Shown: positions 1 through 64,000 of the stretch, in pieces | How positions within the stretch are numbered: position 1 is the first letter of the stretch | Layout: each line of letters begins with the position of its first letter | From: Chloroflexota bacterium | GTDB taxonomy: Bacteria > Chloroflexota > Limnocylindria > P2-11E | Assembly (NCBI GenBank): GCA_027310565.1 | Contig: DAIDAP010000037.1 | Coordinates: forward strand, 382,163-446,162 | Direction: 5' to 3' | DNA length: 64,000 bases | Program-made: the position numbers and the translations under genes | The notes under the pieces: model-generated | The model's input: the letters and a program-made list of their open reading frames with translations, nothing else | The model's database searches: none | What the model was told of the DNA's origin: nothing

Positions 1-6
1 CGCGGG

Positions 7-747
7 TCACGCGCCGGCCTCGGCCACGATGCGCCGGAGCCGCTGCCGCACCGCCCACTTCGTGGCGTCGAGACGTGCCGCGAGCTCCGCGAGCGTCGCC
101 TCCGGCGCGCGCCGCCGCGCCGCGGCTGCCTCGCGCACCGGTCCGGGCAGCGACCGGAGGCGGCCGGCGGCGGCGAGCGACGCGATCGCCCGCGACTGGG
201 CGCGCGCGCTGGCGACGGCCCGCGCGAGGTTCGCGGCCTCGGCGTTCACCATCGCGTTCGTCCGCCCGCGCACCTCGCGCGACACGCGGCGGCTCTCGAA
301 ACGCAGGAGCGTCTCGCCCGCGCCGGCCAGCCGGAGGAATGACGCGATCGCGTCCGCGCTCCGCAGCATGAGCACCGCCCGCCCGCGCCGCGTCCGCGCA
401 CGCGCGCCCAGGCCCGCGCCGCGCAGCATCCGGCGCGCGCGCGCCGTCTCGCCGCGCGGCGGCCGCAGCTCGAGGAGGTACCCCGAGGGACCGGCGGAGA
501 GCGACCCGCCGGCGAGGAAGAGGCCGCGCAGGTACGCGCGGCGGCAGCACGCGCGCCGCAGCGAGGGCGCGCTGGCGTGCTCGGTCGTGTGCGCGAGCCG
601 CCGCGCCGGGGCGCCGAGGTGCGCGGCGCGCGGGAGCAGCGCCGCGAGCACGCGCGCGTCGCACGCCGAGGGCCGCACCCGCGCGAGCTCGGCCTTCACC
701 TCCTCCGAGAGCGGCGAGCGCGCCGCCCGCGTGATGCCGCGCGTCAC
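7..747 (-). CDS. whiA: WhiA-type DNA-binding regulator, short form
   Basis: Predicted WhiA, a DNA-binding protein derived from LAGLIDADG homing endonucleases that acts in cell division or sporulation control. The 246-aa product keeps the central LRGLFLAGGS block (residues 73-82), the LLRFESRR...VN run (147-168) and a C-terminal helix-turn-helix-like end (about 217-242, ending in QRLRRI). WhiA proteins are normally about 310-320 aa; here the part before the LAGG block is roughly 55 residues shorter, so the first LAGLIDADG repeat is mostly missing. It starts at a GTG that overlaps the rapZ stop (GTGA) and is the last gene of the ABC exporter-rapZ operon. The usual neighbour yvcK is absent. Family assignment is good; function of the short form is inferred. 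Confidence 0.8.
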   Translation of the reverse strand: MTRGITRAARSPLSEEVKAELARVRPSACDARVLAALLPRAAHLGAPARRLAHTTEHASAPSLRRACCRRAYLRGLFLAGGSLSAGPSGYLLELRPPRGETARARRMLRGAGLGARARTRRGRAVLMLRSADAIASFLRLAGAGETLLRFESRRVSREVRGRTNAMVNAEAANLARAVASARAQSRAIASLAAAGRLRSLPGPVREAAAARRRAPEATLAELAARLDATKWAVRQRLRRIVAEAGA

Positions 748-1637
748 GAGCGCACCTCGGCGCGTCCGACGTCGCGGTGCGCGACGGTGATCTCACCGGG
801 CCACAGCGAGCCCAGACGGCGCACGATCTCGTCGGCGATCACCACCGAGCGGTGCCGCCCACCGGTGCACCCGAACGCGATCTCCAGGCGGGCCTTCTTC
901 TCCTCCTCGTAGCGCGGGAGGGCGAACCGGAGGAACGGCGCGAGGTGATCGAGGAACTCGCGCGTCGCCGGGTGACCGAGCACGTACTCGCGCACCGGCG
1001 CGTCGCGCCCGTCCAGGTCGCGCAGCTCCGGGATGTAGAACGGGTTCTCCATGAAGCGCACGTCGAACACGAGGTCCGCGGCGGGCGGGAGGCCGTACTT
1101 GTAGCCGAAGCTGACGACGTGCACGAGCATCGCCGGCGTGCCGGTGCCGTAGAGCGAGTGCAGCGTGTCACGCAGATCCTTCACCGAGAGGTGCGTCGTG
1201 TCGATGACCTTGTCGGCGCGAGCGCGCAGGTCGACGAGCAGCCGGCGCTCCTCCTCGATCGACGGCTGCACGCCGCGCGTGCCCTCGAGCGGATGGCGGT
1301 GGCGGGTCTCGCTGTACCGCCGGAGCAGGACGTCGTCGGACGCGTCGAGGAACAGCAGGTGCGGACGCTCCGCCGCCGCGAGCTCGTCCAGCGCGGCGTT
1401 CGCCTCGGCGAACAGGGCGCCGCTGCGGGCGTCGATGACGAACGCGACGCGGTCGTGCCCGCCGCGCCTGCAGACGTCGAGCGCGGTCGTCATGAGCGCC
1501 GGCGGCAGGTTGTCGAGGATGTAGAAGCCGAGGTCCTCGAAGACCTTGACCGCCTGCGACTTCCCCGCGCCCGAGAGGCCTGTGATCACGACGAAGCGCG
1601 GCGGCGCACCGGGACCGCGGCGTCCGTGCTCGCTCAG
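744..1637 (-). CDS. rapZ: RapZ / YvcJ family nucleotide-binding protein
   Basis: P-loop protein of the RapZ/YvcJ family, which binds nucleotides and small RNAs or nucleotide sugars and controls cell-envelope metabolism in other bacteria. The Walker A motif GLSGAGKS lies at residues 20-27, followed by FEDLGFYILDNLPP, and the C-terminal GCTGGRHRSV motif typical of the family is present. With 297 aa the length is normal. No ATG, GTG or TTG sits in frame near the expected N-terminus. The best fit is a CTG at 1637 overlapping the upstream stop codon (CTGA), giving an N-terminal tail like that of Bacillus YvcJ. A GTG three codons before Walker A is the alternative. The gene lies between the holin-like gene and whiA. 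Confidence 0.9.
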   Translation of the reverse strand: MSEHGRRGPGAPPRFVVITGLSGAGKSQAVKVFEDLGFYILDNLPPALMTTALDVCRRGGHDRVAFVIDARSGALFAEANAALDELAAAERPHLLFLDASDDVLLRRYSETRHRHPLEGTRGVQPSIEEERRLLVDLRARADKVIDTTHLSVKDLRDTLHSLYGTGTPAMLVHVVSFGYKYGLPPAADLVFDVRFMENPFYIPELRDLDGRDAPVREYVLGHPATREFLDHLAPFLRFALPRYEEEKKARLEIAFGCTGGRHRSVVIADEIVRRLGSLWPGEITVAHRDVGRAEVRS

Positions 1638-2017
1638 CGGACCACCCGCGAGAGCACGCCGCTCACGAGGGAGATGAGGATCGACGCCACGAGCGCCACC
1701 CAGAAGCTGCCGACGTAGAAGCCGAGCTGCGGGACGAGCGATACGAGGATGAGGAGCAGCGCGTTGATCACGAAGACGAACAGGCCGAGCGTCGCGCAGG
1801 TGATCGGGAAGCTGATGAGCAGCAGGACCGGCCGGACGAACGCGTTGACGACGCCGAGGACGGCCGCGGTGAGGAAGAGCGACAGGTACCTCCCGGCCTC
1901 GCCGAGCCCGTAGTCGACCTGGCCCCACCGGATCGCGTCGGGTGCGAAGGAGGTGACGATCCACGTCGTGATGGCGATCGCGACGGCGGTGACGAGGCTG
2001 CGGACGAGGAACCCCAT
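1634..2017 (-). CDS. Small four-helix membrane protein, phage-holin-4-like family
   Basis: A 127-aa, very hydrophobic protein with about four membrane segments, resembling the Phage_holin_4_2 (PF04020) group that is common in bacterial chromosomes without any phage link. Recognisable features are the GVVNAFVRPVL loop near the middle and the FVINALLLILVS helix. Function is unknown. It sits 18 bp after the second exporter permease and overlaps rapZ by 4 bp, so it is translated as part of the same transcript. The name holin is a family label only; nothing here suggests lysis activity or a prophage. Confidence 0.8.
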   Translation of the reverse strand: MGFLVRSLVTAVAIAITTWIVTSFAPDAIRWGQVDYGLGEAGRYLSLFLTAAVLGVVNAFVRPVLLLISFPITCATLGLFVFVINALLLILVSLVPQLGFYVGSFWVALVASILISLVSGVLSRVVR

Positions 2018-2035
2018 CGCGGTACAGCGTAGCCG

Positions 2036-2869
2036 CTAATACTGGCCGAGCGTCCCGCGGACGCGCATCGCCCGCTCGGCCCGCGCGAACGCCCACCGGC
2101 CGAGCGGGAGGACGAGCGCCGTGGTCGCGAGGAGCGCGGCGTACTCGAGCGGCGGGTCGAAGAGCGGGCGCGCCCCGAGGGCCTGCTGGCGGAGGATGTC
2201 GGTCGCGTACGTCGTCGGAAGGAGGAGCGCGACCGGCTGGACGACGGCGGGCAGCAGGGTGATCGGGAACAGCACGCCCGACGCCGTCGAGTAGAGGAAG
2301 TTCGTCGTGTCGATGAAGAAGTTCGCCTCGCGGATGAGCAGCACCGCCGCCGCGAGCAGGTACGCGGTCCCGAGCATGCCCACGGCCGAGACGGCGAACG
2401 CCGGAAGGGCGTAGACGATGTCCGGCCTGAAGCGAAGCCCGAAGAACGCGACGCCGACGGCGAAGAGCACGGCCTGGCTCGCGGCGAACACGAGGATCCC
2501 GGAGACGAGCCGCCCGAGGAGGAGCGTGTCGTGACGCGTGGGCGTGAGCCAGGTCGGCTCGAGCGTCCCCATGTCCATCTCGTTCCGCAGCGACATGGCC
2601 ATGGCCCAGAAGGCGATCGAGACGAGCGCGCTCACGACTCCGCCGAGGAACACGAACCCCGCGAGGTTCTCGGTCCCGACCGACGACGCGAGGCCGAGCG
2701 ACCGCCCGCCGATCGCGAACGAGGCGCCGAAGAGGAACGCCGGGATGATCCCCTGGTACAGCGGGGTGAAGATCATCGCCCACATCGACCACGGGTACCG
2801 GGACAGGGTGCGGAGGTCCTTGCGGCCGATCGCGAGCGCCGCGCGCAGCTCCGCGCCGAGACCCGCCAT
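2036..2869 (-). CDS. ABC-2 type exporter permease (second subunit)
   Basis: Membrane subunit of an ABC-2 exporter, 277 aa, with about six predicted membrane helices. It contains the LPTTYATDILR segment near the C-terminus that ABC-2 permeases of the DrrB/NodJ type often carry. It starts at the ATG whose A overlaps the stop of the preceding permease (TGATG), so the two subunits are translationally coupled. The two permeases share the layout KDLR...RYP at the N-terminus and a GxLGQY or GMLGRY C-terminus, indicating an old tandem duplication. It is probably a heterodimeric drug or lipid exporter with the ATPase at 3702-4709; the substrate cannot be read from sequence. Confidence 0.87.
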   Translation of the reverse strand: MAGLGAELRAALAIGRKDLRTLSRYPWSMWAMIFTPLYQGIIPAFLFGASFAIGGRSLGLASSVGTENLAGFVFLGGVVSALVSIAFWAMAMSLRNEMDMGTLEPTWLTPTRHDTLLLGRLVSGILVFAASQAVLFAVGVAFFGLRFRPDIVYALPAFAVSAVGMLGTAYLLAAAVLLIREANFFIDTTNFLYSTASGVLFPITLLPAVVQPVALLLPTTYATDILRQQALGARPLFDPPLEYAALLATTALVLPLGRWAFARAERAMRVRGTLGQY

Positions 2870-3705
2870 CAGTAGCGGCCCAGCATGCCGGTGCGGCGCG
2901 CCGACCGCTCGAGCGCGGTGAACACGAGCACGGCGAACGCGCCGAAGGCGACGCTCAACACGAGCGTCAGCGCCATGTCGCCCGCGACGTCGCGCAGGCC
3001 GAGCCCGCCCAGGAGCACGCCGCGGATGTCGGCGACGACGTACGTCGTCGGCATCGCCGAGGCGAAGGCCTGCGCCCAGCCGGGCAGCATGAGCACCGGG
3101 AATGTGATCCCGCTCGCCAGCACCAGCGTCCCGCGCACGGTCTGCACGACGCCTCCGATCTCGCCGAAGCGCAGCACGCCGGCGGCGAAGAGCGTCGCGA
3201 TCGAGTAGAGCGCGGGCAGCGCGACGAATGTGAGGACGAGCGTGCGGAGCAGCCCGTCGAGCGGCAGCGCCACGCCGAACAGGGCCCACATCGCCGCGGT
3301 CATCACGCCGAGCGTCATCGCGAGCGACGGCAGCGCCGCGACCGGCGGCGCGAAGAGCGTGACCAGCCGCGACGCCGGCGTGAGGAAGACCGCCTCGAGC
3401 GTCCCGCGCACCTGCTCCTGGCGGATCGCCGTGCCGGGACCCCAGAGGAGCATCGAGAGCCACATGTACATGACGTAGCCGACGAACACGAAGCCGGCGA
3501 CCTCGTTCGTCCCCGCCCGTGCGGCGAAGGCCGCGAGGGCGCGCGGATCGCCGCCGGAATACGCCTGCGCCGCGAGGACCCACACCGCCGGCAGCAGGAT
3601 CGGCCAGAAGACCAGCCCGACGTACTGCGTCGGGTAGCGGCGCACGATGCGCCAGTCCTTCCGCACGGCCGCGCCGAACGCGCGCAGGTCGGCGGCGAGC
3701 GTCAT
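2869..3705 (-). CDS. ABC-2 type exporter permease (first subunit)
   Basis: ABC-2 permease of 278 aa with about six membrane helices, paralogous to the next gene. Visible landmarks are KDWRIVRRYPTQYVGLVFWP near the start, the cytoplasmic IRQEQVRGTLEAVFLTP loop, which couples to the ATPase in this family, and PTTYVVADIRGVLLGG near the end. The ATG start overlaps the stop of the ATPase gene in an ATGA junction, fixing the start. Order ATPase-permease-permease fits a heterodimeric exporter. Confidence 0.87.
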   Translation of the reverse strand: MTLAADLRAFGAAVRKDWRIVRRYPTQYVGLVFWPILLPAVWVLAAQAYSGGDPRALAAFAARAGTNEVAGFVFVGYVMYMWLSMLLWGPGTAIRQEQVRGTLEAVFLTPASRLVTLFAPPVAALPSLAMTLGVMTAAMWALFGVALPLDGLLRTLVLTFVALPALYSIATLFAAGVLRFGEIGGVVQTVRGTLVLASGITFPVLMLPGWAQAFASAMPTTYVVADIRGVLLGGLGLRDVAGDMALTLVLSVAFGAFAVLVFTALERSARRTGMLGRY

Positions 3706-4709
3706 TCGCGCAGCGCGCGGCCGGTGAGCGCGATGAACACGTCCTCGAGCGTCACCGGGACGACGTCGACGTGCCGGATGGTCGCGCCGGTCGCGCTCGC
3801 GGCGTCGAAGGCCGCCGGCACGAGCGCGCGGGCGGAGCCGCAGTGGACGGCCACGGAGAGCGTCCCGTTGCGGCGCTCGTGCCGCGCCACCGTGCCCGCG
3901 CGGCCGAGGCGCTCCAGGAAGGCCGCGCCGTCGCCGTCCACGCCGACCTCGAGGCGCACGATCTCGTCCGCCCGCACGGTCCGCTTGAGCACCGCCGGCG
4001 CGTCGAGCGCGACGATCCGGCCCTCGTCGATGATCGCCACGCGGTCGCAGAGCTGGTCGGCCTCGTCCATGTAGTGCGTCGTGAGGAGCACCGTGCGCCC
4101 CTGCGCGCGCAGCTCGCGGACGCGGTCGCGCAGGTCGCGCGCGGACTGCGGGTCGAGGCCGACCGTCGGCTCGTCCAGGATGACGAGCGGCGGATCCGGG
4201 AGCAGCGCGCGGGCGAGGGCGAGGCGCTGCCGCATCCCCGTCGAGTACCGCTCCACGTAGTCCTCCGCGCGGTCCGACAGCTTCACGACGTCCAGCGACC
4301 GCTCGATGCGCGCCCTCGTCTCGGACGGGGGGACGTGGTAGAGCGCCGCGAAGTACTCGAGGTTCTCTCGCGCCGTGAGCTTCCAGTAGAGGCTGCGCTC
4401 GCCGGAGAGCATCGCGCCGAGCCGTGCGCGCACCTTCCGCGGCTCCTTCGCCGCGTCGAAGCCCAGCACGGTGATGGTCCCCGCGGTCGGCTCGAGGAGC
4501 GTCGAGAGCATCTTCATCGTCGTGGTCTTGCCCGCGCCGTTCGGACCGAGCAGACCGAAGATCTCGCCGGTCTCGACCCGCAGGTCGATGCCGTCCACGG
4601 CGCGGAACCGGGTGCGCATGTCGGGCTGGCGGGTGACGCGCTGCCACAGCGTGCGACGGCCCTTCTCGAACTCCTTGACGAGCCCGCGGGCGTCGACCGC
4701 CGCCGTCAT
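3702..4709 (-). CDS. ABC exporter ATP-binding protein (DrrA/CcmA-like)
   Basis: ATPase of an ABC-2 exporter, 335 aa. Walker A GPNGAGKT is at residues 55-62. The signature YSTGMRQRLALARALL, Walker B LVILDEPTVGLDP and the H-loop TTHYMDEAD follow in normal order. The C-terminal 90 residues form the accessory domain seen in DrrA-like proteins (VPVTLEDVFIALTGR). The chosen ATG at 4709 gives the usual N-terminus; the frame stays open upstream only through the intergenic repeat. It heads an apparent six-gene operon: ATPase, two permeases, holin-like gene, rapZ and whiA. The start codon lies directly after copy A of the intergenic repeat (4710-4806), with no clear Shine-Dalgarno sequence. Confidence 0.92.
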   Translation of the reverse strand: MTAAVDARGLVKEFEKGRRTLWQRVTRQPDMRTRFRAVDGIDLRVETGEIFGLLGPNGAGKTTTMKMLSTLLEPTAGTITVLGFDAAKEPRKVRARLGAMLSGERSLYWKLTARENLEYFAALYHVPPSETRARIERSLDVVKLSDRAEDYVERYSTGMRQRLALARALLPDPPLVILDEPTVGLDPQSARDLRDRVRELRAQGRTVLLTTHYMDEADQLCDRVAIIDEGRIVALDAPAVLKRTVRADEIVRLEVGVDGDGAAFLERLGRAGTVARHERRNGTLSVAVHCGSARALVPAAFDAASATGATIRHVDVVPVTLEDVFIALTGRALRE

Positions 4710-4806
4710 GTGTCGCGCTCGGCTCCGCCTGCTTCGCGGCGTCGCCTCGCCGCGTCGCTCCGCTCTGGTGGAGTCGTTCGTCGCGGATGCACCGCTCCTC
4801 GCTCCT
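4710..4806 (-). repeat. Intergenic repeat copy A (stop-to-start spacer)
   Basis: This 97-bp spacer runs from the stop codon of the SHOCT-like gene to the ATG of the exporter ATPase. Read on the minus strand it aligns along nearly its whole length with the spacer at 13624-13726. Shared blocks are GAGCGAGGAGCGG at the left, CCGCGACGA in the middle and GAGCGCGAC two bases before the ATG. Two hairpin stems are kept in both copies while loops differ: GCGG/CCGC at 4783-4795, and GCGGCG/CGCCGC at 4736-4753. No Shine-Dalgarno site is visible between the repeat and the start codon. Confidence 0.7.
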
Positions 4807-5208
4807 TCACTCGACGAAGATCTCGACCCGGTCTTCGTCGTCGGTGACGTCGACGATGCGGCCGGGGAAGTCGATCGACCGCAGCAGCTCGTCGAGGTCG
4901 ATCCCGAACTTCGACAGGTGCCCGCGGACGAGCCCACTCGAGGCGAGCTTCATCTTCCCGATGCGCGCGATCGCGAGCGGGATCGCGACGTCGACCTTCT
5001 GCTCGCCGGCTTCGGTGACGCGGATGCGCAGGATGCGGCCGCGACCGCCCGGCGCGCCCGGAGGTGGAGGAGGAGGCGACACGCGCGGCCCCGCCGGGCG
5101 GTCCTCGACGTCGCCGAGCGCGCGCAGGAGCCGGTACGCCTGCTCCGTGTCGATCTTCCCCTCCGCGAGCAGCTTCAGGACCTGCCTGCCCTCCTCCGAC
5201 GGCATCAC
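4807..5208 (-). CDS. SHOCT-like domain protein
   Basis: A 133-aa protein. Residues 1-32 form a short helical motif (EEGRQVLKLLAEGKIDTEQA) of the SHOCT-like or YvlB/LiaX N-terminal kind. A proline-rich linker (SPPPPPPGAPGG, about 44-55) joins it to a small beta-rich domain, RILRIRVTEAGEQKVDVAIP, resembling the ends of DUF4097-associated proteins. No enzyme motif is seen. It is the third gene of the DUF2089-DUF4097 operon, 21 bp after the DUF4097 gene, and its helical motif also occurs at the C-termini of both neighbours. It probably takes part in the same envelope-stress or regulatory circuit; this is inferred from context. Confidence 0.8.
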   Translation of the reverse strand: MMPSEEGRQVLKLLAEGKIDTEQAYRLLRALGDVEDRPAGPRVSPPPPPPGAPGGRGRILRIRVTEAGEQKVDVAIPLAIARIGKMKLASSGLVRGHLSKFGIDLDELLRSIDFPGRIVDVTDDEDRVEIFVE

Positions 5209-5229
5209 GCGACCTCTCCGCCGGTCACC

Positions 5230-6513
5230 TCAGCGCGCCCTTCGGGCGTCGTCCAGCCGCGCCGCGGCGTCGTCCACCCCGATCTCGCCCTTCGCGACGC
5301 GCTCGAGCAGGTCGCGCACCTCCGCCCGCGGCGTCGGCGCCGTGGCCCCGGCGTCCGGCGGCGCCGGCTCCGCGGTCGCGTTCCACGCCTGCGGCTCCTC
5401 GTCGACCGCCGCTCCCGGGACGGACGCCCCGCTCGAGCAGATGCTGAGGTCGCCGCTCACCGTCTTCACGACCGCGCGTCCGCGCGCGGCGCCGAGCGAG
5501 ACCGCGTACTCCCTCCGTCCGTGCCGGTCCACCTGAGCGGGCACCTCGCAATCGAGGTCGCCGCTGGTGGTGCGAAAGTCGATGAGCAGGTCCGGTTCGG
5601 TGAGATCGAGCTCGACGTCGCCGCTGATCGTCTTCATGCGGTGCGCGCGCGCCGGCTCGAGGGTCCCCTTCATCTCCAGGTCGCCGCTCACGGTCTGCAG
5701 CGCGAGCGACCGGATGCGCGCGGCATCGAAGGTGACGTCGCCGCTCACCGTGTTGCCCTCGACGTGGCCGACGTAGCGCCGGACGTCCACGTCGCCGCTC
5801 ACGCTCTTGAGGCGGAGCGGCCCCTGCGCGTCCTCGACGACCACGCCGCCCGAGACGGTCTGAACGTCCTGCGGGCCGGTCACGCCGCGCACGGCGACGT
5901 GGCCGCTCACCGTCTGCGCGTCCACCGCGCACTCGGGCGGCACCGTGACGTCGAAGTCCACGCGGAACCGCCTCCCGCGGAACAGGTCGACCCAGCTCCG
6001 CTCCTGCTCGTAGAGGTGGGGCTCGACACGAAGCTCGTCGCCGTCGCGCTCCATCCGGATCTCGAGGTTCTGGAGGAGCCGCTTCGCGCGCTCCTCGCTC
6101 GTCGCCGCGACCCGCTTCGTCGCGAGCACGGTGATCTTCCCGGACTCGCCGGCGTGGATGACCGTCTCGCCGGAGACGTTCCGGATCCGCAGCCGCGGCA
6201 TGCGCTCGAACTCGAACGTCTCCTGCACCGTCTCGCTGTAGGCGTCGCCGCCGGCGTCCTTCATGAAGTCCTTCATGAAGCCCTTCGCGAAGTCGCCGAG
6301 GGCCATGCCGTCGATGTCGATACCCCCGACGCGCATGCCCTGGCCGGAGACGCGGATGCGGTGACTCCGCCGCGCCTCACGGGCCAGACGGCGCGCCTCG
6401 CGCGCGGCGTCCTGCGCGGCCCGACCCGCGTCACGCACGTCCTCGAAGGACCAGTCGCGCGCGCCCTCGCGCTCGCCCTCGGGGTCCGGGTCGCGCCGGA
6501 CGTCGTCGCTCAT
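5230..6513 (-). CDS. DUF4097 beta-helix protein with C-terminal SHOCT-like motif
   Basis: A 427-aa member of the DUF4097 (LiaG/YvlB-like) family. The centre, about residues 95-375, is a run of short beta repeats marked by recurring TVSGD, SVSGD or TISGD motifs (at least eight), which build a beta helix in this family. The N-terminus is charged and alanine-rich, possibly coiled coil, with no signal peptide. The last 35 residues (EVRDLLERVAKGEIGVDD) repeat the helical motif found in the genes on both sides. It begins at an ATG overlapping the stop of the DUF2089 gene (ATGA). Related proteins belong to cell-envelope stress operons in Firmicutes; here the role is inferred. Confidence 0.85.
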   Translation of the reverse strand: MSDDVRRDPDPEGEREGARDWSFEDVRDAGRAAQDAAREARRLAREARRSHRIRVSGQGMRVGGIDIDGMALGDFAKGFMKDFMKDAGGDAYSETVQETFEFERMPRLRIRNVSGETVIHAGESGKITVLATKRVAATSEERAKRLLQNLEIRMERDGDELRVEPHLYEQERSWVDLFRGRRFRVDFDVTVPPECAVDAQTVSGHVAVRGVTGPQDVQTVSGGVVVEDAQGPLRLKSVSGDVDVRRYVGHVEGNTVSGDVTFDAARIRSLALQTVSGDLEMKGTLEPARAHRMKTISGDVELDLTEPDLLIDFRTTSGDLDCEVPAQVDRHGRREYAVSLGAARGRAVVKTVSGDLSICSSGASVPGAAVDEEPQAWNATAEPAPPDAGATAPTPRAEVRDLLERVAKGEIGVDDAAARLDDARRAR

Positions 6514-6893
6514 GGGGCGGCCTCCGTTTCCAGGAGCGCGGCCGCGTCGTCGGCCGCGATGCGTCCCTCGGCGAGCTCGCGCAGGATCTCCTTGCGGCGC
6601 TCGGCCTCGCGGTCGGGCTCGGCCTGCGAGGGGAAGCCGAGCGCCCGGATCAGCGCGTCCAGCCGCGACCGCACGGTCGGGTAGGAGATCCCGAGCTCGC
6701 GCTCGACGTCCTTGAAGCTGCCGCGGGCGCGGATGAACACCTCGAGGAATTCGAGCTGCTCGGGCGCGAGGGAGTGGAACCGGCCGAGGGCGAACGACCC
6801 TTCGAGCCGGGTCCCGCAGCTCTCGCACTCGAGGCGCACCACGCGGAGCTGCTGCGAGCAGATCGGACATCGCGCGATGACCGGGTTGGCCAT
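6510..6893 (-). CDS. DUF2089-family zinc-ribbon / HTH regulator
   Basis: A 127-aa DUF2089-type regulator. The N-terminus carries a zinc ribbon, CPIC followed by CESC. A helix-turn-helix follows (LEFLEVFIRARGSFKDVERE and YPTVRSRLDALI), and the end is a SHOCT-like helical motif (ILRELAEGRIAADDAAALLE). An in-frame TTG lies 12 codons upstream with a GAGGAGG just inside it, but the ATG next to the zinc ribbon is the usual family start. It is the first gene of the operon with the DUF4097 and SHOCT-like genes. Two perfect inverted repeats in the upstream region (6922-6938 and 6954-6968) are candidate operators, perhaps its own. Confidence 0.85.
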   Translation of the reverse strand: MANPVIARCPICSQQLRVVRLECESCGTRLEGSFALGRFHSLAPEQLEFLEVFIRARGSFKDVERELGISYPTVRSRLDALIRALGFPSQAEPDREAERRKEILRELAEGRIAADDAAALLETEAAP

Positions 6894-6921
6894 GGACCGA
6901 AGATGCGCGCCCTCCTCAACG

Positions 6922-6938
6922 GAAGTCAAGACGACTTC
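6922..6938. promoter_or_regulatory. Inverted repeat, candidate operator 1 of the DUF2089 operon
   Basis: GAAGTC-AAGAC-GACTTC is a perfect 6-bp inverted repeat with a 5-bp spacer, 29 bp upstream of the DUF2089 ATG and inside the alternative 5' extension. On the minus strand it overlaps a TTGACT hexamer that could act as a -35 element, though no convincing -10 follows. Autoregulation is a guess. Confidence 0.4.
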
Positions 6939-6953
6939 AGCGTTCTGTAGCCA

Positions 6954-6968
6954 ACGATTCGAAATCGT
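6954..6968. promoter_or_regulatory. Inverted repeat, candidate operator 2 of the DUF2089 operon
   Basis: ACGATT-CGA-AATCGT is a perfect 6-bp inverted repeat with a 3-bp spacer, one of the few AT-richer patches in this part of the window. It lies 61-75 bp before the DUF2089 ATG, a normal distance for an operator or activator site. The binding protein is unknown. Confidence 0.4.
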
Positions 6969-6988
6969 GAGGTGCGGCGCCCTACAGG

Positions 6989-7014
6989 CGAGCCGTCGAG
7001 CCGGCTACGGCTCG
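6989..7014 (-). terminator. uvrC: Stem-loop across the uvrC stop codon
   Basis: CGAGCCGT and ACGGCTCG form a perfect 8-bp stem with a 10-nt loop; the TAG stop codon of uvrC (7005-7007) lies at the loop-stem border. There is no T-tract on the minus strand after it. It may end or stabilise the uvrC transcript, but it is not a classical intrinsic terminator. Confidence 0.35.
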
Positions 7015-8879
7015 AGCGCCTCCTTGATCCTCCGGGCGAGGGCCGGGCCGACGCCGGTGACCGCGGCGAGGTCGTCGAGCTCGGCGTCGCGCATGCCGCG
7101 GACCGATCCGAACCGGCGCAGCAGCGCGCGCTTGCGCGCCGGCCCGACGCCGGGGATCTCGTCCAGCAGCGAGCGCACCGCACGGCGCGCGCGCACCTGC
7201 TGGTGGTAGGTCACGGCGAAGCGGTGGGCCTCGTCGCGGATGCGCTGCACCAGGTACAGGCCCTGCGAGGTGCGCGGCAGCACGATCGGCTCGGCGCGAT
7301 CCGGCAGGAAGAGCTCCTCGCGCTCCTTCGCGAGCGCGGCGATGGGGATCTGCAGCCTCCCGGCGGCGGCGAGCGCCGCGAGACCCGCGGAGAGCTGTGC
7401 CTTTCCGCCGTCGAGGATCAGAAGATCCGGCAGCGGCCACGACGACTCGGCCGCCGGCGCCGCGCTTCGTGCGAACCGCCGCCTCAGCGTCTCGCGCATG
7501 TTCGCGACGTCGTCGTTGCGATCGCCGATCCGCGCCCGGAAGCGCCGGTACTGCGCCTTGGCGGGCCGTCCGTCCTCGAAGACGACCATCGAGCTCACGA
7601 CGTTCGTCCCCTGCACGTGGCTCACGTCGTAGCACTCGATCCTCCTCGGCTGCCCCTCGAGCCCGAGCGCGGCCTGCAGCTCGCGCAGCGCCGTGTCCGT
7701 CTTGCCGCGATCGGCGAGCCAGCGCACGCGCTCCTGCTCCAGCGCGCCGGCGGCGTCGCGCGCCGCCAGCTCGGCGAGATGCCGCTTCTTGCCGCGCCGC
7801 GGCACGTGCAGCGCCACCGGCCCGCCGCGCCGCCCCGCGAGCATCTTCTGGAGCACCGTCGCGTCGGCGATGTCGACGGGCGTGACGATCTCCGGCGGGA
7901 GCATGCCCGCCGCGGCGTGGTGCTGGCGCAGGAACGACGACAGGACGTCGGCGTCCGTCGCGCCCTCCGAGCCCTCGAGCGCGAAGTGGTCGCGGCTGAC
8001 CACGGTGCCGTCGCGGACCCGGAAGACCCGCACGACGGCGTCGCCCTCGTCCCGCGCGGCGGCGAGCACGTCGAAGTCGTCCCCGCGGTAGGCATGCACC
8101 TCCTGCCGCTCGAGCGTCCGATCGATCGCGGCGATGCGGTCGCGTAGCGCGGCGGCGCGCTCGAACTCGAGCGCCCCCGCGGCGACCGTCATCTCGCGGC
8201 GCGCGTCGCGCGCGAGCGTCTCGTAGCGGCCTTCGAGGAACAGGAGGCTCCGCTCGATCGACGCGCGGTACTCGTCCTTCGTGGTGTTCCCGACGCACGG
8301 CGCCATGCAGCGCTTCAGGTGGTAGAGGAGGCATGGACGGCCGCCGGGGAGCGCGCTCGGCGGCACGGTCCGGCCACGGCCGTCGTCGCCGGCGAGGATC
8401 GTGAGCTTGCAGGTGCGGTACGGGAAGAGCTTCTGCAGCAGGTCGAGCGAGGCGTCGACCGATTTCGCGTTCGCGAACGGGCCGAAGTAGCGCGCGGTGC
8501 GGTCGCCGAGCGTGCGCGTGCGCAGGATCCGCGGGAAGTCCTCGCCGAGCGTGATCTTCACGTAGGGGTAGGACTTGTCGTCCTTGAGGCGGATGTTGTA
8601 GCGCGGCCGGTGCTGCTTGATGAGGCTCGCCTCGAGAAGGAACGCCTCGGACTCGGAGCCGGTGACGACGTAGTCCAGGCGATCGGCGCGCTCGACCAGC
8701 CGCACGTGGCGCACGTCCAGGCTCGCGCCGAAGTACGAGCGGATGCGGTCCCGCAGCGAATCGGCCTTTCCGACGTAGAGCACGCGCCCGCGCGGGTCCT
8801 TGAACAGGTAGACGCCCGGCGCCGCCGGGAACGACGCCGCCTGCGCCTCCAGCGCCCCGCGGCGATCGGCCTTGTCCAC
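7005..8879 (-). CDS. uvrC: UvrABC excinuclease subunit C
   Basis: UvrC makes the two incisions in nucleotide excision repair after UvrA and UvrB have found the lesion. The 624-aa product has the N-terminal GIY-YIG nuclease (PGVYLFKDPRGRVLYVGKA), a Cys-bearing stretch (KRCMAPCVG), the UVR helical pair (ALEFERAAALRDRI) and the C-terminal RNase H-like nuclease (ECYDVSH and DLLILDGGKAQL). Tandem helix-hairpin-helix motifs close the protein (IPGVGPARKRALLRRFGS). The GTG at 8879 gives the normal family start. It is transcribed divergently from the IclR gene. In many Gram-positive genomes uvrC lies close to rapZ-yvcK-whiA; here about 5.4 kb separates uvrC from rapZ. Confidence 0.97.
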   Translation of the reverse strand: MDKADRRGALEAQAASFPAAPGVYLFKDPRGRVLYVGKADSLRDRIRSYFGASLDVRHVRLVERADRLDYVVTGSESEAFLLEASLIKQHRPRYNIRLKDDKSYPYVKITLGEDFPRILRTRTLGDRTARYFGPFANAKSVDASLDLLQKLFPYRTCKLTILAGDDGRGRTVPPSALPGGRPCLLYHLKRCMAPCVGNTTKDEYRASIERSLLFLEGRYETLARDARREMTVAAGALEFERAAALRDRIAAIDRTLERQEVHAYRGDDFDVLAAARDEGDAVVRVFRVRDGTVVSRDHFALEGSEGATDADVLSSFLRQHHAAAGMLPPEIVTPVDIADATVLQKMLAGRRGGPVALHVPRRGKKRHLAELAARDAAGALEQERVRWLADRGKTDTALRELQAALGLEGQPRRIECYDVSHVQGTNVVSSMVVFEDGRPAKAQYRRFRARIGDRNDDVANMRETLRRRFARSAAPAAESSWPLPDLLILDGGKAQLSAGLAALAAAGRLQIPIAALAKEREELFLPDRAEPIVLPRTSQGLYLVQRIRDEAHRFAVTYHQQVRARRAVRSLLDEIPGVGPARKRALLRRFGSVRGMRDAELDDLAAVTGVGPALARRIKEALEP

Positions 8880-8964
8880 GGCACCGAGTATCGGGACTGA
8901 GCCGGACAGCGGAGCCCGAGGCGGCCGACTATGCTTCCGCAAGGTAGAGGGAGGCTTGCGCGAC

Positions 8965-9762
8965 GTGAAAGAGGCGACCGTCGTCAAGCGCACGCGCCGA
9001 TCCGTCCAGTCCGTGGACCGCGCACTCGACCTGCTCGAGGCGCTCGCGGCCGCCGACGGCGAGGTCTCGATCACGGCGCTCGCGGCGCGCACCGGCCTGC
9101 ACGTCTCGACCGTGCACCGCCTCCTCGCGACGCTCCTGCGGCGGGGCTACGTCCGCCAGAACCCCGAGACCAGCCGCTACTACGCCGGCGCCAAGCTGGC
9201 CACGCTCGCGGAGGGGCGCTCGCGGTTCGGCGAGCTGCGGCTGCGCGCGCGACCGATCCTCCGGGCGATCGCCGAGCAGACGCGCGAGAGCACGAACCTC
9301 GTGGTGCTGGACGACGTCATGGCCGTCTACATCGAGAGCATCCCGAGCTCGCAGGTCGTGCGCCTCTTCACGCAGGTCGGCAACCGCGTTCCGCTGCACG
9401 CGACCGGCGCCGGCAAGGTGCTCCTCGCGGCGCTCCCGCAGGCCAGGCGCGACACGCTGCTCGACCGGCTCGAGCTCCGCCCCTACACCGCGCACACGCT
9501 CGTCGATCCCGCGGCGCTCCGACGCGCGCTCGACGAGGCGCGCGAGCGCGGCTTCGCGATCGACGACGAGGAGTACGACGAGGGCGTGCGCTGCGTCGCG
9601 GTCCCGGTGGGCGGCATGGACCACGCCGTCGCCGCGCTGTCGGTGTCCGCGCCGGCGATGCGGCTCACCCGCCAGCGCTGCCTGGAGCTCGTCCCGCTGC
9701 TGCGTCGCTCCGCGGCGGAGATCGCCGCCGCCGTCCGCGAGATGCCGACCAACGGCGCGTGA
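8965..9762 (+). CDS. IclR-family transcriptional regulator
   Basis: A 265-aa IclR regulator: an N-terminal winged helix (DRALDLLEALAAADGEVSI and GLHVSTVHRLLATL) and a C-terminal effector domain (VVLDDVMAVYIESIPS, PLHATGAGKVLLA). The GTG at 8965 is chosen because GAGGGAGG lies about 10 nt upstream; an earlier TTG would be too close to it. The stop overlaps the GTG start of glcD (GTGA), so regulator and glycolate/lactate oxidase genes are one transcript, and autoregulation of the operon is likely. The effector is probably a 2-hydroxy acid or a related carboxylate, by context only. Confidence 0.92.
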   Translation: MKEATVVKRTRRSVQSVDRALDLLEALAAADGEVSITALAARTGLHVSTVHRLLATLLRRGYVRQNPETSRYYAGAKLATLAEGRSRFGELRLRARPILRAIAEQTRESTNLVVLDDVMAVYIESIPSSQVVRLFTQVGNRVPLHATGAGKVLLAALPQARRDTLLDRLELRPYTAHTLVDPAALRRALDEARERGFAIDDEEYDEGVRCVAVPVGGMDHAVAALSVSAPAMRLTRQRCLELVPLLRRSAAEIAAAVREMPTNGA

Positions 9763-11198
9763 CGACCGACACCGCCGTCCGCGCGAGGCTCCGCGGCGCC
9801 GCGCTCGTCGACGCGCTCGTCGGTCTGCTGGGCCCCGACAAGGTCCTCGGCACGCGGGAGGATCTCCTCACCTACGAGTACGACGGCGCCGTGGACACCG
9901 CGACCCCCGACGCGGTCGTGCTCCCCCAGGACACCGCCGACGTGGCGAAGATCGCGCGCTTCTGCCACGAGCGGCGCGTCCCGATCGTGCCCCGCGGCGC
10001 CGGCACCGGCCTCTCGGGGGGCGCGATCCCGGTCGAGGGCGGCGTCGTCGTCTCGTTCGCGCGCATGGCGCGCATCCTCGAGATCGACGTCCCGAACCGG
10101 CGCGCGGTCGTCCAGCCGGGCCTCATCAACCTGCACCTGTCGACGGCGGCCGCGCCGTATGGCCTCGCCTTCGTGCCCGACCCGTCCAGCCAGAAGGCCT
10201 GCACGCTCGGCGGGAACGTCGCGGAGAACTCGGGCGGGCCGCACACGCTCGCGTACGGCGTCACGACGAACCACGTCACCGGCCTCGAGATCGTGCTGTC
10301 CGACGGCACGATCGTGCGGCTCGGCGGGAAAGCCGAGGACGCGGAGGGCTACGACCTCGTCGGCGCGTTCGTCGGATCCGAGGGGACGCTCGGGCTGGTC
10401 ACCGAGATCACCGTGAAGCTCACGCCGCTCCCCGAGGACAAGCGCACGATCATGGCGGCGTTCCCCGAGATCGACCAGGCCTCCGAGTCGGTGTCGGCGA
10501 TCATCGCGGCGGGCATCGTGCCGGCGGCGATCGAGCTCATGGATCGGCTCGCGACGCAGGCCGTCGAGGCCGCCGTCCGCGCCGGCTACCCGCTCGACGC
10601 GGGCGGCATCCTGCTGGTGGAGGTCGACGGACTCCGCGACGGGCTCGACGACGCCGCCGCGCGCATCGAGACGGTCTGCCGCGAGCACGGCGCGACGACG
10701 CTGCGCCGCGCGGCGAGCGCGCTCGAGCGCGACCGGCTCTGGGCGGGCCGCAAGGGCGCGTTCGCGGCGATGGGCCGCCTCGCCCCCGCCTACTACGTGC
10801 AAGACGGGGTCATCCCGCGCACGCGCCTGCCGGCCGTCCTGCGCAGGGTGCGGGAGATCTCGGCGCGCAGCGGGCTGCGCATCGCGAACGTGTTCCACGC
10901 GGGCGACGGGAACCTGCACCCGCTCATCCTGTTCGCGCGCGACGACGAGCTCGAGCGGGTGCGCGAGGCGGGGCTCGACATCCTGCGCGCGTGCATCGAG
11001 GCCGGCGGGTCGCTCACCGGCGAGCACGGCGTGGGCATGGAGAAGAACTGCTACATGCCGCTCCAGTTCTCGCCATCCGACCTCGCCGCGATGCGGCGCG
11101 TGAAGACGGCCTTCGATCCCGACGGACTCGCGAACCCGGGCAAGGTCTTCCCCACGCCGGGACGCTGCCGCGAGTACCAGCTCACGGCGACCGGATGA
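9759..11198 (+). CDS. glcD: FAD-linked 2-hydroxyacid oxidase/dehydrogenase, GlcD type
   Basis: Flavin subunit of a glycolate- or D-lactate-type dehydrogenase, 479 aa. The N-terminal FAD-binding (PCMH) domain shows PRGAGTGLSGGAIP and the DPSSQKACTLGGNVAENSGG stretch. The C-terminal domain carries the FHAGDGNLHP and GEHGVGMEK motifs that bind substrate and flavin in this family. It overlaps both neighbours by 4 bp. GlcD works with GlcE and GlcF, encoded next, passing electrons to the quinone pool. Glycolate and D-lactate cannot be told apart from sequence. Confidence 0.95.
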   Translation: MTTDTAVRARLRGAALVDALVGLLGPDKVLGTREDLLTYEYDGAVDTATPDAVVLPQDTADVAKIARFCHERRVPIVPRGAGTGLSGGAIPVEGGVVVSFARMARILEIDVPNRRAVVQPGLINLHLSTAAAPYGLAFVPDPSSQKACTLGGNVAENSGGPHTLAYGVTTNHVTGLEIVLSDGTIVRLGGKAEDAEGYDLVGAFVGSEGTLGLVTEITVKLTPLPEDKRTIMAAFPEIDQASESVSAIIAAGIVPAAIELMDRLATQAVEAAVRAGYPLDAGGILLVEVDGLRDGLDDAAARIETVCREHGATTLRRAASALERDRLWAGRKGAFAAMGRLAPAYYVQDGVIPRTRLPAVLRRVREISARSGLRIANVFHAGDGNLHPLILFARDDELERVREAGLDILRACIEAGGSLTGEHGVGMEKNCYMPLQFSPSDLAAMRRVKTAFDPDGLANPGKVFPTPGRCREYQLTATG

Positions 11199-12361
11199 GC
11201 GCGAGCGCGGAGGTCGTTCGGCCGGCGAGCGCGGACGACTGCGCGCGGGCCCTGCTCGCGGCGAGCCAGGCGCGCCGGACGGTCCGCGTGCGCGGCGCCG
11301 GGACGAAGGACCACCTCGGCCGCCTCCTGCCGACCGACCTCACCCTCGCGACGACCGGCATGAGCGGGATCGTCGAGCACGTTCCCGCCGATCTCACCGT
11401 GACCGTCGCCGCCGGCACGCCCCTGGCGCAGGTGCAGCGCACGCTCGCCGCGGCGGGCCAGCGGCTGCCGCTCGACCCGCCGTACGCGGACGCCGCGACG
11501 ATCGGCGGCATCGTCGCCGCGAACAGCAGCGGCTTCCTCCGCGCGCGGTATGGCGGCGTGCGCGACCTGCTCATCGGCACGACCACCGCGCTGGCCGACG
11601 GCACGGTCGCCCGCGCCGGCGGCCGGGTGGTGAAGAACGTCGCCGGCTACGACCTGAACAAGCTGCTCATCGGGTCGCTCGGCACGCTGGGCGTGATCTC
11701 CGAGTGCACGTTCAAGGTCCTGCCGCTCCCGGCCGCGAGCGGCGGCGGCCTCGCGCGCTTCGGCGCCGGGCCCGACGCGTTCGCGGCCGCGGACGCCGTC
11801 GCACGCACCGCCGCCCGACCGGCGGCGCTCGTCGTGAGCGCGTCCGGGCGCGAGGCGTGGGAGCTGCTCGTGGCGGCGGAGGGCGACGCGCCCACGGTCG
11901 CGCGCGTTCTGGCGATCGCGGCCGACGCGGTCGCGACGCGCGGCGGGACGTTCGCGGCGGAGGACGTCGACGCGTCGCTGGCGCGGGCGCGCTCGCTGGC
12001 CGAGCGCGCCGAGGGTGTCGTCGTGCGCGCCTCGGTCCCGCCCGCCGCGCAGCGGCCGTTCACCGACGCCGCGGCGCGACTCGAGGGCTTCGCCGAGTGC
12101 GTCGCGGACGCCGCGAGCGGCGTCGTCCGCGTGCGCGTGCAGGGGGACGACGCCGCGCTCCTCGCCGCGGCCGACGCGCTCCTCGCCGCGGCGCGCGTCT
12201 GCGGCGGCGGCGCGCGCGTGGAGCGGCGGCCCGCCGCGCTCGCCGAGCGCGTCGCGGCGTGGGGCGACGGCGATCTCCCGGGGCGCTTCCTGATGGAGCG
12301 CCTGCGCGCCGCGTTCGACCCGAACGGCGTGCTGGAGCCCGGTCGCGGGCCGATCGCGTGA
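11195..12361 (+). CDS. glcE: FAD-binding subunit, GlcE type
   Basis: Second flavin-binding subunit, 388 aa. The PCMH-type FAD domain includes RGAGTKDHLG near residue 35, DPPYADAATIGGIVAANSSG and GGRVVKNVAGYDLNKLLIGS, the last being characteristic of GlcE. The C-terminal half is alanine-rich and more divergent, ending in LRAAFDPNGVLEPGR. Start and stop overlap glcD and glcF by 4 bp (ATGA, GTGA), so the three subunits are translated together. Confidence 0.93.
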   Translation: MSASAEVVRPASADDCARALLAASQARRTVRVRGAGTKDHLGRLLPTDLTLATTGMSGIVEHVPADLTVTVAAGTPLAQVQRTLAAAGQRLPLDPPYADAATIGGIVAANSSGFLRARYGGVRDLLIGTTTALADGTVARAGGRVVKNVAGYDLNKLLIGSLGTLGVISECTFKVLPLPAASGGGLARFGAGPDAFAAADAVARTAARPAALVVSASGREAWELLVAAEGDAPTVARVLAIAADAVATRGGTFAAEDVDASLARARSLAERAEGVVVRASVPPAAQRPFTDAAARLEGFAECVADAASGVVRVRVQGDDAALLAAADALLAAARVCGGGARVERRPAALAERVAAWGDGDLPGRFLMERLRAAFDPNGVLEPGRGPIA

Positions 12362-13623
12362 CGACGCGCGCGCTCGACGCCCCCGACCGCGACCTGCTGT
12401 CCCGCTGCGTCCACTGCGGCTTCTGCCTGCCGACGTGCCCGACGTACGCGGTGCTGGGCGTCGAGATGGACTCGCCCCGCGGCCGCATCCGGCTCATGCA
12501 GGGCGTACTGGACGGACGCATCGACGCGGCCTCCGACGGCTTCGCCACGCACATCTCGCGCTGCCTCGACTGCCGCGCCTGCGAGACCGCGTGCCCGTCC
12601 GGCGTGGAGTACGGGAAGCTGTTCGAGGGGGCCCGCGCGCTCCTCGCTCGCGAGCGCAGGCCGTCGCCCGCCGCGGGCGCCGTGCGCGCGCTCGCCTTCC
12701 GCGCGCTGCTGCCGCGACCGGCGCTCCTCGCGCTGTTCGCGCGCGTCTCCTCGCTCGCGCGGCGGCTGCGCGTGGATGCTCTGCTCCGCCTCGCCGGTGC
12801 GCGCCGCCTCGCGGGCCTGCTCGCCCTCGTCCCCGCGCGCGTGTCGTCGCGCGCGCTCCCGCCGCTCGTCCCGGCGGCCGGCGCGCGGCGCGGGCGGGTC
12901 GCCCTGTTCACCGGCTGCGTCATGCGGGCCGCGTTCGCCGACACCAACGCGGCCACCGCGCGCGTGCTCGCGCGGAACGGGTTCGAGGTCGTCGTCCCGG
13001 CCGAGCAGACCTGCTGCGGCGCGCTGCACGGCCACGCCGGCGCCGCCGACGACGCCCGCGCGCTGGCCCGGCGCAACATCGCCGCGCTCGAGTCGCTCGA
13101 CGTCGAGGCCTTCATCGTCAACGCCGCGGGCTGCGGGGCGCACCTCAAGGGCTACGGCTGGCTGCTCCGGGACGATCCGGCGTGGCGCGACCGCGCCGCG
13201 GCGTTCGCGGCCCGCGTGCGCGACGCCGCCGAGCACCTCGGCGCGGCCGGCCTGACGGCGGCGCCGGGACGCCTGGACGGCCGCATCGCGTACGACGACC
13301 CCTGCCACCTGCTGCACGGCCAGCGCGTGTCGCGCGAGCCGCGCGCCCTGCTCGCGGCCATCCCGGGGCTCGAGGTGGTGCCGCTCGCGGAGGCCGACTG
13401 GTGCTGCGGCAGCGCCGGCAGCTACAACGTCACCCAGCCCGAGCTCTCGCGCGCGCTCCTGGAGCGGAAGATAGCCAACGTCGTCGCGAGCGGCGCGCAG
13501 ATCCTCGTGACGGCGAACCCCGGATGCCAGATGCAGCTCGAGGCCGGTGTGCGCGCAGCGCGCGCACCGGTTAGCGTCATGCACCTGATGGATCTCCTCG
13601 ACCGCGCGTACGGCGACGGATGA
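12358..13623 (+). CDS. glcF: Iron-sulfur subunit, GlcF type
   Basis: Fe-S subunit of the glycolate/lactate oxidase, 421 aa. Two ferredoxin-type clusters lie near the N-terminus (CVHCGFCLPTCPTY about residue 17, CLDCRACETACPSG about residue 70). Two cysteine-rich CCG domains follow (CCGALHG about 219, CCGSAGSYN about 348), as in GlcF and LutA. A long alanine/arginine-rich helical linker separates the halves. The GTG start overlaps the glcE stop. The stop codon falls inside a 19-bp direct repeat that recurs at the start of the next gene. Confidence 0.94.
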   Translation: MTTRALDAPDRDLLSRCVHCGFCLPTCPTYAVLGVEMDSPRGRIRLMQGVLDGRIDAASDGFATHISRCLDCRACETACPSGVEYGKLFEGARALLARERRPSPAAGAVRALAFRALLPRPALLALFARVSSLARRLRVDALLRLAGARRLAGLLALVPARVSSRALPPLVPAAGARRGRVALFTGCVMRAAFADTNAATARVLARNGFEVVVPAEQTCCGALHGHAGAADDARALARRNIAALESLDVEAFIVNAAGCGAHLKGYGWLLRDDPAWRDRAAAFAARVRDAAEHLGAAGLTAAPGRLDGRIAYDDPCHLLHGQRVSREPRALLAAIPGLEVVPLAEADWCCGSAGSYNVTQPELSRALLERKIANVVASGAQILVTANPGCQMQLEAGVRAARAPVSVMHLMDLLDRAYGDG

Positions 13624-13738
13624 GAGGCGAGCGAGGAGCGGGTCACCCGCGACGAGCGAGTCCGCCGGAGCGCAGCGATGCGGCGAGCCGCAGGCCGCCG
13701 CGGGCGGGCCGAGGCGAGCGCGACGGATGAGAGGCGAG
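13613..13738 (+). repeat. Intergenic repeat copy B with flanking 19-bp direct repeats
   Basis: The spacer between glcF and the ArsB-like gene (13624-13726) is repeat copy B, similar to the minus-strand spacer at 4710-4806. The perfect 19-mer GCGACGGATGAGAGGCGAG stands at both edges (13613-13631 and 13720-13738), covering the glcF stop and the downstream ATG. Two stems are visible: GCGGGT/ACCCGC at 13638-13650 and GCGGC/GCCGC at 13680-13691. The right 42 bp (13690-13731) match 15025-15066 with four mismatches by my alignment. Confidence 0.75.
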
Positions 13739-15010
13739 GAGCTCCTCGCCGGCGGGATCTTCCTCGCCGTCTACGCCCTGATCGTCACCGAGCGGATCCA
13801 CCGGACGCTCGCGGCGCTGCTCGGTGCGACGGCCGTGATCCTCCTGAGGATCATGGGCCAGGAGGAGGCGTTCGCGCAGATCGACTTCAACGTCATCTTC
13901 CTCCTGGCGGCGATGATGATCGTCGCGAACACCCTCGCGAAGACCGGCGTCTTCCAGTGGATCGCGGTCGAGGCCGTGCGGCGCGCCAAGGGCCAGCCGT
14001 ACCAGCTCCTCGTGCTCACCTCCGTCGTCACGGCCGTCGTGAGCGCGTTCCTCGACAACGTCACCACGGTGGTGCTGCTGACGCCGATCACGTTCTTCGT
14101 CGCGCAGCGCCTGGGGACGTCGCCGGTGCCGTTCCTCATCTCGCAGGTCATCGCGTCGAACGTCGGCGGGACCGCGACGCTCATCGGCGACCCGCCGAAC
14201 ATCATCATCGGCAGCCGCCTCGGCAAGGACTTCAACGACATGGCCCTCAACCTCGGGCCGGCGTCTCTCGCCGCGCTCGCCGCGTACCTCGGCTTCGCCC
14301 GCTGGCTGTTCCGCAACGAGCTGCGCGCCATGCGGAGCGCGCTCGAGCCGGCGGACATCGCGCGCCTGGTCGCCGCGGAGCGCCGCATCGAGGACCCGCG
14401 GCTGATGCGTCAGTCGCTCGTCGTCATCGGGCTCATCGTCGTCGGCTTCCTGCTGAGCCGCCCCCTGGGGCTCGAGAGCGCGACGATCGCGCTCACCGGC
14501 GCGGTCGTCCTCATGATCGTCTCGCGCCAGGACGTGCACGAGGTGTTCAACACGATCGAGTGGCCGACGCTCTTCTTCTTCATCGGCCTGTTCATCGTCG
14601 TGGGCGCGGTGGTGAAGGTGGGTCTCATCGGCGACCTCGCGACGGAGGTCCTGACGCTCACGGGAGGCAACACCGCCGTGGCCGCGCTCGCCGTCCTGTG
14701 GATGAGCGGCATCATCTCCGCGATCGTGGACAATATCCCCTACACCGTGACGATGATCCCGCTCGTGCAGGAGCTCGGGCGGGCCGTGAACGCCGAGCCG
14801 CTCATCTGGGCCCTCGCCCTCGGGGCCAACTTCGGCGGGAACGCGACCGTCATCGGCGCGTCCGCCAACGTCGTCGTGTCGAGCATGAGCGAGGCCCGCG
14901 GCCACCCGATCAGCTTCGCCCGCTACCTGAAGTACGGGGTGCCGGCGACGCTCGTGACGCTCGTCGTCGCGACGATCGACATCACGATCCGCTACCTCGT
15001 CGTCCGGTGA
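13727..15010 (+). CDS. ArsB/NhaD-type ion transporter
   Basis: Integral membrane transporter of the IT superfamily (ArsB/NhaD/CitM-like), 427 aa with about eleven helices. Paired motifs in the two halves are typical: FLDNVTTVVLLTP with ASNVGGTATLIGDPPN, then IVDNIPYTVTMIP with ANFGGNATVIGASAN. It lies between glcDEF and the LutB-LutA fusion, both enzymes of 2-hydroxyacid oxidation, so it may move a carboxylate, or sodium/protons, for that pathway. Arsenite export is unlikely without other ars genes. The ATG at 13727 is part of the right-hand 19-bp direct repeat; no Shine-Dalgarno site is seen. Confidence 0.9.
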   Translation: MRGEELLAGGIFLAVYALIVTERIHRTLAALLGATAVILLRIMGQEEAFAQIDFNVIFLLAAMMIVANTLAKTGVFQWIAVEAVRRAKGQPYQLLVLTSVVTAVVSAFLDNVTTVVLLTPITFFVAQRLGTSPVPFLISQVIASNVGGTATLIGDPPNIIIGSRLGKDFNDMALNLGPASLAALAAYLGFARWLFRNELRAMRSALEPADIARLVAAERRIEDPRLMRQSLVVIGLIVVGFLLSRPLGLESATIALTGAVVLMIVSRQDVHEVFNTIEWPTLFFFIGLFIVVGAVVKVGLIGDLATEVLTLTGGNTAVAALAVLWMSGIISAIVDNIPYTVTMIPLVQELGRAVNAEPLIWALALGANFGGNATVIGASANVVVSSMSEARGHPISFARYLKYGVPATLVTLVVATIDITIRYLVVR

Positions 15011-15024
15011 GATGATCGAGCAGG

Positions 15025-15084
15025 GCAGGCCGCCGCGGGCCGGCCGAGGTGAGCGCGGCAGATGAGCACCGAGCGCGACAGCAG
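15025..15084 (+). repeat. Intergenic repeat copy C (truncated)
   Basis: Right end of the same repeat as at 13624-13726: 15025-15066 matches 13690-13731 with four differences, and a second copy of the terminal GAGCGCGAC follows at 15071-15079 just before the ATG of the Lut fusion gene (15085). The left half with its hairpins is missing. Again no clear Shine-Dalgarno site precedes the start. Confidence 0.6.
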
Positions 15085-17253
15085 ATGACCGCATCGAAGA
15101 CCGAGTTCCGCCGCAGGCTGGATCGCGCGCTCTCGTCCGCGAACCTCCGGCTCGCGCTCGAGCGCGCGATGCCGGCGCTCGCGGACCGACGGAACGAGCG
15201 GCTCGCCGAGGTCGACTGGCCCGCGCTGCGCCGCGACCTCACCGAGCGCAAGCGGCGGGCGATCGACGACCTGCCCGCCCTCGTCGAGCGCTTCACGCAG
15301 GAGGCCGAGGCGGTCGGCGCGAAGGTCTACCGCGCCGCCGACGCCGAGGAGGCGCGGCGCGTCGTCGGCGCGATCTGCCGCGCGCGGAAGGCCAAGCTCG
15401 TCGTGAAGTCCAAGTCAATGGCGACCGAGGAGATCCACCTCAACGAACACCTCGAGTCGCAGGGGATCACGGTCGTCGAGACCGACCTCGGGGAGTGGAT
15501 CATCCAGCTCGCGAAGGAGCGGCCGTCCCACCTCATCGCGCCGGCGATCCACAAGACGCGCGAGGAGATCGCCGCGCTGTTCAGCCGGGTCGTCGGCCAT
15601 CCCGTGGAGCCGGACCCCGCGACGCTCGTCGCCGTCGCGCGCGAGCGCCTGCGGGAGTCGTTCCTCAAGGCGGACGTCGGCATCACCGGCGGGAACGTGC
15701 TCATCGCGGACACCGGGACGCTCGTCCTCGTGACGAACGAGGGCAACGCCGACCTCGCGACCAGCGTCCCTCCGGTGCACATCGCCGTCGTCGGCATCGA
15801 GAAGATCGTCCCGAGCCTCGACGACGCGGTGGCCGTGCTGAAGCTGCTCGCCCGCAGCGCCACCGGGCAGAAGCTCAGCACGTATACGCAGCTCATCACC
15901 GGGCCGTCACGGTCCGCCGACATCGAGCTCAAGACGCAGATCGGCGTCCACGGCCCGCGCGAGCTGCATTTCGTGCTCATCGACAACGGCCGCACCGCGA
16001 TGCGCGAGGATGACGCGTTCCGCGACGCGCTGCGCTGCATCCGCTGTGGGGCCTGCAGCAACGTCTGCCCGTCCTACCAGGTCGTCGGCGGCCACGTCTT
16101 CGGGCACATCTACACGGGGCCGATCGGGCTCGTCGTGTCGCCGTTCCACCACGGCACCGACAGCGTCGCGTACGAGCAGCAGCTGTGCATGGGCTGCAAC
16201 GCCTGCGACACGGTGTGCCCGGTCGAGATCCCGCTCGCGGCGCTCATCACCGACGTCCGCGCGCGCGCGGTCGAGCGCACCGGCATGGGGCTCGCCAAGC
16301 GCGTCGCGCTGTCGCAGTGGTCCTCGCCGGAGCGGATCGATCGCGCCGCGGGCTGGGCCGCGGCGCTGCAGCGCCCGCTGCGCAAGGGCAGCGTGGTGCG
16401 CGCGCCGTTCACCGCCCTCGGCAGGGAGAAGAGCCTTCCCGCGATCGCCGAGCAGCCCCTCCACTACCGCGCGCGCGAGGTCACCCAGGGCAACCCGGCC
16501 TCGGCCACGACGCGCATCGGGCTCTTCCCGTCGTGCATCGTCGATCGCTTCCTGCCGGGCGCCGGCTACGCGGCCGCGCGCGTGCTCCAGGCGCTCGGTG
16601 CCGACGTCCACGTCGTCGAGGGGCGGCGCTGCTGCGGGTTGCCGCAGATGAACAGCGGCGACCGCGAGACCGCGCGGGCGATGGCGAGGGACGCGATCGC
16701 CGCGCTCGAGCGCGTGCAGGCCGATCGCATCGTGGCGCCGTCGTCGTCGTGCGCGCTCACCGTGACCGACGACTACGCGCGGCTCCTCGCGGACCAGCCC
16801 GAGTGGGCCGACCGCGCGCGCCGGCTCGCCGCGCGCGTCGTCCCGTTCACCGTGGCCGCGCGGGAGCTGCTCGGCGACCGCGCCGTCACCGGACGGCGCC
16901 TCGCGATCCGCGCGACGTACCACGACGCCTGCCAGTCGGCGAACGTCCTCGGCCTGCACGACGAGCCGCGCGAGCTCCTGCGGCGCATCGCCGGCGTGGA
17001 CCTCGTGGAGATGGCCGACTCGTCGGTCTGCTGCGGCTTCGGCGGCTCCTTCTCGTTCGAGTACCCGGAGGTCGCGACCGTCGTGCTCGAGAAGAAGCTC
17101 GCGAACATCGCCGCGACGGGGGCGGACGTCGTCATCACCGACAACCCCGGCTGCCTCACGCACCTGCGCGGCGGGCTCGACGCCCGCGGCAAGCCGACGC
17201 GCGTGCGGCATCTCGCGGAGGTGCTGTGGGAGTCGCTCGAGCCGGCGGGCTAG
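15085..17253 (+). CDS. LutB-LutA fusion, lactate-utilisation iron-sulfur protein
   Basis: A 722-aa fusion of the two Fe-S proteins of the LutABC lactate oxidation complex. Residues 1 to about 310 are a LUD domain as in LutB (KSKSMATEEIHLN, TGGNVLIADTGTLVLVTNEGN). Two ferredoxin clusters follow (CIRCGACSNVCPSY near 318, CMGCNACDTVCPVE near 368). The C-terminal third is a LutA-like pair of CCG domains (CCGLPQM near 515, CCGFGGSFSFE near 648). In Bacillus these are separate proteins and LutC is a third; no lutC is in the window. With glcDEF upstream, the cell appears to encode two routes for 2-hydroxyacid oxidation side by side. The inner ATG at 15085 is preferred because the LUD N-terminus begins there. 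Confidence 0.9.
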   Translation: MTASKTEFRRRLDRALSSANLRLALERAMPALADRRNERLAEVDWPALRRDLTERKRRAIDDLPALVERFTQEAEAVGAKVYRAADAEEARRVVGAICRARKAKLVVKSKSMATEEIHLNEHLESQGITVVETDLGEWIIQLAKERPSHLIAPAIHKTREEIAALFSRVVGHPVEPDPATLVAVARERLRESFLKADVGITGGNVLIADTGTLVLVTNEGNADLATSVPPVHIAVVGIEKIVPSLDDAVAVLKLLARSATGQKLSTYTQLITGPSRSADIELKTQIGVHGPRELHFVLIDNGRTAMREDDAFRDALRCIRCGACSNVCPSYQVVGGHVFGHIYTGPIGLVVSPFHHGTDSVAYEQQLCMGCNACDTVCPVEIPLAALITDVRARAVERTGMGLAKRVALSQWSSPERIDRAAGWAAALQRPLRKGSVVRAPFTALGREKSLPAIAEQPLHYRAREVTQGNPASATTRIGLFPSCIVDRFLPGAGYAAARVLQALGADVHVVEGRRCCGLPQMNSGDRETARAMARDAIAALERVQADRIVAPSSSCALTVTDDYARLLADQPEWADRARRLAARVVPFTVAARELLGDRAVTGRRLAIRATYHDACQSANVLGLHDEPRELLRRIAGVDLVEMADSSVCCGFGGSFSFEYPEVATVVLEKKLANIAATGADVVITDNPGCLTHLRGGLDARGKPTRVRHLAEVLWESLEPAG

Positions 17254-17543
17254 GGCTCTGGGAGGCGGAACTGGCAGCGCACGGCCCCGGTCGCGAGCGG
17301 CAGGATCATCTCCCGCCGGATGCGCTCGTGCTCCGGATGCGCGTCCCACGCGCGGTACGCGGCCTCGTCGGGGAAGTCGAAGGACACCGCGAACCCGCCG
17401 TTCCCGGGCCGCAGGCCGAGGTCGGCGCCGTACGCGCCGGCGGCCGCGCCGGGGACGCGCCGGCGCAGGAGCTCGAGCGCCGCGCGCACGCGCTCGACGT
17501 CCGCGCCCTCCTTCAGCGTGAAGATCGCGACGTGTCTGATCAC
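17250..17543 (-). CDS. Dabb-domain (stress-responsive alpha/beta barrel) protein
   Basis: A 97-aa single-domain Dabb protein (IRHVAIFTLKEGAD start; SFDFPDEAAYRAWDAHPEH in the middle), a dimeric ferredoxin-like barrel found in plant and bacterial proteins and in some cyclases. It has no fixed catalytic residues I can assign. The GTG start overlaps the stop of the SRPBCC gene (GTGA), and its 3' end overlaps the Lut fusion gene by 4 bp in a convergent arrangement. Confidence 0.85.
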   Translation of the reverse strand: MIRHVAIFTLKEGADVERVRAALELLRRRVPGAAAGAYGADLGLRPGNGGFAVSFDFPDEAAYRAWDAHPEHERIRREMILPLATGAVRCQFRLPEP

Positions 17544-17998
17544 TCGGCCCCTCCGAGCTCCCGCGTGAGGCTCCCGAAGAAGTCCTCGAGCACCTTGTCG
17601 CCCTTCTTGCGGATCGCCCCCGCGCCGAGCGTCGCGATACGCCCGGTGATCTCGTAGCGGCCGGTCACGGTGACGTCGCTTCCGCCGTCGCGCGCGACGA
17701 TCGCCAGATCGAGCGCCCCTCGGATCCGCGACGCGACCTGGCGGTCCTCACCTGACCCGCTCACGCGGAGGTGGCGCGCGGCCTCGTCGGCCGCGACGTC
17801 GATGGCGAGGTCGGCGCGCAGCGCGAACGGCCCGACCCTGTCCTCCAGGACCGTCGTGTACCTTCGCAGCGGCTCCACCTCGCGCAGGTCGCGCACGATC
17901 CGAAGCCACGAGACGACGCGCGGGAAGTCCAGGATGACGCTCCAGGTGCGCTCGGCCGGCGCGGCGACGTGCACGGTCCGCGAGACGTCCTGGAACAT
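17540..17998 (-). CDS. SRPBCC / CoxG-like protein
   Basis: A 152-aa START/SRPBCC-fold protein (VSRTVHVAAPAERTWSVILD start, DVTVTGRYEITGRIATLG and a C-terminal helix EDFFGSLTREL), similar to carbon monoxide dehydrogenase subunit G and polyketide cyclase-like proteins. Such proteins bind hydrophobic ligands or anchor molybdenum hydroxylases to the membrane. A molybdenum hydroxylase trio does occur 26 kb away, but a link is only a guess. The gene is divergent from the cupin gene at 18110, with a 12-bp palindrome between them. Confidence 0.82.
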   Translation of the reverse strand: MFQDVSRTVHVAAPAERTWSVILDFPRVVSWLRIVRDLREVEPLRRYTTVLEDRVGPFALRADLAIDVAADEAARHLRVSGSGEDRQVASRIRGALDLAIVARDGGSDVTVTGRYEITGRIATLGAGAIRKKGDKVLEDFFGSLTRELGGAE

Positions 17999-18038
17999 CG
18001 GTGGCCGCAGTATCCCATCGGGCGCGAAGGGGATGCAA

Positions 18039-18050
18039 AATCCATGGATT
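18039..18050. promoter_or_regulatory. 12-bp palindrome between divergent genes
   Basis: AATCCATGGATT is a perfect palindrome in the 111-bp region between the SRPBCC and cupin genes, 41 bp upstream of the SRPBCC start and 60 bp upstream of the cupin start. Its position fits an operator controlling one or both genes. No regulator is tied to it. Confidence 0.4.
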
Positions 18051-18109
18051 CGCCTACGATTGGCTCGCGACGACGGCCCTGACCCCATTCATAAGGAGTG
18101 TGCGCGGCC

Positions 18110-19225
18110 ATGAGCGAGACGACGCCCGCCACCGCCACGGAGCAGCAGCGCCCGGCATTCTGGGGACGCGGTGCCTACGAGCTCTTCATCGAGTCCGAGG
18201 GCATCCCCATCCACACCGGCGTCGACGTCCCCGACCTCCGCGCCGCCGAGGTCGCGGCGTGGGCGCGCCTCGACGCGAAGGGCGCGTACATCCGCCTGTA
18301 CGGCGCCGAGGACACCGACAACGCCTACCTGCTCGAGCTCGGTCCCGGCCGGTCCAGCGCGCCGGAGAAGCATCTCTTCGAGGAGTACTTCTTCGTCCTC
18401 ACCGGCCGTGGGACCTGCGAGGTGTGGAACGACGGCGAGGCGCCGAGGAGCTTCGAGTGGCAGGAGGGCAGCCTCTTCTCCGTCCCGCTGAACACGCTGC
18501 ACCGGCTGCACAACGGCTCGGGCTCGCTCGGCGCGCGCCTGCTCGCCGTGACCACGATGCCGATCATGATGAATCTCCTCCACAGCACGGAATTCCTGTT
18601 CGGCTGCCCCTACGTCTTCCGCGACCGCTACGACGGGCGCACCGAGTACTTCGACGGCAGCGGGACGCTCTACACCGGCCGGGTGTGGGAGACCAACTTC
18701 GTCGCCGACATCCGCCGGTTCCAGCTGAGGGACTGGAAGGAGCGCGGGGCCGGCGGCAAGAACATCCGCTTCGAGTTCGCGAACAACACGATGGTCTCGC
18801 ACGTGAGCGAATTCCCGGTGGGGACGTACAAGAAGGGCCACCGCCACGGTCCGGGCTACCACGTCGTGCTCCTCTCCGGCGAGGGCTACTCGTACATGTG
18901 GCCCGGCGACGCCGACGCGCCCGCCGACACGTGGACCGAGGTGAAGTGGAGGACCGGCACGCTCTTCGTCCCGCCGGGCCGCTGGTGGCACCAGCACTTC
19001 AACACCGGAGCGGAGCCGGCCCGCTACCTCGCGATCCGCTGGGGCGGGAACAAGTGGAAGCTGGCCGAGTACCTCGACAACCAGGGCGTCGACAAGGACG
19101 TGAACGAGGGCGGCAACCAGATCGAGTACGAGGATCAGGATCCGCTCATCCATCGCACCTACGTCGAGCGCTGCGCGGCCCGCGGCGTCCGGGTGAAGAT
19201 GGACGAGTTCAACGTCCGCGTCTAG
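18110..19225 (+). CDS. Bicupin-type cupin protein
   Basis: A 371-aa two-cupin protein. The first cupin is seen at EEYFFVLTGRGTCEVWNDGE and SVPLNTLHRLHNG, the second at KKGHRHGPGYHVVLLSGEG with GRWWHQHFNTG. The second has a full metal-type set of histidines; the first lacks the early HxH pair. AAGGAG lies 11 nt before the chosen ATG, one of the clearest ribosome sites in the window. It stands directly upstream of the EutA-like gene. Two other bicupin proteins are encoded at 24197-25240 and 38624-39607. It may be a dioxygenase or isomerase; the substrate is unknown. Confidence 0.85.
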   Translation: MSETTPATATEQQRPAFWGRGAYELFIESEGIPIHTGVDVPDLRAAEVAAWARLDAKGAYIRLYGAEDTDNAYLLELGPGRSSAPEKHLFEEYFFVLTGRGTCEVWNDGEAPRSFEWQEGSLFSVPLNTLHRLHNGSGSLGARLLAVTTMPIMMNLLHSTEFLFGCPYVFRDRYDGRTEYFDGSGTLYTGRVWETNFVADIRRFQLRDWKERGAGGKNIRFEFANNTMVSHVSEFPVGTYKKGHRHGPGYHVVLLSGEGYSYMWPGDADAPADTWTEVKWRTGTLFVPPGRWWHQHFNTGAEPARYLAIRWGGNKWKLAEYLDNQGVDKDVNEGGNQIEYEDQDPLIHRTYVERCAARGVRVKMDEFNVRV

Positions 19226-19253
19226 TCCGCACGCGCATCGCGGCCGTGGCGCG

Positions 19254-20729
19254 CACGCGCACGGTCACGCGCACGACGAGCACGAGAGCGCGGGCAACGT
19301 CGCGTCCGAGCGCTTCGAGCTGCGCACCGTCGGCATCGACATCGGCACGACGACCTCGCACCTCATCTTCTCGCGCCTCGTGCTCGAGCGTCAGGGCATC
19401 CGCCTCTCGAGCGCGTACAGCGTCGTGGAGCGGCACGTGGTCGAACGCTCCGACGTGGCGCTGACCCCGTACGCGTCGGCCGGCCGCATCGACACCGGCG
19501 CGCTCGCGGCGCTCATCGACCGCGCGTACGCCGCCGCGGGCCGCACCCCCGCGGACGTCGACACCGGCGCGGTCATCGCGACCGGCGAGGCCGCGCGCAG
19601 GGAGAACGCCGCGGAGATCGTCGGGCTCTTCTCGGCACAGTCGGGGAAGTTCGTGTGCGCGACGGCGGGTCACCACCTCGAGGCGCTGCTCGCGGCGCAC
19701 GGCTCGGGCGCGGTCGCGCGGAGCCGCTCCGCCGGGACGCCCCTGGTGCTGAACGTCGACATCGGCGGCGGCACCACGAAGCTGGCCGTGTGCCGCGACG
19801 GGACCGTCCGCGAGACCGCCGCGCTGGACGTCGGCGCGCGCCTCGTGTCGTGGGACGGCGACGGCCGCGTGCGCTCGGTCACGCGCGCCGGCGAGCGGGT
19901 GCTCGCGCTGGCCGGCGCGCACGTCGCGCCGGGCCACGTTCCGGACCGCGCCACGCTCGCGACGGTCGCGGACACGATCGCCGACCTGGCGCTGCGCGCG
20001 GCGGACGGCCGGCCGCTCGAGCGGGACCTCTGGCTCACCGAGCCGCTGCGGGAGCGCGGCCCGTTCGCGGCGCTCGTCATCAGCGGGGGCGTCGGCGAGT
20101 ACGTGAACGGGAACGAGACGCGCGAGTACGGCGACCTCGGCAAGCTCGTCGGCGAGGCGCTCGCGCGGCGACTCGGCGGTCACACGGTGCTGCGCGCCGT
20201 CGAATCGATCCGCGCCACGTGCATCGGCGCCGCGCAGTACACGATCCAGGTGAGCGGCGACACGCTCTTCCTCACGCACCCCGAGCTGCTCCCCCTCCGC
20301 GACCTCGCCGCCGTCCCGATCCACCCCGAGCGCGCCGACTCGGCCGCCATCGCACGCGCGGTGCGCGCCGGGATCCAGCGCCTGGACCGTGAGGACGGGC
20401 GGTTCGCGGTCGCCGTCCACTGGGCGCACGGCACGGCCTACGCCTCGCTGCGCGAGCTCTGCGCGGGCATCCACGAGGGCGTGCACGGCGTCCTGCGCGA
20501 CGAGCTCCCGCTCGTCGTCGTGATCGACGCGGACGTCGCGGGGATCGTCGGGCAGGCCCTGCGCGACGAGCTCGGCCTGCGCTCGCCGATCGTGTGTGTC
20601 GATCAGATACGGCTGTCGGACCTCGACTTCATCGACGTGGGCGCGCTCGTCCCCGAGCGCGGCGTCGTGCCGGTCGTGGTGAAGAGCCTGGTGTTCTCCT
20701 CATCGGGATCGTCGCGGCCGGACGCCTGA
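19254..20729 (+). CDS. EutA-like ammonia-lyase reactivating factor; start unresolved
   Basis: ASKHA-fold ATPase matching EutA, which reactivates adenosylcobalamin-dependent ethanolamine ammonia-lyase. The phosphate-loop motif VGIDIGTTTSHLIFSRL, TGAVIATGEAARRENA, the second loop LNVDIGGGTTKLAV and ALVISGGVGEY are all present. No ATG, GTG or TTG occurs in frame between the upstream stop (19194) and the GTG at 19380, yet VGIDIG is encoded before 19380. The His-rich stretch encoded from 19254 would join a GTG at 19246 if two bases of the GCGCGC run were absent, so a frameshift or sequence error is likely. No eutBC genes lie in the window. The 3' end overlaps the convergent M20 gene by 30 bp. Confidence 0.8.
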   Translation, partial: HAHGHAHDEHESAGNVASERFELRTVGIDIGTTTSHLIFSRLVLERQGIRLSSAYSVVERHVVERSDVALTPYASAGRIDTGALAALIDRAYAAAGRTPADVDTGAVIATGEAARRENAAEIVGLFSAQSGKFVCATAGHHLEALLAAHGSGAVARSRSAGTPLVLNVDIGGGTTKLAVCRDGTVRETAALDVGARLVSWDGDGRVRSVTRAGERVLALAGAHVAPGHVPDRATLATVADTIADLALRAADGRPLERDLWLTEPLRERGPFAALVISGGVGEYVNGNETREYGDLGKLVGEALARRLGGHTVLRAVESIRATCIGAAQYTIQVSGDTLFLTHPELLPLRDLAAVPIHPERADSAAIARAVRAGIQRLDREDGRFAVAVHWAHGTAYASLRELCAGIHEGVHGVLRDELPLVVVIDADVAGIVGQALRDELGLRSPIVCVDQIRLSDLDFIDVGALVPERGVVPVVVKSLVFSSSGSSRPDA

Positions 20730-22079
20730 CCCGCGTGCTCGGCGTCCGACGCTCCGCGCGGACGCGACGGACGCCGCGATGTCGCGGTTGACGTGCGCGC
20801 CGAGCGGGACCTGGGCGGGGCGGTCCTGGTCGCAGAGGTCCAGCGCGATGCGCGCGTACACGACCGCCGCGTCCGTGAGGTCCTTCACCGTGAACGACTT
20901 CGTCGATGCGTGGCTCCGCGCTCGCGGCGCGTAGGACACCGCGGGGATGCCGAGCTCGTTGAACGCGTTCGTGTCGCGCCACATGCTCGTCACCGCATCG
21001 GCCACGATCGCCGGCGGCGTCGGGAACGTCCGCGTGTGGCAGCGGCGGATCGTCTCGATGAGCCGCTCGGCGCCCTTCGCCTCGAATCCCGGGCGATAGA
21101 GGTACAGCTCGACCTCGCCGGAGACGCCGATCGACCGCAGCACGCCGCGCAGCTCGTCGCGAACGTCCATCGGGTTCGCGCCGGGCAGGATGCGCGTGTC
21201 CACGTAGAAGGCGGCGACCTGCGGCGCGCTCGTGACGTTGAACGGGTAGCCGCCGCGGATCGCGTTCACGCTCGCCTTCGGCACGATCGTCCCCGCCTCG
21301 GAGCGGTACGTGTTGCGCCGCTCGTAGTCGTACGCCCAGCGCTCGAACGCCTCGATCACGGCGGCGGCGCGCACGATGGCGTTCGGCGAGTCCGCCATGC
21401 CGGTCGGGCGTGGCAGGTATGGCGTGTAGTAGCGGGGTCCGTCGGAGCGCACGGCGACCTTGAAGTGCGCCTTGCCGGGCTCGATGCCGACGATGCCGAA
21501 CCCCGTGCCCTCCGCCACGAGCGCGTAGTCGGCGACCACGCCGTGCGTGACCATGAAGCGGACGCCGAGATCCTTGGACAGGTACGCCGGCCCCTGGAAC
21601 TCCTCGATCGGCTCGCGCGAGATCTCCCCGGCGACCGCGCTCACGATGAGGTCGCCCTTGAGCCGCACCCCGGACGCCCTGATGGCCTTCGCCGCGACGA
21701 GGAACGCGGCCATGGGCCCCTTGTCGTTCACCACGCCGTCCCCGTGGATCGAATCGCCCTCGACCCAGGCCGAGTGGTAGAGCGGATCGCGCGGATCGCG
21801 CGCCGACCAGACCGCGTCGGGCCGGAGCGTCGTGTCGAGGTGCGCGTTGAAGCACAGGCTGTAGCCGCCGCCGGTGCCCGGCAGCGTCGCGGCCACGTTG
21901 AAGCGCTCGGGGACGAGCGCGTACTTCCTCGGCGCGAAGCCCTCCCGCTCGAGCCAGTCGTACACGAACTGACCCGCCGGGCCCTCGCTCCCCGTCGGGC
22001 TGTCGATGTTGCCCAGCGCCAGCGCGAGGTCCACGACCTCCTGCGGATCGATCCGTGCCGCGACATCGCTACTCGCCAT
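20700..22079 (-). CDS. M20-family metallo-amidohydrolase
   Basis: Zinc-dependent amidohydrolase of the M20 family (ArgE/DapE/carboxypeptidase G2-like), 459 aa. Visible zinc and catalytic motifs are NAHLDTT, GDGVVNDKGPMAAF and SAVAGEISREP, the last holding the glutamate that acts as base in the GEI variant of the family. The lid domain follows (about 200-320), and HTRTFPT...TSMWRDTNAFNELGIP leads to a late metal ligand. It lies last in the minus-strand operon SBP-LLM-bicupin-AAA-MFS-M20 and overlaps the MFS gene by 11 bp. It probably removes an acyl or carbamoyl group from an amino compound; the substrate is not assigned. Confidence 0.88.
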   Translation of the reverse strand: MASSDVAARIDPQEVVDLALALGNIDSPTGSEGPAGQFVYDWLEREGFAPRKYALVPERFNVAATLPGTGGGYSLCFNAHLDTTLRPDAVWSARDPRDPLYHSAWVEGDSIHGDGVVNDKGPMAAFLVAAKAIRASGVRLKGDLIVSAVAGEISREPIEEFQGPAYLSKDLGVRFMVTHGVVADYALVAEGTGFGIVGIEPGKAHFKVAVRSDGPRYYTPYLPRPTGMADSPNAIVRAAAVIEAFERWAYDYERRNTYRSEAGTIVPKASVNAIRGGYPFNVTSAPQVAAFYVDTRILPGANPMDVRDELRGVLRSIGVSGEVELYLYRPGFEAKGAERLIETIRRCHTRTFPTPPAIVADAVTSMWRDTNAFNELGIPAVSYAPRARSHASTKSFTVKDLTDAAVVYARIALDLCDQDRPAQVPLGAHVNRDIAASVASARSVGRRARGSGVRPRRSR

Positions 22080-23322
22080 CCGTCGCTCCCTCCCCCACCG
22101 TGATCGCCGCCGGGTCCCTCGGGGCCCGCTCGTCCACGCGCCCCGGGACGCCCAGGAACGCCGCCGCGGATGCGCCGACGAGGATCGCCGCGGCGACGAC
22201 GATGGAGGCCTGCGCGCTCGCCGCGTCCATGATGGCGGCGAGCAGCACCGGGCCGACGAACGCGCCGAGGTCGGCCGAGAAGCGGTAGCCGGCGAGCACC
22301 TTCGTCCGCTGCGTGCTCGGGACGACCTCCGACAGGAGCGCCGTCTGCGAGCTCGAGAAGAAGTCGCCGAATCCGATGAGCGCGGAGAAGAGCAGGAACG
22401 TCGCGAGGTCGCGGGTGAGCAGGAAGGCGAGATCGCCGGCGGCGACCGCGACGAGCCCGCTCATGATGACGCGGCGCCTCCCGATCCGGTCCCCGAGCAT
22501 CCCCCCGGGGGTGGCGACGAACAGCCCGGCGACCGACATGAGCGCGATCGCGGTCGCGATCGACACGCCGCCCAGTCCGAGCGACGTCGCCGCGTAGAGC
22601 GGCAGCACCGTGTTGCGGAACCCGTGGCGGTTCACCATGTTCGCGGTGACGCCGAGGCTCGTCGCGCCGATCGCAACGGCGCGCGACCGTCCGTGGAGGA
22701 CGCGCCGCTCGCCGTGCGCGCCCGTCGCCGCCGCCGCGCCCGGACGGGGGCGGACGCGCGCGAGGACCGGAAGGAGCGTCGAGGCCGCGACGAGCGCGAG
22801 CGCGGTCGTCACCGCGAAGGTCGCTCGCCACCCGAACGCGGCGCCGACGACGCCTCCCAGGAGCGGGTAGGCGGCGATGCCGACGTTGTTCGCGACGTGG
22901 AAGAAGCTCATGACCTTCCCTCGGTTCGCGGTGCTCGCGACCGCCGCGAGCGCCGCGAGGCACACCGTGGACACGAGCGACACCGCGACGCCCGCCCCGA
23001 CGCGCGCGGCGATGAGGACCTCGACGGTCGTCGCGTTCAGGCCGACGAGCGACGCCGCCACGAGCAGCAGGAGCCCGACGACCACGACGGCCCGCTGGCC
23101 GACGGCGTCGATGACGAATCCCGCCGGCAGGTCCGTGAGGAGGCGCGCGAGGCCGTACGCGCCGACGATGACGCCGGCCGTGGCGATGCTCACCCCGAAG
23201 TCGTCGCGGATGTCCGGCAGGAGCGGCGTGAGGATGTTCGTCGCCGCGATCACGAGGAAGAGCGAGACCGCGACCAGGTACGCGTCGCGCGGGATCCGCG
23301 TCCCGCCCTCGCGCGCGCTCAT
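22069..23322 (-). CDS. MFS transporter
   Basis: A 417-aa major facilitator with about twelve helices. The loop 2-3 motif is GLARLLTDLPAGFVIDAVGQR and the matching loop 8-9 motif GGMLGDRIGRRRVI. A charged central loop (residues about 195-215) divides the halves. It starts at an ATG overlapping the AAA+ gene stop (ATGA). The substrate is unknown; context suggests import of, or export of products from, the compound handled by this operon. Confidence 0.9.
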   Translation of the reverse strand: MSAREGGTRIPRDAYLVAVSLFLVIAATNILTPLLPDIRDDFGVSIATAGVIVGAYGLARLLTDLPAGFVIDAVGQRAVVVVGLLLLVAASLVGLNATTVEVLIAARVGAGVAVSLVSTVCLAALAAVASTANRGKVMSFFHVANNVGIAAYPLLGGVVGAAFGWRATFAVTTALALVAASTLLPVLARVRPRPGAAAATGAHGERRVLHGRSRAVAIGATSLGVTANMVNRHGFRNTVLPLYAATSLGLGGVSIATAIALMSVAGLFVATPGGMLGDRIGRRRVIMSGLVAVAAGDLAFLLTRDLATFLLFSALIGFGDFFSSSQTALLSEVVPSTQRTKVLAGYRFSADLGAFVGPVLLAAIMDAASAQASIVVAAAILVGASAAAFLGVPGRVDERAPRDPAAITVGEGATDGE

Positions 23323-24188
23323 TCGCCGCCCGCGAGCACCGCCGCGACGTCCGCGACCCGCAGGCGCGACGGATCCACGGCGAGCTCGCGACGCGACGCG
23401 AGGGCCCGCAGCACGAGCTTGCGGATGCGGCGCGCGTCGAGGCGTGTGGCGACGCAGGCCTCGGCGAGGCGGCCGAGCGCCGCGTCGTCGATGACGGCGT
23501 CCTCGACGACCTGGGTCATGGTGTCGCGGAGGATCCGGGCGCTCGCCTCGGCGTCGGGGAGCCCCATCGTCTCGACCAGGTCGGCGCGCGAGACGAACGC
23601 CGGGTCGACGCCCGCGGCGTGGTTCGTGGTCGCGACGCACAGCACGTTCGCGCACCGCCGCGAGAGCTCGTCGACACCCTCGAGCACCGCGTCGGTCGCG
23701 CGATGGACGTCGACCGGATTCGTCTCCAGCGACGCCCCGGCGCGGTCCACGGCCAGCGCCTCGACCTCGTCGAGCAGGACGATCGTCGGGCGGCCGCGCG
23801 CGGCGAGGTCGGGCAGCGTCCGCTCGAAGAGGCGGGCGACGCTCCGCTGGCTCTCGCCGAGGAGCTGCGACGGGAACGCGTGCGCGTCGATCTCGACGAA
23901 GAGGACCGGCTCGCCGAGCGCCCGGGCGGTCTGGTCGGCGAGGCCGCCCGCGAGCGTCGTCTTCCCCGTGCCCGGCGGGCCCGAGAGGATGACGAGGCCG
24001 TGCACCGGCAGGCGCACCGCGTCGACGCCCGCCCGGTGCCGCAGCGCGAACAGCGCGAAGTTGAGCAGACGCTCCTTCAGCCCGGCGGGCGCGACGATGC
24101 GCGTCCAGCGGCTCTCCCAGCCGGCGTCGGGCAGCTCGGTGAGCGCGACGACGCCCTCGACGCCGGGGGGCGGCTGCACTGGCGGCAT
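23319..24188 (-). CDS. TRIP13/Pch2-like AAA+ ATPase
   Basis: A 289-aa AAA+ ATPase. Walker A GPPGTGKT is at residues 70-77, Walker B IVLLDEVEAL at about 136-145, sensor 1 CVATTNH at about 184-190. The stretches FVEIDAHAF, LLGESQRSVARLFERTL and DPAFVSRADL follow the order and wording of TRIP13/Pch2, the ATPase that unfolds HORMA-domain proteins. The N-terminal 65 residues are a short substrate-handling region. Bacterial TRIP13 homologues are known from CBASS defence islands with HORMA and nucleotidyltransferase genes, but none is encoded here. Instead it sits between bicupin and MFS genes in a catabolic operon, suggesting another client protein. Confidence 0.85.
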   Translation of the reverse strand: MPPVQPPPGVEGVVALTELPDAGWESRWTRIVAPAGLKERLLNFALFALRHRAGVDAVRLPVHGLVILSGPPGTGKTTLAGGLADQTARALGEPVLFVEIDAHAFPSQLLGESQRSVARLFERTLPDLAARGRPTIVLLDEVEALAVDRAGASLETNPVDVHRATDAVLEGVDELSRRCANVLCVATTNHAAGVDPAFVSRADLVETMGLPDAEASARILRDTMTQVVEDAVIDDAALGRLAEACVATRLDARRIRKLVLRALASRRELAVDPSRLRVADVAAVLAGGE

Positions 24189-24196
24189 CCGGCGCC

Positions 24197-25240
24197 CTAT
24201 TCGGGACGGCCCTCGAAGTGATCGGGCCACACCACGCCGGAGAGGTCCGGCGCGTCCAGCCGCGGCGGCTCCTCGAAGAGGTCCAGCGGGTCGAGGAGGA
24301 TGCGGATCATGTCGTAGAGCGCGTCGAAGTTGTGGACGCGGATGAGACGCGCCGTCCGGTCCCGCGAGTCGTTGAAGTGCTGGTGCCACGCCCAGTGATC
24401 GACCACGATGAGGTCGCCCTGCTCCCACGTGTGGGACGCGCCGTCGATCTCGCTGTGGCCGTTCCCGGACACGACGTAGAGGAAGGCTTCGCCGCCGTGT
24501 CGGTGGCGCGACTGGTACAGCCCGGGGGCGAGCTCGTGCATGACCGCGGAGAGGCCCGCGGTGTGATAGCCGATCGACCGGTCGACGAGGAAGAGGCTGC
24601 GCGCGCCACGCTTTGTGACGAGACCACGGACGTCGTCGAACCGCGTGATGAGCCGCGCGCTCTCGGTGCCCTCCCACTGCCGCCAGAGGCGCTGCGCCCG
24701 CCGCGCGTACGGATCGTCGCCGGGTATCGAGGCGATCTGCTTCGGTCGCGGCGGGAGCTCCCGCACCGGCGTGTCGCCGCCGTCCTCGAGGAGCGCGACG
24801 CCGAACTGCTCGAGCATCGGCTGCACGCTCCAGGTATGGAACACGGCCGGGCGGTCCTCGTCGTTCCCGTGGCGGTGCCACGCCCACGACGGCAGGTGGA
24901 GCGTGTCCCACGGCTTCCAGTCGAGCCGCACGCCGTCGATCTCCGTCCACCCGCGGCCGGACTCGACGAACGCGATCGCGTCCCACGAATGGCGGTGGAC
25001 CGTCGTCGTCGTGTGCGGCGCGATCTCGTGGATCGTCGCGTCGAGGTTCATCGTCGGGCGGTCGCCGTCGCGGCCCGCGAACACGCCGCGCCGCATCCGC
25101 CGGCTCGGCACGTCGTGCATGACGACGTCCCTTCGCTTGAGGACGGTCTTGTGGTAGCGCTTCCACTCCTCGAGGAGCGACTCGCGGCGCTGCTTCTGGA
25201 CTTCGTAGTGGGTGACCTTCGTGGTCGTGACCGTCCTCAT
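24197..25240 (-). CDS. Bicupin-type cupin protein
   Basis: A 347-aa protein with two cupin domains, like gentisate 1,2-dioxygenase and related ring-cleaving or decarboxylating bicupins. First cupin: TTTTVHRHSWDAIAFVESG and PSWAWHRHGN; second: YQSRHRHGGEAFLYVVSGNG and DHWAWHQHFND. Both have histidine sets able to bind metal. The charged N-terminus (EVQKQRRESLLEEWKRY) is probably helical. It is 8 bp upstream of the AAA+ gene and overlaps the LLM gene stop (ATGA). Oxygenase activity is possible but unproven. Confidence 0.87.
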   Translation of the reverse strand: MRTVTTTKVTHYEVQKQRRESLLEEWKRYHKTVLKRRDVVMHDVPSRRMRRGVFAGRDGDRPTMNLDATIHEIAPHTTTTVHRHSWDAIAFVESGRGWTEIDGVRLDWKPWDTLHLPSWAWHRHGNDEDRPAVFHTWSVQPMLEQFGVALLEDGGDTPVRELPPRPKQIASIPGDDPYARRAQRLWRQWEGTESARLITRFDDVRGLVTKRGARSLFLVDRSIGYHTAGLSAVMHELAPGLYQSRHRHGGEAFLYVVSGNGHSEIDGASHTWEQGDLIVVDHWAWHQHFNDSRDRTARLIRVHNFDALYDMIRILLDPLDLFEEPPRLDAPDLSGVVWPDHFEGRPE

Positions 25241-26232
25241 CGCGCCGCCGCCGCCGGCTGCCGGACCCTGGGGAGGACCTCGGTCGCGAGCACCTCGATC
25301 TGCCTCAGGTAGTCGGGGAACCGCATGCGGAGGTCGAACACGAGGAGGTCGCACCCGAGCTCCTGGTAGCGCCGGATGCCGCGGACGATGTCGTCGGGCG
25401 TCCCCGCGAGGATCGAGCCGTCGAGCTCCTCGATCCGCGTGAACTCGCCGGACTTCGGCTTCACCCAGAACTTCTGCGCGTTCGCGTTCTTGATGAGGCC
25501 GGGCACGTTCAGCCGTTCGAGCGCCTCCTTCGCCGTGTCGGCGATGCTCGTCACCGGCACCGCGCCCGTCATGATCATCGGCTTGCCCTGCTCCGCGCAC
25601 ATCTCGCGGATCTTGTTCATACGGAGGCGGTACGTCGGGAAGGTGATGCGCCCCGGCAGCCAGCCCTCGCAGAAGTCCACCGCGAGCCGCGCCGCGGCGG
25701 GCGTCGCGCCGCCCCACCACACCGGGACCGGGTGGAGCGGCTGCGGCTTCAGGTCGACGTCGTCGAACGTGTAGCGGTCGCTCTTCCACTCGACCGTCTC
25801 GCCGGCCCACAGGCGCCGGGCGATGAGGACCTGCTCCCTCATCATCTGAACGCGGTCCTCCTCGGCCTGGCCGATGACCGCGAACTCGTGGTCGAACGTC
25901 CCGGCGCCGATCCCGAGGTCGAACGTCCGCCGCGTCGTCCACGAGAGCGACGCGACGCTGTAGGCCATGAGGATCGGGTGGCGGAACGGGATGATCGTCG
26001 CGGCGCCGAGGCCGATGCGCTCGGTCACGCCGGCGAGGTACGAGAGCGTGATGAACGGCTCGATGAACGTGCGGTCGGTGCCCTCCATCCCGTGAGGGTG
26101 GAAGACGAGGTGGTCGCGGACCCACAGCGAATCGAAGCCGTGGCGCTCGGCGAGGCGCGCGCCCTCGACGAGCAGGTCCTGATCCGCCTCGAGCCCGAAG
26201 TGGGGCACGAGGAGGCCGTAGCGGGTCGTCAT
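25237..26232 (-). CDS. LLM-class flavin-dependent oxidoreductase
   Basis: Luciferase-like monooxygenase family protein, 331 aa. Landmarks are RYGLLVPHFGLE at the start, ERHGFDSLWVRDHLVF, ERIGLGAATIIPFRHPI and, in the middle, PQPLHPVPVWWGGATPAAARL. The cofactor may be FMN or F420; an F420-reducing enzyme is encoded at 35232-36242, which makes F420 plausible. AAGGAG lies 7-8 nt before the ATG at 26232, just after the hairpin that separates this gene from the binding-protein gene. Likely a monooxygenase or reductase acting on the imported compound. Confidence 0.9.
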   Translation of the reverse strand: MTTRYGLLVPHFGLEADQDLLVEGARLAERHGFDSLWVRDHLVFHPHGMEGTDRTFIEPFITLSYLAGVTERIGLGAATIIPFRHPILMAYSVASLSWTTRRTFDLGIGAGTFDHEFAVIGQAEEDRVQMMREQVLIARRLWAGETVEWKSDRYTFDDVDLKPQPLHPVPVWWGGATPAAARLAVDFCEGWLPGRITFPTYRLRMNKIREMCAEQGKPMIMTGAVPVTSIADTAKEALERLNVPGLIKNANAQKFWVKPKSGEFTRIEELDGSILAGTPDDIVRGIRRYQELGCDLLVFDLRMRFPDYLRQIEVLATEVLPRVRQPAAAAR

Positions 26233-26254
26233 GTGGCAGTCTCCTTGAACGGCG

Positions 26255-26285
26255 CGGGTGCCCCCGCCCGCGGCGGGGGCACCCG
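26255..26285 (-). terminator. Strong stem-loop between binding-protein and LLM genes
   Basis: CGGGTGCCCCCGCC and GGCGGGGGCACCCG form a perfect 14-bp stem with a 3-nt loop, 17 bp downstream of the substrate-binding protein stop on the minus strand. No T-run follows; instead the ribosome site and ATG of the LLM gene come directly after. Such hairpins behind binding-protein genes commonly protect the upstream mRNA or partly end transcription, giving more binding protein than downstream enzymes. Confidence 0.7.
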
Positions 26286-26302
26286 TGGGATGTCGAGCGT
26301 CG

Positions 26303-27376
26303 CTAGTCGCCGACGGTCGTCGGCGCCCCGATCTTCTTGTAGAAGCCGTTGTCCTTGAGCTTGTTCAAGAAGCTGAGGTCGTAGGTCTTCGTGACATCGA
26401 CGTTGGCCACGGCAGGGTTGACCGCCGCCAGCGTGTCGCGCGGCGCGATGAACGCCTGCTGGTCGAAGAGCATCGCACGGCTGCCGTAGGTGAGGAAGTC
26501 GTTCACCCGCGTCGCCGCGGCGTCCTCCTTGACCTGCGTGAACTCGGCGAACTTCGTGATCGCGGTCTTGGTGTCCGTCCACATCGAGTTCTGCGCCTCG
26601 AGCGCCGCCGCGACCACGACCAGGACGGTGTTCGGATTCTTCTGGATGAAGTCGGCCTTGGCCATGAGCCCGCTGCGGCCCCAGGGGAGCTTGCTCGCCT
26701 TCACGTCCACGAGGACGTTGAACCCGAGGGGCTCGAGCTCCGTCTTGCGCACGATCTCGAGCGGAGCGCACGCGATGGAGCCGGCCTTGAGCGCCGCGAG
26801 GCGCGCGGACTCGCCGCCGACCTGCTGGATCGTGACGTCCTTCGACGTCAGCCCGAGCGCCTTGAGGCTGAGCAGGACCGAGCCGTGCGACGTCCCGCCG
26901 AACGTGCTGACGGCCACGATCTTCCCCTTCACGTCGGCGGCGGTCTTGATGTCCTTGCCGCAGAAGAACCCGTCGGTGATGTAGAGACCGTTCATCGAGA
27001 CGAGCTTGATCGGCGTGTCGGTGGTCACCGACGTCACCGCGACGGCCGCGCTCCCGACGAAGAAGTCGAGCTGCCCCGCCACGAGCGACTGCAGCGCCTT
27101 CCCGTCGCCCTCGAAGCCGGTGATCTCGACGCTGAGCCCGTACTTCTGGTAGATCCCGATCATGTCGGCGAGCTTCTCCGCGAACTGGATCGGCTCCGTC
27201 GGCGCGCTGAGCCCGATGCGGACCTTCGTGAGCTCGGGCTTCGGCAGCTGGCCCGCGGCCGCGCTCGGCGATGCCGCCGACGTCGGTGCGACCGACGCCG
27301 CCGGCGTCCCGCCGCACGCCGCGAGCGCGAGCCCCACGACGACGAGCGACGAGAGCGCACGCGTGTACCTCGACAT
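26303..27376 (-). CDS. ABC importer substrate-binding lipoprotein, NMT1/SsuA type
   Basis: A 357-aa periplasmic or surface binding protein. The signal ends in a lipobox (GLALAAC, Cys21), followed by an Ala/Ser/Pro-rich linker and an NMT1/SsuA-like domain (VRIGLSAPTEPIQFAEKLAD start, FFVGSAAVAVTS, VKGKIVAVSTFGGTSHGS). Such proteins bind taurine, sulfonates, nitrate or thiamine precursors. The matching permeases and ATPase are probably those at 32749-35227, in another operon. The ATG at 27376 gives a clean signal peptide; a GTG three codons earlier is possible. First gene of the operon running to the M20 gene. Confidence 0.9.
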   Translation of the reverse strand: MSRYTRALSSLVVVGLALAACGGTPAASVAPTSAASPSAAAGQLPKPELTKVRIGLSAPTEPIQFAEKLADMIGIYQKYGLSVEITGFEGDGKALQSLVAGQLDFFVGSAAVAVTSVTTDTPIKLVSMNGLYITDGFFCGKDIKTAADVKGKIVAVSTFGGTSHGSVLLSLKALGLTSKDVTIQQVGGESARLAALKAGSIACAPLEIVRKTELEPLGFNVLVDVKASKLPWGRSGLMAKADFIQKNPNTVLVVVAAALEAQNSMWTDTKTAITKFAEFTQVKEDAAATRVNDFLTYGSRAMLFDQQAFIAPRDTLAAVNPAVANVDVTKTYDLSFLNKLKDNGFYKKIGAPTTVGD

Positions 27377-27430
27377 GGGTGACACCTCATTCCTCTCCCA
27401 CCTGGGGTGGCTTCTCCGGCCGGGCGGGAC

Positions 27431-27459
27431 TGTAGCCGAATTCTGTCGTATCGTCTACA
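27431..27459. promoter_or_regulatory. Divergent promoter region with TGTAG/CTACA inverted repeat
   Basis: The 99 bp between the binding-protein and hydrolase genes are AT-richer than their surroundings. TGTAG (27431-27435) and CTACA (27455-27459) form an inverted repeat with 19-bp spacing, and TACAAA at 27456-27461 could serve as a weak -10 for the hydrolase gene. A GntR-type repressor site is possible; the spacing is wider than usual. Confidence 0.3.
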
Positions 27460-27475
27460 AATTCCCGCAAAGCAG

Positions 27476-28330
27476 ATGCACTCTCGCGCCACCGGGGCCG
27501 CGCGCGGCGGCTCGCTGGAGGTGCGCGGCCACCCCATCGCGTTCGAGCTGCGGGGCACCGGCGCGCCCCTCCTGCTCGTCGCGGGTACGGGCTATCCGGC
27601 CGCGACCTGGCCGCCGGGCATCCTCGACGCGCTCGCCGCCCGGCACACCGTCCTCACGTTCGACCACCGCGGCACCGGGGGCACGCCGTCGTCCGCGGAC
27701 CGCTACTCGACGCGGCTCTTCGCGGACGACGCCCTCGGCCTCCTCGACGGGCTCGGCCTCGAGCCGGCGCACGTCGTCGGGCACTCCATGGGCGGGCGCG
27801 TCGCGCAGTGGATGGCCCTCGAGCGCCGGGAGCGGGTGCGCAGCCTCGTCCTCGCCGCGACCGGGCCGGGGCAGTTCCGCGCCGATCGCCCCGTGACGCG
27901 AGGTGTGCCGGTGCACACGGCCGTCGAGCTCGTCGAGAAGGGCTACGAGCGCTACATGCGCGACCACATCCGCGGGACGTTCTTCACGCCGGAGTTCGCC
28001 ACGGCGCATCCCGAGGTCGTCGAGTGGCTGCACGAGGCGTTCTGGCGCGAACGCCCCGATCTGGAGGGCTACCTGCGGCACGTCGTCGCGCGCCAGGAGC
28101 ACCAGACCGCCGAGCGGCTCGCGGAGATCGGCGTGCCGACGCTGGTGCTCGTCGGCGACCGCGACACGGCCGCGATGGGGACGGGCATGCACACCGAGCA
28201 GTCCGACTTCCTGCTGGCCCGGATCCCGGGCGCGGCCAAGCGCGTGATCGCCGGCGCCGCGCACGGCTACTTCTGGCAGATGCCGGACGAGACGGCCCGC
28301 GCGATCCTGGAGTGGACCGCGGCGCACTGA
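27476..28330 (+). CDS. Alpha/beta hydrolase
   Basis: A 284-aa alpha/beta hydrolase. The nucleophile elbow GHSMGG follows LGLEPAHVV; the oxyanion region is LLLVAGTGYPAATW with FDHRGTGGTP. The acid lies in LVLVGDRDTA and the catalytic histidine in AGAAHGYFWQ. The ATG at 27476 removes an unlikely N-terminal extension. It is divergent from the binding-protein operon and convergent with the P450 gene (16 bp apart). It may be an esterase, C-C hydrolase or lactonase. Confidence 0.9.
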   Translation: MHSRATGAARGGSLEVRGHPIAFELRGTGAPLLLVAGTGYPAATWPPGILDALAARHTVLTFDHRGTGGTPSSADRYSTRLFADDALGLLDGLGLEPAHVVGHSMGGRVAQWMALERRERVRSLVLAATGPGQFRADRPVTRGVPVHTAVELVEKGYERYMRDHIRGTFFTPEFATAHPEVVEWLHEAFWRERPDLEGYLRHVVARQEHQTAERLAEIGVPTLVLVGDRDTAAMGTGMHTEQSDFLLARIPGAAKRVIAGAAHGYFWQMPDETARAILEWTAAH

Positions 28331-28346
28331 CGACGCGGGGCCGGAC

Positions 28347-29612
28347 TCAGCCGCCCGCGTCCGGCCTCCGCTCGAACGCGACCGGATAGCGCAGCCAGCG
28401 CGTGAACCGCGCGGTGCGGGGATCGCGCTCCGGCGCGCGCTCGGGATCGGGGCGTACCCCCCGCCGTGCGACCGCCTGGAGCTCCAGCGCGACGAGCCCG
28501 TACACGTGGTCGTCGTCGACGCTGAACGTCGGCGGCACCGGGAAGCCCGCGCCCACCGCACGCCCGGGACACTGGTGGGGACCGCCGCCGAACGAGAGGC
28601 CCCAGCGCGGCACGCTCGCGTCGAGGATCCGGTCCGGATCGAACGCGTCGGCCGTGGGCCCGAACGCGCGCGCGTCGCGGTTGCCCGTCTCGAGATCGAG
28701 CACGACGAGCGCGTCCTTCGGGATGCGCACGCCGGCGACCGTGGTGTCGGACTCCGCGCGCCGCTTGGCCTTCGGCGTCGTCGGCCGCAGGCGCAGGGTC
28801 TCCTGCACCACGCGCTGGGCGAAGAGCGTGTCCGAGGCGATCCGCTCGAGCAGCCGGCCGGCGTCGGGTCGAGCGAAGACGATGTCGAGCGCGTTCACCA
28901 GCGTCTGCGCGCTGGTGTGCGTCCCGCCCTGGAGGTACGTCGCGACCTCGCGGACCAGGCGCCCGCCGTCGCCGAGGACGAGCGAGGGATCGTCGCGGTG
29001 CAGCAGCAGCACGGTGAGGATGTCCTGCGGGAGCTCGTCCTCCCGAGCGTCGCCGCGCCGCACCGCGTCGACGAGCGCGGCGCGCCGCTCCCGCGCCGGA
29101 CGCACGAACTCGCGCTCGAACTCCGCGTACGCCGCGCGGACGAGCCCGCGGACCGCGTCGGGGTCCCTCGCGTCGAGGATGGCCGCGCCCTGGGAGAACG
29201 CGTCGACGAGCCGCACCAGCCGCCGCAGCTCGTCGAGCGAGGACGGATCGCACTCGATCCCGGCACGGCGGGCCGCGAGGACGACGGACAGCGTCTCGCC
29301 GATCGCGAAGAGGTCGACGCGGTCCCCGTCGATGAGCCGATCGAGGAGATCGGCCATCACGGCCGGGAAGAGGTCGCGCTCGTAGAGCCGCAGGACCTCG
29401 GCGCGGAACCGGGTGTTCTCGACGCGCCGGCGCGCGCGGTGCGCGGCACCGTGCTGGACGCTCACGATCCCCTCGCGGATGTTGCCCTCGTCGTAGCTCC
29501 GCCGGTCGAAGCTCCGCGAGAGGTTGGGGTCGAAGAGCGCCTCGCGGATGTCCTCGTAGCGCTCGAACGTGATCGTCGCCGTGGGCCGCGCGCCGGCGCC
29601 GTCCCCGCTCAC
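28347..29612 (-). CDS. Cytochrome P450
   Basis: A 421-aa soluble bacterial P450. The I-helix reads GGTHTSAQT, the K-helix motif ETLRLRP is present, and the haem-binding loop is FGGGPHQCPGR with the thiolate Cys near residue 346. Between this loop and the L-helix (GLVALELQAV) lie about 18 extra residues rich in Pro, Val and Asp, where most P450s run directly into the helix. The GTG start overlaps the stop of the ferredoxin gene (GTGA), which supplies the likely electron donor. No ferredoxin reductase gene is in the window. Probably oxidises an imported compound. Confidence 0.92.
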   Translation of the reverse strand: MSGDGAGARPTATITFERYEDIREALFDPNLSRSFDRRSYDEGNIREGIVSVQHGAAHRARRRVENTRFRAEVLRLYERDLFPAVMADLLDRLIDGDRVDLFAIGETLSVVLAARRAGIECDPSSLDELRRLVRLVDAFSQGAAILDARDPDAVRGLVRAAYAEFEREFVRPARERRAALVDAVRRGDAREDELPQDILTVLLLHRDDPSLVLGDGGRLVREVATYLQGGTHTSAQTLVNALDIVFARPDAGRLLERIASDTLFAQRVVQETLRLRPTTPKAKRRAESDTTVAGVRIPKDALVVLDLETGNRDARAFGPTADAFDPDRILDASVPRWGLSFGGGPHQCPGRAVGAGFPVPPTFSVDDDHVYGLVALELQAVARRGVRPDPERAPERDPRTARFTRWLRYPVAFERRPDAGG

Positions 29613-29827
29613 GTCCCGCTCCGGAGGGCGATCGCGCGCGTCGGGCAGGCGTGGGCGGCCTCCTCGAGCACCCCGCGGTCGACCCGCGCGGCCTCGGGCC
29701 GGGGGACCGACACGCCGCGCGACTCGTCGATGCGGAACGCCGCCGGCGCGATGCGCGCGCATTCCCCGGTCCCGATGCACAGCTCGGGATCGACGCGCAC
29801 GCGCACGCGCACGCCGGCGCCGCTCAC
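29609..29827 (-). CDS. Small ferredoxin, probably [3Fe-4S]
   Basis: A 72-aa ferredoxin of the type that accompanies bacterial P450s. Three cysteines are seen: Cys17 and Cys23 in CIGTGEC, and one in ACPTRAI near residue 62, the pattern for a [3Fe-4S] cluster. The GTG start overlaps the MFS stop and the gene overlaps the P450 start, so the pair is co-translated. Confidence 0.9.
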   Translation of the reverse strand: MSGAGVRVRVRVDPELCIGTGECARIAPAAFRIDESRGVSVPRPEAARVDRGVLEEAAHACPTRAIALRSGT

Positions 29828-31068
29828 GGCGCCGTCCGCGCCGCCGCCCCGAGCGGCCCGGCGGCCTCGCGGTCGAGGCCGCGCCAGGCCGCGCGGATCG
29901 CGACGAGGCCGACCGGTACGAGCGCGATCGCGCCGAGGAACGCCGCGGCGGCGCCGAACGCACCCGCGAGCGCGCCGGCGCCGAGCGCGGTGAAGGGCCG
30001 GTTGCCGAGGTGCGACATCTGGTGGAGCGCGAGGACGCGCCCGCGCACCGCGTCGGGCACCTCGGTCTGCAGCGTGCCGGCGAGCACCGGGAAGCAGAGC
30101 GAGAAGCCGGACCCGACGAGCGCGACCGCGAGCGAGGCCGTGAGGAGGTCCGTGGCGTTCGCGGCCGCGAGGAGCCCGGCGAGCTGGAAGACGAGACCGA
30201 CCGGCGCGGCGACGCGCGGGCGGCCACGGCGGCCGACGACGACCGACGCCACGATCCCCGCCGCCATGCCCACGCTCTGGGCGGCGACGATGAGCCCCGC
30301 GTCGGCGGCCGGACGATCGAGCCGCGTGGACACCAGCGCGGGAGCCGCCGTGCGCACCACCTCGACGATCGCGCTCGTCGAGATCGTCGCGAGCAGCACC
30401 GGCAGGATCCACGGCTGTGCCCGCACGTAGGCGAGCGGGCCCGAGCGACCGGCGCCCTCCGTGGCGCGCGCGGCGGCGCCCGCGACGCGCCGGGAGTAGA
30501 GGTAGAGGACCGCGGCGATCGGCGCGAGATACGTCGCGGCGTTGATCGAGAAGGCCCAGCCGAACCCGACCGTGGCGAGGAGCGCCGTGGCGAGCAGCGG
30601 GCCGACGAGCTGGGCGAGGATGAACTGCAGCGTGTTCAGGCTCACGGCCTCGGCAAGCTGCGCGCGCGGGACGAGGGCGGGGAGGATGGCCGTCATCGAC
30701 GGCTTCGCGATCGCCCACGAGGTCTGGAGGAGGAACGCCGTCGCGATGACGTGCACCTCGGCCGTGGCGCCGGCGATCGTCAGCGCGGCGAGGCCGGCCG
30801 CGACCGTGAGCGAACCGACGTGCGTCACGACGATCACCAGACGACGGTCGAAGCGGTCCGAGATGACCCCGCCGAAGACGGACAGGAGCAGGATCGGGAG
30901 GAACGACGCGAAGTTCAGGATGCCGACGGCGAGCGCCGAGCCGGTCCGCTCGTACACGAAGACCGCGCCCGCCACGTTCTGGAGCCAGGTCCCGACGTTC
31001 GAGACGAGACCGCCGGACCAGTACACCGCGAAGAGCGGATGAGCGAAGGGCCCGAGCCGGACGCGCAC
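29824..31068 (-). CDS. MFS transporter, MFS_3 / EntS-like
   Basis: A major facilitator of about 414 aa with 11-12 helices. Landmarks are FAVYWSGGLVSNVGTWLQNV near the start and GGVISDRFDRRLVI in loop 2-3. SGFSLCFPVLAGTLQTEVPD with VRGRVLALHQM near the end is characteristic of the EntS-like group of exporters. The GTG at 31068 is preferred because the family motif starts about 15 residues later; the frame stays open to 31170. First gene of the MFS-ferredoxin-P450 operon, divergent from the GntR regulator, so it is probably controlled by that protein. Confidence 0.88.
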   Translation of the reverse strand: MRVRLGPFAHPLFAVYWSGGLVSNVGTWLQNVAGAVFVYERTGSALAVGILNFASFLPILLLSVFGGVISDRFDRRLVIVVTHVGSLTVAAGLAALTIAGATAEVHVIATAFLLQTSWAIAKPSMTAILPALVPRAQLAEAVSLNTLQFILAQLVGPLLATALLATVGFGWAFSINAATYLAPIAAVLYLYSRRVAGAAARATEGAGRSGPLAYVRAQPWILPVLLATISTSAIVEVVRTAAPALVSTRLDRPAADAGLIVAAQSVGMAAGIVASVVVGRRGRPRVAAPVGLVFQLAGLLAAANATDLLTASLAVALVGSGFSLCFPVLAGTLQTEVPDAVRGRVLALHQMSHLGNRPFTALGAGALAGAFGAAAAFLGAIALVPVGLVAIRAAWRGLDREAAGPLGAAARTAP

Positions 31069-31116
31069 CGGGACATTGTCAGCATCCGCGCCGAAGGCGC
31101 GCAACGCTGCGACCCG

Positions 31117-31128
31117 TTGTGCATACAA
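31117..31128. promoter_or_regulatory. Candidate GntR/FCD operator
   Basis: TTGTGCATACAA lies in the divergent region between the MFS and GntR genes, 24 bp before the GntR ATG. The outer TTGT and ACAA are inverted, as in sites of FCD-type GntR proteins such as TTGTATACAA. Autoregulation by the adjacent gene is the simplest reading. Confidence 0.45.
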
Positions 31129-31151
31129 TCGGAGCGACCTGGGATGACACG

Positions 31152-31943
31152 ATGGCGGTGACGGCACCATCGGCTGAGGGCGACGGCACCGCGCTGCGCG
31201 CGCGGCTCGACCGGATCATCGCCGAAGCCGCCGCACGCAAGCTGACGGCTCAGGACCTCGTGCTCACCTCGATGCGCGAGGCCATCCTCACGGCGGCGCT
31301 CCCGCCGGGGACCCGTCTGCGTCAGGAGAAGCTCGCCGAGGCCTTCGGCACCAGCCGCATCCCGGTACGCGAGGCGCTGCGGGCGCTCGAGTACGAGGGG
31401 CTCGTCACGTCGCTGCCCTACCGGGGCTTCACCGTCACCGAGCTGGACGCGGACGACATCGAGGAGGTCTACGACCTCCGTGTCCTGCTCGAGAGCCATG
31501 CGGTCCGGCTCGCCGTGCCGCTCATCACCGACGAGGACCTCGCCGCGCTCGAGCGGCTCTACGCCGAGATGCGCGACGCCGAGCAGGGCGACCAGCAGCT
31601 CGCAGCGCGCGAGCGGTTCTACATCCGCCTGTACTCGATCAGCGGCCGGCCGCGTCTGGTCTCGCTCATCGCGCGGCTCCGCAAGGAGGTCGCCCGCTCG
31701 CTCCGTTGGCCGACGCTCCAGCACGCGCCCGAGCACCACGAGCAGTTCTTCGAGGCGATCCGCTCGGGCGACGCCGACGGGGCGGCGTCCCGGCTCGCGA
31801 ACCACTACCGCCGCGTCGCGACGCTCATCCGCCGATACCTGCGCGACGCGGCGGTGACCGCGCGGCGGCCGCCCCGCGAAGCCGGGGACGGCGTCACGGC
31901 GGGACCGGCTCGACGGGTGAAGCGTGAATCGTCTCGACGGTAA
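31152..31943 (+). CDS. GntR-family regulator, FCD type
   Basis: A 263-aa GntR regulator. The winged helix is at about residues 34-100 (TSMREAILTAALPPGTRLRQ, FGTSRIPVREALRAL), and a helical FCD effector domain follows (IEEVYDLRVLLESHAVRLA). The FCD metal-site histidines are only partly visible. The stop lies 20 bp inside the SDR gene, so the two are coupled. It probably controls its own operon and the divergent MFS-ferredoxin-P450 genes. Confidence 0.92.
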   Translation: MAVTAPSAEGDGTALRARLDRIIAEAAARKLTAQDLVLTSMREAILTAALPPGTRLRQEKLAEAFGTSRIPVREALRALEYEGLVTSLPYRGFTVTELDADDIEEVYDLRVLLESHAVRLAVPLITDEDLAALERLYAEMRDAEQGDQQLAARERFYIRLYSISGRPRLVSLIARLRKEVARSLRWPTLQHAPEHHEQFFEAIRSGDADGAASRLANHYRRVATLIRRYLRDAAVTARRPPREAGDGVTAGPARRVKRESSRR

Positions 31944-32688
31944 GGCGGTCGTCGTCACCGGCAGCGCGCACGGGATCGGGCGCGCGTACGCGGAGCGCCT
32001 CGCCGCGGACGGCGCGATGGTGGCGATGCTCGACATCGACGGCAGGCGCAACGACGAGGTCGCGGCGCGCATCCGCGCGGCGGGCGGGAGCGCGCTGCCG
32101 ATCACGACCGACGTGCGCGACTTCGCCGCGTTCAAGAGCGCGGTCGACCGCGCCGCGGCCGAGCTCGGCAGGCTCACCGGTATCGCGAACAACGCCGGGA
32201 TGCTGAACGTGGTGCCCATCACGCGGTGCGCGTTCGAGGACATCCCCGATGCGGAGTGGGACGAGTCGTTCCGTCTCAACACCAAGAGCGCGTGGTACGG
32301 CTGCAAGGCCGCGGTGCCGCACCTCCGCGCGAACGGCGGCGGCAGCATCGTGAACGTGGGCTCCAGCACGATCTTCCGCGGGGTCCCGACGCGCGCCCAC
32401 TACGTCGCCGCGAAGGCCGCCCTCATCGGCTTCAACCGCACCATCGCGCGAGAGCTCGGCAAGGACGGCATCCGCGTGAACCTCGTCTGCCCGGGCTCGA
32501 CGCTCAGCGAGGAGGACCCGAGCGAGGCGACGGTACGGATGCGCGAGGAGGTCGCGAAGACGCGCTGCATCCCTCGCCTCGAGCGGCCGGCGGACCTCGT
32601 CGGCACGATGTCGTTCCTCATGTCCGACGACTCGGCGTTCATCACCGGACAGACGTTCCTCGTCGACGGCGGGAGCGCGATGCACTGA
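31924..32688 (+). CDS. Short-chain dehydrogenase/reductase
   Basis: Classical SDR of 254 aa. The cofactor motif TGSAHGIGRA is at about residues 12-21; DIDGRR at the end of the second strand suggests NAD. NNAG follows, and the catalytic Ser and Tyr-Lys lie in NVGSSTIFRGVPTRAHYVAA. The start GTG overlaps the end of the GntR gene. It ends convergent with the ABC permease gene. Oxidation or reduction of an alcohol or ketone made by the neighbouring enzymes is likely. Confidence 0.93.
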   Translation: MNRLDGKAVVVTGSAHGIGRAYAERLAADGAMVAMLDIDGRRNDEVAARIRAAGGSALPITTDVRDFAAFKSAVDRAAAELGRLTGIANNAGMLNVVPITRCAFEDIPDAEWDESFRLNTKSAWYGCKAAVPHLRANGGGSIVNVGSSTIFRGVPTRAHYVAAKAALIGFNRTIARELGKDGIRVNLVCPGSTLSEEDPSEATVRMREEVAKTRCIPRLERPADLVGTMSFLMSDDSAFITGQTFLVDGGSAMH

Positions 32689-32704
32689 CGCCGGCCCACC
32701 GGCG
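32689..32704. terminator. Short stem-loop after the SDR gene
   Basis: CGCCGG-CCCA-CCGGCG is a perfect 6-bp stem starting at the base after the SDR stop codon. It lies in the 60-bp convergent gap before the ABC permease stop. It lacks a T-tract, so termination is uncertain. Confidence 0.4.
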
Positions 32705-32748
32705 TTCGGCGGCGGCCGCGCCGCGCCGGCGTGGTGTCGCGCCGCGAC

Positions 32749-33573
32749 TCAGTGGTGCAGGTCCGGGCGCCAGACCTCGAAACGCCGCTCGACGACGCGG
32801 ACGAGCTCGCCGATGACGACGCCCAGGATGCCGAAGATGACGATGCCGAGCATCACGCGCGCGGTGTCCAGGAACGTCCCGTACAGGCTGATGTAGAAGC
32901 CGAGCCCGCGGTTGGCGGCGAGGAACTCGGCGCTCACGACGCCGACGAGCGCGCGGCCCGCGCCGATGCGGACGCCGCTGATGATGAACGGGAGCGTGCT
33001 CGGCAGGACGACGGTCCGGAAGGCGAGCCACTGCGATCCGCCGAAGCTCCGCGTGATCTCCAGGTGCTTGCGCGCGGTCGTCTGCACTCCGTTGAAGGTC
33101 GTGACGACGACGGCGAAGAACGTCCACAGGAAGACGACGATGACCTTCGACTCCATGCCGATGCCCGCGACCAGGATGATCAGCGGGATGAGGGCGACGT
33201 GCGGCATCGCGTTGAGGCCGGCGAGGAGGCCGCTGAAGAGGTAATCGACACGGCGGAACCAGCCGATGAGCAGTCCGAGCGGGACGCCGAGGACCAGCGA
33301 CAGCACGAAGCCGATGGCGAACTCGGTGAGGCTCAGCGAGACATGGGGCCAGAGCTCGCCGTTCGCGATGTCCGTCGCGGCCGCCTGCCAGATCGCCGAG
33401 GGCGTGCTGAGAAGCGACTTGCGGTACAGGCCGAGCTGCGCGGTCGCCTCCCAGATGAGGAGCACGCCGACGAAGCCGATGAGTCCGTAGAAGACGCGCT
33501 CCCCGAGCGCGCCGCGCAGCCGCGCGGGCGCGCCGGCCGCCGGACGCGCCACGAGCGCCGGGCCGCCCGTCAC
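32749..33573 (-). CDS. ABC importer permease, SsuC/TauC type
   Basis: A 274-aa inner-membrane permease with about six helices. The coupling loop EITRSFGGSQWLAFRTVVLP followed by SGVRIGAGRALVGVVSAEF is the EAA motif of the nitrate/sulfonate/taurine group. The GTG start overlaps the ATPase stop. Together with the permease at 34364-35227 it would form a heterodimeric pore. Confidence 0.92.
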   Translation of the reverse strand: MTGGPALVARPAAGAPARLRGALGERVFYGLIGFVGVLLIWEATAQLGLYRKSLLSTPSAIWQAAATDIANGELWPHVSLSLTEFAIGFVLSLVLGVPLGLLIGWFRRVDYLFSGLLAGLNAMPHVALIPLIILVAGIGMESKVIVVFLWTFFAVVVTTFNGVQTTARKHLEITRSFGGSQWLAFRTVVLPSTLPFIISGVRIGAGRALVGVVSAEFLAANRGLGFYISLYGTFLDTARVMLGIVIFGILGVVIGELVRVVERRFEVWRPDLHH

Positions 33574-34364
33574 GAGGCGCGCCCCTGCGACGCCGTCTCC
33601 TCTTGCCGCCCGGCGAGGAGACCCCAGATCCGCTCTCCGTAGTCCTGGAAGAGCGGCGTCCGCTTCACCGAGAGCTCCCGCGGACGCGGCAGGTCGATGG
33701 TGATGTCGGCGATGACGCGGCCCGGCCGCGCCGCCATGACGACGACGCGATCGGAGAGGAAGACCGCCTCGTCGATCTGATGCGTGACGAACACGACGGT
33801 CTTGCGCGCCGCGTTCCAGATCCGCAGGAGCTCCGCCTGCATGAGCTCGCGCGTCTGGGCGTCGAGGGATGCGAACGGCTCGTCCATGAGCAGGATCGCC
33901 GCGTCGACCGCGAGCGCTCGCGCGAGGTTCGCGCGCTGCTGCATGCCACCGGAGAGCTGGTACGGGTACTTGTCCCCGAAGCCGCCCAGACCGACGAGGT
34001 CGATGAACGGCTGGACGCGCTCGCGCGCGGCCTTGCGCGACACGCCCGCGCAGACGAGGCCGTACGCGACGTTGTCCGTCACCGTGTACCAGGGGAAGAG
34101 CGATGCGTCCTGGAACACCATCGCATCCTCACGGCCCTTCGCGACGCGGTGGAGCTTGATCTCGCCCGACGTCTGGCGGAGGAGGCCGTTCACGATCTTC
34201 AGGAACGTCGACTTGCCGCAGCCGCTCGGGCCGAGCAGGCTCACGAAGGCGCCGTCGGGGACGTCGAGGTCCACGTTCTCGAGCGCGAGGAGCCGCTTCC
34301 CGGACTGCCGGTCGCGGTACTCCATCTGGACGCCGCGCGCGGAGAGGGCGAGGTGATGTTCCAT
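33570..34364 (-). CDS. ABC importer ATP-binding protein, SsuB/TauB type
   Basis: A 264-aa ATPase with Walker A GPSGCGKST, signature QLSGGMQQRANLARAL, Walker B AAILLMDEPFASLDAQT and H-loop VTHQIDEAV, typical of SsuB/TauB/NrtD. The first base of the ATG overlaps the stop of the upstream permease (TGATG). It energises uptake of the ligand probably bound by the lipoprotein at 26303-27376. Confidence 0.93.
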   Translation of the reverse strand: MEHHLALSARGVQMEYRDRQSGKRLLALENVDLDVPDGAFVSLLGPSGCGKSTFLKIVNGLLRQTSGEIKLHRVAKGREDAMVFQDASLFPWYTVTDNVAYGLVCAGVSRKAARERVQPFIDLVGLGGFGDKYPYQLSGGMQQRANLARALAVDAAILLMDEPFASLDAQTRELMQAELLRIWNAARKTVVFVTHQIDEAVFLSDRVVVMAARPGRVIADITIDLPRPRELSVKRTPLFQDYGERIWGLLAGRQEETASQGRAS

Positions 34365-35227
34365 CAGGTCGTCTCCTCGAGGTCGAGGCTCGGACGCCAG
34401 CGCTGGAACCAGCGCTCCGCGTAGCCGACCGCCTCGTACAGGATGATGCCGAGCAGCGTGACGAGGACGACGCCGAACATCATGCGATCGCTCTGCAGCG
34501 TCGCGGCGGCCTTCGCGATCATTACGCCGACGCCCTGCGTCTGCGCGTAGAACTCCGCGATGATGACGCCGGCGAGCACGCGCCCGACGGCGATGCGGAG
34601 GCCGCTGATGATGAACGGGAGGGTCCCCGGGATGACGAGCGACGTGAAGATGCGCGCCTCCGATGCGCGGAAGCTCCGGGCGACGTCGAGCAGCTGCCGC
34701 TCGACCGTGCGGACCCCCTCGACCGTGGCGACCATGATGGTGAACACGGCGCCGAGGAACACGATGAGCATCTTCATCTCCACGCCGAGCCCGACCCACA
34801 GCACGACGAGGGGGATGAGCGCGACGCGCGGGAGCGCGTTGAGGAAGTTCAGCCACGGGTCGAAGGCGTAGCTGAGCCTGCGGTACCAGCCGATGACCAG
34901 CCCGAGCGGCACCGAGACGATCACCGCGAGCGCGGACCCCACGGCGAGCTCGACCGAGCTCACCCGCACGTCCTCCCAGAACCGGGCGCGCTGCAGCTCG
35001 GCCCATCCGGCGATCGCGACCTCGCTGGGCGACGAGAAGAAGAACCGATCGACGATGCCGGCGTCGGCGCCGAGCTGCCAGACGGCGAAGAACGCGACGA
35101 TCCCGAGGAGGCTGAGCACGAGCCGCTCGTTCCGCCGGTACCAGCGCTGCGCGGCGCTGCGCCTGCGGCGCTGCCGCGGGAGGACCGTGCGGAACGTCGG
35201 GCCGTCGGCCGTCGATGCCCGCGCCAT
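34364..35227 (-). CDS. ABC importer permease, SsuC/TauC type (paralogue)
   Basis: A 287-aa permease paralogous to the one at 32749-33573; shared blocks are IPLGLVIGWYRR-like text, NALPRVALIPL and the EAA loop DVARSFRASEARIFTSLVIP. A basic N-terminal tail of about 35 residues precedes the first helix. The ATG at 35227 gives this tail; the next upstream gene ends 4 bp before. Two unlike permeases flanking one ATPase suggest a heteromeric transporter. Confidence 0.92.
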   Translation of the reverse strand: MARASTADGPTFRTVLPRQRRRRSAAQRWYRRNERLVLSLLGIVAFFAVWQLGADAGIVDRFFFSSPSEVAIAGWAELQRARFWEDVRVSSVELAVGSALAVIVSVPLGLVIGWYRRLSYAFDPWLNFLNALPRVALIPLVVLWVGLGVEMKMLIVFLGAVFTIMVATVEGVRTVERQLLDVARSFRASEARIFTSLVIPGTLPFIISGLRIAVGRVLAGVIIAEFYAQTQGVGVMIAKAAATLQSDRMMFGVVLVTLLGIILYEAVGYAERWFQRWRPSLDLEETT

Positions 35228-35231
35228 CCGC

Positions 35232-36242
35232 CTACCCGAACCGCGCCCGGAGGCGAGGGAGCACAGCGGAGCCGAAGAGCTCGAGGAAGCGCATCTGGTC
35301 CGGACCCGGGGCGTGGAAGACGAGGTGCGTGAAGCCGTAGGCGACGTAGGCGGCGATCTGCTCGACATGCTCGTCCGGGTCGTCCGACACCAGCCACCGG
35401 CTCGCGGCCCGCTCGAGCGGCAGCGCCGCCGCGCGGCGCTCCATCTCGCGCGGATCCTCGACGCCGACCTTGTCCTCCGCCGGGAGCGCGAGAGCGGCCC
35501 AGTGCCGCGTGTCTTCGAGCGCCCGCCGCCGGTCGCGGTCGAACGAGACCTTCAGCTCGATCATCCGCTCGAGGGCCTCGGGGTCCCGACCCGCCCTGCG
35601 GGCGCCGTCCGCGAAGGCCGGAAGGAGCGTGTCCGTGTAGAGCGCCTCGCCCTTGCCGCTCGTGACGATGAGCCCGTCCGCCGTACGACCCGCCAGACGC
35701 GCCGCCGACTCCCCCGACGCCGCGATGTACAGCGGGATCGGCCCCTTCGGACGGTCGTACAGCGTCGCGCTCCGCGTGTGATAGAAGTCGCCGTCGTGCG
35801 TGACCATGTCCTCGGTCCACAGCCGGCGCATGAGGCCCACGGCCTCCTTCAGGCGCGCGAAGCGCTCCTTCGCGTCCGGCCAGGCGACGCCGGTCGCGGG
35901 CACCTCGTTCAGCGACTCCCCCGTGCCGACGCCGAGGAGGACGCGGCCGGGATACAGGACGCCGAGCGTGCCCATCGCCTGGGCCACGATCGCGGGATGG
36001 TAGCGGAACGTCGGCGTGACGACGCTCGTCCCGATGGCGACGCGCTCGGTGCGCTCACCGAGAGCGGCGAGCCACGCGAACGAGAACGGGGCGTGCCCGT
36101 CGGTGTGCCTCCAGGGCTGGAAGTGGTCCGACACCACCACGCTGTCGAACCCGATGCGCTCAGCGGCGATCGAGAAGTCGAGCAGCGCGCGCGGTGCGAA
36201 CTGCTCCGCGGACGCCTTGTAGCCGTAGCGCATCCGCGTCAT
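35232..36242 (-). CDS. fgd: F420-dependent glucose-6-phosphate dehydrogenase
   Basis: LLM-fold enzyme of 336 aa that matches the mycobacterial FGD along its whole length (YGYKASAEQFAPR, VSDHFQPWRH, LYPGRVLLGVGTGESLNE, HLVFHAPGPDQ). Catalytic residues Asp39, His40, Trp44 and Glu109 occur at the same numbers as in the M. tuberculosis enzyme. The phosphate-binding set appears one position earlier (Lys197, Lys258, Arg282). It should oxidise glucose-6-phosphate and make F420H2 for F420-dependent reductases. Its place between importer and amidohydrolase genes (4-bp overlap with the latter) suggests it supplies reductant to this pathway. A related sugar-phosphate substrate is possible. Confidence 0.9.
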   Translation of the reverse strand: MTRMRYGYKASAEQFAPRALLDFSIAAERIGFDSVVVSDHFQPWRHTDGHAPFSFAWLAALGERTERVAIGTSVVTPTFRYHPAIVAQAMGTLGVLYPGRVLLGVGTGESLNEVPATGVAWPDAKERFARLKEAVGLMRRLWTEDMVTHDGDFYHTRSATLYDRPKGPIPLYIAASGESAARLAGRTADGLIVTSGKGEALYTDTLLPAFADGARRAGRDPEALERMIELKVSFDRDRRRALEDTRHWAALALPAEDKVGVEDPREMERRAAALPLERAASRWLVSDDPDEHVEQIAAYVAYGFTHLVFHAPGPDQMRFLELFGSAVLPRLRARFG

Positions 36243-37627
36243 GCGGCGTGGCCGGCCGCGCGCGTCGCCTGCCGGCCGTACCCCTCCTCGAGCTGGAGCC
36301 GGCCGTCGTCGTAGATCGCGCGGCCTCGCAGGAACGTGTAGCGCACGACGCCCCGCACGCTCCGTCCGGCGTACGGCGTCCATCCGCACTTCGAGAGCAC
36401 CTCCGCGTCGGCGATCGTGTGCGTTCCGCGCGGATCGGCCAGCACGATGTCCGCGTCGGCCCCGACGCGCAGCGCGCCCTTCCGCGGATAGAGCCCGAAG
36501 ATCCGGGCCGGCCGGGTCGCCGTCGCGTCGGCGACGCGCTCCAGGCTGAGCTTCCCCGCCGCGACGTCGGTGAGCAGGAGCGAGAGGTAGAACTGCTCCG
36601 ACGGCGTGCCGGTGTGCGCCTTCCATCCGTCCGTCCAGCCCGGCTCCTTCTCCTCGCGCAGGTGCGGGGCGTGATCCGTCGCCATGATGTCCACGGTCCC
36701 GTCGCGGAACGCTTCGTACACCGCGGCCGAGTGGTGCGGCGCGACGTAGTACGACAGCGCGTAGGAGCCGAGGCGCTCGATGCTCGCCCAGTCGTTCCCG
36801 AGCCAGAAGCACCACGGGTTGGCCTCGGCCGTGACGCTCTGGCCCGCGGCCTTCGCCGCGCGAAGCATCTCCACGACGCGGCGCGTCTGCGTGTGGAGCA
36901 GGTGGAGGCGCACGCCGGTGGCGGCCTGCAGGCGCAGGAGCACGGCGACCGCCGTGTCCCAGATGACGCCGTCGTCGTGCGCGTACGCTCTCGCGTACGC
37001 CCGGAAGTCGCGCTCGCCGCGCGCCCAGTACTCCCGCTCGATGGCGTCCATCAGCGACTGGTCGTGCGGGTGGATCATGAGCGGCAGGCCCGTCCGCCTC
37101 ACCGCGAGCATCCGCGTGTAGAGCTCGCCGTGCTCGTGCAGCCCGATGCCGGGCATGTGTGGGTACGAGCGGCCGGTGTCGACGACCATGAAGATCTTGA
37201 ACGCGAGGATCCCGCGGTCGGCGAGCTTCGGGATCTCCGCGAGCTGCACGCCCGACGCGTTCACGTTCCAGTCGAACGACGCCCGTCGGCGGTACGTCTC
37301 GATCATCGCGTCGAGGTGCTCGGCGGTCGTCGGCGGGGGGCTCACGTTCGGCATCGCGACCGACGTCGTCACGCCTCCCGCGGCGCACTGCTTCGCCATG
37401 GTCTCGAGGTCCTCCTTGTGGGTGAACCCCGGCTCGCGGTGGTGCGAGTGCATGTCGATCAGCCCAGGGAGCGCGACGAGATCGGCGGCGTCGATCTCGC
37501 GCCCACCCCTGGGGAGCGAGCCCGCCGCTCCGATGGCGCTGATGCGCTCTCCCTCGAGCGCGATGTCCGCGCGTCTGGTGCCGTCTTCGAGGACCGCCGT
37601 GGCGCCGCGGATGACGAGGTCGCTCAT
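36239..37627 (-). CDS. Dihydroorotase/hydantoinase-like amidohydrolase
   Basis: Metal-dependent cyclic amidohydrolase, 462 aa. The first metal motif DMHSHHREPG has the dihydroorotase form DxHxHxRxPG. FKIFM holds the lysine that is carboxylated in hydantoinases and allantoinase; MIHPHDQ and LHLLHTQ give further ligands, and ATDHAPH the catalytic Asp. The C-terminal part closes the small beta domain. The ATG start overlaps the hydrolase stop; the gene overlaps fgd by 4 bp. It may open a hydantoin-, dihydropyrimidine- or allantoin-like ring. A pyrC housekeeping role is less likely because no pyrimidine biosynthesis genes are nearby. Confidence 0.88.
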   Translation of the reverse strand: MSDLVIRGATAVLEDGTRRADIALEGERISAIGAAGSLPRGGREIDAADLVALPGLIDMHSHHREPGFTHKEDLETMAKQCAAGGVTTSVAMPNVSPPPTTAEHLDAMIETYRRRASFDWNVNASGVQLAEIPKLADRGILAFKIFMVVDTGRSYPHMPGIGLHEHGELYTRMLAVRRTGLPLMIHPHDQSLMDAIEREYWARGERDFRAYARAYAHDDGVIWDTAVAVLLRLQAATGVRLHLLHTQTRRVVEMLRAAKAAGQSVTAEANPWCFWLGNDWASIERLGSYALSYYVAPHHSAAVYEAFRDGTVDIMATDHAPHLREEKEPGWTDGWKAHTGTPSEQFYLSLLLTDVAAGKLSLERVADATATRPARIFGLYPRKGALRVGADADIVLADPRGTHTIADAEVLSKCGWTPYAGRSVRGVVRYTFLRGRAIYDDGRLQLEEGYGRQATRAAGHAA

Positions 37628-38571
37628 GTCGCTCCTCCCGGGCTTCCGTCGATGTAGCGCACGCCCGACGCGGATCGCACCTCGATGTCACCGTCACGGA
37701 GCACGAGCGCCCGCAGCCACTCGACCATGAGCGGGATCACCTGCCCGGCGTACCGCGTGTACGCCTCGTAGTGCGTCGTGTTCCGCTGCATCACGAGCTG
37801 CTTGGGCACCGCGGCGGCCTCGTAGAGCCGCTCCGCGTGGTCGGTCGGCGTGACCGCGTCGTCCGCGACGCCGATGACCATGAGCCCGCGCACCCGCGGC
37901 GCGTGGTCGATCGGCCGGTACTCGAGGAGGTCCTGCGCCGCCGCGAGCGGCACCGCGCTCGGGATGCGCGCGTCGACGTCCGCCTTCACCGCGGTCGCGC
38001 GGCGCTCGGGCGTCTCGATCATGATCCCCTGCCGCGGATGGACCGTCGTGCCCGTGCCGGTGGCGGCGCGGGCGCGGCGGTCGTCCTCGACCGCCGCGAG
38101 GAACGCGACCCACTCGTGCTCGGCGCGCATGCGGTGCAGCCAGTCGCGTCCGTCCGCCACGGGAACCTGGCTGATCGTGGCGCGCATCAGTGGCTCGTGC
38201 GCCGCGACGAGCACCGCGTTGCCCCCGCCCGTCCCGCCGCTGCCGAAGACCGCGCCCCGCGATGGGTCGACGTCCTCACGCGAGCGCAGGTACGCGATGG
38301 CGCTGCGCCAGTCGGCGAGCTGCCACGCCGGGCTCAGCGTGCCGCGGTCGCCGTCGCTCGCCCCGAAGCCGCGGTAGTCGAAGACGAGCACCGCGAACCC
38401 CGCGTCGGTGAAGGCCTGGTGGTACGGCCGGTAGAGCTTCGCGTCGGCGAGGCCGAGCCAGCCCGGCCCCTGGGCGATGAAGGGCAGCCGGCCGGCGGCG
38501 GCGTCCGGGCGATGCAGGAAGCCGCGCAGACGGACGCCCTCGCTCCAGAAGTCCACCTCATCCGTCCGCAC
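37624..38571 (-). CDS. Alpha/beta hydrolase, DLH/acetyl-xylan-esterase-like
   Basis: A 315-aa alpha/beta hydrolase (FLHRPDAAAGRLPFIAQGPGWLG start, LVFDYRGFGASDGDRG). The expected nucleophile elbow GxSxG is replaced by GSGGTGGGN, so either the Ser two residues earlier or the Thr would have to act. The late acid (GVADDAVTP) and histidine (NTTHYEAY) regions are recognisable. First gene of the operon to the ABC importer; starts at GTG and is divergent from the third bicupin gene. Confidence 0.83.
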   Translation of the reverse strand: MRTDEVDFWSEGVRLRGFLHRPDAAAGRLPFIAQGPGWLGLADAKLYRPYHQAFTDAGFAVLVFDYRGFGASDGDRGTLSPAWQLADWRSAIAYLRSREDVDPSRGAVFGSGGTGGGNAVLVAAHEPLMRATISQVPVADGRDWLHRMRAEHEWVAFLAAVEDDRRARAATGTGTTVHPRQGIMIETPERRATAVKADVDARIPSAVPLAAAQDLLEYRPIDHAPRVRGLMVIGVADDAVTPTDHAERLYEAAAVPKQLVMQRNTTHYEAYTRYAGQVIPLMVEWLRALVLRDGDIEVRSASGVRYIDGSPGGAT

Positions 38572-38586
38572 CGTGTTGGCTTTATA

Positions 38587-38611
38587 CAGTGAGTGGAGAC
38601 AAAATGCACTG
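38587..38611. promoter_or_regulatory. Divergent promoter region with CAGTG/CACTG repeat
   Basis: The 52 bp between the hydrolase and bicupin genes are AT-rich for this genome. CAGTG (38587-38591) and CACTG (38607-38611) form an inverted repeat, and TATACA at 38583-38588 could act as a -10 element toward the bicupin gene. AAAGG precedes the bicupin GTG at 8-nt spacing. Confidence 0.3.
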
Positions 38612-38623
38612 AAAGGTATTCAG

Positions 38624-39607
38624 GTGACCGACTTCTACCGCGGCTGGCTGCGGCGAAGCGCCGAGCTGGAGGACCGGCTCGCGCGGGCGCCGGTCGTCGC
38701 GCGGGCCACAGCGCTGCGCTGGGTGGAGACGGCGCAGGACGCCCGGACGGCGGTCGTCATCGGCGAGGCCGCCGGATTCGCGACCTCCGGCACGACGCTC
38801 CAGAAGGCCGAGATCCCCGCGGGCTGGCACACCGGCAGGCACGCACACGGCGAAGAGGCGATCCACGTCCTCGAGGGCGTGGGCTTCGCGGTCGTCGACG
38901 GGGCGCGCTACGAGTGGAAGCCGGGCACGACGCTCCACATCCCGTACCGCGCCGAGCACCAGCTCGTGAACACCGGTCCGGGGACGGCGACGTACGTCTC
39001 GGCGCACACGATGGACCTCGACCTCGCCGTGAAGCTCGGGCGGCTGATCCAGCACGAGGAGAAGGGGCCGGACGACGGCGCGCTCGGGGCGCGCTTTCCC
39101 GCCCAGGCCTCGCAGCACGCGGCGGACGGGCGCCGGATCGCGCTCCACCTCGAGGACGCGATGGACGAGAACGCCCGCCGCCTCTCCGGGATCGCGCATC
39201 CCGTCGCCGGCGCGGACAAGGGCGCGCACCGCCACGCGGGCATCTGGATCCTCATGGGCGGCGCCGAGAGCCCGACCGACGAGACGAACGGCTTCCGAGC
39301 GAAGGCCGTGGCGATGTCCACGATCTTCGAGGAGTCGCCGCACTCCGCGAGCCACAGCCACACCCATACGGAGGCGATGCTCTACGTCCTCGAGGGCCAG
39401 GGCTACTCGCTCATCGACGGCGTGCGGCACGACTGGCGGGCGGGCGACGCGGTGCACATCCCGCCACGCATGACCCACCACGGTCACTTCAACGATTCCG
39501 ACGCCCGCGCGCGCACGCTGCGCATCGAGTTCGGCATCCGCTACTTCTACGAGGCGCTCTGGAGGGGCTACCAGAAGGTCAAGGACCGGCCGTCAGGGCG
39601 CCACTAG
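38624..39607 (+). CDS. Bicupin-type cupin protein
   Basis: A 327-aa protein with two cupin domains. The first reads AGWHTGRHAHGEEAIHVLEG with HIPYRAEHQLVN, the second SASHSHTHTEAMLYVLEGQG with HIPPRMTHHGHFND; both hold full metal-binding histidine sets. The GTG at 38624 is preferred for its AAAGG site and the start of similarity. It is the third bicupin in 21 kb and closest in layout to the one at 24197-25240. Its operon partner is unknown; what follows is a gene remnant on the other strand. Confidence 0.87.
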   Translation: MTDFYRGWLRRSAELEDRLARAPVVARATALRWVETAQDARTAVVIGEAAGFATSGTTLQKAEIPAGWHTGRHAHGEEAIHVLEGVGFAVVDGARYEWKPGTTLHIPYRAEHQLVNTGPGTATYVSAHTMDLDLAVKLGRLIQHEEKGPDDGALGARFPAQASQHAADGRRIALHLEDAMDENARRLSGIAHPVAGADKGAHRHAGIWILMGGAESPTDETNGFRAKAVAMSTIFEESPHSASHSHTHTEAMLYVLEGQGYSLIDGVRHDWRAGDAVHIPPRMTHHGHFNDSDARARTLRIEFGIRYFYEALWRGYQKVKDRPSGRH

Positions 39608-39633
39608 TACCCCTGGCGCATCACGAGGAGGGT

Positions 39634-40151
39634 TCATGGCTGACGCGAGCGTCGCGGCAGTTCGCGCCCTGTCGTGGCATCGATCACGGTCCGATCTCCG
39701 AGCGGCTCCCTGATTGTGACCGTCATTCGCTGAAGACGAGCCGCAAGATCCTTGAACACGCCTCGCGGTGGTACAGACACCGACGTACGCACCGTCACCA
39801 GCACTCGCTGCGGCTCTTCCGTGAGCACCGGCAGCACCGGGGTGGGCCTCCTCAGCGTGTCCCACGCGATCGCCCACCGTGTCCCGGAACCGTGGTCGAA
39901 GCTGTGGTCAGCCGGGTGGCGTGCGGTTCACGCTGCCGACGAATCGGATTGCCCCAGGAGGGCCATCGCGGGCGTCCAGCACGTGCTCGCGTGGTGGGGC
40001 GATCGGCTCGTCGCGCATGGAGGACCTGTTGCGTGTACGCATCGATGCCCACGGCATAGTCGTGAAGGCGCCACCCTCGCGCGTAGCTCAGGTCGCCCTG
40101 GCACGCTGAGTTGACGAAGAGGTTGAAGTCCGGCGCCGCGGTGCCGGACGC
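39634..40151 (-). pseudogene. Frameshifted and 5'-truncated gene remnant
   Basis: The 636 bp between the bicupin and TPR genes hold no intact gene, but the minus strand gives one continuous protein-like text if the frame is changed twice. It runs PDFNLFVNSACQGDLSYARG to GIDAYTQQ (frame 1), then MRDEPIAPPREHVLDARDG to FVGSVNRTPPG (frame shift near 40026). After a second shift near 39911 it reads DHSFDHGSGTRWAIAWDTLR to TGRELPRRSRQP and a TGA at 39634. A TGA at 40152 and no start codon show that the 5' end is lost. I do not recognise the family. Chance reading of GC-rich DNA is less likely, given the AT-containing, non-repetitive composition of the text. Confidence 0.5.
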
Positions 40152-40243
40152 TCACGTGTCGTCAAGCACGTATCACCACAGCCACGCGAAGGCCTCAGGC
40201 CACGTCCGCCCGACACCTGTGGCCAGCGACGCGTCGCCACCGT

Positions 40244-41944
40244 TCAGGGGTCGTGACGCAGGATCGAGAGCACGACGTTTTCATCGAGGTCGAGCCAGAC
40301 GCGGTGCTCGGCGGCACGCACGCGCACGCCGGGGACCGCGGCGAGCACGCGCCGCAAGTCGTTTGTCGCGGCGTAGAGGTTCGCGACGGCGCGATCGCCG
40401 TCACTATCGGGCCAGAGCTCGTCGCACAGCGCCTGCCGCTCCAAGCTCGCGGGGTGCGCGGCGACGAGCGCGCCAAAGTACCGCTGCAGCACGCGACGCC
40501 CGGTCCGGCCCTCGCGCCACGCATCGTCCCCGAGCGGACGACCGCGGATGGCGATGCTGCAGGTGGATTCGATGTGCACCGACGCAGGACTGCTTGTCCG
40601 ACGCCCGTCGAGCGTAGGCCCCAGAAGACCGTCAAAGAACGACCGCTGCTCGGCCCGTGCGACCCGTCGAGCAGTGCGCCCGAGCTCCTCACTCCACCAG
40701 TTCGGGGAGACCCTGAAGCCAGCTTCGTGTCCGATGGCGTGTGCGGCAGTGACTGCGCGCAGTGCGGCCTGCTGGCGTCCACCGCGATGCTCGACGACGG
40801 CGCACCAGAGATTCAGCGTGAATGCAGTGAGCAGGTCGCCACGCTCGCGTGCCGTCGCTGCCAGCCGCGTCAGTTCGGCGCGTGCGTTTGAAGCGTTGCC
40901 CTGACTCAGCGCAATCAGCGCCAGCACGATGCTGATTGACGTCGCGTGCGCTGCTGGTGTGTGCGCGCCGAATGCCTTCTGCAGTCTGGCCTCCGCGGCA
41001 GCAGGTCGCTCGTCGAGCACGTCGAGCCACGCGAGCCGGACATGGATCCAGCCGACAAACTCGTTCGCGGGTTCGGCCGCTCGATCGCGCGCGAGCGCCT
41101 CGAGTCGAGTGCGGGCCGACACAGGGTTGCCAGCTAGCTCATCGACGATGGCGAGGTTAAAGCTCCCGAAGGCGCGGATCGTGTGGTTGTCGCTGCCAGC
41201 CATCGTCACCGCACGGCCGAGCGCCGTGCGCGCGGCCGCGAGATCACCCTGGCAGATCAGCGAGTACCCCTTGATGTTGAGGATCGCCGGAGCGACGCCC
41301 GGATGAACGCGTCCGGTCTCCAGCATCGCGATGCACAGGTTGCAGAGCGAGACGCTTTCGGCGGGATTGCGGTGCTCGAGGGCGACGGCGAGGTTCGCCA
41401 TGGCGAGCACGCGCGTCTGGGGTGTGAGCGCGCGACCGGAGCGCGCGATCGCGCCGCGGTAGAGCGCGATCGCTGCGCGGTAGTCGCCGAGACGGTCTGC
41501 TACGAGAGCGCGCAGCTGAAGCAGGTCCGACGCGACAGCCGCGTGCTCGCCGAGCAGGGCTTCTGCCCAGGCGATCACTGCCTCGGTCGTCACGACTTCG
41601 GCACGAGCCAGGTGGACGTAGCCCAGTTCGAACGCGATGCGCGCGATGAGTGCCTGTTGTGAGGGATCAACGATCGACTGGGCGCGCACTAGCCAGGTGA
41701 TCGCGGATTCGAAGTCCCGATCGTTGACCGCGAGCACACCCGCTGCGTATGCAGTCTCCGCGCGTGCCTCGAGCTCCGAGCGTCCCATCTCGGCGAGACG
41801 CTGGCGCGCTGCGGATCGCGCTGGCGAATCAACGAGTGCCGGGAGCGCCGCAATCGAGTCCGCCACCTCTTCGACGCCCGGCCTCGTGTCGGGCTCGCCT
41901 GTCTGCCTACTCTGCGCGCGAGGGCGCACCCTATCGGCTCCCAT
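40244..41944 (-). CDS. TPR regulator with C-terminal winged helix
   Basis: A 566-aa protein. Residues about 50-430 are a chain of TPR-like helical pairs (GDYRAAIALYRGAIARSG, GDLAAARTALGRAVTMAG and others). The last 110 residues resemble the OmpR/SARP-type winged helix (RRVLQRYFGALVAAHPASLE, ALCDELWPDSDGDRAVANLY, NDLRRVLAAVPGV). In SARP and AfsR proteins this DNA-binding part is at the N-terminus, so the order is inverted. No NTPase domain is seen. The ATG at 41944 is preferred because GGGGGA lies just upstream; the frame is open to 42025, overlapping the divergent amidase gene. It probably controls that gene. Confidence 0.82.
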   Translation of the reverse strand: MGADRVRPRAQSRQTGEPDTRPGVEEVADSIAALPALVDSPARSAARQRLAEMGRSELEARAETAYAAGVLAVNDRDFESAITWLVRAQSIVDPSQQALIARIAFELGYVHLARAEVVTTEAVIAWAEALLGEHAAVASDLLQLRALVADRLGDYRAAIALYRGAIARSGRALTPQTRVLAMANLAVALEHRNPAESVSLCNLCIAMLETGRVHPGVAPAILNIKGYSLICQGDLAAARTALGRAVTMAGSDNHTIRAFGSFNLAIVDELAGNPVSARTRLEALARDRAAEPANEFVGWIHVRLAWLDVLDERPAAAEARLQKAFGAHTPAAHATSISIVLALIALSQGNASNARAELTRLAATARERGDLLTAFTLNLWCAVVEHRGGRQQAALRAVTAAHAIGHEAGFRVSPNWWSEELGRTARRVARAEQRSFFDGLLGPTLDGRRTSSPASVHIESTCSIAIRGRPLGDDAWREGRTGRRVLQRYFGALVAAHPASLERQALCDELWPDSDGDRAVANLYAATNDLRRVLAAVPGVRVRAAEHRVWLDLDENVVLSILRHDP

Positions 41945-42018
41945 AGGACATCCCCCAGTATCCCCAATAGCGTGCGAGGGGCCCGGGGCAAGTTCGTTTC
42001 GAGGAGGATTCGCACGCC

Positions 42019-43167
42019 ATGTCACGACTTATCAAGCTCGCCGCCGTCCTCGCGCTCATCCTCGCAGCCACGCCGCAGGCCATCGCCGCCACGCCGGATG
42101 CTCCTGGTAATGGTCCGCAGGATGTCCGTGCGCTCGTCGCACAGGCGACAGCGAGCCTCGCCGAGGGCTACCGGGCACTGACGACCGGCGCAGGCGCGCA
42201 ACTCGTCGCGCAGCGCAATGAGTTCGGCATGATTCGTTCCGGCGCGCAGCGGCTCGGCGACCTCCTGGCTCGGCGCGCGTTCGACGCTCAGTACGGCTTC
42301 GCTTACACAGCGGCCACCGTCGAGCTTCAGGATATTCGCGCTGAGCTCAACGCAGGGCAGTGGCTAGTCCGCGCACGCGAATACGTTCGTCTGCCATTCC
42401 GCAGCGCTACGCGCGCGCCCGATGCGCGGGACGTGACCGAGATGTCCATCCCCCACACGTTCGTGTTCGACCTCGTCGACGGACGCTGGACGCTCACGTT
42501 CGACGATGCGGCCGGATTCACCCAGGGCGGACCTGACCAGGTCCCTGGCCCAGCGCCCGCGAGAATCCGTGAGGGTGCGCGGCTCGACGCCGATCCCCGC
42601 ATCGTCACCTCCTTGGGTCCCCAACCGCGTCTGGCGAGCGTCGCGGCTCGAGGCTTCGCCGCCTATGGCACCTACGACCGCAATGCCGCGGGCGACTACG
42701 CGTACAGCTGGGCGCTGAGCCGCAACCCGGCGTATCGCGACTTCAGCGGCAGCGGTGGCGACTGCACGAACTTCGCCTCGCAGGCGCTCCGCGCCGGAGG
42801 CTGGGCGGACAAGACCGGCTGGTACCTGGACTGGAACAACTGGTGGTACAACAGCCTGAATCAAACGCAGTCTTGGACCTACGTCCCCGCGATGAAACAG
42901 TTCGTCTACACGAGCGGTCGCGGTGTCGCTCTCGCGTACCTCAACGACCTCCAGAAGGGCGACATGATGCAGGTCGACTTCGGCGCCGACGGCAGCTGGG
43001 ACCACACAGCGATCGTGGACTCTCGCTACAGCAGCAACCTGGCGGACATCTACGTCTCCTACCACACGACCGACACGCGCCATCGCTCGCTCGCCGACTT
43101 CCTCGCTGCCGTACCGATCCCCGGCAACAACTACATGGCGTGGAACATCGTCGCGACGACGAATTAG
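42019..43167 (+). CDS. Secreted protein with putative amidase domain (Amidase_6)
   Basis: A 382-aa exported protein. A Sec signal peptide (about residues 1-23, cleavage after AIA) precedes a helical region of about 170 residues. The C-terminal half matches the putative amidase domain PF12671: YDRNAAGDYAYSWAL, GGDCTNFASQALRAGGW with the likely catalytic Cys, WDHTAIV with the likely His. This is a papain/NlpC-like fold expected to cut peptidoglycan peptides or an amide outside the cell. It is divergent from the TPR regulator, with 74 bp between the starts. Base composition is visibly less GC-rich than in the surrounding operons. Confidence 0.87.
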   Translation: MSRLIKLAAVLALILAATPQAIAATPDAPGNGPQDVRALVAQATASLAEGYRALTTGAGAQLVAQRNEFGMIRSGAQRLGDLLARRAFDAQYGFAYTAATVELQDIRAELNAGQWLVRAREYVRLPFRSATRAPDARDVTEMSIPHTFVFDLVDGRWTLTFDDAAGFTQGGPDQVPGPAPARIREGARLDADPRIVTSLGPQPRLASVAARGFAAYGTYDRNAAGDYAYSWALSRNPAYRDFSGSGGDCTNFASQALRAGGWADKTGWYLDWNNWWYNSLNQTQSWTYVPAMKQFVYTSGRGVALAYLNDLQKGDMMQVDFGADGSWDHTAIVDSRYSSNLADIYVSYHTTDTRHRSLADFLAAVPIPGNNYMAWNIVATTN

Positions 43168-43177
43168 GGTTCTGAGC

Positions 43178-43657
43178 ATGTCGAGGACGCCGCGCTCCGG
43201 CCGCGACCATCCGCCGGCCGGAGCGCGCGTGCGCTCGCGCCGGGGCTGGTTCTTCGCCGTGGCCGCGGTCGCGGCCGCTCTCGTCGCCGTCGTGGTGCTC
43301 TGGCCTCGTGACCAGGGTGGTGGCTCTTCGGTGGAGCAGGTCGGACGCGCGTACGTGGACGCGCTACGCGCGGGCGATCGCGAGGCTCTGCTGCGTCTCG
43401 TACCGCCCTCGTTCGACGCCACTGCGGCCGTCGACGAGAAGCTTCGAGCAGCGGCGTCGGTGCGAGACGAGCAGCTCAGCCTCAATTACGAAGCGCACCC
43501 AGTCACACCGGACATCGTGATCGCGCACGTGCGCTCTGCGAGCGGAAGGTTCAGCGATGACATTGTGATCCAGCGCTTTGGGAATCGCTGGTATGTCGCA
43601 ATCGGCAGGGCGCCCGAGCCGTCCGACGCGCCGCCGACCGCGCGCCCATCGCTTTGA
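43178..43657 (+). CDS. Membrane-anchored NTF2-like small protein
   Basis: A 159-aa protein of unknown function: a basic N-terminus, one membrane helix (WFFAVAAVAAALVAVVVLW, about residues 24-42) and an outside domain of about 110 residues (VGRAYVDALRAGDREALLRL) resembling the NTF2/SnoaL or DUF4878 fold. It lies 10 bp after the amidase gene and is probably co-expressed, perhaps as a companion in the cell wall. Confidence 0.78.
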   Translation: MSRTPRSGRDHPPAGARVRSRRGWFFAVAAVAAALVAVVVLWPRDQGGGSSVEQVGRAYVDALRAGDREALLRLVPPSFDATAAVDEKLRAAASVRDEQLSLNYEAHPVTPDIVIAHVRSASGRFSDDIVIQRFGNRWYVAIGRAPEPSDAPPTARPSL

Positions 43658-43766
43658 CGGGAAGCGCGTCGCGCGTCTCATGCGCGAGCTCGCGGTCGGC
43701 GAGGGAAGGAGCCGTCCGAGGCCGCACGGGTGCGCGTCTTGGAACGGCTCGAGCGGCGAGCTACAG

Positions 43767-46079
43767 CTAACGCCTGGCGCGCTCGTCGCGCTCGCGCAGG
43801 AGCCGCCACACGCGCTCCGGGGTCGCCGGGAGCTCGTGCGGGAACACCCCGATCGCGCGGCCGATCGCGGCGGCGACCGAGGAGCCGATGGTGTTCCCGG
43901 CTCCCTCGCCCGCGCCCTTCGCGCCGAACGGTCCGGCGCCGTCGTGGCGCTCGGCGAGCATGAGGTCGATCTCGGGCGGCTGGTCGCTGAAGCGCGGCAC
44001 GCGGTAGTCGACGACGTTCGGGTTCACGAGCTGCTCGCCCTCGTAGACGAGCTCCTCCCGCAGCGCCGCGCCCATCCCCATCGTCGCGGCGCCCAGATCC
44101 TGCCCGTGCACGAGCGCGGGGTTGATCGCGAAGCCGACGTCGCCCACGGTGACGAGCTTCTCGACGCGCGCGACGCCGGTCTCGCGGTCGACCGACAGGC
44201 GCACCCCGCTGCAGCCGATCTCCCAGAACGGCGGCATCTGCGCGAAGCCCTCGCCGCGCCGCACCGACCCGTGGCCGAGGACCTCGCCGCCCGCTCCGAA
44301 CCAGCCCTCGATGACCTCGCCGTACGACCGCTCGCGGTCCTTCACCCGCACACCGGCCGGCGCGTCCTCGACCGCGGCGACGTCCACCTTCTCGTTCTGC
44401 GCGGCGAGCTCGCGCACGCGCCGGCGCGCGTCCCGGCAGGCCTCCTGCACCGCGCGGCCGGTCACCGTCGTGGTGCGCGACGCGCCGGTCGTGCGCTCGT
44501 AGGGGACGACGCCCGTGTCGCCGCCGACGATCGCGACGCGCTCGAGTGACAGGCCGAGCTCCTCCGCGACGATCTGACAGAGCACGGTGCGCGAACCCTG
44601 TCCGAGCTCCGTCGAGCCGGTGAAGAGCGTCGCCGAGTCGTCCGCGTGGATGCGCACCGCCGCGGTCGAGGTCGGGTACGCGCCCGCGTCCGACGCCGAC
44701 ACGCCGAAGCCCACGCTGACGCCGCCGGTCCCGGGCCATTCCAGCGACGCGACCAGGCAGCGCAGGTCCTCCCGGAGGTCGGCGTCGAGCGGCCGCTTGC
44801 CGGGCAGGATCGCCTCCCCGGGGCCGGCGAGGTTGCGCAGTCGCAGCTCGACCGGATCGATGCCGAGCTTCTCCGCGGCCTCGTCCATCTGCAGCTCTCC
44901 ACCGATGTTCCCCTGCGGGGCGCCGAAGCCGCGCAGCGATGACGCGGGCACGGTGTTCGTGAACACCGAGCGCGAGACCACGCGCAGGCTCGGGATGCGG
45001 TACGGGCCGAAGCACCGGTTCGCGGTCTTCGAGTTCACCAGCGGGCTGTTGTCGGTGTACGCGCCGGAGTTCAGGACGATGTCGAACTCGCGCGCGAGGA
45101 GCAGGCCATCCCTGTCGAACGCCGAGCGGCAGCGGATGTGCGACGAATCGCTGCGCGTCGTGAGCATCGCCTCCTCGACCGAGAGGTCGAGCTTCACGGC
45201 ACGGCCGGTGAGGTGCGCGGCCATCGCGCACGCGCCCTCGATCTTCGTGTAGGACTTCGTCCCGTACCCGCCGCCGACGTACGGCGCGCTCACGCGCACG
45301 CGCGCGAGCGGGAGGTCGAACATCCGGGCGAGGTCGCGGCGGACCATGTACACGTGCTGCGCCGTCGAATACACGACGAGATCGCCCTGGTCGAAGAACG
45401 CCAGCGCGTTGTACGGCTCCATCGCGTAGCCGTAGAGCATCGGGTAGCGGTACTCGCCCTCGACGACGAGATGCGCCTTCGCGAATGCGGCGTCGACGTC
45501 GCCCCACTGCACGCGGGCGATCGCGCAGACGTTGCCCTCGAGCGCGCCCTCCCCCTGGTCCATCCCCTCGTCCCCCACCCGCTGGCCGCGCTCGTGGTGC
45601 AGGATCGGCGCCCCGGGCCGGAGCGCCTCGTCCGCGTCGATGACCGCGGGCAGGTCCTCGTAGCGCACCTCGACGAGATCGGCCGCCTCGGCGGCCTGGA
45701 GCTTCGTCTCGGCCACCACGAGCGCGACCGGCTCGCCGTGGTAGCGCACGCTGCCGACCGCGAGGGCGGGGTGGTCGAGGACGACGTGGCCGTAGTAGGG
45801 GTGGAGACCCGCGGCGACGAGGTCGGCCCCGGCGAGCACGGCCAGCACGCCGGGCATGCGCTCGGCCGCCTCACGCTCGATCCCGAGGATGCGGGCGTGG
45901 GCCCGTGTCGAGCGGACCATGACGGCGTGGGCCATGCCCGGGACCGAGAGGTCGACCGTGAAGCGCGCGGCGCCGGTCACCTTGGCGACGCCGTCGGCGC
46001 GACGCGCTTCGGTGCCCGCGACGCGGAACCGGGTGCGCTCGACCGGGTCGCCATCCTCACGCGCCGGCATGCGGCTCAC
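43767..46079 (-). CDS. Molybdenum hydroxylase large subunit (xanthine dehydrogenase family)
   Basis: Molybdopterin-binding large subunit, 770 aa, of the xanthine dehydrogenase/aldehyde oxidase/CO dehydrogenase family. Visible regions are the N-terminal domain GTEARRADGVAKVTGAARFT, PYVGGGYGTKSYTKIE, ASSLRGFGAPQGNIGGE, TGSTELGQGSRTVLCQI and the active-site glutamate region FGAKGAGEGAGNT. The AYRCSFR loop of true CO dehydrogenase is absent, so a purine, aldehyde or N-heterocycle is more likely. The GTG start overlaps the small subunit stop. It ends convergent with the small membrane protein, 109 bp away. Confidence 0.93.
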   Translation of the reverse strand: MSRMPAREDGDPVERTRFRVAGTEARRADGVAKVTGAARFTVDLSVPGMAHAVMVRSTRAHARILGIEREAAERMPGVLAVLAGADLVAAGLHPYYGHVVLDHPALAVGSVRYHGEPVALVVAETKLQAAEAADLVEVRYEDLPAVIDADEALRPGAPILHHERGQRVGDEGMDQGEGALEGNVCAIARVQWGDVDAAFAKAHLVVEGEYRYPMLYGYAMEPYNALAFFDQGDLVVYSTAQHVYMVRRDLARMFDLPLARVRVSAPYVGGGYGTKSYTKIEGACAMAAHLTGRAVKLDLSVEEAMLTTRSDSSHIRCRSAFDRDGLLLAREFDIVLNSGAYTDNSPLVNSKTANRCFGPYRIPSLRVVSRSVFTNTVPASSLRGFGAPQGNIGGELQMDEAAEKLGIDPVELRLRNLAGPGEAILPGKRPLDADLREDLRCLVASLEWPGTGGVSVGFGVSASDAGAYPTSTAAVRIHADDSATLFTGSTELGQGSRTVLCQIVAEELGLSLERVAIVGGDTGVVPYERTTGASRTTTVTGRAVQEACRDARRRVRELAAQNEKVDVAAVEDAPAGVRVKDRERSYGEVIEGWFGAGGEVLGHGSVRRGEGFAQMPPFWEIGCSGVRLSVDRETGVARVEKLVTVGDVGFAINPALVHGQDLGAATMGMGAALREELVYEGEQLVNPNVVDYRVPRFSDQPPEIDLMLAERHDGAGPFGAKGAGEGAGNTIGSSVAAAIGRAIGVFPHELPATPERVWRLLRERDERARR

Positions 46080-46537
46080 GGGCGACGCCCCGCGGCGTCG
46101 AGCACGGCGTCGACGATGCTCTGGTACCCCGTGCAGCGGCAGATGTTCCCTTCCATCCAGCGGCGCACCTCCTCGGCCGTCGGCGACGGCCGCTCGTCAA
46201 GCAGGGCCTTCGCCGCGAGGATCATCCCCGGCGTGCAGAACCCGCACTGGAACGCGAAGTTGTCGATGAACGCCTGCTGGAGCGGGTGGAGCTGGTTCGC
46301 TTTCGCGAGCCCCTCGATCGTCAGGACCGACCTGCCGTCGGCCTCGAGCGCGAGCGTCGTGCACGCGCTCACCGGCCGGCCGTCGAGGAGCACCGTGCAC
46401 GCCCCGCAGACCTCCGTGTCGCACGACACCTTCGTCCCGGTGAGGCCGAGCGAGCGGACCAGCTCGACGAGGAGGACCTGGTCCTCGATCTCCACGGTCC
46501 GCGCGACGCCGTTGAGCCGGAGCGAGATCTGGCGCAT
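46076..46537 (-). CDS. Molybdenum hydroxylase [2Fe-2S] subunit
   Basis: A 153-aa small subunit with two [2Fe-2S] clusters: the plant-type set CDTEVCGACTVLLDG and the helical-domain set CGFCTPGM...CRCTGY. The order large-small-medium, read backward on the minus strand as FAD-FeS-Mo, gives the full electron path from substrate through Fe-S to FAD. Start and stop overlap both neighbours. Confidence 0.95.
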   Translation of the reverse strand: MRQISLRLNGVARTVEIEDQVLLVELVRSLGLTGTKVSCDTEVCGACTVLLDGRPVSACTTLALEADGRSVLTIEGLAKANQLHPLQQAFIDNFAFQCGFCTPGMILAAKALLDERPSPTAEEVRRWMEGNICRCTGYQSIVDAVLDAAGRRP

Positions 46538-47385
46538 CAGCCGGCCGCGAGCGCCGTGAGGGCGCGACGGGCGAACACGCCCACGAGGTGACGCTTGTAC
46601 TCCTCGCTCCCCGCGAGGTCGGCCACCGGCGAGACCGCCGCGCGGGCAGACGCCGCGAGCGCGTCCGCGACCCGCGCGTCGGCGAGCGAGGCCCCGGCGA
46701 GCGCCGCGGTGTCGACGCGCCGGGGCAGCTCGTCGACGGCCCCCACGACGACGGCCGGGGGCCCGGCGAAGGACGCCCCGTTCACCTTCGCGACGATGGC
46801 GACGCCGACGCTCGGCCGCTCCAGGACCTGGAACTTCACGTACGCGGCGCGCGCGTCGGGAGCCGGAACGGGGACCTCGACGGCGGTGAGGATCTCGTCC
46901 CCTCCCAGCGCCGTCTGGTACATACCGGTCACGAACTCCTCGAGCGGCAGCGTGCGCTCGCCCCGCCGCCCGCGGGCGACGACCCGAGCGCCGAGGGCCA
47001 CCAGGAGCGCCGGCGGGTCGGCGTGCGGCTCGGCGAACGCGATGTTCCCCGCGAGCGTCCCGGCCGCGCGGACGCGCACGTTCGCGACGCTCGCCTCGAG
47101 CCGGGCGAGCGCCGGGAGCACGCGGGTGACGTCGGGATGCCGCTCGAGATCCCAGTGCGTCACCGTGGCGCCGATGCGCACCGTGTCTCGCGCGACGGCG
47201 ACGCGGGAGAGCTCGCGGATCGGCTTCACGTCGATGAGGTGGGCCCACCGCGCGATGCCGAGCTTCATCGCCAGGAGCAGCTCGGTGCCGCCGGCGTAGA
47301 CGGCCGCATCGTCGCCGTAGCGGACGCGCAGGTCGACGGCCTCCTCGACCGACGTCGCGCGATGGACCTCGAAGCGCCGCAGCAT
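46537..47385 (-). CDS. Molybdenum hydroxylase FAD-binding subunit
   Basis: A 282-aa FAD subunit (CoxM/XdhB-like). The flavin contacts VYAGGTELLLAMK and AGTLAGNIAFAEPHADPPALL match the family, and the C-terminal domain ends AGSEEYKRHLVGVFARRAL. It is the first gene of the three and starts 125 bp upstream of the uvr operon end. No maturation genes (xdhC, coxD-type) are in the window. Confidence 0.94.
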   Translation of the reverse strand: MLRRFEVHRATSVEEAVDLRVRYGDDAAVYAGGTELLLAMKLGIARWAHLIDVKPIRELSRVAVARDTVRIGATVTHWDLERHPDVTRVLPALARLEASVANVRVRAAGTLAGNIAFAEPHADPPALLVALGARVVARGRRGERTLPLEEFVTGMYQTALGGDEILTAVEVPVPAPDARAAYVKFQVLERPSVGVAIVAKVNGASFAGPPAVVVGAVDELPRRVDTAALAGASLADARVADALAASARAAVSPVADLAGSEEYKRHLVGVFARRALTALAAG

Positions 47386-47431
47386 CAGACCTGGTGACTC
47401 ACCCGGGCCGAATGGTAGGCGAGTCGTGCCG

Positions 47432-47465
47432 GTCGGTCGCGCGGCGGTGCGGTCCGTCGACCGAC
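47432..47465. terminator. Stem-loop between the uvr operon and the molybdenum hydroxylase genes
   Basis: GTCGGTC and GACCGAC (8 paired bases with the inner G-C) enclose a 19-20-nt loop in the 125-bp gap between the CvpA/CAP stop and the FAD subunit start. It could end the uvrB operon transcript on the minus strand. No T-tract, so support is weak. Confidence 0.3.
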
Positions 47466-47510
47466 GTGACGCCGACGCGGGTCGTCGAGGCGCGGGCGGG
47501 GCCGCGCGGG

Positions 47511-48488
47511 TCAGGGCGTCACGAACATCTGCGTGAACATGCGGCCGTACGGACCCGCGGAGACGACCCCGATGCCGATGCGGGTGAACTCAGGCCGCAG
47601 GATGATCGCGCGGTGGCCGGGGCTGTCCATGAGGCCGCGGTGCGCGACGGTGACGGACTGCGCGTAGGCCAGGTTCTCGCCCGCGACCGTGTAGTCGATG
47701 CCCGCGGCCTTCAGGCGATCGAACGGCGAGCCGGTCACCGGCGAATCGTGCGCGAAGTACTTGAGGCGGAGCATCTCCTCGGAGTGCTGCCGCGCCACCG
47801 CGACGAGCCGCGCGTCCCACGCGAGCTTCCCGAGGCCCTGGGCGGCCCGCTCCTCGTTCACGAGCTCGAACATCTGCTCCTCCGCCACGGGGTCCGGCTC
47901 CAGCCGGAGGCCGTCGGGAAGGTCGAGCTTTCGGGTCTCGTCCTCGCCCACCCGCGTGACGAAGAACGGCACCTGGCTCCCGACCTGCCCCGAGAGCGAC
48001 GCGAGCTGCGGCTGGATGACGGCGATCCGCTCGATGAGCGCGCGCGCGAGCCGCGACTGCTCGATCGCGGCCTTGATGTCGACGCTCACGGGAGAGACGA
48101 CGAGCGCCGCGAGCGCGATGCCGACGACGAAGAGCGAGCGCGCGGCCGCGGGGAAGACGCCGAGGACGCGATCGGTCGTCGCCAGCCACGCGTTCCGGTG
48201 GGCCGCGCGGACGACCGGCGTGAGCGCGAAGAAGCCCGCGAGCCAGAAGAGGCCCTCGACGGCGACGATGAGCACGACGAACGCGATCGGCCGGGCCGTC
48301 GCCGGGAGCAGGCCGAGGCGCTGGACGATCTCGGCGGCGGGCTCCTGGAACGCGACCGCGGCCGCGAACGCCACGATCCAGGTCGCGAGGCCGTATGCCG
48401 TCGCGATGAACCCGCTGCGATAGCCGCTCCAGACGGCCACGCCGAGCAGGGCGATGATCGCCGCGTCGATGGGGCTGAACGCGGTCAC
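47511..48488 (-). CDS. CvpA-like membrane domain fused to a CAP/SCP domain
   Basis: A 325-aa protein. Residues 1 to about 165 form a four-helix CvpA/colicin V production-like membrane domain (AAIIALLGVAVWSGYRSGFI). A linker of about 40 residues follows. Residues about 205-325 are an extracellular CAP/SCP (PR-1 type) domain: LVNEERAAQGLGKLAWDARL, ARQHSEEML, HDSPVTGSPFDRLKAAGI, GENLA, HRAIILRPEFTRIGIGV. The histidine and glutamate pairs of the CAP cavity are present. It is the last gene of the uvrB-uvrA operon, 12 bp after DUF1684. CAP domains bind lipids or cut peptides; its link to repair is unknown. Confidence 0.85.
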   Translation of the reverse strand: MTAFSPIDAAIIALLGVAVWSGYRSGFIATAYGLATWIVAFAAAVAFQEPAAEIVQRLGLLPATARPIAFVVLIVAVEGLFWLAGFFALTPVVRAAHRNAWLATTDRVLGVFPAAARSLFVVGIALAALVVSPVSVDIKAAIEQSRLARALIERIAVIQPQLASLSGQVGSQVPFFVTRVGEDETRKLDLPDGLRLEPDPVAEEQMFELVNEERAAQGLGKLAWDARLVAVARQHSEEMLRLKYFAHDSPVTGSPFDRLKAAGIDYTVAGENLAYAQSVTVAHRGLMDSPGHRAIILRPEFTRIGIGVVSAGPYGRMFTQMFVTP

Positions 48489-48500
48489 CGGACGGTGATG

Positions 48501-49264
48501 CTAACGATGCGAGGCGACGAGCGGTGTCATCTCCCCGGCGCGGACGGCCACGCTCAGGCGGTTCTCCGCCGGCGGGATCGGGCAGTTGTAGTAGGGCGAG
48601 AGCGCGCAGGAGGGGTTGTACGCGCGGTTGAAGTCGACGACGACGCGCTCGCCCTCCCGCGCGAGCGTGACGTAGCGCCCGACCGGATACGACTCCCGCC
48701 CGGTCGTCGCGTCGCGGAAGTACACGTCGAGGTGGTCCTCGGGGACGCCCGGCTCGCGCAGACGCGTCACCGCCAGCCGGCACTCGACGCCGTCGATCGT
48801 GAAGCGGACCCAGCCGACGCGCTCCGCCGGCCGCGCGGCCGACGCGGTCGAGGCGATGTCGAGCGCGGCGCCGTCGGGCTCGAGCGGCGTGACGATGCGC
48901 AGCGCGGGATCGACCGGGAACCAGCGCAGCTCGACGTCCTCCCGCAGTCGAGCGCTCTCCCCGTCGAGCACGACGACCGCCGGGTAGCCCTGATGCGAGA
49001 GCCGCAGGCGATAGCGGCCGAGGTCGACGCGTCCGGGCGGCGTCGGCGCGCCGTCCACCGTGAAGTCACGCTGGCGCGACACGATCTCCACCGAGCGCGA
49101 CGCACCGTCGAGCACGACGTCCGCGTCGCGTGGTCCGAACGTGAGCCGCGTCCCGATCGGCAGCTCGTGCCGCGCGACGGCCGCGAGGACGGAGCTCGGG
49201 CCGCGCAGCTCCTCCCGCGCGCGCTCGCGGTCGGCGCGCAGTTCGGAGGCGTACGTGTCGGCGC

Positions 49265-49268
<4 letters not shown>
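48501..49268 (-). CDS. DUF1684 family protein
   Basis: A 255-aa DUF1684 protein with the family's diagnostic end, [20 protein letters not shown] followed by IPPAENRL. The first half is a beta-rich FHA-like region ([19 protein letters not shown]). No function is established for the family. The ATG overlaps the uvrA stop (ATGA), so it is made with the repair genes. Confidence 0.87.
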
Positions 49269-52149
<2,881 letters not shown>

Positions 52150-52150
<1 letters not shown>

Positions 52151-52842
52151 CAGGCGCTCTCGCGCGATCGCCGCGTCTCGCCGACGACGAGCCGCAGGAA
52201 GAGGAGCCAGACCGCGAGCGAGACGACGCCGGGCGCGAACGAGTCGGCGATCCCCGGCCGGTAGACGCCCTCCGCGACGGGCAGCACGGCGTTCGCGAGG
52301 AGCTGGTACAGGCCGGTGGGCACCAGGACGATCGTCGCCAGACCGAACACGGCGGTCCCGAGGATGAGGTAGGCGCGGCGCAGGCCGCTGCGCGGCTCGT
52401 CGGCGCCGACGACGCCGCGGCGCGCCGCCCAGTGCGCGCCGTAGAAGACGCCGCCGATGACGGTGAAGGTGATCCCGCGCAGGAGCTCCTCGCCGACCTG
52501 GCGCCGGCGCTGGTCCTCCAGCTGACGCTGTGCTTGCGCCAGCTGCTCGGGGCTCGGCTCCACGCACCCGGTCGCGGCCGGCGGGCAGACGCGGACCAGC
52601 GGCGTCGTCGTCCCGCCGTAGATCACGTCCGAGTCGACGGTCGTCGCGATGCCCCAGTTGAGGAGCGCCGACAGCCCGACGACGAGCGCGACGAGCCCGG
52701 CGAACGACGCCGCGTACAGGTACGCGCGCAGGACCGCTCGCGGCGAGGTGTCGATGGCCTCGCGCCCGCGCTGCACGAAGAGCACCACGAACAGCGCCAC
52801 GATGCCGACCACCACGGCCGCGACCACGAGAGCGGTGAACAT
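52150..52842 (-). CDS. Multi-helix membrane protein, DUF5671-like
   Basis: A 230-aa protein with about five or six membrane helices and a charged loop ([20 protein letters not shown], about 97-116) after a Cys-Pro-rich outside stretch ([14 protein letters not shown]). It resembles the DUF5671 group and the neighbouring 183-aa protein (shared start [20 protein letters not shown] versus [20 protein letters not shown]). Function unknown. It sits between uvrB and uvrA, with a 1-bp overlap to uvrA. Confidence 0.75.
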
Positions 52843-53394
52843 CTACGATCCCCTCACTTTCTCGACATGCGGGTCGACGTCGCGCGGCGGGACGGCCTCC
52901 GCTCCCGCCGACCGGCTCGCCGGGCCCGGGCGGATGCGGGCGCCGACGCCCGCGGCCTCGAGCGGCGGACCGCCACCGCCCCCGCGCCAGCCGATCACCG
53001 CACGGCCGCGTCGCGGGCGGTCCCCCGGGAGCTGCCGCATGAACAACAGCCGGATGCCGAGCGCGACGAGGCCGCCGGCCAGCGTCTGGCCGAGCAGGTG
53101 CACGCGTCGGCCGGTCCCGTCGTCGGCGCGTCGAGCGCGGCCGTGCGCGACGGCGTGCCCGAGCCAGAACGCGATCCCGAACGCCGCGAACGTCGCCCCC
53201 CGGACGAGGTCCTGATCCCGCTGGAGCGCCTGCTGCTCGCCGGTCCGGATGGCGGCCTCCACCGGAATGCCGCCGAACGGCGTGCCGGTGACGAACGTGA
53301 TCGCGGCCGTCAGCAGCGACGCGAGACCGACCGCCGCGACGGCCACGCCGACGAACGAGCCGAAGAAGAGGTACCCGCGCACCCGCGCCGACAT
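52843..53394 (-). CDS. Membrane protein, DUF5671-like paralogue
   Basis: A 183-aa protein with about four membrane helices in the first 120 residues and a Gly/Pro/Arg-rich cytoplasmic tail. It is a diverged paralogue of the next gene. It begins 4 bp after the uvrB stop and abuts the next gene exactly. No catalytic motif is visible. Confidence 0.75.
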
Positions 53395-53398
53395 CTCG

Positions 53399-55531
53399 TC
53401 AGTACCCGCGCCGCCGGCGTGTCACCCGGCGCGTCGTGCGCGCGGGCCTCGCCGTCGCGCTCTCCGCCGCCCCGAGCGCGTCCGGGCCGTCCTGCACGAC
53501 GAGCAGGCCGCGCAGCTCGACGACCTCGTCGCGCAGCGCCGCCGCCTTCTCGAACTCCAGGTCCTTCGCGGCCTGCTTCATCCGCGCCTCGAGGTCCTTG
53601 ATGAGCCGGGTCAGCTCGTCCCTCGGGAGCTCGCCCGCGGCGATCGGGCGGCCGCCCTTCTCGTAGCGCTCCTCGACGTCGGCGACCTGCTGCAGCCGGA
53701 CGCCGATCTCGCGGATGGCCTTCACCACGGTCGCCGGCTCGATGCCGTGCTCGCGGTTGTAGGCGACCTGCAGCGCGCGCCGGCGCTCGGTCTCGTCGAT
53801 CGCGGCTCGCATCGAGCCGGTGATGCGGTCGGCGTACATGATCACCCGTCCCTCGACGTGCCGCGAGGCGCGCCCGATGACCTGGATGAGCGAGCCCTCG
53901 GAGCGCAGGTACCCCTCCTTGTCCGCGTCGAGGATCGCGACGAGCGTGACCTCGGGCAGGTCGATGCCCTCGCGCAGCAGGTTCACCCCGACGACGACGT
54001 CGTACACGCCGAGGCGCAGGTCGCGGAGGATCTCGACCCGCTCGAGCGTCTCGATCTCGGAGTGGAGGTAGTGCACCTTCACGCCCATCTCGCGCAGATA
54101 GTCGGCGAGATCCTCGGCCATCTTCTTCGTGAGCGTCGTGACGAGCGCGCGCTGGCCGCGCTCCACCCGCAGCCGCAACTCCGCGAGCAGGTCGTCCACC
54201 TGCCCGTCCGTCGGCCGCACGTCGATCTCGGGGTCGACCAGGCCCGTCGGCCGGATGATCTGCTCGACGACCTGGCCGGAGCGCTGGGTCTCGTACGGTC
54301 CCGGCGTCGCCGAGACGAAGATGGTCTGGTCGAGACGCGCCTCGAACTCTTCGAACGTCAGCGGGCGGTTGTCGAGCGCGCTCGGCAGACGGAAGCCGTA
54401 CTCGACGAGGATCTCCTTGCGCGACCGGTCGCCGCCGTACATCCCGCGCACCTGCGGGATCGAGATGTGCGACTCGTCGATGAACATGAGGAAGTCCGGC
54501 GGGAAGTAGTCGAGGAGCGTCCAGGGCCGGCTCCCGGCCGGCCGGCGCGCGAGGTGGCGCGAGTAGTTCTCGACGCCGGCGCAGGTCCCGGTCTCGCGGA
54601 GCATCTCGAGGTCGAAGCGGGTCCGCTGCGAGAGGCGCTGCGCCTCGAGCAGCCTGCCTCTCTCCTCGAGCTCCTTCACCCGATCCACCAGCTCGGCCTC
54701 GATGTCCTTCACCGCCTCGAGCAGCTTCTCTCGCGGCGTGACGAAGTGCCGCGCCGGGTAGATGTCGATCGCGTCGCGCTCGGCGAGCACCTCGCCGGTG
54801 AGCGGATCGAGCTCGGCGATGCGCTCGACGTCGTCGCCGAAGAACTCCACACGCAGCGCGAGGTCCTCGTAGGACGGCTGGACCTCGAGCGTGTCGCCGA
54901 GGACGCGGAACTTGCCGCGGACGAGGTCGCTGTTGGTACGTTCGTACTGGATGTCGACCAGGTGGCGCAGGACCGTGTCGCGCCGGACCCGCTCGCCCCG
55001 GCGCAGGCGCACCGTCACGGCGCCGTAGTCCACGGGGGCGCCGAGGCCATAGATGCACGAGACGGAGGCGACGATGACCACGTCGCGCCGCTCGAACAGC
55101 GAGCGCGTGGCGGCGTGGCGCATCTTGTCGATCTCCTCGTTGCGCGAGGAGTCCTTCTCGATGTACGTGTCGCTCCGGGGGATGTAGGCCTCGGGCTGGT
55201 AGTAGTCGTAGTACGAGACGAAGTACTCGACCGCGTTGCCCGGGAAGAATTCCTTGAATTCGCCGTACAGCTGCGCCGCCAGGGTCTTGTTGTGGGCCAG
55301 GACCAGCGCCGGGCGCCCGGCCTCGGCGATGACCTTGGCCATCGTCACCGTCTTGCCCGAGCCGGTGACCCCGTGGAGCGTCTGCGCCTTCACGCCGCGG
55401 CGGATGCCGTCCCCGAGCACGGCCGATGCCCGTGGCTGGTCGCCCGCGAGGGGCCAGGGCAGGACGAGGTCGAACCGGGCCGGCCCGGTCGGGCGTTCGG
55501 TCGGGACCTGGAGCGTCTCCCCACGTGGCAT
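53399..55531 (-). CDS. uvrB: UvrABC excinuclease subunit B
   Basis: Damage-verification helicase of nucleotide excision repair, 710 aa. Walker A GVTGSGKT is near residue 54; the beta-hairpin [12 protein letters not shown] inserts between DNA strands. Helicase motifs include FIDESH and [15 protein letters not shown]. The C-terminal UVR motif ([20 protein letters not shown]) binds UvrC. Sixteen bases before the ATG stands an SOS box (55547-55558), so transcription should be LexA-controlled and shared by the two membrane proteins, uvrA, DUF1684 and CvpA/CAP genes downstream. Confidence 0.97.
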
Positions 55532-55546
55532 GGCGGCCCCATTCTA

Positions 55547-55558
55547 GAACGGATGTTC
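55547..55558 (-). promoter_or_regulatory. SOS box (LexA site) of the uvrB operon
   Basis: GAACGGATGTTC fits the Gram-positive/Chloroflexota SOS consensus GAAC-N4-GTTC exactly. It lies 16-27 bp upstream of the uvrB ATG, overlapping the expected promoter or leader. It is the only such site I noticed next to a gene start in the window; uvrC and polA lack one. Confidence 0.75.
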
Positions 55559-55687
55559 GCAGTGGCCGTGAGACCGGCCGCAGACCATCGTCGCATACCA
55601 CCCTGACCGGCTGGTGCGTTTGTGCGACAGAGCCGCTATTGCGGCGCGGCTGGGCCGTGCCTAGCGTCACGCTGAAGGAAGGCTGAA

Positions 55688-56284
55688 CTGAAGAAGCTCG
55701 CTTCGCTCGTGACGGACGACCAGGGCCAGAACATCGTCGAGTTCGCCCTGCTTCTGCCCGTCCTCCTGTACATCCTCATGGGGATCATCCAGTTCGGGTT
55801 CATCTTCGCCGCCTACATCACCCTGAACAACGCCGTTCGCGAAGGGGCGCGCTGGGGCTCCATCTACATCTACGACGGCGCGAGGACCAAGACGCAGAAC
55901 GACGTCGCGCGCAACGACGGCCTCGTCGACCGGATGATCCAGTCGCGCGGCGTGCTGAACATGCCCGCGCGCGGCACGAACGGGACGAACTTCAACACCT
56001 CCGGCGGCAACACGCTCGCCGCGGCGTCGTGCCCGGCGCAGGACCCGGCGCCGATCGCCGGCTGGTACTACGGCAGCAACGGCAATCCGGACGTCACCAT
56101 CTGCTACTCGCTGCCGTCGGGCGTGAGCGACAACGACCCCCGTCGTGGGGAGTACCTGGACGTGCAGACGTGGTACCACCTGCAGGTCTTCATCCCGCTG
56201 CTGGATCAGTTCCTCCCGGACGATCCGGCGAAGACCTCGCAGTGGATCCGCATCCCGGCGCGCATCACGGTCGTCGTCAATTAG
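55688..56284 (+). CDS. TadE-like pilus/secretion protein, probable CTG start
   Basis: A TadE/TadG-type protein of about 198 aa: DDQGQNIVEFALLLPVLLYI gives the conserved Glu and the single membrane helix, with the rest outside the membrane. GAAGGAAGG at 55674-55682 lies 5 nt before a CTG at 55688, which opens LKKLASLVTDDQGQ, the usual length of the TadE N-terminus. The first canonical start is the GTG at 55709, with no ribosome site. It is followed by cpaB; other tad genes are not in the window. It is divergent from uvrB. Confidence 0.85.
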   Translation: MKKLASLVTDDQGQNIVEFALLLPVLLYILMGIIQFGFIFAAYITLNNAVREGARWGSIYIYDGARTKTQNDVARNDGLVDRMIQSRGVLNMPARGTNGTNFNTSGGNTLAAASCPAQDPAPIAGWYYGSNGNPDVTICYSLPSGVSDNDPRRGEYLDVQTWYHLQVFIPLLDQFLPDDPAKTSQWIRIPARITVVVN

Positions 56285-56339
56285 CGGGCCATCCGCTAGA
56301 GTCCGCTAGCAGCACGCCGCAGAGGAGAGGGAAGGCAAG

Positions 56340-57125
56340 GTGCAGGACGGTTCGAAGAGACGCGCGCGGCTGATCCTCATCGTGGGGGTGCTGCTCGCGA
56401 TCGTCGCAGGCGGCGGCACGTTCTTCATCGCCAACAGCGCGCAGAGCGCGCCGCCGCCGGTCGTGCCGACGACGCCGGTGCTCGTCGCCGCACGCGAGAT
56501 CCCCGCGAAGACGACGCTCACCGCCGCCGACCTGCGGCTGCAGTCTTACAACGTGGACGCCAAGCCGGCCGCGGCGCTCAGCAAGGCGTCCGACGCGATC
56601 GGCCAGATCACCGTCCAGGCGATCAGCGTCGGCGAGCCGATCCTGCCGGGCAAGTTCACCGACCCCAAGAAGCCGTCGTTCGTCGTGATGCCGCCGGGCT
56701 TCATCGGGCCCGACGGCGCGCCGGCTCCGAACTCGCCGAGCTACCGCGCGATGTCGATCACGGTCCCGGACGCGAACGCGGTCGGCGGCGCGCTCCAGGT
56801 CGGCGACATCGTCGACGTGGTGTACACGGTCCAGTTCGACCCGGCGAAGTTCCTCCAGTCGCCAAAGCCGGAGCAGGCGCCCGACTTCTCCGCGAAGATC
56901 ATCCTCGAGCGCGTGCCGCTGCTCGCGCGGCTGACGAGCGTCTACACCATCCGCGTCGACGCGATCACCGCCGAGCGCATCGCCTACCTCCAGGCCTCCG
57001 GCGGTACGCTCTCGCTCCTGCTGCGCGCGCCGAAGGACGAGCGCGCCACGGGCTCGCAGGGCACGACGTTCGAGGACATCGAGAACAACTACAAGCTCAA
57101 GATCCCGACGCTCCTCAAGCAGTGA
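56340..57125 (+). CDS. cpaB: CpaB/RcpC-like SAF-domain protein
   Basis: A 261-aa Flp pilus assembly protein of the CpaB/RcpC type. An N-terminal membrane helix (LILIVGVLLAIVAGGGTFFI) precedes a SAF domain (VLVAAREIPAKTTLTAADL, about residues 47-110) and the RcpC region (ALQVGDIVDVVYTV). Starts at GTG with a purine-rich GGAGAGGGAAGG upstream. Together with the TadE-like gene it suggests a Tad secretion or pilus system whose core genes are elsewhere. The last 11 bp overlap the convergent coaE gene. Confidence 0.85.
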   Translation: MQDGSKRRARLILIVGVLLAIVAGGGTFFIANSAQSAPPPVVPTTPVLVAAREIPAKTTLTAADLRLQSYNVDAKPAAALSKASDAIGQITVQAISVGEPILPGKFTDPKKPSFVVMPPGFIGPDGAPAPNSPSYRAMSITVPDANAVGGALQVGDIVDVVYTVQFDPAKFLQSPKPEQAPDFSAKIILERVPLLARLTSVYTIRVDAITAERIAYLQASGGTLSLLLRAPKDERATGSQGTTFEDIENNYKLKIPTLLKQ

Positions 57126-57705
57126 CCCGGCGCCACGCCTCCGCGACCTGAGCGCGCGTCCGCTCGCGGTCGGCGTCGTTCTCGATGACGACGTCGGCCG
57201 CCGAGCGGTACTCCGCCTCCGAGCGCTGCGACGCGAGGCGCATCTCCGCCTCGGGGCGCCGAAGCCCGCGCGCCTCGAGCCGGCGCAGCGTCGCCTCGCG
57301 GGGGGCGACCACGACCCAGACCTCGTCGCACGCCCGGCGCATGTCCGATTCGAGCAGCTTGACGGCCTCGACGACGAGCACGTCGCCCGCCTTCAGCATC
57401 CGCTTCGCCTCGAGCACGCGCGCGATGACGCGCGGCCACAGGATCTGCTCGAGACGCCGCAGCTTCGCCGGGTCGCCGAAGACCTCCGCGGCGAGCTTGG
57501 AACGGTCGATCTCCCGGTCCTCACCCAGGACCTTGGTGCCGAAGGTCTGGACGATGGCGCTGTAGCCGACGGTCCCGCGCGACTGCTCGTCGTGGGCGAT
57601 CGCGTCGGCGTCGAGCACCTTCGCCCCGAGCGCGCGCAGCATGCCGGCGACGGTGGACTTCCCCGCCCCGAGCGGACCGGTGAGGCCGATGACCTTCGTG
57701 GTCAC
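57115..57705 (-). CDS. coaE: Dephospho-CoA kinase
   Basis: Catalyses the last step of coenzyme A synthesis. The 196-aa protein has Walker A GLTGPLGAGKS at about residues 7-17, LDADAIAHDE after it, VVEAVKLLES and the lid RLASQRSEAEYR. The usual VLDIPLLFE stretch is here VVEAVKLLES, a variant. The GTG start overlaps the ABC-F stop. Order polA-mutM-(ABC-F)-coaE is a widespread arrangement. Confidence 0.93.
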   Translation of the reverse strand: MTTKVIGLTGPLGAGKSTVAGMLRALGAKVLDADAIAHDEQSRGTVGYSAIVQTFGTKVLGEDREIDRSKLAAEVFGDPAKLRRLEQILWPRVIARVLEAKRMLKAGDVLVVEAVKLLESDMRRACDEVWVVVAPREATLRRLEARGLRRPEAEMRLASQRSEAEYRSAADVVIENDADRERTRAQVAEAWRRVTA

Positions 57706-59678
57706 GGCTCCCGCTCCGCCTCGCTCTGCCTCGCCCACTCGTCGTACAGCTCGCGCAGGCTGCGCTCGAGCGCGGCGTGCTCCTCGCCGGCGCGGCGCGT
57801 CTCCAGGTAGTTCCCGCTCTGGGCGATGCGCGCGACCTTCTCGGACAGCTGCCGCAGCTGGAGCTCCATGGCCTCGATGCGCGACTCGAGCGCGCGCAGG
57901 CCCGAGACGCGGCGCGGCGGGGACGCCCGCGTCTTGCGGGCGCCCGCCGAGCGGGTGCTCTCCCGGTCCGCGCGCGGCGCCGCTCGCCGCGGCCCGTCCG
58001 CCCGCCCCGCCGCGGACGGGCGGACGGGCGCAGCGGCGCGTCCGGGGCCGCTCGCATCCTCCACGGCGCTCGGCCGGTACTCGATGATCGGAGCCTCCCT
58101 GCCGGCGGCGCGCTCGCGCTGGTATCCCGTCCAGCTCCCCTCGAAGCGGCGCAGCAGACCGCGGTCGACGAGCCAGAGCTCCGTGGCGAGCTTGTCGACG
58201 AAGTAGCGATCATGCGAGACCAGCACGATCGTGCCGGAGAACGAGGCGAGCACGGCCTCGAGCTGCTCGCGCGCGGCGAGGTCGAGATGGTTCGTCGGCT
58301 CGTCGAGCACGAGGAGGTTCGCGTCCCGCGTCGCGAGCCGCGCGAGCGCGAGGCGGGCGCGCTCGCCGCCGGAGAGGACCGCGACGGCGCGGTCGACGTC
58401 GTCGCCGCGGAACAGGAACCGCGCGAGGAGGTCGCGCGCCTCCTGGTCGACGAGGCCGCTCGCCGCGCGGAGCGACTCGAGGACCGTCTCGTTCCCGCCG
58501 AGCTCGGCCTGCGCCTGCTCGAGGTACGCGACGCGCACCATCGGAGCGGCCGACACGTAGCCGTCGAGCGGGGGGATCTCCCCGAGGAGCGTCCGCACGA
58601 GCGTCGTCTTCCCCGCGCCGTTCGGGCCGACGATCGCGACACGCGCGTCGCGCGCCACGCGCAGCGGGCCGACCCGCAGGACCGGCTCGCCGTATCCGAC
58701 CGCGAGCGAGGTCGTCTCGAGCACGGTCTCGCTCCCGAGGTCGGCCGCCCGGAGGTCCCAGGTGTGCCGCGCCGCGTGCGCGGGCGCCGTGATCCGCTCG
58801 ACGCGCGCGAGCTTCTTTCCGCGGCCGCGCGCCTCCTTCGCGCGCTGCCCGGCGCCATAGCGGCGGATGAACGCCTCGGTGCGCGCGATCTCCTCGGCCT
58901 GGCGCTCGGCGGCCTTCGCCCGCGCCGCCTCGCGCTCGGCGCGCTGCCGCGCGTACTGCGTGTACCCGCCGCGGTACTCGACGACGCTGCGGTCCTCGAT
59001 CGAGAGCGTGCGCGACGTGACGCGGTCGAGGAACCAGCGGTCGTGACTGCTGATGACGGCGGTCGTCTCCTGCGCGACGAGGAACGTCTCCAGCCACTCG
59101 AGCGCCGCGACGTCGAGATGATTCGTCGGCTCGTCGAGGAGGAGCACGTCGGGGTCGTCCAGGAGCAGCCGCGCGAGGCCGAGGCGCGTCCGCTCGCCGC
59201 CGGACAGCGTCGCGACCTCGCGCTCGGCCAGCGTGTCGAGGCCGAGCCCCGCCAGCACCCGCTTCACCCTCGCATCGAAGTCGTACCCGCCGGCGTGGTC
59301 GAAGTGGTGCTGGAGGTCGGCGTAGCGCTCGAGCGTCTCCGCGTCGGCGCCGCCGAGCCGCTCCTCCATCGCGCGCAGGTCCGTCGCGAGCTCGCGCAGG
59401 TGCGCCGCGGCGCCGCGCGCGTGCTCGATGACGGTGCCCGTCGCCTCGCCGAGGAGCTCCTGCCGGAGGAACCCGACGCGCAGCCCGCGCGAGTACGCGA
59501 CCGTGCCGCGGTCGGGCTCGTCGAGCCCCGCGCAGATGCGCAGGAGCGTCGTCTTCCCCGTGCCGTTCGGGCCGATCAGCCCCGCGCGGTCGCCGTCCGC
59601 GAGGCGGAAGGAGACGTCGTGCAGCAGCTCGCGGTCGCCGAACCGGCGCCCGACCGCCTGGACCGAGAGGGTCGTCAC
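57702..59678 (-). CDS. ABC-F family ATPase
   Basis: A 658-aa ABC-F protein with two soluble ABC domains: GPNGTGKTT and GPNGAGKTT, signatures TLSGGERTRLGLARLLLD and VLSGGERARLALARLATR, both followed by LDEPTNHLD. The linker (about 235-310) is Ala/Arg/Glu-rich, and the C-terminus ends in a predicted coiled coil (RALESRIEAMELQLRQL). No membrane helices. ABC-F proteins act on the ribosome, as translation factors or antibiotic protection. The tail with an Arg/Pro-rich linker resembles Uup/YdiF types. The GTG start lies 4 bp after mutM. Confidence 0.9.
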   Translation of the reverse strand: MTTLSVQAVGRRFGDRELLHDVSFRLADGDRAGLIGPNGTGKTTLLRICAGLDEPDRGTVAYSRGLRVGFLRQELLGEATGTVIEHARGAAAHLRELATDLRAMEERLGGADAETLERYADLQHHFDHAGGYDFDARVKRVLAGLGLDTLAEREVATLSGGERTRLGLARLLLDDPDVLLLDEPTNHLDVAALEWLETFLVAQETTAVISSHDRWFLDRVTSRTLSIEDRSVVEYRGGYTQYARQRAEREAARAKAAERQAEEIARTEAFIRRYGAGQRAKEARGRGKKLARVERITAPAHAARHTWDLRAADLGSETVLETTSLAVGYGEPVLRVGPLRVARDARVAIVGPNGAGKTTLVRTLLGEIPPLDGYVSAAPMVRVAYLEQAQAELGGNETVLESLRAASGLVDQEARDLLARFLFRGDDVDRAVAVLSGGERARLALARLATRDANLLVLDEPTNHLDLAAREQLEAVLASFSGTIVLVSHDRYFVDKLATELWLVDRGLLRRFEGSWTGYQRERAAGREAPIIEYRPSAVEDASGPGRAAAPVRPSAAGRADGPRRAAPRADRESTRSAGARKTRASPPRRVSGLRALESRIEAMELQLRQLSEKVARIAQSGNYLETRRAGEEHAALERSLRELYDEWARQSEAEREP

Positions 59679-59682
59679 GCTC

Positions 59683-60540
59683 TCATGATGCCGGGGCGCG
59701 CTGGCAGCGCGGGCAGTGGAACGTGCCGCGGCCGCCGACGACGGTCCGCACGATCGCACGGCCGCAGCGCGGGCAGGGCTCGCCGGCGCGGTCGTACACG
59801 GTGAACTCGCGCTGCATGCGGCCCCGCTCGCCGCGCGCGTCGCGGTAGTCGCGGCGCGACGCGCCGCCGAAGCGGATGCCCTTGCGCAGCACCCATCGGA
59901 TCGCCTCGTGCAGCCGTGCGGCCTCCGCCGGGCGCAGCGAGCCGGCGGTCCGCAGCGGATGGAGCCGCGCGCGCCAGAGCGCCTCGATCGCGTAGATGTT
60001 CCCGATGCCGGCGATCGCGCGCTGGTCGAGCAGGAGCGGCTTGATCGCGGCCCGCGAGCGGCGCCGGAGGAGCTCCGCGAGCCGGCGCGTCGTGAAGCGG
60101 CGCGAGAGCGGCTCGATCCCCAGCGAGCGGTGCAGCGGCGTCTTCGCGCCGCCGCCCTCGCCCGACAGCTCCTCCAGATCGACGACGGCCATCCGCCCGA
60201 ACTTGCGCGTGTCGGCGAAGCGCAGCAGCGAGCCGTCGTCGAAGCGGACGACCGCGCGCGTATACGGGTCGGCCGCACCGCCGTCGCGCTCGAACAGGAG
60301 CCTCCCGGTCATGCGCAGCGATACGATGAGCGCCTCGGCGCCGTCGAGCTCGAGCACGACGAGCTTGCCGCGCCGCCCGACCCCGACGATCCGGTGGCCG
60401 GCGAGGCGTGCCGCGAAGAGCGACGCCGGCATCGGCTCGCTCACGCGGTGCCACAGCGAGGTGAAGTCCGCGATGCGCTTGCCGACCACCACACGGCGCA
60501 GCTGGCGCGCGATCGTCTCGACCTCAGGAAGCTCGGGCAT
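59683..60540 (-). CDS. mutM: Formamidopyrimidine-DNA glycosylase
   Basis: Base-excision repair glycosylase for 8-oxoguanine, 285 aa. The N-terminus MPELPEVETI supplies the catalytic Pro2 and Glu3; GKLVVLEL holds the conserved Lys. The H2TH region and the C-terminal zinc finger (CPRCGRAI...CPRCQ) are intact. It overlaps the end of polA by 17 bp. Confidence 0.96.
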   Translation of the reverse strand: MPELPEVETIARQLRRVVVGKRIADFTSLWHRVSEPMPASLFAARLAGHRIVGVGRRGKLVVLELDGAEALIVSLRMTGRLLFERDGGAADPYTRAVVRFDDGSLLRFADTRKFGRMAVVDLEELSGEGGGAKTPLHRSLGIEPLSRRFTTRRLAELLRRRSRAAIKPLLLDQRAIAGIGNIYAIEALWRARLHPLRTAGSLRPAEAARLHEAIRWVLRKGIRFGGASRRDYRDARGERGRMQREFTVYDRAGEPCPRCGRAIVRTVVGGRGTFHCPRCQRAPAS

Positions 60541-63277
60541 GTGTTGGAGCGGTCGCCGGGGGGTTCTCGGGGGGCGCAGCCCCCCGGTAGCTCGTCATCT
60601 CGTCCCAGTTCTTGCCGGACCGCACGTCCACGACGAGTGGAACGTCGAGCGCGTACGCGCCGCCCATCTCCTCCGAGAGGACGCGCGCGACCTCGTCGAC
60701 CTCCGCCGGCGGAACCTCGGCGACGAGCTCGTCGTGCACCTGCAGCAGCACGCGCGCGCGGAGGCCGCTCGCGGCGAGGCGGTCGTACACACGGCGCATC
60801 GCGATCTTCATGATGTCGGCCGCCGTCCCCTGGATCGGCATGTTGACCGCCATGCGCTCCGCCGCGCCGCGCACCGCGCTGTTGCGGCTCGTCATGTCCG
60901 CGATGTAGCGGCGCCGGCCCATGAGCGTCTCGACGTAGCCCTGCTCGGCGCAGAACGCCTTCGTCTCGACGACGTAGCGCCGGACCTGCGCGTACCGGCG
61001 GAAGTACTCCTCGATGAAGCGCTGCGCCTCCTCGCGCGGCATCTTCATCCGCCAGGCGAGGCCGAAGTCGCTCATCCCGTAGACGATCCCGAAGTTCAGC
61101 ATCTTCGCGACGTCGCGCTGCTCGCGCGTCACCGCCTCCTCGGGCACGCCGAACCCGGCGGCCGCGGTGCGGCGGTGCACGTCCGCGCCCTCGCGGAAGG
61201 CCTTCGTGAGCTCGGGATCGCCGGACACGTGCGCGAGCACGCGCAGCTCGATCTGCGAGTAGTCCGCGGCGACGAGGAGGCTGTCGCCGGCCGCGACGAA
61301 CGCGCGCCGGATGCGCCGTCCGAGCGGCGTCCGGATCGGGATGTTCTGGAGGTTCGGGTTCTTGCTCGAGAGCCGGCCGGTCGCCGCGACGGCCTGCTCG
61401 AACGTGGTGTGGACGCGGCGCGTCTCGGGGTCGACGAGCGCGCCCAGGCCCTCGGCGTACGTCGAGCGCAGCTTCTCCACCTCGCGGTACTCGAGGATCT
61501 TCTCGATCACCGGATGCGCCCCGCGCAGGTCCTCGAGGACGGTCGCGTCGGTCGAGTAGCCCGTCGCGGTCCGCCGACCGCGCGGGAGCCGGAGCTCCTC
61601 GAACAGGAGCGCCGCGAGCTGCTTCGGCGAGGCGATCGGGAACCGGTGGCCGACGGCCGCGTAGGCCTCGGCCTCGATGCGCGCGACCTCGCGCTTGAAC
61701 TCCTCCCCCAGCGCGCGCAGGTAGTCGAGGTCGACGGCGATGCCCGCCTCCTCCATCTCCACCAGCACGTCCACGAGCGGGAGCTCGACCTCGGCGAAGA
61801 GCCGGCGCAGGCCCAGGCGGTCGAGCTCGGCCTCGAGCTGCGCGCCCAGCCGCGCCGCGGCCACGGCGCCCGCGCCGGCGCGCGCCGCGCGCTGCTCGCG
61901 CGTCGCGACGCGGTGCGGATCCTTCCGGTCCGGGACCGGCAGGAGCGGCACCTCGAGGGAGAGCCGCTCCGCGGCGAGGTCCTCGAGCGCGTGGTAGCGG
62001 CGGCTCGCGTTCACCAGGTAGGAGGCGAGCATCGTGTCCATGCGCAGGCCGCGCAGCTCGGCGCCGGCGCGGCGCAGCGCGCGGCGCGCCGTCTTCGCGT
62101 CGTGCGCGGTCTTCGCGACGTCCGCGTCGGCGAGGACCTCCGCGAGGACGCGCGGGACGCCGCTCGTCGCGGGCAGGTACCACGCGTCGTCGCCGACGAC
62201 GATGCCCAGGCCGACCAGCGTCGGGTGGCGCGCGATCTCGACGTCGGCGTGGATCGCCATCGCGCCCGCCTCGCGCGCGCGGGCGGCGACGCGCTCGGCG
62301 TCGGCCGCGCCGAGCAGCGGGGTCGCCACCGGCGGCGCCGTCGCCGGCACCGTCTCCAGGCCGAGCGCGAGCTGCCCCGGCCGCGCGGCCGGCGCGACCG
62401 GCGCGACGTTGCCGTCGGCCGGCGGCAGCCGCGGGACGAGGCTGCGGAACTCGAGATCGCGGAACAGATCGAGCACCGCCGCGCGGTCGTACCCGCTCCA
62501 GCGCGTGCGGTCGAGCTCGAGCCGCACCGGCAGGTCGGTGACGATCGTCGCCATCTCGCGGCTGTGGAGCACCCGGTCGCGGTTCGCGGCGAGCGCCTCG
62601 CGCAGCTTCGGCGTGAAGCGCGAGAGGTCCGCGTACACGCCTTCGATCGATCCGTTCTCGGCGATGAGCTTCGCCGCGGTCTTCTCGCCGACGCCGGGCA
62701 CGCCCGGGATGTTGTCGCTGGGGTCGCCCTTCAGCGCCTTGAAGTCGACCATCTGCTTGGGCGTGAGCCCGTAGCGCTCGGCGATCTTCGCCTCGTCGTA
62801 GATGACGGTGTTCTGGAACCCCATGCGCGTGGTGAACAGCCTGACGTGCGGCGTGACGAGCTGGAGCGGATCGAGGTCGCCGGAGACGATGATCACCTCG
62901 AGGCCCGCCGCGTCGGCCTGCTTCGCGAGCGCGCCGATGACGTCGTCGGCCTCGAACCCGGGGACCGCGTACATCGGGACGCCGAAGCGCTCGAGCAGCT
63001 CCTTGCAGCGCTCGAGCTGGGGCCGCAGCTCGTCGGGCATCGGCTTGCGCGTCGCCTTGTAGGTCGGGTCCTTCTCCTTGCGGAACGTCGGGACCGGCAG
63101 GTCGAACGCCGCGGCCATGTGCTGCGGCCGGATCTCCTCGATCGCCTTCAGGAGGATCGAGGAGAAGCCGAACGTCGCGTTGGAGAGCTCGCCCTTGGTC
63201 GTCGTGAGCGGCGGGATGGCGAAGTACCCGCGGTAGATGAGCGAATTCGAGTCGATGAGCAGGATGCGCTCGGCCAC
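60524..63277 (-). CDS. polA: DNA polymerase I
   Basis: Family A polymerase of 917 aa. The 5'-3' exonuclease domain is complete (LLIDSNSLIYRGYFA, PGFEADDVIGALA, VSGDLDPLQLV, GDPSDNIPGVPGVGEKTA). The central 3'-5' exonuclease-like part is weak: DVE may be the first motif, but the Asp expected in HDAKTAR is Ala, so proofreading is probably lost. The polymerase motifs are intact (DYSQIELRVLAH, RDVAKMLNFGIVYG, LLQVHDELVAE). A short extra tail after GKNWDEM overlaps mutM. Starts at GTG 63277. Confidence 0.96.
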   Translation of the reverse strand: MAERILLIDSNSLIYRGYFAIPPLTTTKGELSNATFGFSSILLKAIEEIRPQHMAAAFDLPVPTFRKEKDPTYKATRKPMPDELRPQLERCKELLERFGVPMYAVPGFEADDVIGALAKQADAAGLEVIIVSGDLDPLQLVTPHVRLFTTRMGFQNTVIYDEAKIAERYGLTPKQMVDFKALKGDPSDNIPGVPGVGEKTAAKLIAENGSIEGVYADLSRFTPKLREALAANRDRVLHSREMATIVTDLPVRLELDRTRWSGYDRAAVLDLFRDLEFRSLVPRLPPADGNVAPVAPAARPGQLALGLETVPATAPPVATPLLGAADAERVAARAREAGAMAIHADVEIARHPTLVGLGIVVGDDAWYLPATSGVPRVLAEVLADADVAKTAHDAKTARRALRRAGAELRGLRMDTMLASYLVNASRRYHALEDLAAERLSLEVPLLPVPDRKDPHRVATREQRAARAGAGAVAAARLGAQLEAELDRLGLRRLFAEVELPLVDVLVEMEEAGIAVDLDYLRALGEEFKREVARIEAEAYAAVGHRFPIASPKQLAALLFEELRLPRGRRTATGYSTDATVLEDLRGAHPVIEKILEYREVEKLRSTYAEGLGALVDPETRRVHTTFEQAVAATGRLSSKNPNLQNIPIRTPLGRRIRRAFVAAGDSLLVAADYSQIELRVLAHVSGDPELTKAFREGADVHRRTAAAGFGVPEEAVTREQRDVAKMLNFGIVYGMSDFGLAWRMKMPREEAQRFIEEYFRRYAQVRRYVVETKAFCAEQGYVETLMGRRRYIADMTSRNSAVRGAAERMAVNMPIQGTAADIMKIAMRRVYDRLAASGLRARVLLQVHDELVAEVPPAEVDEVARVLSEEMGGAYALDVPLVVDVRSGKNWDEMTSYRGAAPPENPPATAPTHARAS

Positions 63278-63293
63278 GCCCTGAGTATGGCCG

Positions 63294-63923
63294 CTAGGCT
63301 CGGTCCAGCCTCCGCTGGAGCGCGATCGCGAGGCCGCCCGTGAGCACCGCCGCCGCGAGCCACAGCCACGGGCTGAGCGGGACCGCGGGCGCCCGCACCT
63401 CGCGGGCGCCATCGGCGGTCGCGACGCCGGCGAGCGTGGCGGTCGGGGACGGCGACGCACCGGAGGAGGCCGCGGACGCGGTCGGCCGCGCCAGCTTGGC
63501 GCTGTCCTGCGCCGCGGTCGGCCCGGCGGTGGGGGCCGGCGCGGGCGCGCCGGCGGCGTTGCGCTCCGGTGCCTCGCTCGCGAGCAGCGCGCTCGCCGCG
63601 CCCGTGCGCACCGCCTGCTCGGCGCTCCCGAGGAGCACGCTCGTGGCGAGCACGAAGACGGACACCCCGCACGCGAGCGCGCTGAGCGTGCGCAGCGGCG
63701 CGAGCCAGGCCGGGACCCGACCGACGCGCGGCACCAGGCGGCGCGCCGGGAGCGGGTCGGGGAGGCGGGCGACGAGCGAGGCCGTCCCGCGCAGCTCGGC
63801 GAGGCGGCCCCGGCAGAGGGCGCACGTGTCGAGGTGGGACGCCACGGCCGCACGCTCGGCGGGCGTGAGGGCGCCGTCGAGGTAGGCCGAGAGGTCGGCG
63901 GACGGGTGCGCGCGGTCGTTCAT
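63294..63923 (-). CDS. Zinc-finger anti-sigma-like membrane protein
   Basis: A 209-aa protein. The zf-HC2 motif (SADLSAYLDGALTPAERAAV, HLDTCALC) covers residues about 8-45; a membrane helix follows (TLSALACGVSVFVLATSVLL, about 80-100). A long Ala/Pro/Ser/Thr-rich outside stretch precedes a second helix near the C-terminus (WLWLAAAVLTGGLAIAL). AGGAGG lies 6 nt before the ATG at 63923, favouring it over a GTG one codon earlier. Such proteins hold an ECF sigma factor; the sigma gene would lie beyond the right edge. It is 16 bp upstream of polA. Confidence 0.85.
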   Translation of the reverse strand: MNDRAHPSADLSAYLDGALTPAERAAVASHLDTCALCRGRLAELRGTASLVARLPDPLPARRLVPRVGRVPAWLAPLRTLSALACGVSVFVLATSVLLGSAEQAVRTGAASALLASEAPERNAAGAPAPAPTAGPTAAQDSAKLARPTASAASSGASPSPTATLAGVATADGAREVRAPAVPLSPWLWLAAAVLTGGLAIALQRRLDRA

Positions 63924-64000
63924 CACGGTCCTCCTCTCTTGACGACGGCGGCGCCTCCGGGTTCCCCGCTCATCCCGCGGACCCCCGCCAGCCCCTCCCC
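63924..64000. other. Right-edge intergenic or gene-end sequence
   Basis: Seventy-seven bases with the ribosome site of the anti-sigma-like gene (63931-63937). A TGA on the minus strand at 63970-63972 could be the stop of an upstream gene, perhaps the sigma factor, but too little is present to call it. Confidence 0.3.

Follow-up and report, generated by a model that had tools for sequence, protein, structure and literature searches.

TRIP13/Pch2 is an ATP-driven protein-unfolding machine known for reshaping signalling proteins of the HORMA type in meiosis, mitosis and phage defence. Work on it, in meiosis, at the spindle checkpoint and in CBASS, has treated it as a remodeller specific to HORMA. 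The eukaryotic protein takes HORMA clients, with p31comet as the adaptor for Mad2. In bacteria, the closest described system is the Cap6/TRIP13 of type III CBASS (Trip13 of E. coli MS115-1, PDB 6p8v), whose loci also hold HORMA, CD-NTase and effector genes. A single Arg finger and a sensor 2 Arg are the traits that separate TRIP13 from classic remodellers (PMC4439613). Here we describe a AAA+ ATPase gene of a Chloroflexota bacterium that belongs to this family and whose product, judging from comparative sequence evidence, probably acts on the adjoining cupin dioxygenase-type enzyme instead of a HORMA protein.

The window, the whole 64,000-nucleotide stretch that was analysed, carries the ATPase gene on the minus strand, from 24188 down to 23319, as an earlier note on this DNA had stated. 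The 289-residue product (P0001; AAA hereafter) contains all the motifs quoted in that note, as follows: FVEIDAHAF, LLGESQRSVARLF, LLDEVEAL and DPAFVSRADL. The note's recognition of a TRIP13/Pch2 pattern is borne out by profile, fold and phylogeny. The PADLOC TRIP13 profile PDLC00915 matches residues 11–284, nearly the full length, at E = 1.7e-89, and general AAA families match far more weakly. As a single sequence, the AAA has C. elegans PCH-2 as its top PDB match (5.8e-28), and a 32-sequence family profile ranks PCH-2/TRIP13 (1.4e-43) ahead of CDC48 (2e-34), with an alignment that takes in the LP...W (LPxxxxxxxW) N-linker ahead of the AAA domain. The AlphaFold2 model (mean pLDDT 90.0) has 6p8v, the E. 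coli CBASS HORMA:CdnC:Trip13 structure, as its first PDB fold match (1.3e-16), and ranks 1–15 are all TRIP13/Pch2 chains. Profile, tree and fold thus speak against a generic AAA family, the outcome that the earlier note had named as refuting its claim. A CbbX or MoxR identity was also rejected, as neither family is among the NCBIfam matches of the AAA at E 0.01; the related profiles EccA (2.3e-5) and GvpN (2.4e-4) match weakly against 1.7e-89 for TRIP13.

Walker A, GPPGTGKT (residues 70–77; 23958–23981, minus strand), has G70 and G73–K76 invariant among 32 homologues, and Walker B, VLLDEVEAL (residues 137–145; 23754–23780, minus strand), has D140, the catalytic E141 and E143 invariant. Sequence comparison identifies a single, TRIP13-like Arg finger in SRADL (23577–23591, minus strand), whose R201 is invariant across the cupin-linked clade, CBASS and eukaryotic TRIP13s. 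The sensor 2 segment, DARRIRK (23418–23438, minus strand), contains R253, which is invariant in the cupin and CBASS clades. The AAA therefore has one Arg finger, lacks the other conserved Arg and keeps the sensor 2 Arg, and CBASS Cap6/TRIP13 has the same Arg finger and sensor 2 Arg. Pore loop 1 is different. The sequence HAFPSQLLGESQ (residues 103–114; 23847–23882, minus strand) follows a clade-specific pattern, HAFPSx[ML]LGESQR, unlike that of CBASS (e.g., HALTSSAMGKTQ) or eukaryotic (HSLFSKWFSESG) TRIP13. The cupin clade is set apart from CBASS by E112, mostly K or Q in CBASS, by L110 and by F105–P106. Eukaryotic TRIP13/Pch2 is of the same family by sequence and fold, the N-linker included, but its pore loop reads HSLFSKWFSES and its N-terminal domain is longer.

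In a maximum-likelihood tree, all 44 cupin-linked AAAs make up a single clade (97/86) that neighbours 11 CBASS TRIP13s, and the 58-row TRIP13 group of cupin, CBASS and eukaryotic members is separated from CDC48, PAN, FtsH and other AAAs at 100/99. The deep branches of the TRIP13 tree are moderately supported (90/53 and 91/68). Members that use HORMA branch off on either side of the cupin clade, which makes HORMA use the probable ancestral state and cupin use the derived one, subject to that moderate deep support. The suggestion of a repurposed defence part likewise fits the sister position to CBASS TRIP13, with the same reservation about deep branches. An archaeal TRIP13-like AAA on a very long branch, followed by several unannotated small proteins, was seen on a Haloarcula halophila plasmid (L072, 5935–9700) and is possibly a further TRIP13 system.

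The cupin-linked loci and their CBASS sisters differ sharply in gene content. Plasmid homologues with 43–50% identity to the AAA lie in type III CBASS operons ordered AAA-HORMA-HORMA-cyclase-effector; several homologues in this identity range, the sister clade and the closest fold make CBASS the nearest known system. The cupin-type loci lack HORMA, CD-NTase and effector and have a cupin enzyme as partner. Locally built HORMA and CD-NTase profiles match 10/10 CBASS loci and no cupin locus. None of the 19 cupin-type genomes searched has a bacHORMA_2, which is present in both CBASS-type Chloroflexota controls. The earlier description of the AAA as lacking HORMA and CD-NTase was therefore right: neither is found within about 10 kb on each side, and no bacHORMA_2 is found in the whole genome from which the window comes. 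A separate HORMA-free branch, also suggested there, is upheld by the single clade together with this absence. Identity as type III CBASS (Cap6) was rejected, since HORMA and CD-NTase are missing from all cupin-type loci and present in the 10/10 controls. Viral contigs hold generic AAA proteins and no close relatives of the AAA, and nothing pointed to the window locus having come from a phage or a defence system. The AAA is a genuine TRIP13/Pch2-family member by descent for which no HORMA substrate was found; as having a HORMA substrate is a functional and not a descent criterion, we file it as a family member that lacks the substrate established for the family.

The genes around the AAA run, all on the minus strand, in the order LLM, bicupin, AAA, MFS, M20, as follows. 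An LLM-class (luciferase-like) oxidoreductase (25237–26232), an operon neighbour in Chloroflexota, precedes the bicupin (P0002, 347 residues; 24197–25240), the proposed client, which has a gentisate/salicylate 1,2-dioxygenase fold; downstream of the AAA are an MFS transporter (22069–23322) and an M20-family hydrolase (20700–22079). The claim of one operon with 4-bp overlaps holds for the LLM/bicupin and AAA/MFS junctions, but MFS/M20 overlap by 11 bp and an 8-bp gap separates bicupin and AAA.

The constant partner of the AAA is a cupin. The bicupin adjoins the AAA in 41/45 distinct loci, directly upstream on the same strand in 40 and convergent in 1. Single-cupin genes take the upstream place in 2/45, and the remaining 2/45 comprise a locus that ends at a contig edge and L028, whose bicupin is elsewhere in the genome. 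A cupin is thus not adjacent in only 1 of the 44 evaluable loci, L028, and the distant bicupin of that genome carries the same Thr-x-Thr tail as the linked ones. The hosts belong to Chloroflexota, Actinomycetota and Betaproteobacteria, with Micromonospora yasonensis DSM 45980 and Acrocarpospora pleiomorpha NBRC 16267 among the set, so the link to a cupin is kept over three phyla and is not confined to one genome, the second outcome that the earlier note had given as refuting. The other neighbours named in that note, the LLM flavoenzyme, MFS and M20 genes, are not supported as partners, for they recur only in Chloroflexota; Actinomycetota have thiamine-diphosphate enzymes, aldehyde dehydrogenase and ABC transporters instead. 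After the cupin, a generic ABC ATPase is the most frequent neighbour (23/47 loci). Among the surveyed genomes, many of which are incomplete metagenome assemblies, 8 of 297 from the actinobacterial class of G323 carry a member (4 bicupin-type, 2 CBASS, 2 single-cupin), and 301 Chloroflexota genomes yielded 6 bicupin-type and 2 CBASS members. Tree distances of AAA and bicupin correlate at r = 0.89 overall and 0.62 within Actinomycetota/Betaproteobacteria, above all 2000 permutations, a correlation to which shared host ancestry contributes. At L173 (8841–10875) and L187 (6446–8004), one or two single-domain cupins, and no bicupin, accompany an AAA of the same clade.

On the opposite strand of the window lie a second bicupin (P0006; 18098–19225, plus strand) and an EutA-like ASKHA ATPase (P0007; 19380–20729, plus strand). 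The true start of the latter is upstream of 19380, for the frame runs upstream of the first listed GTG (window 19227–19380, plus strand) through a His-rich stretch and VGIDIGTTTSHL, the ATPase phosphate motif, and no ATG, GTG or TTG start is listed after the preceding stop. A second bicupin beside an EutA-like protein also recurs next to AAA–bicupin loci in other phyla (L011, L017, L019, L020, L024, L063 and L065), with the single-strand order bicupin2-EutA-like-bicupin-AAA at L019 and L024. By analogy, this couple is a possible second cupin–reactivase pair.

Sequence and fold comparison show that the bicupin consists of two cupins with His metal ligands and has a ring-cleaving dioxygenase fold. 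The ligands H82, H84 and H122, and H246, H248, E251 and H286, hardly vary among linked bicupins. Gentisate/salicylate 1,2-dioxygenases (PDB 3bu7, 4fag) share the two-cupin fold and the His ligands, but at about 20% identity, and the bicupin differs from them in its conserved N-terminal tail, its linked AAA and its metal ligands in both cupins. Its score against the curated gentisate dioxygenase model, 76 bits, is under the 442-bit cut-off.

The N-terminal segment of the bicupin (25157–25240, minus strand) comprises a tail, residues 1–10, that is predicted to be disordered (mean pLDDT 53) and a first helix, residues 11–28. In AAA-linked bicupins, the tail reads T-x-T-x3-H-[YW], with Thr5 and Thr7 invariant (25220–25228, minus strand, in the window). 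Alignment and a column scan show that this Thr-x-Thr tracks the AAA: it is present in 39/39 AAA-linked bicupins and in 0/12 copies without a linked AAA (AAA-free examples are L088, L106 and L155), the latter occupying four separate positions in a tree built without the tail. Thr5 is the sole one of 118 conserved bicupin columns that is lost in all four unlinked lineages, and Thr7 comes second. In G020 (L088), the LLM-bicupin-MFS-M20 operon is kept and the AAA is cleanly missing; the bicupin there is 79% identical and the motif is gone. Once noticed, the motif was put to a test: the L098 and L099 bicupins (about 60% identity) align only from residue 9, so they were predicted to have no AAA as a neighbour, and the regions retrieved around both indeed have none.

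The rule has limits. The whole N-terminal motif was rejected as AAA-specific, because AAA-free bicupins also keep SHYxVQxxRR; therefore, only the Thr-x-Thr part discriminates. G389 has an AAA of the cupin clade paired with two single cupins, and its bicupins lack Thr-x-Thr, so the AAA-free class means in part that no AAA is linked and not that the genome has none. No clear Thr-x-Thr is seen in the single-cupin partner of G370; the tail rule is thus not universal for the clade. Unlinked second bicupin paralogues at L152, L153 and L154 (G989, G329 and G992) have a Thr-x-Thr shifted one residue nearer HY and often lack the metal ligands of the first cupin. The bacHORMA_2 N-termini of sister CBASS operons (L066–L071, L073 and L186) are mostly Thr/Ser-rich (e.g., MTTTVSVNTYTHSV) and loosely like the bicupin tail; the resemblance was too loose and was dropped as evidence.

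Since the cupin is the constant neighbour and the tail motif changes when the AAA is absent, the AAA probably acts on the cupin enzyme. We propose, with a probability of roughly 0.58, a HORMA-independent TRIP13/Pch2 branch whose client is the upstream cupin enzyme, gripped by its tail. That the bicupin is the client of the AAA seems, on the comparative evidence, rather probable. By analogy with TRIP13, the AAA would be a ring-shaped hexamer. The pore loop 1 peculiar to the clade would grip the disordered tail at Thr-x-Thr, and ATP would drive pulling on the helix after the tail, partly opening or re-seating the dioxygenase. We infer the direct contact, the tail engagement and the hexamer; neighbouring genes and co-varying sequences are not proof of contact. 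The N-terminal region of Mad2 is required for TRIP13 binding (PMC5717197), and a tail-based grip would therefore follow the habit of the family. The cupin-clade pore loop is more acidic than the CBASS and eukaryotic forms and the bicupin tail has Lys/Arg, a complementarity that is suggestive only. Counting against the proposal, this loop is without the aromatic residue of eukaryotic TRIP13.

The purpose of such an action is more doubtful. Iron-dependent ring-cleaving dioxygenases are inactivated by iron oxidation, and for this reason reactivation is our first guess, a possible but speculative one: the AAA might use ATP to reactivate the metal-dependent ring-cleaving enzyme by releasing oxidised iron or a dead-end ligand. 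EutA is the reactivator of ethanolamine ammonia-lyase, and the bicupin2/EutA-like couples at these loci support the reactivase idea by analogy only. The rubisco activase CbbX and EutA-type reactivases resemble the proposed system in way of working only, as ATPases encoded beside the metabolic enzyme to be reactivated; CbbX is of another AAA+ family and EutA is an ASKHA protein.

Other readings of the pairing deserve weighing. The bicupin could be an adaptor or sensor that, with a small molecule or metal bound, hands another protein over to the AAA, in the way that p31comet brings Mad2 to TRIP13. Eukaryotic TRIP13 does work with an adaptor (PMC4439613), and the single-cupin partners in G389 and G370 could be sensors and not enzymes. 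The near-invariant metal ligands of linked bicupins, however, fit an enzyme, the disordered tail that tracks the AAA is the bicupin's own, and no second conserved protein is found at the loci, where the runner-up is the generic ABC ATPase; we consider an adaptor unlikely. To a similar degree, we doubt that the AAA is a one-time chaperone for cupin assembly or metal insertion, like MoxR/CbbQ/NorQ, and not an agent of repeated repair. A metal-dependent client and the operon arrangement would suit such a chaperone, but the family is TRIP13 and not MoxR, none of the genes at the loci was recognised as a VWA-domain partner, and the bicupin of G020 evidently persists without the AAA.

In a degradative or inhibitory role, the AAA would use the N-terminal tail as a degron, unfolding the bicupin so that it is degraded or, as a negative regulator, turning it off. 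The position and predicted disorder of the tail suggest such a role, as does the frequency with which tail-gripping AAA+ machines feed proteases. The loci share no conserved protease gene, though, and TRIP13-family proteins are single-ring remodellers not known to have a protease partner, which leaves this role improbable. We think it very improbable that the AAA is an orphaned or diverged CBASS part that came to sit in a catabolic operon by genomic hitch-hiking. Its sister relation to CBASS TRIP13, the identity shared with it and the match to the PADLOC model would all be expected of a relic. Set against these are one clade with a constant cupin neighbour in three phyla, invariant catalytic residues and a conserved pore loop of its own, a degree of conservation not kept by relics, and the absence of HORMA/CD-NTase from every cupin-type locus or genome searched.

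In the open-access literature, we found no description of this AAA–cupin system, no paper joining TRIP13 and cupins, and nothing on an AAA-type activase with dioxygenase reactivation. The single paper that mentions gentisate together with an AAA family ATPase and a gene cluster deals with Rhodococcus dioxin plasmids. We tentatively suggest that TRIP13/Pch2 is not dedicated to HORMA proteins and that a bacterial branch, with HORMA use probably ancestral, may have been redirected to reactivate cupin dioxygenases through a Thr-x-Thr N-terminal tag. Annotators of defence systems should be aware that cupin-linked AAAs may be labelled wrongly as TRIP13 (CBASS) genes. If the proposal is true, a branch acting on a metabolic enzyme would show what the TRIP13 fold recognises apart from HORMA, would allow the engagement of N-terminal tails by TRIP13 to be studied with just two proteins, and would bring to light a means of maintaining cupin dioxygenases at the expense of ATP.
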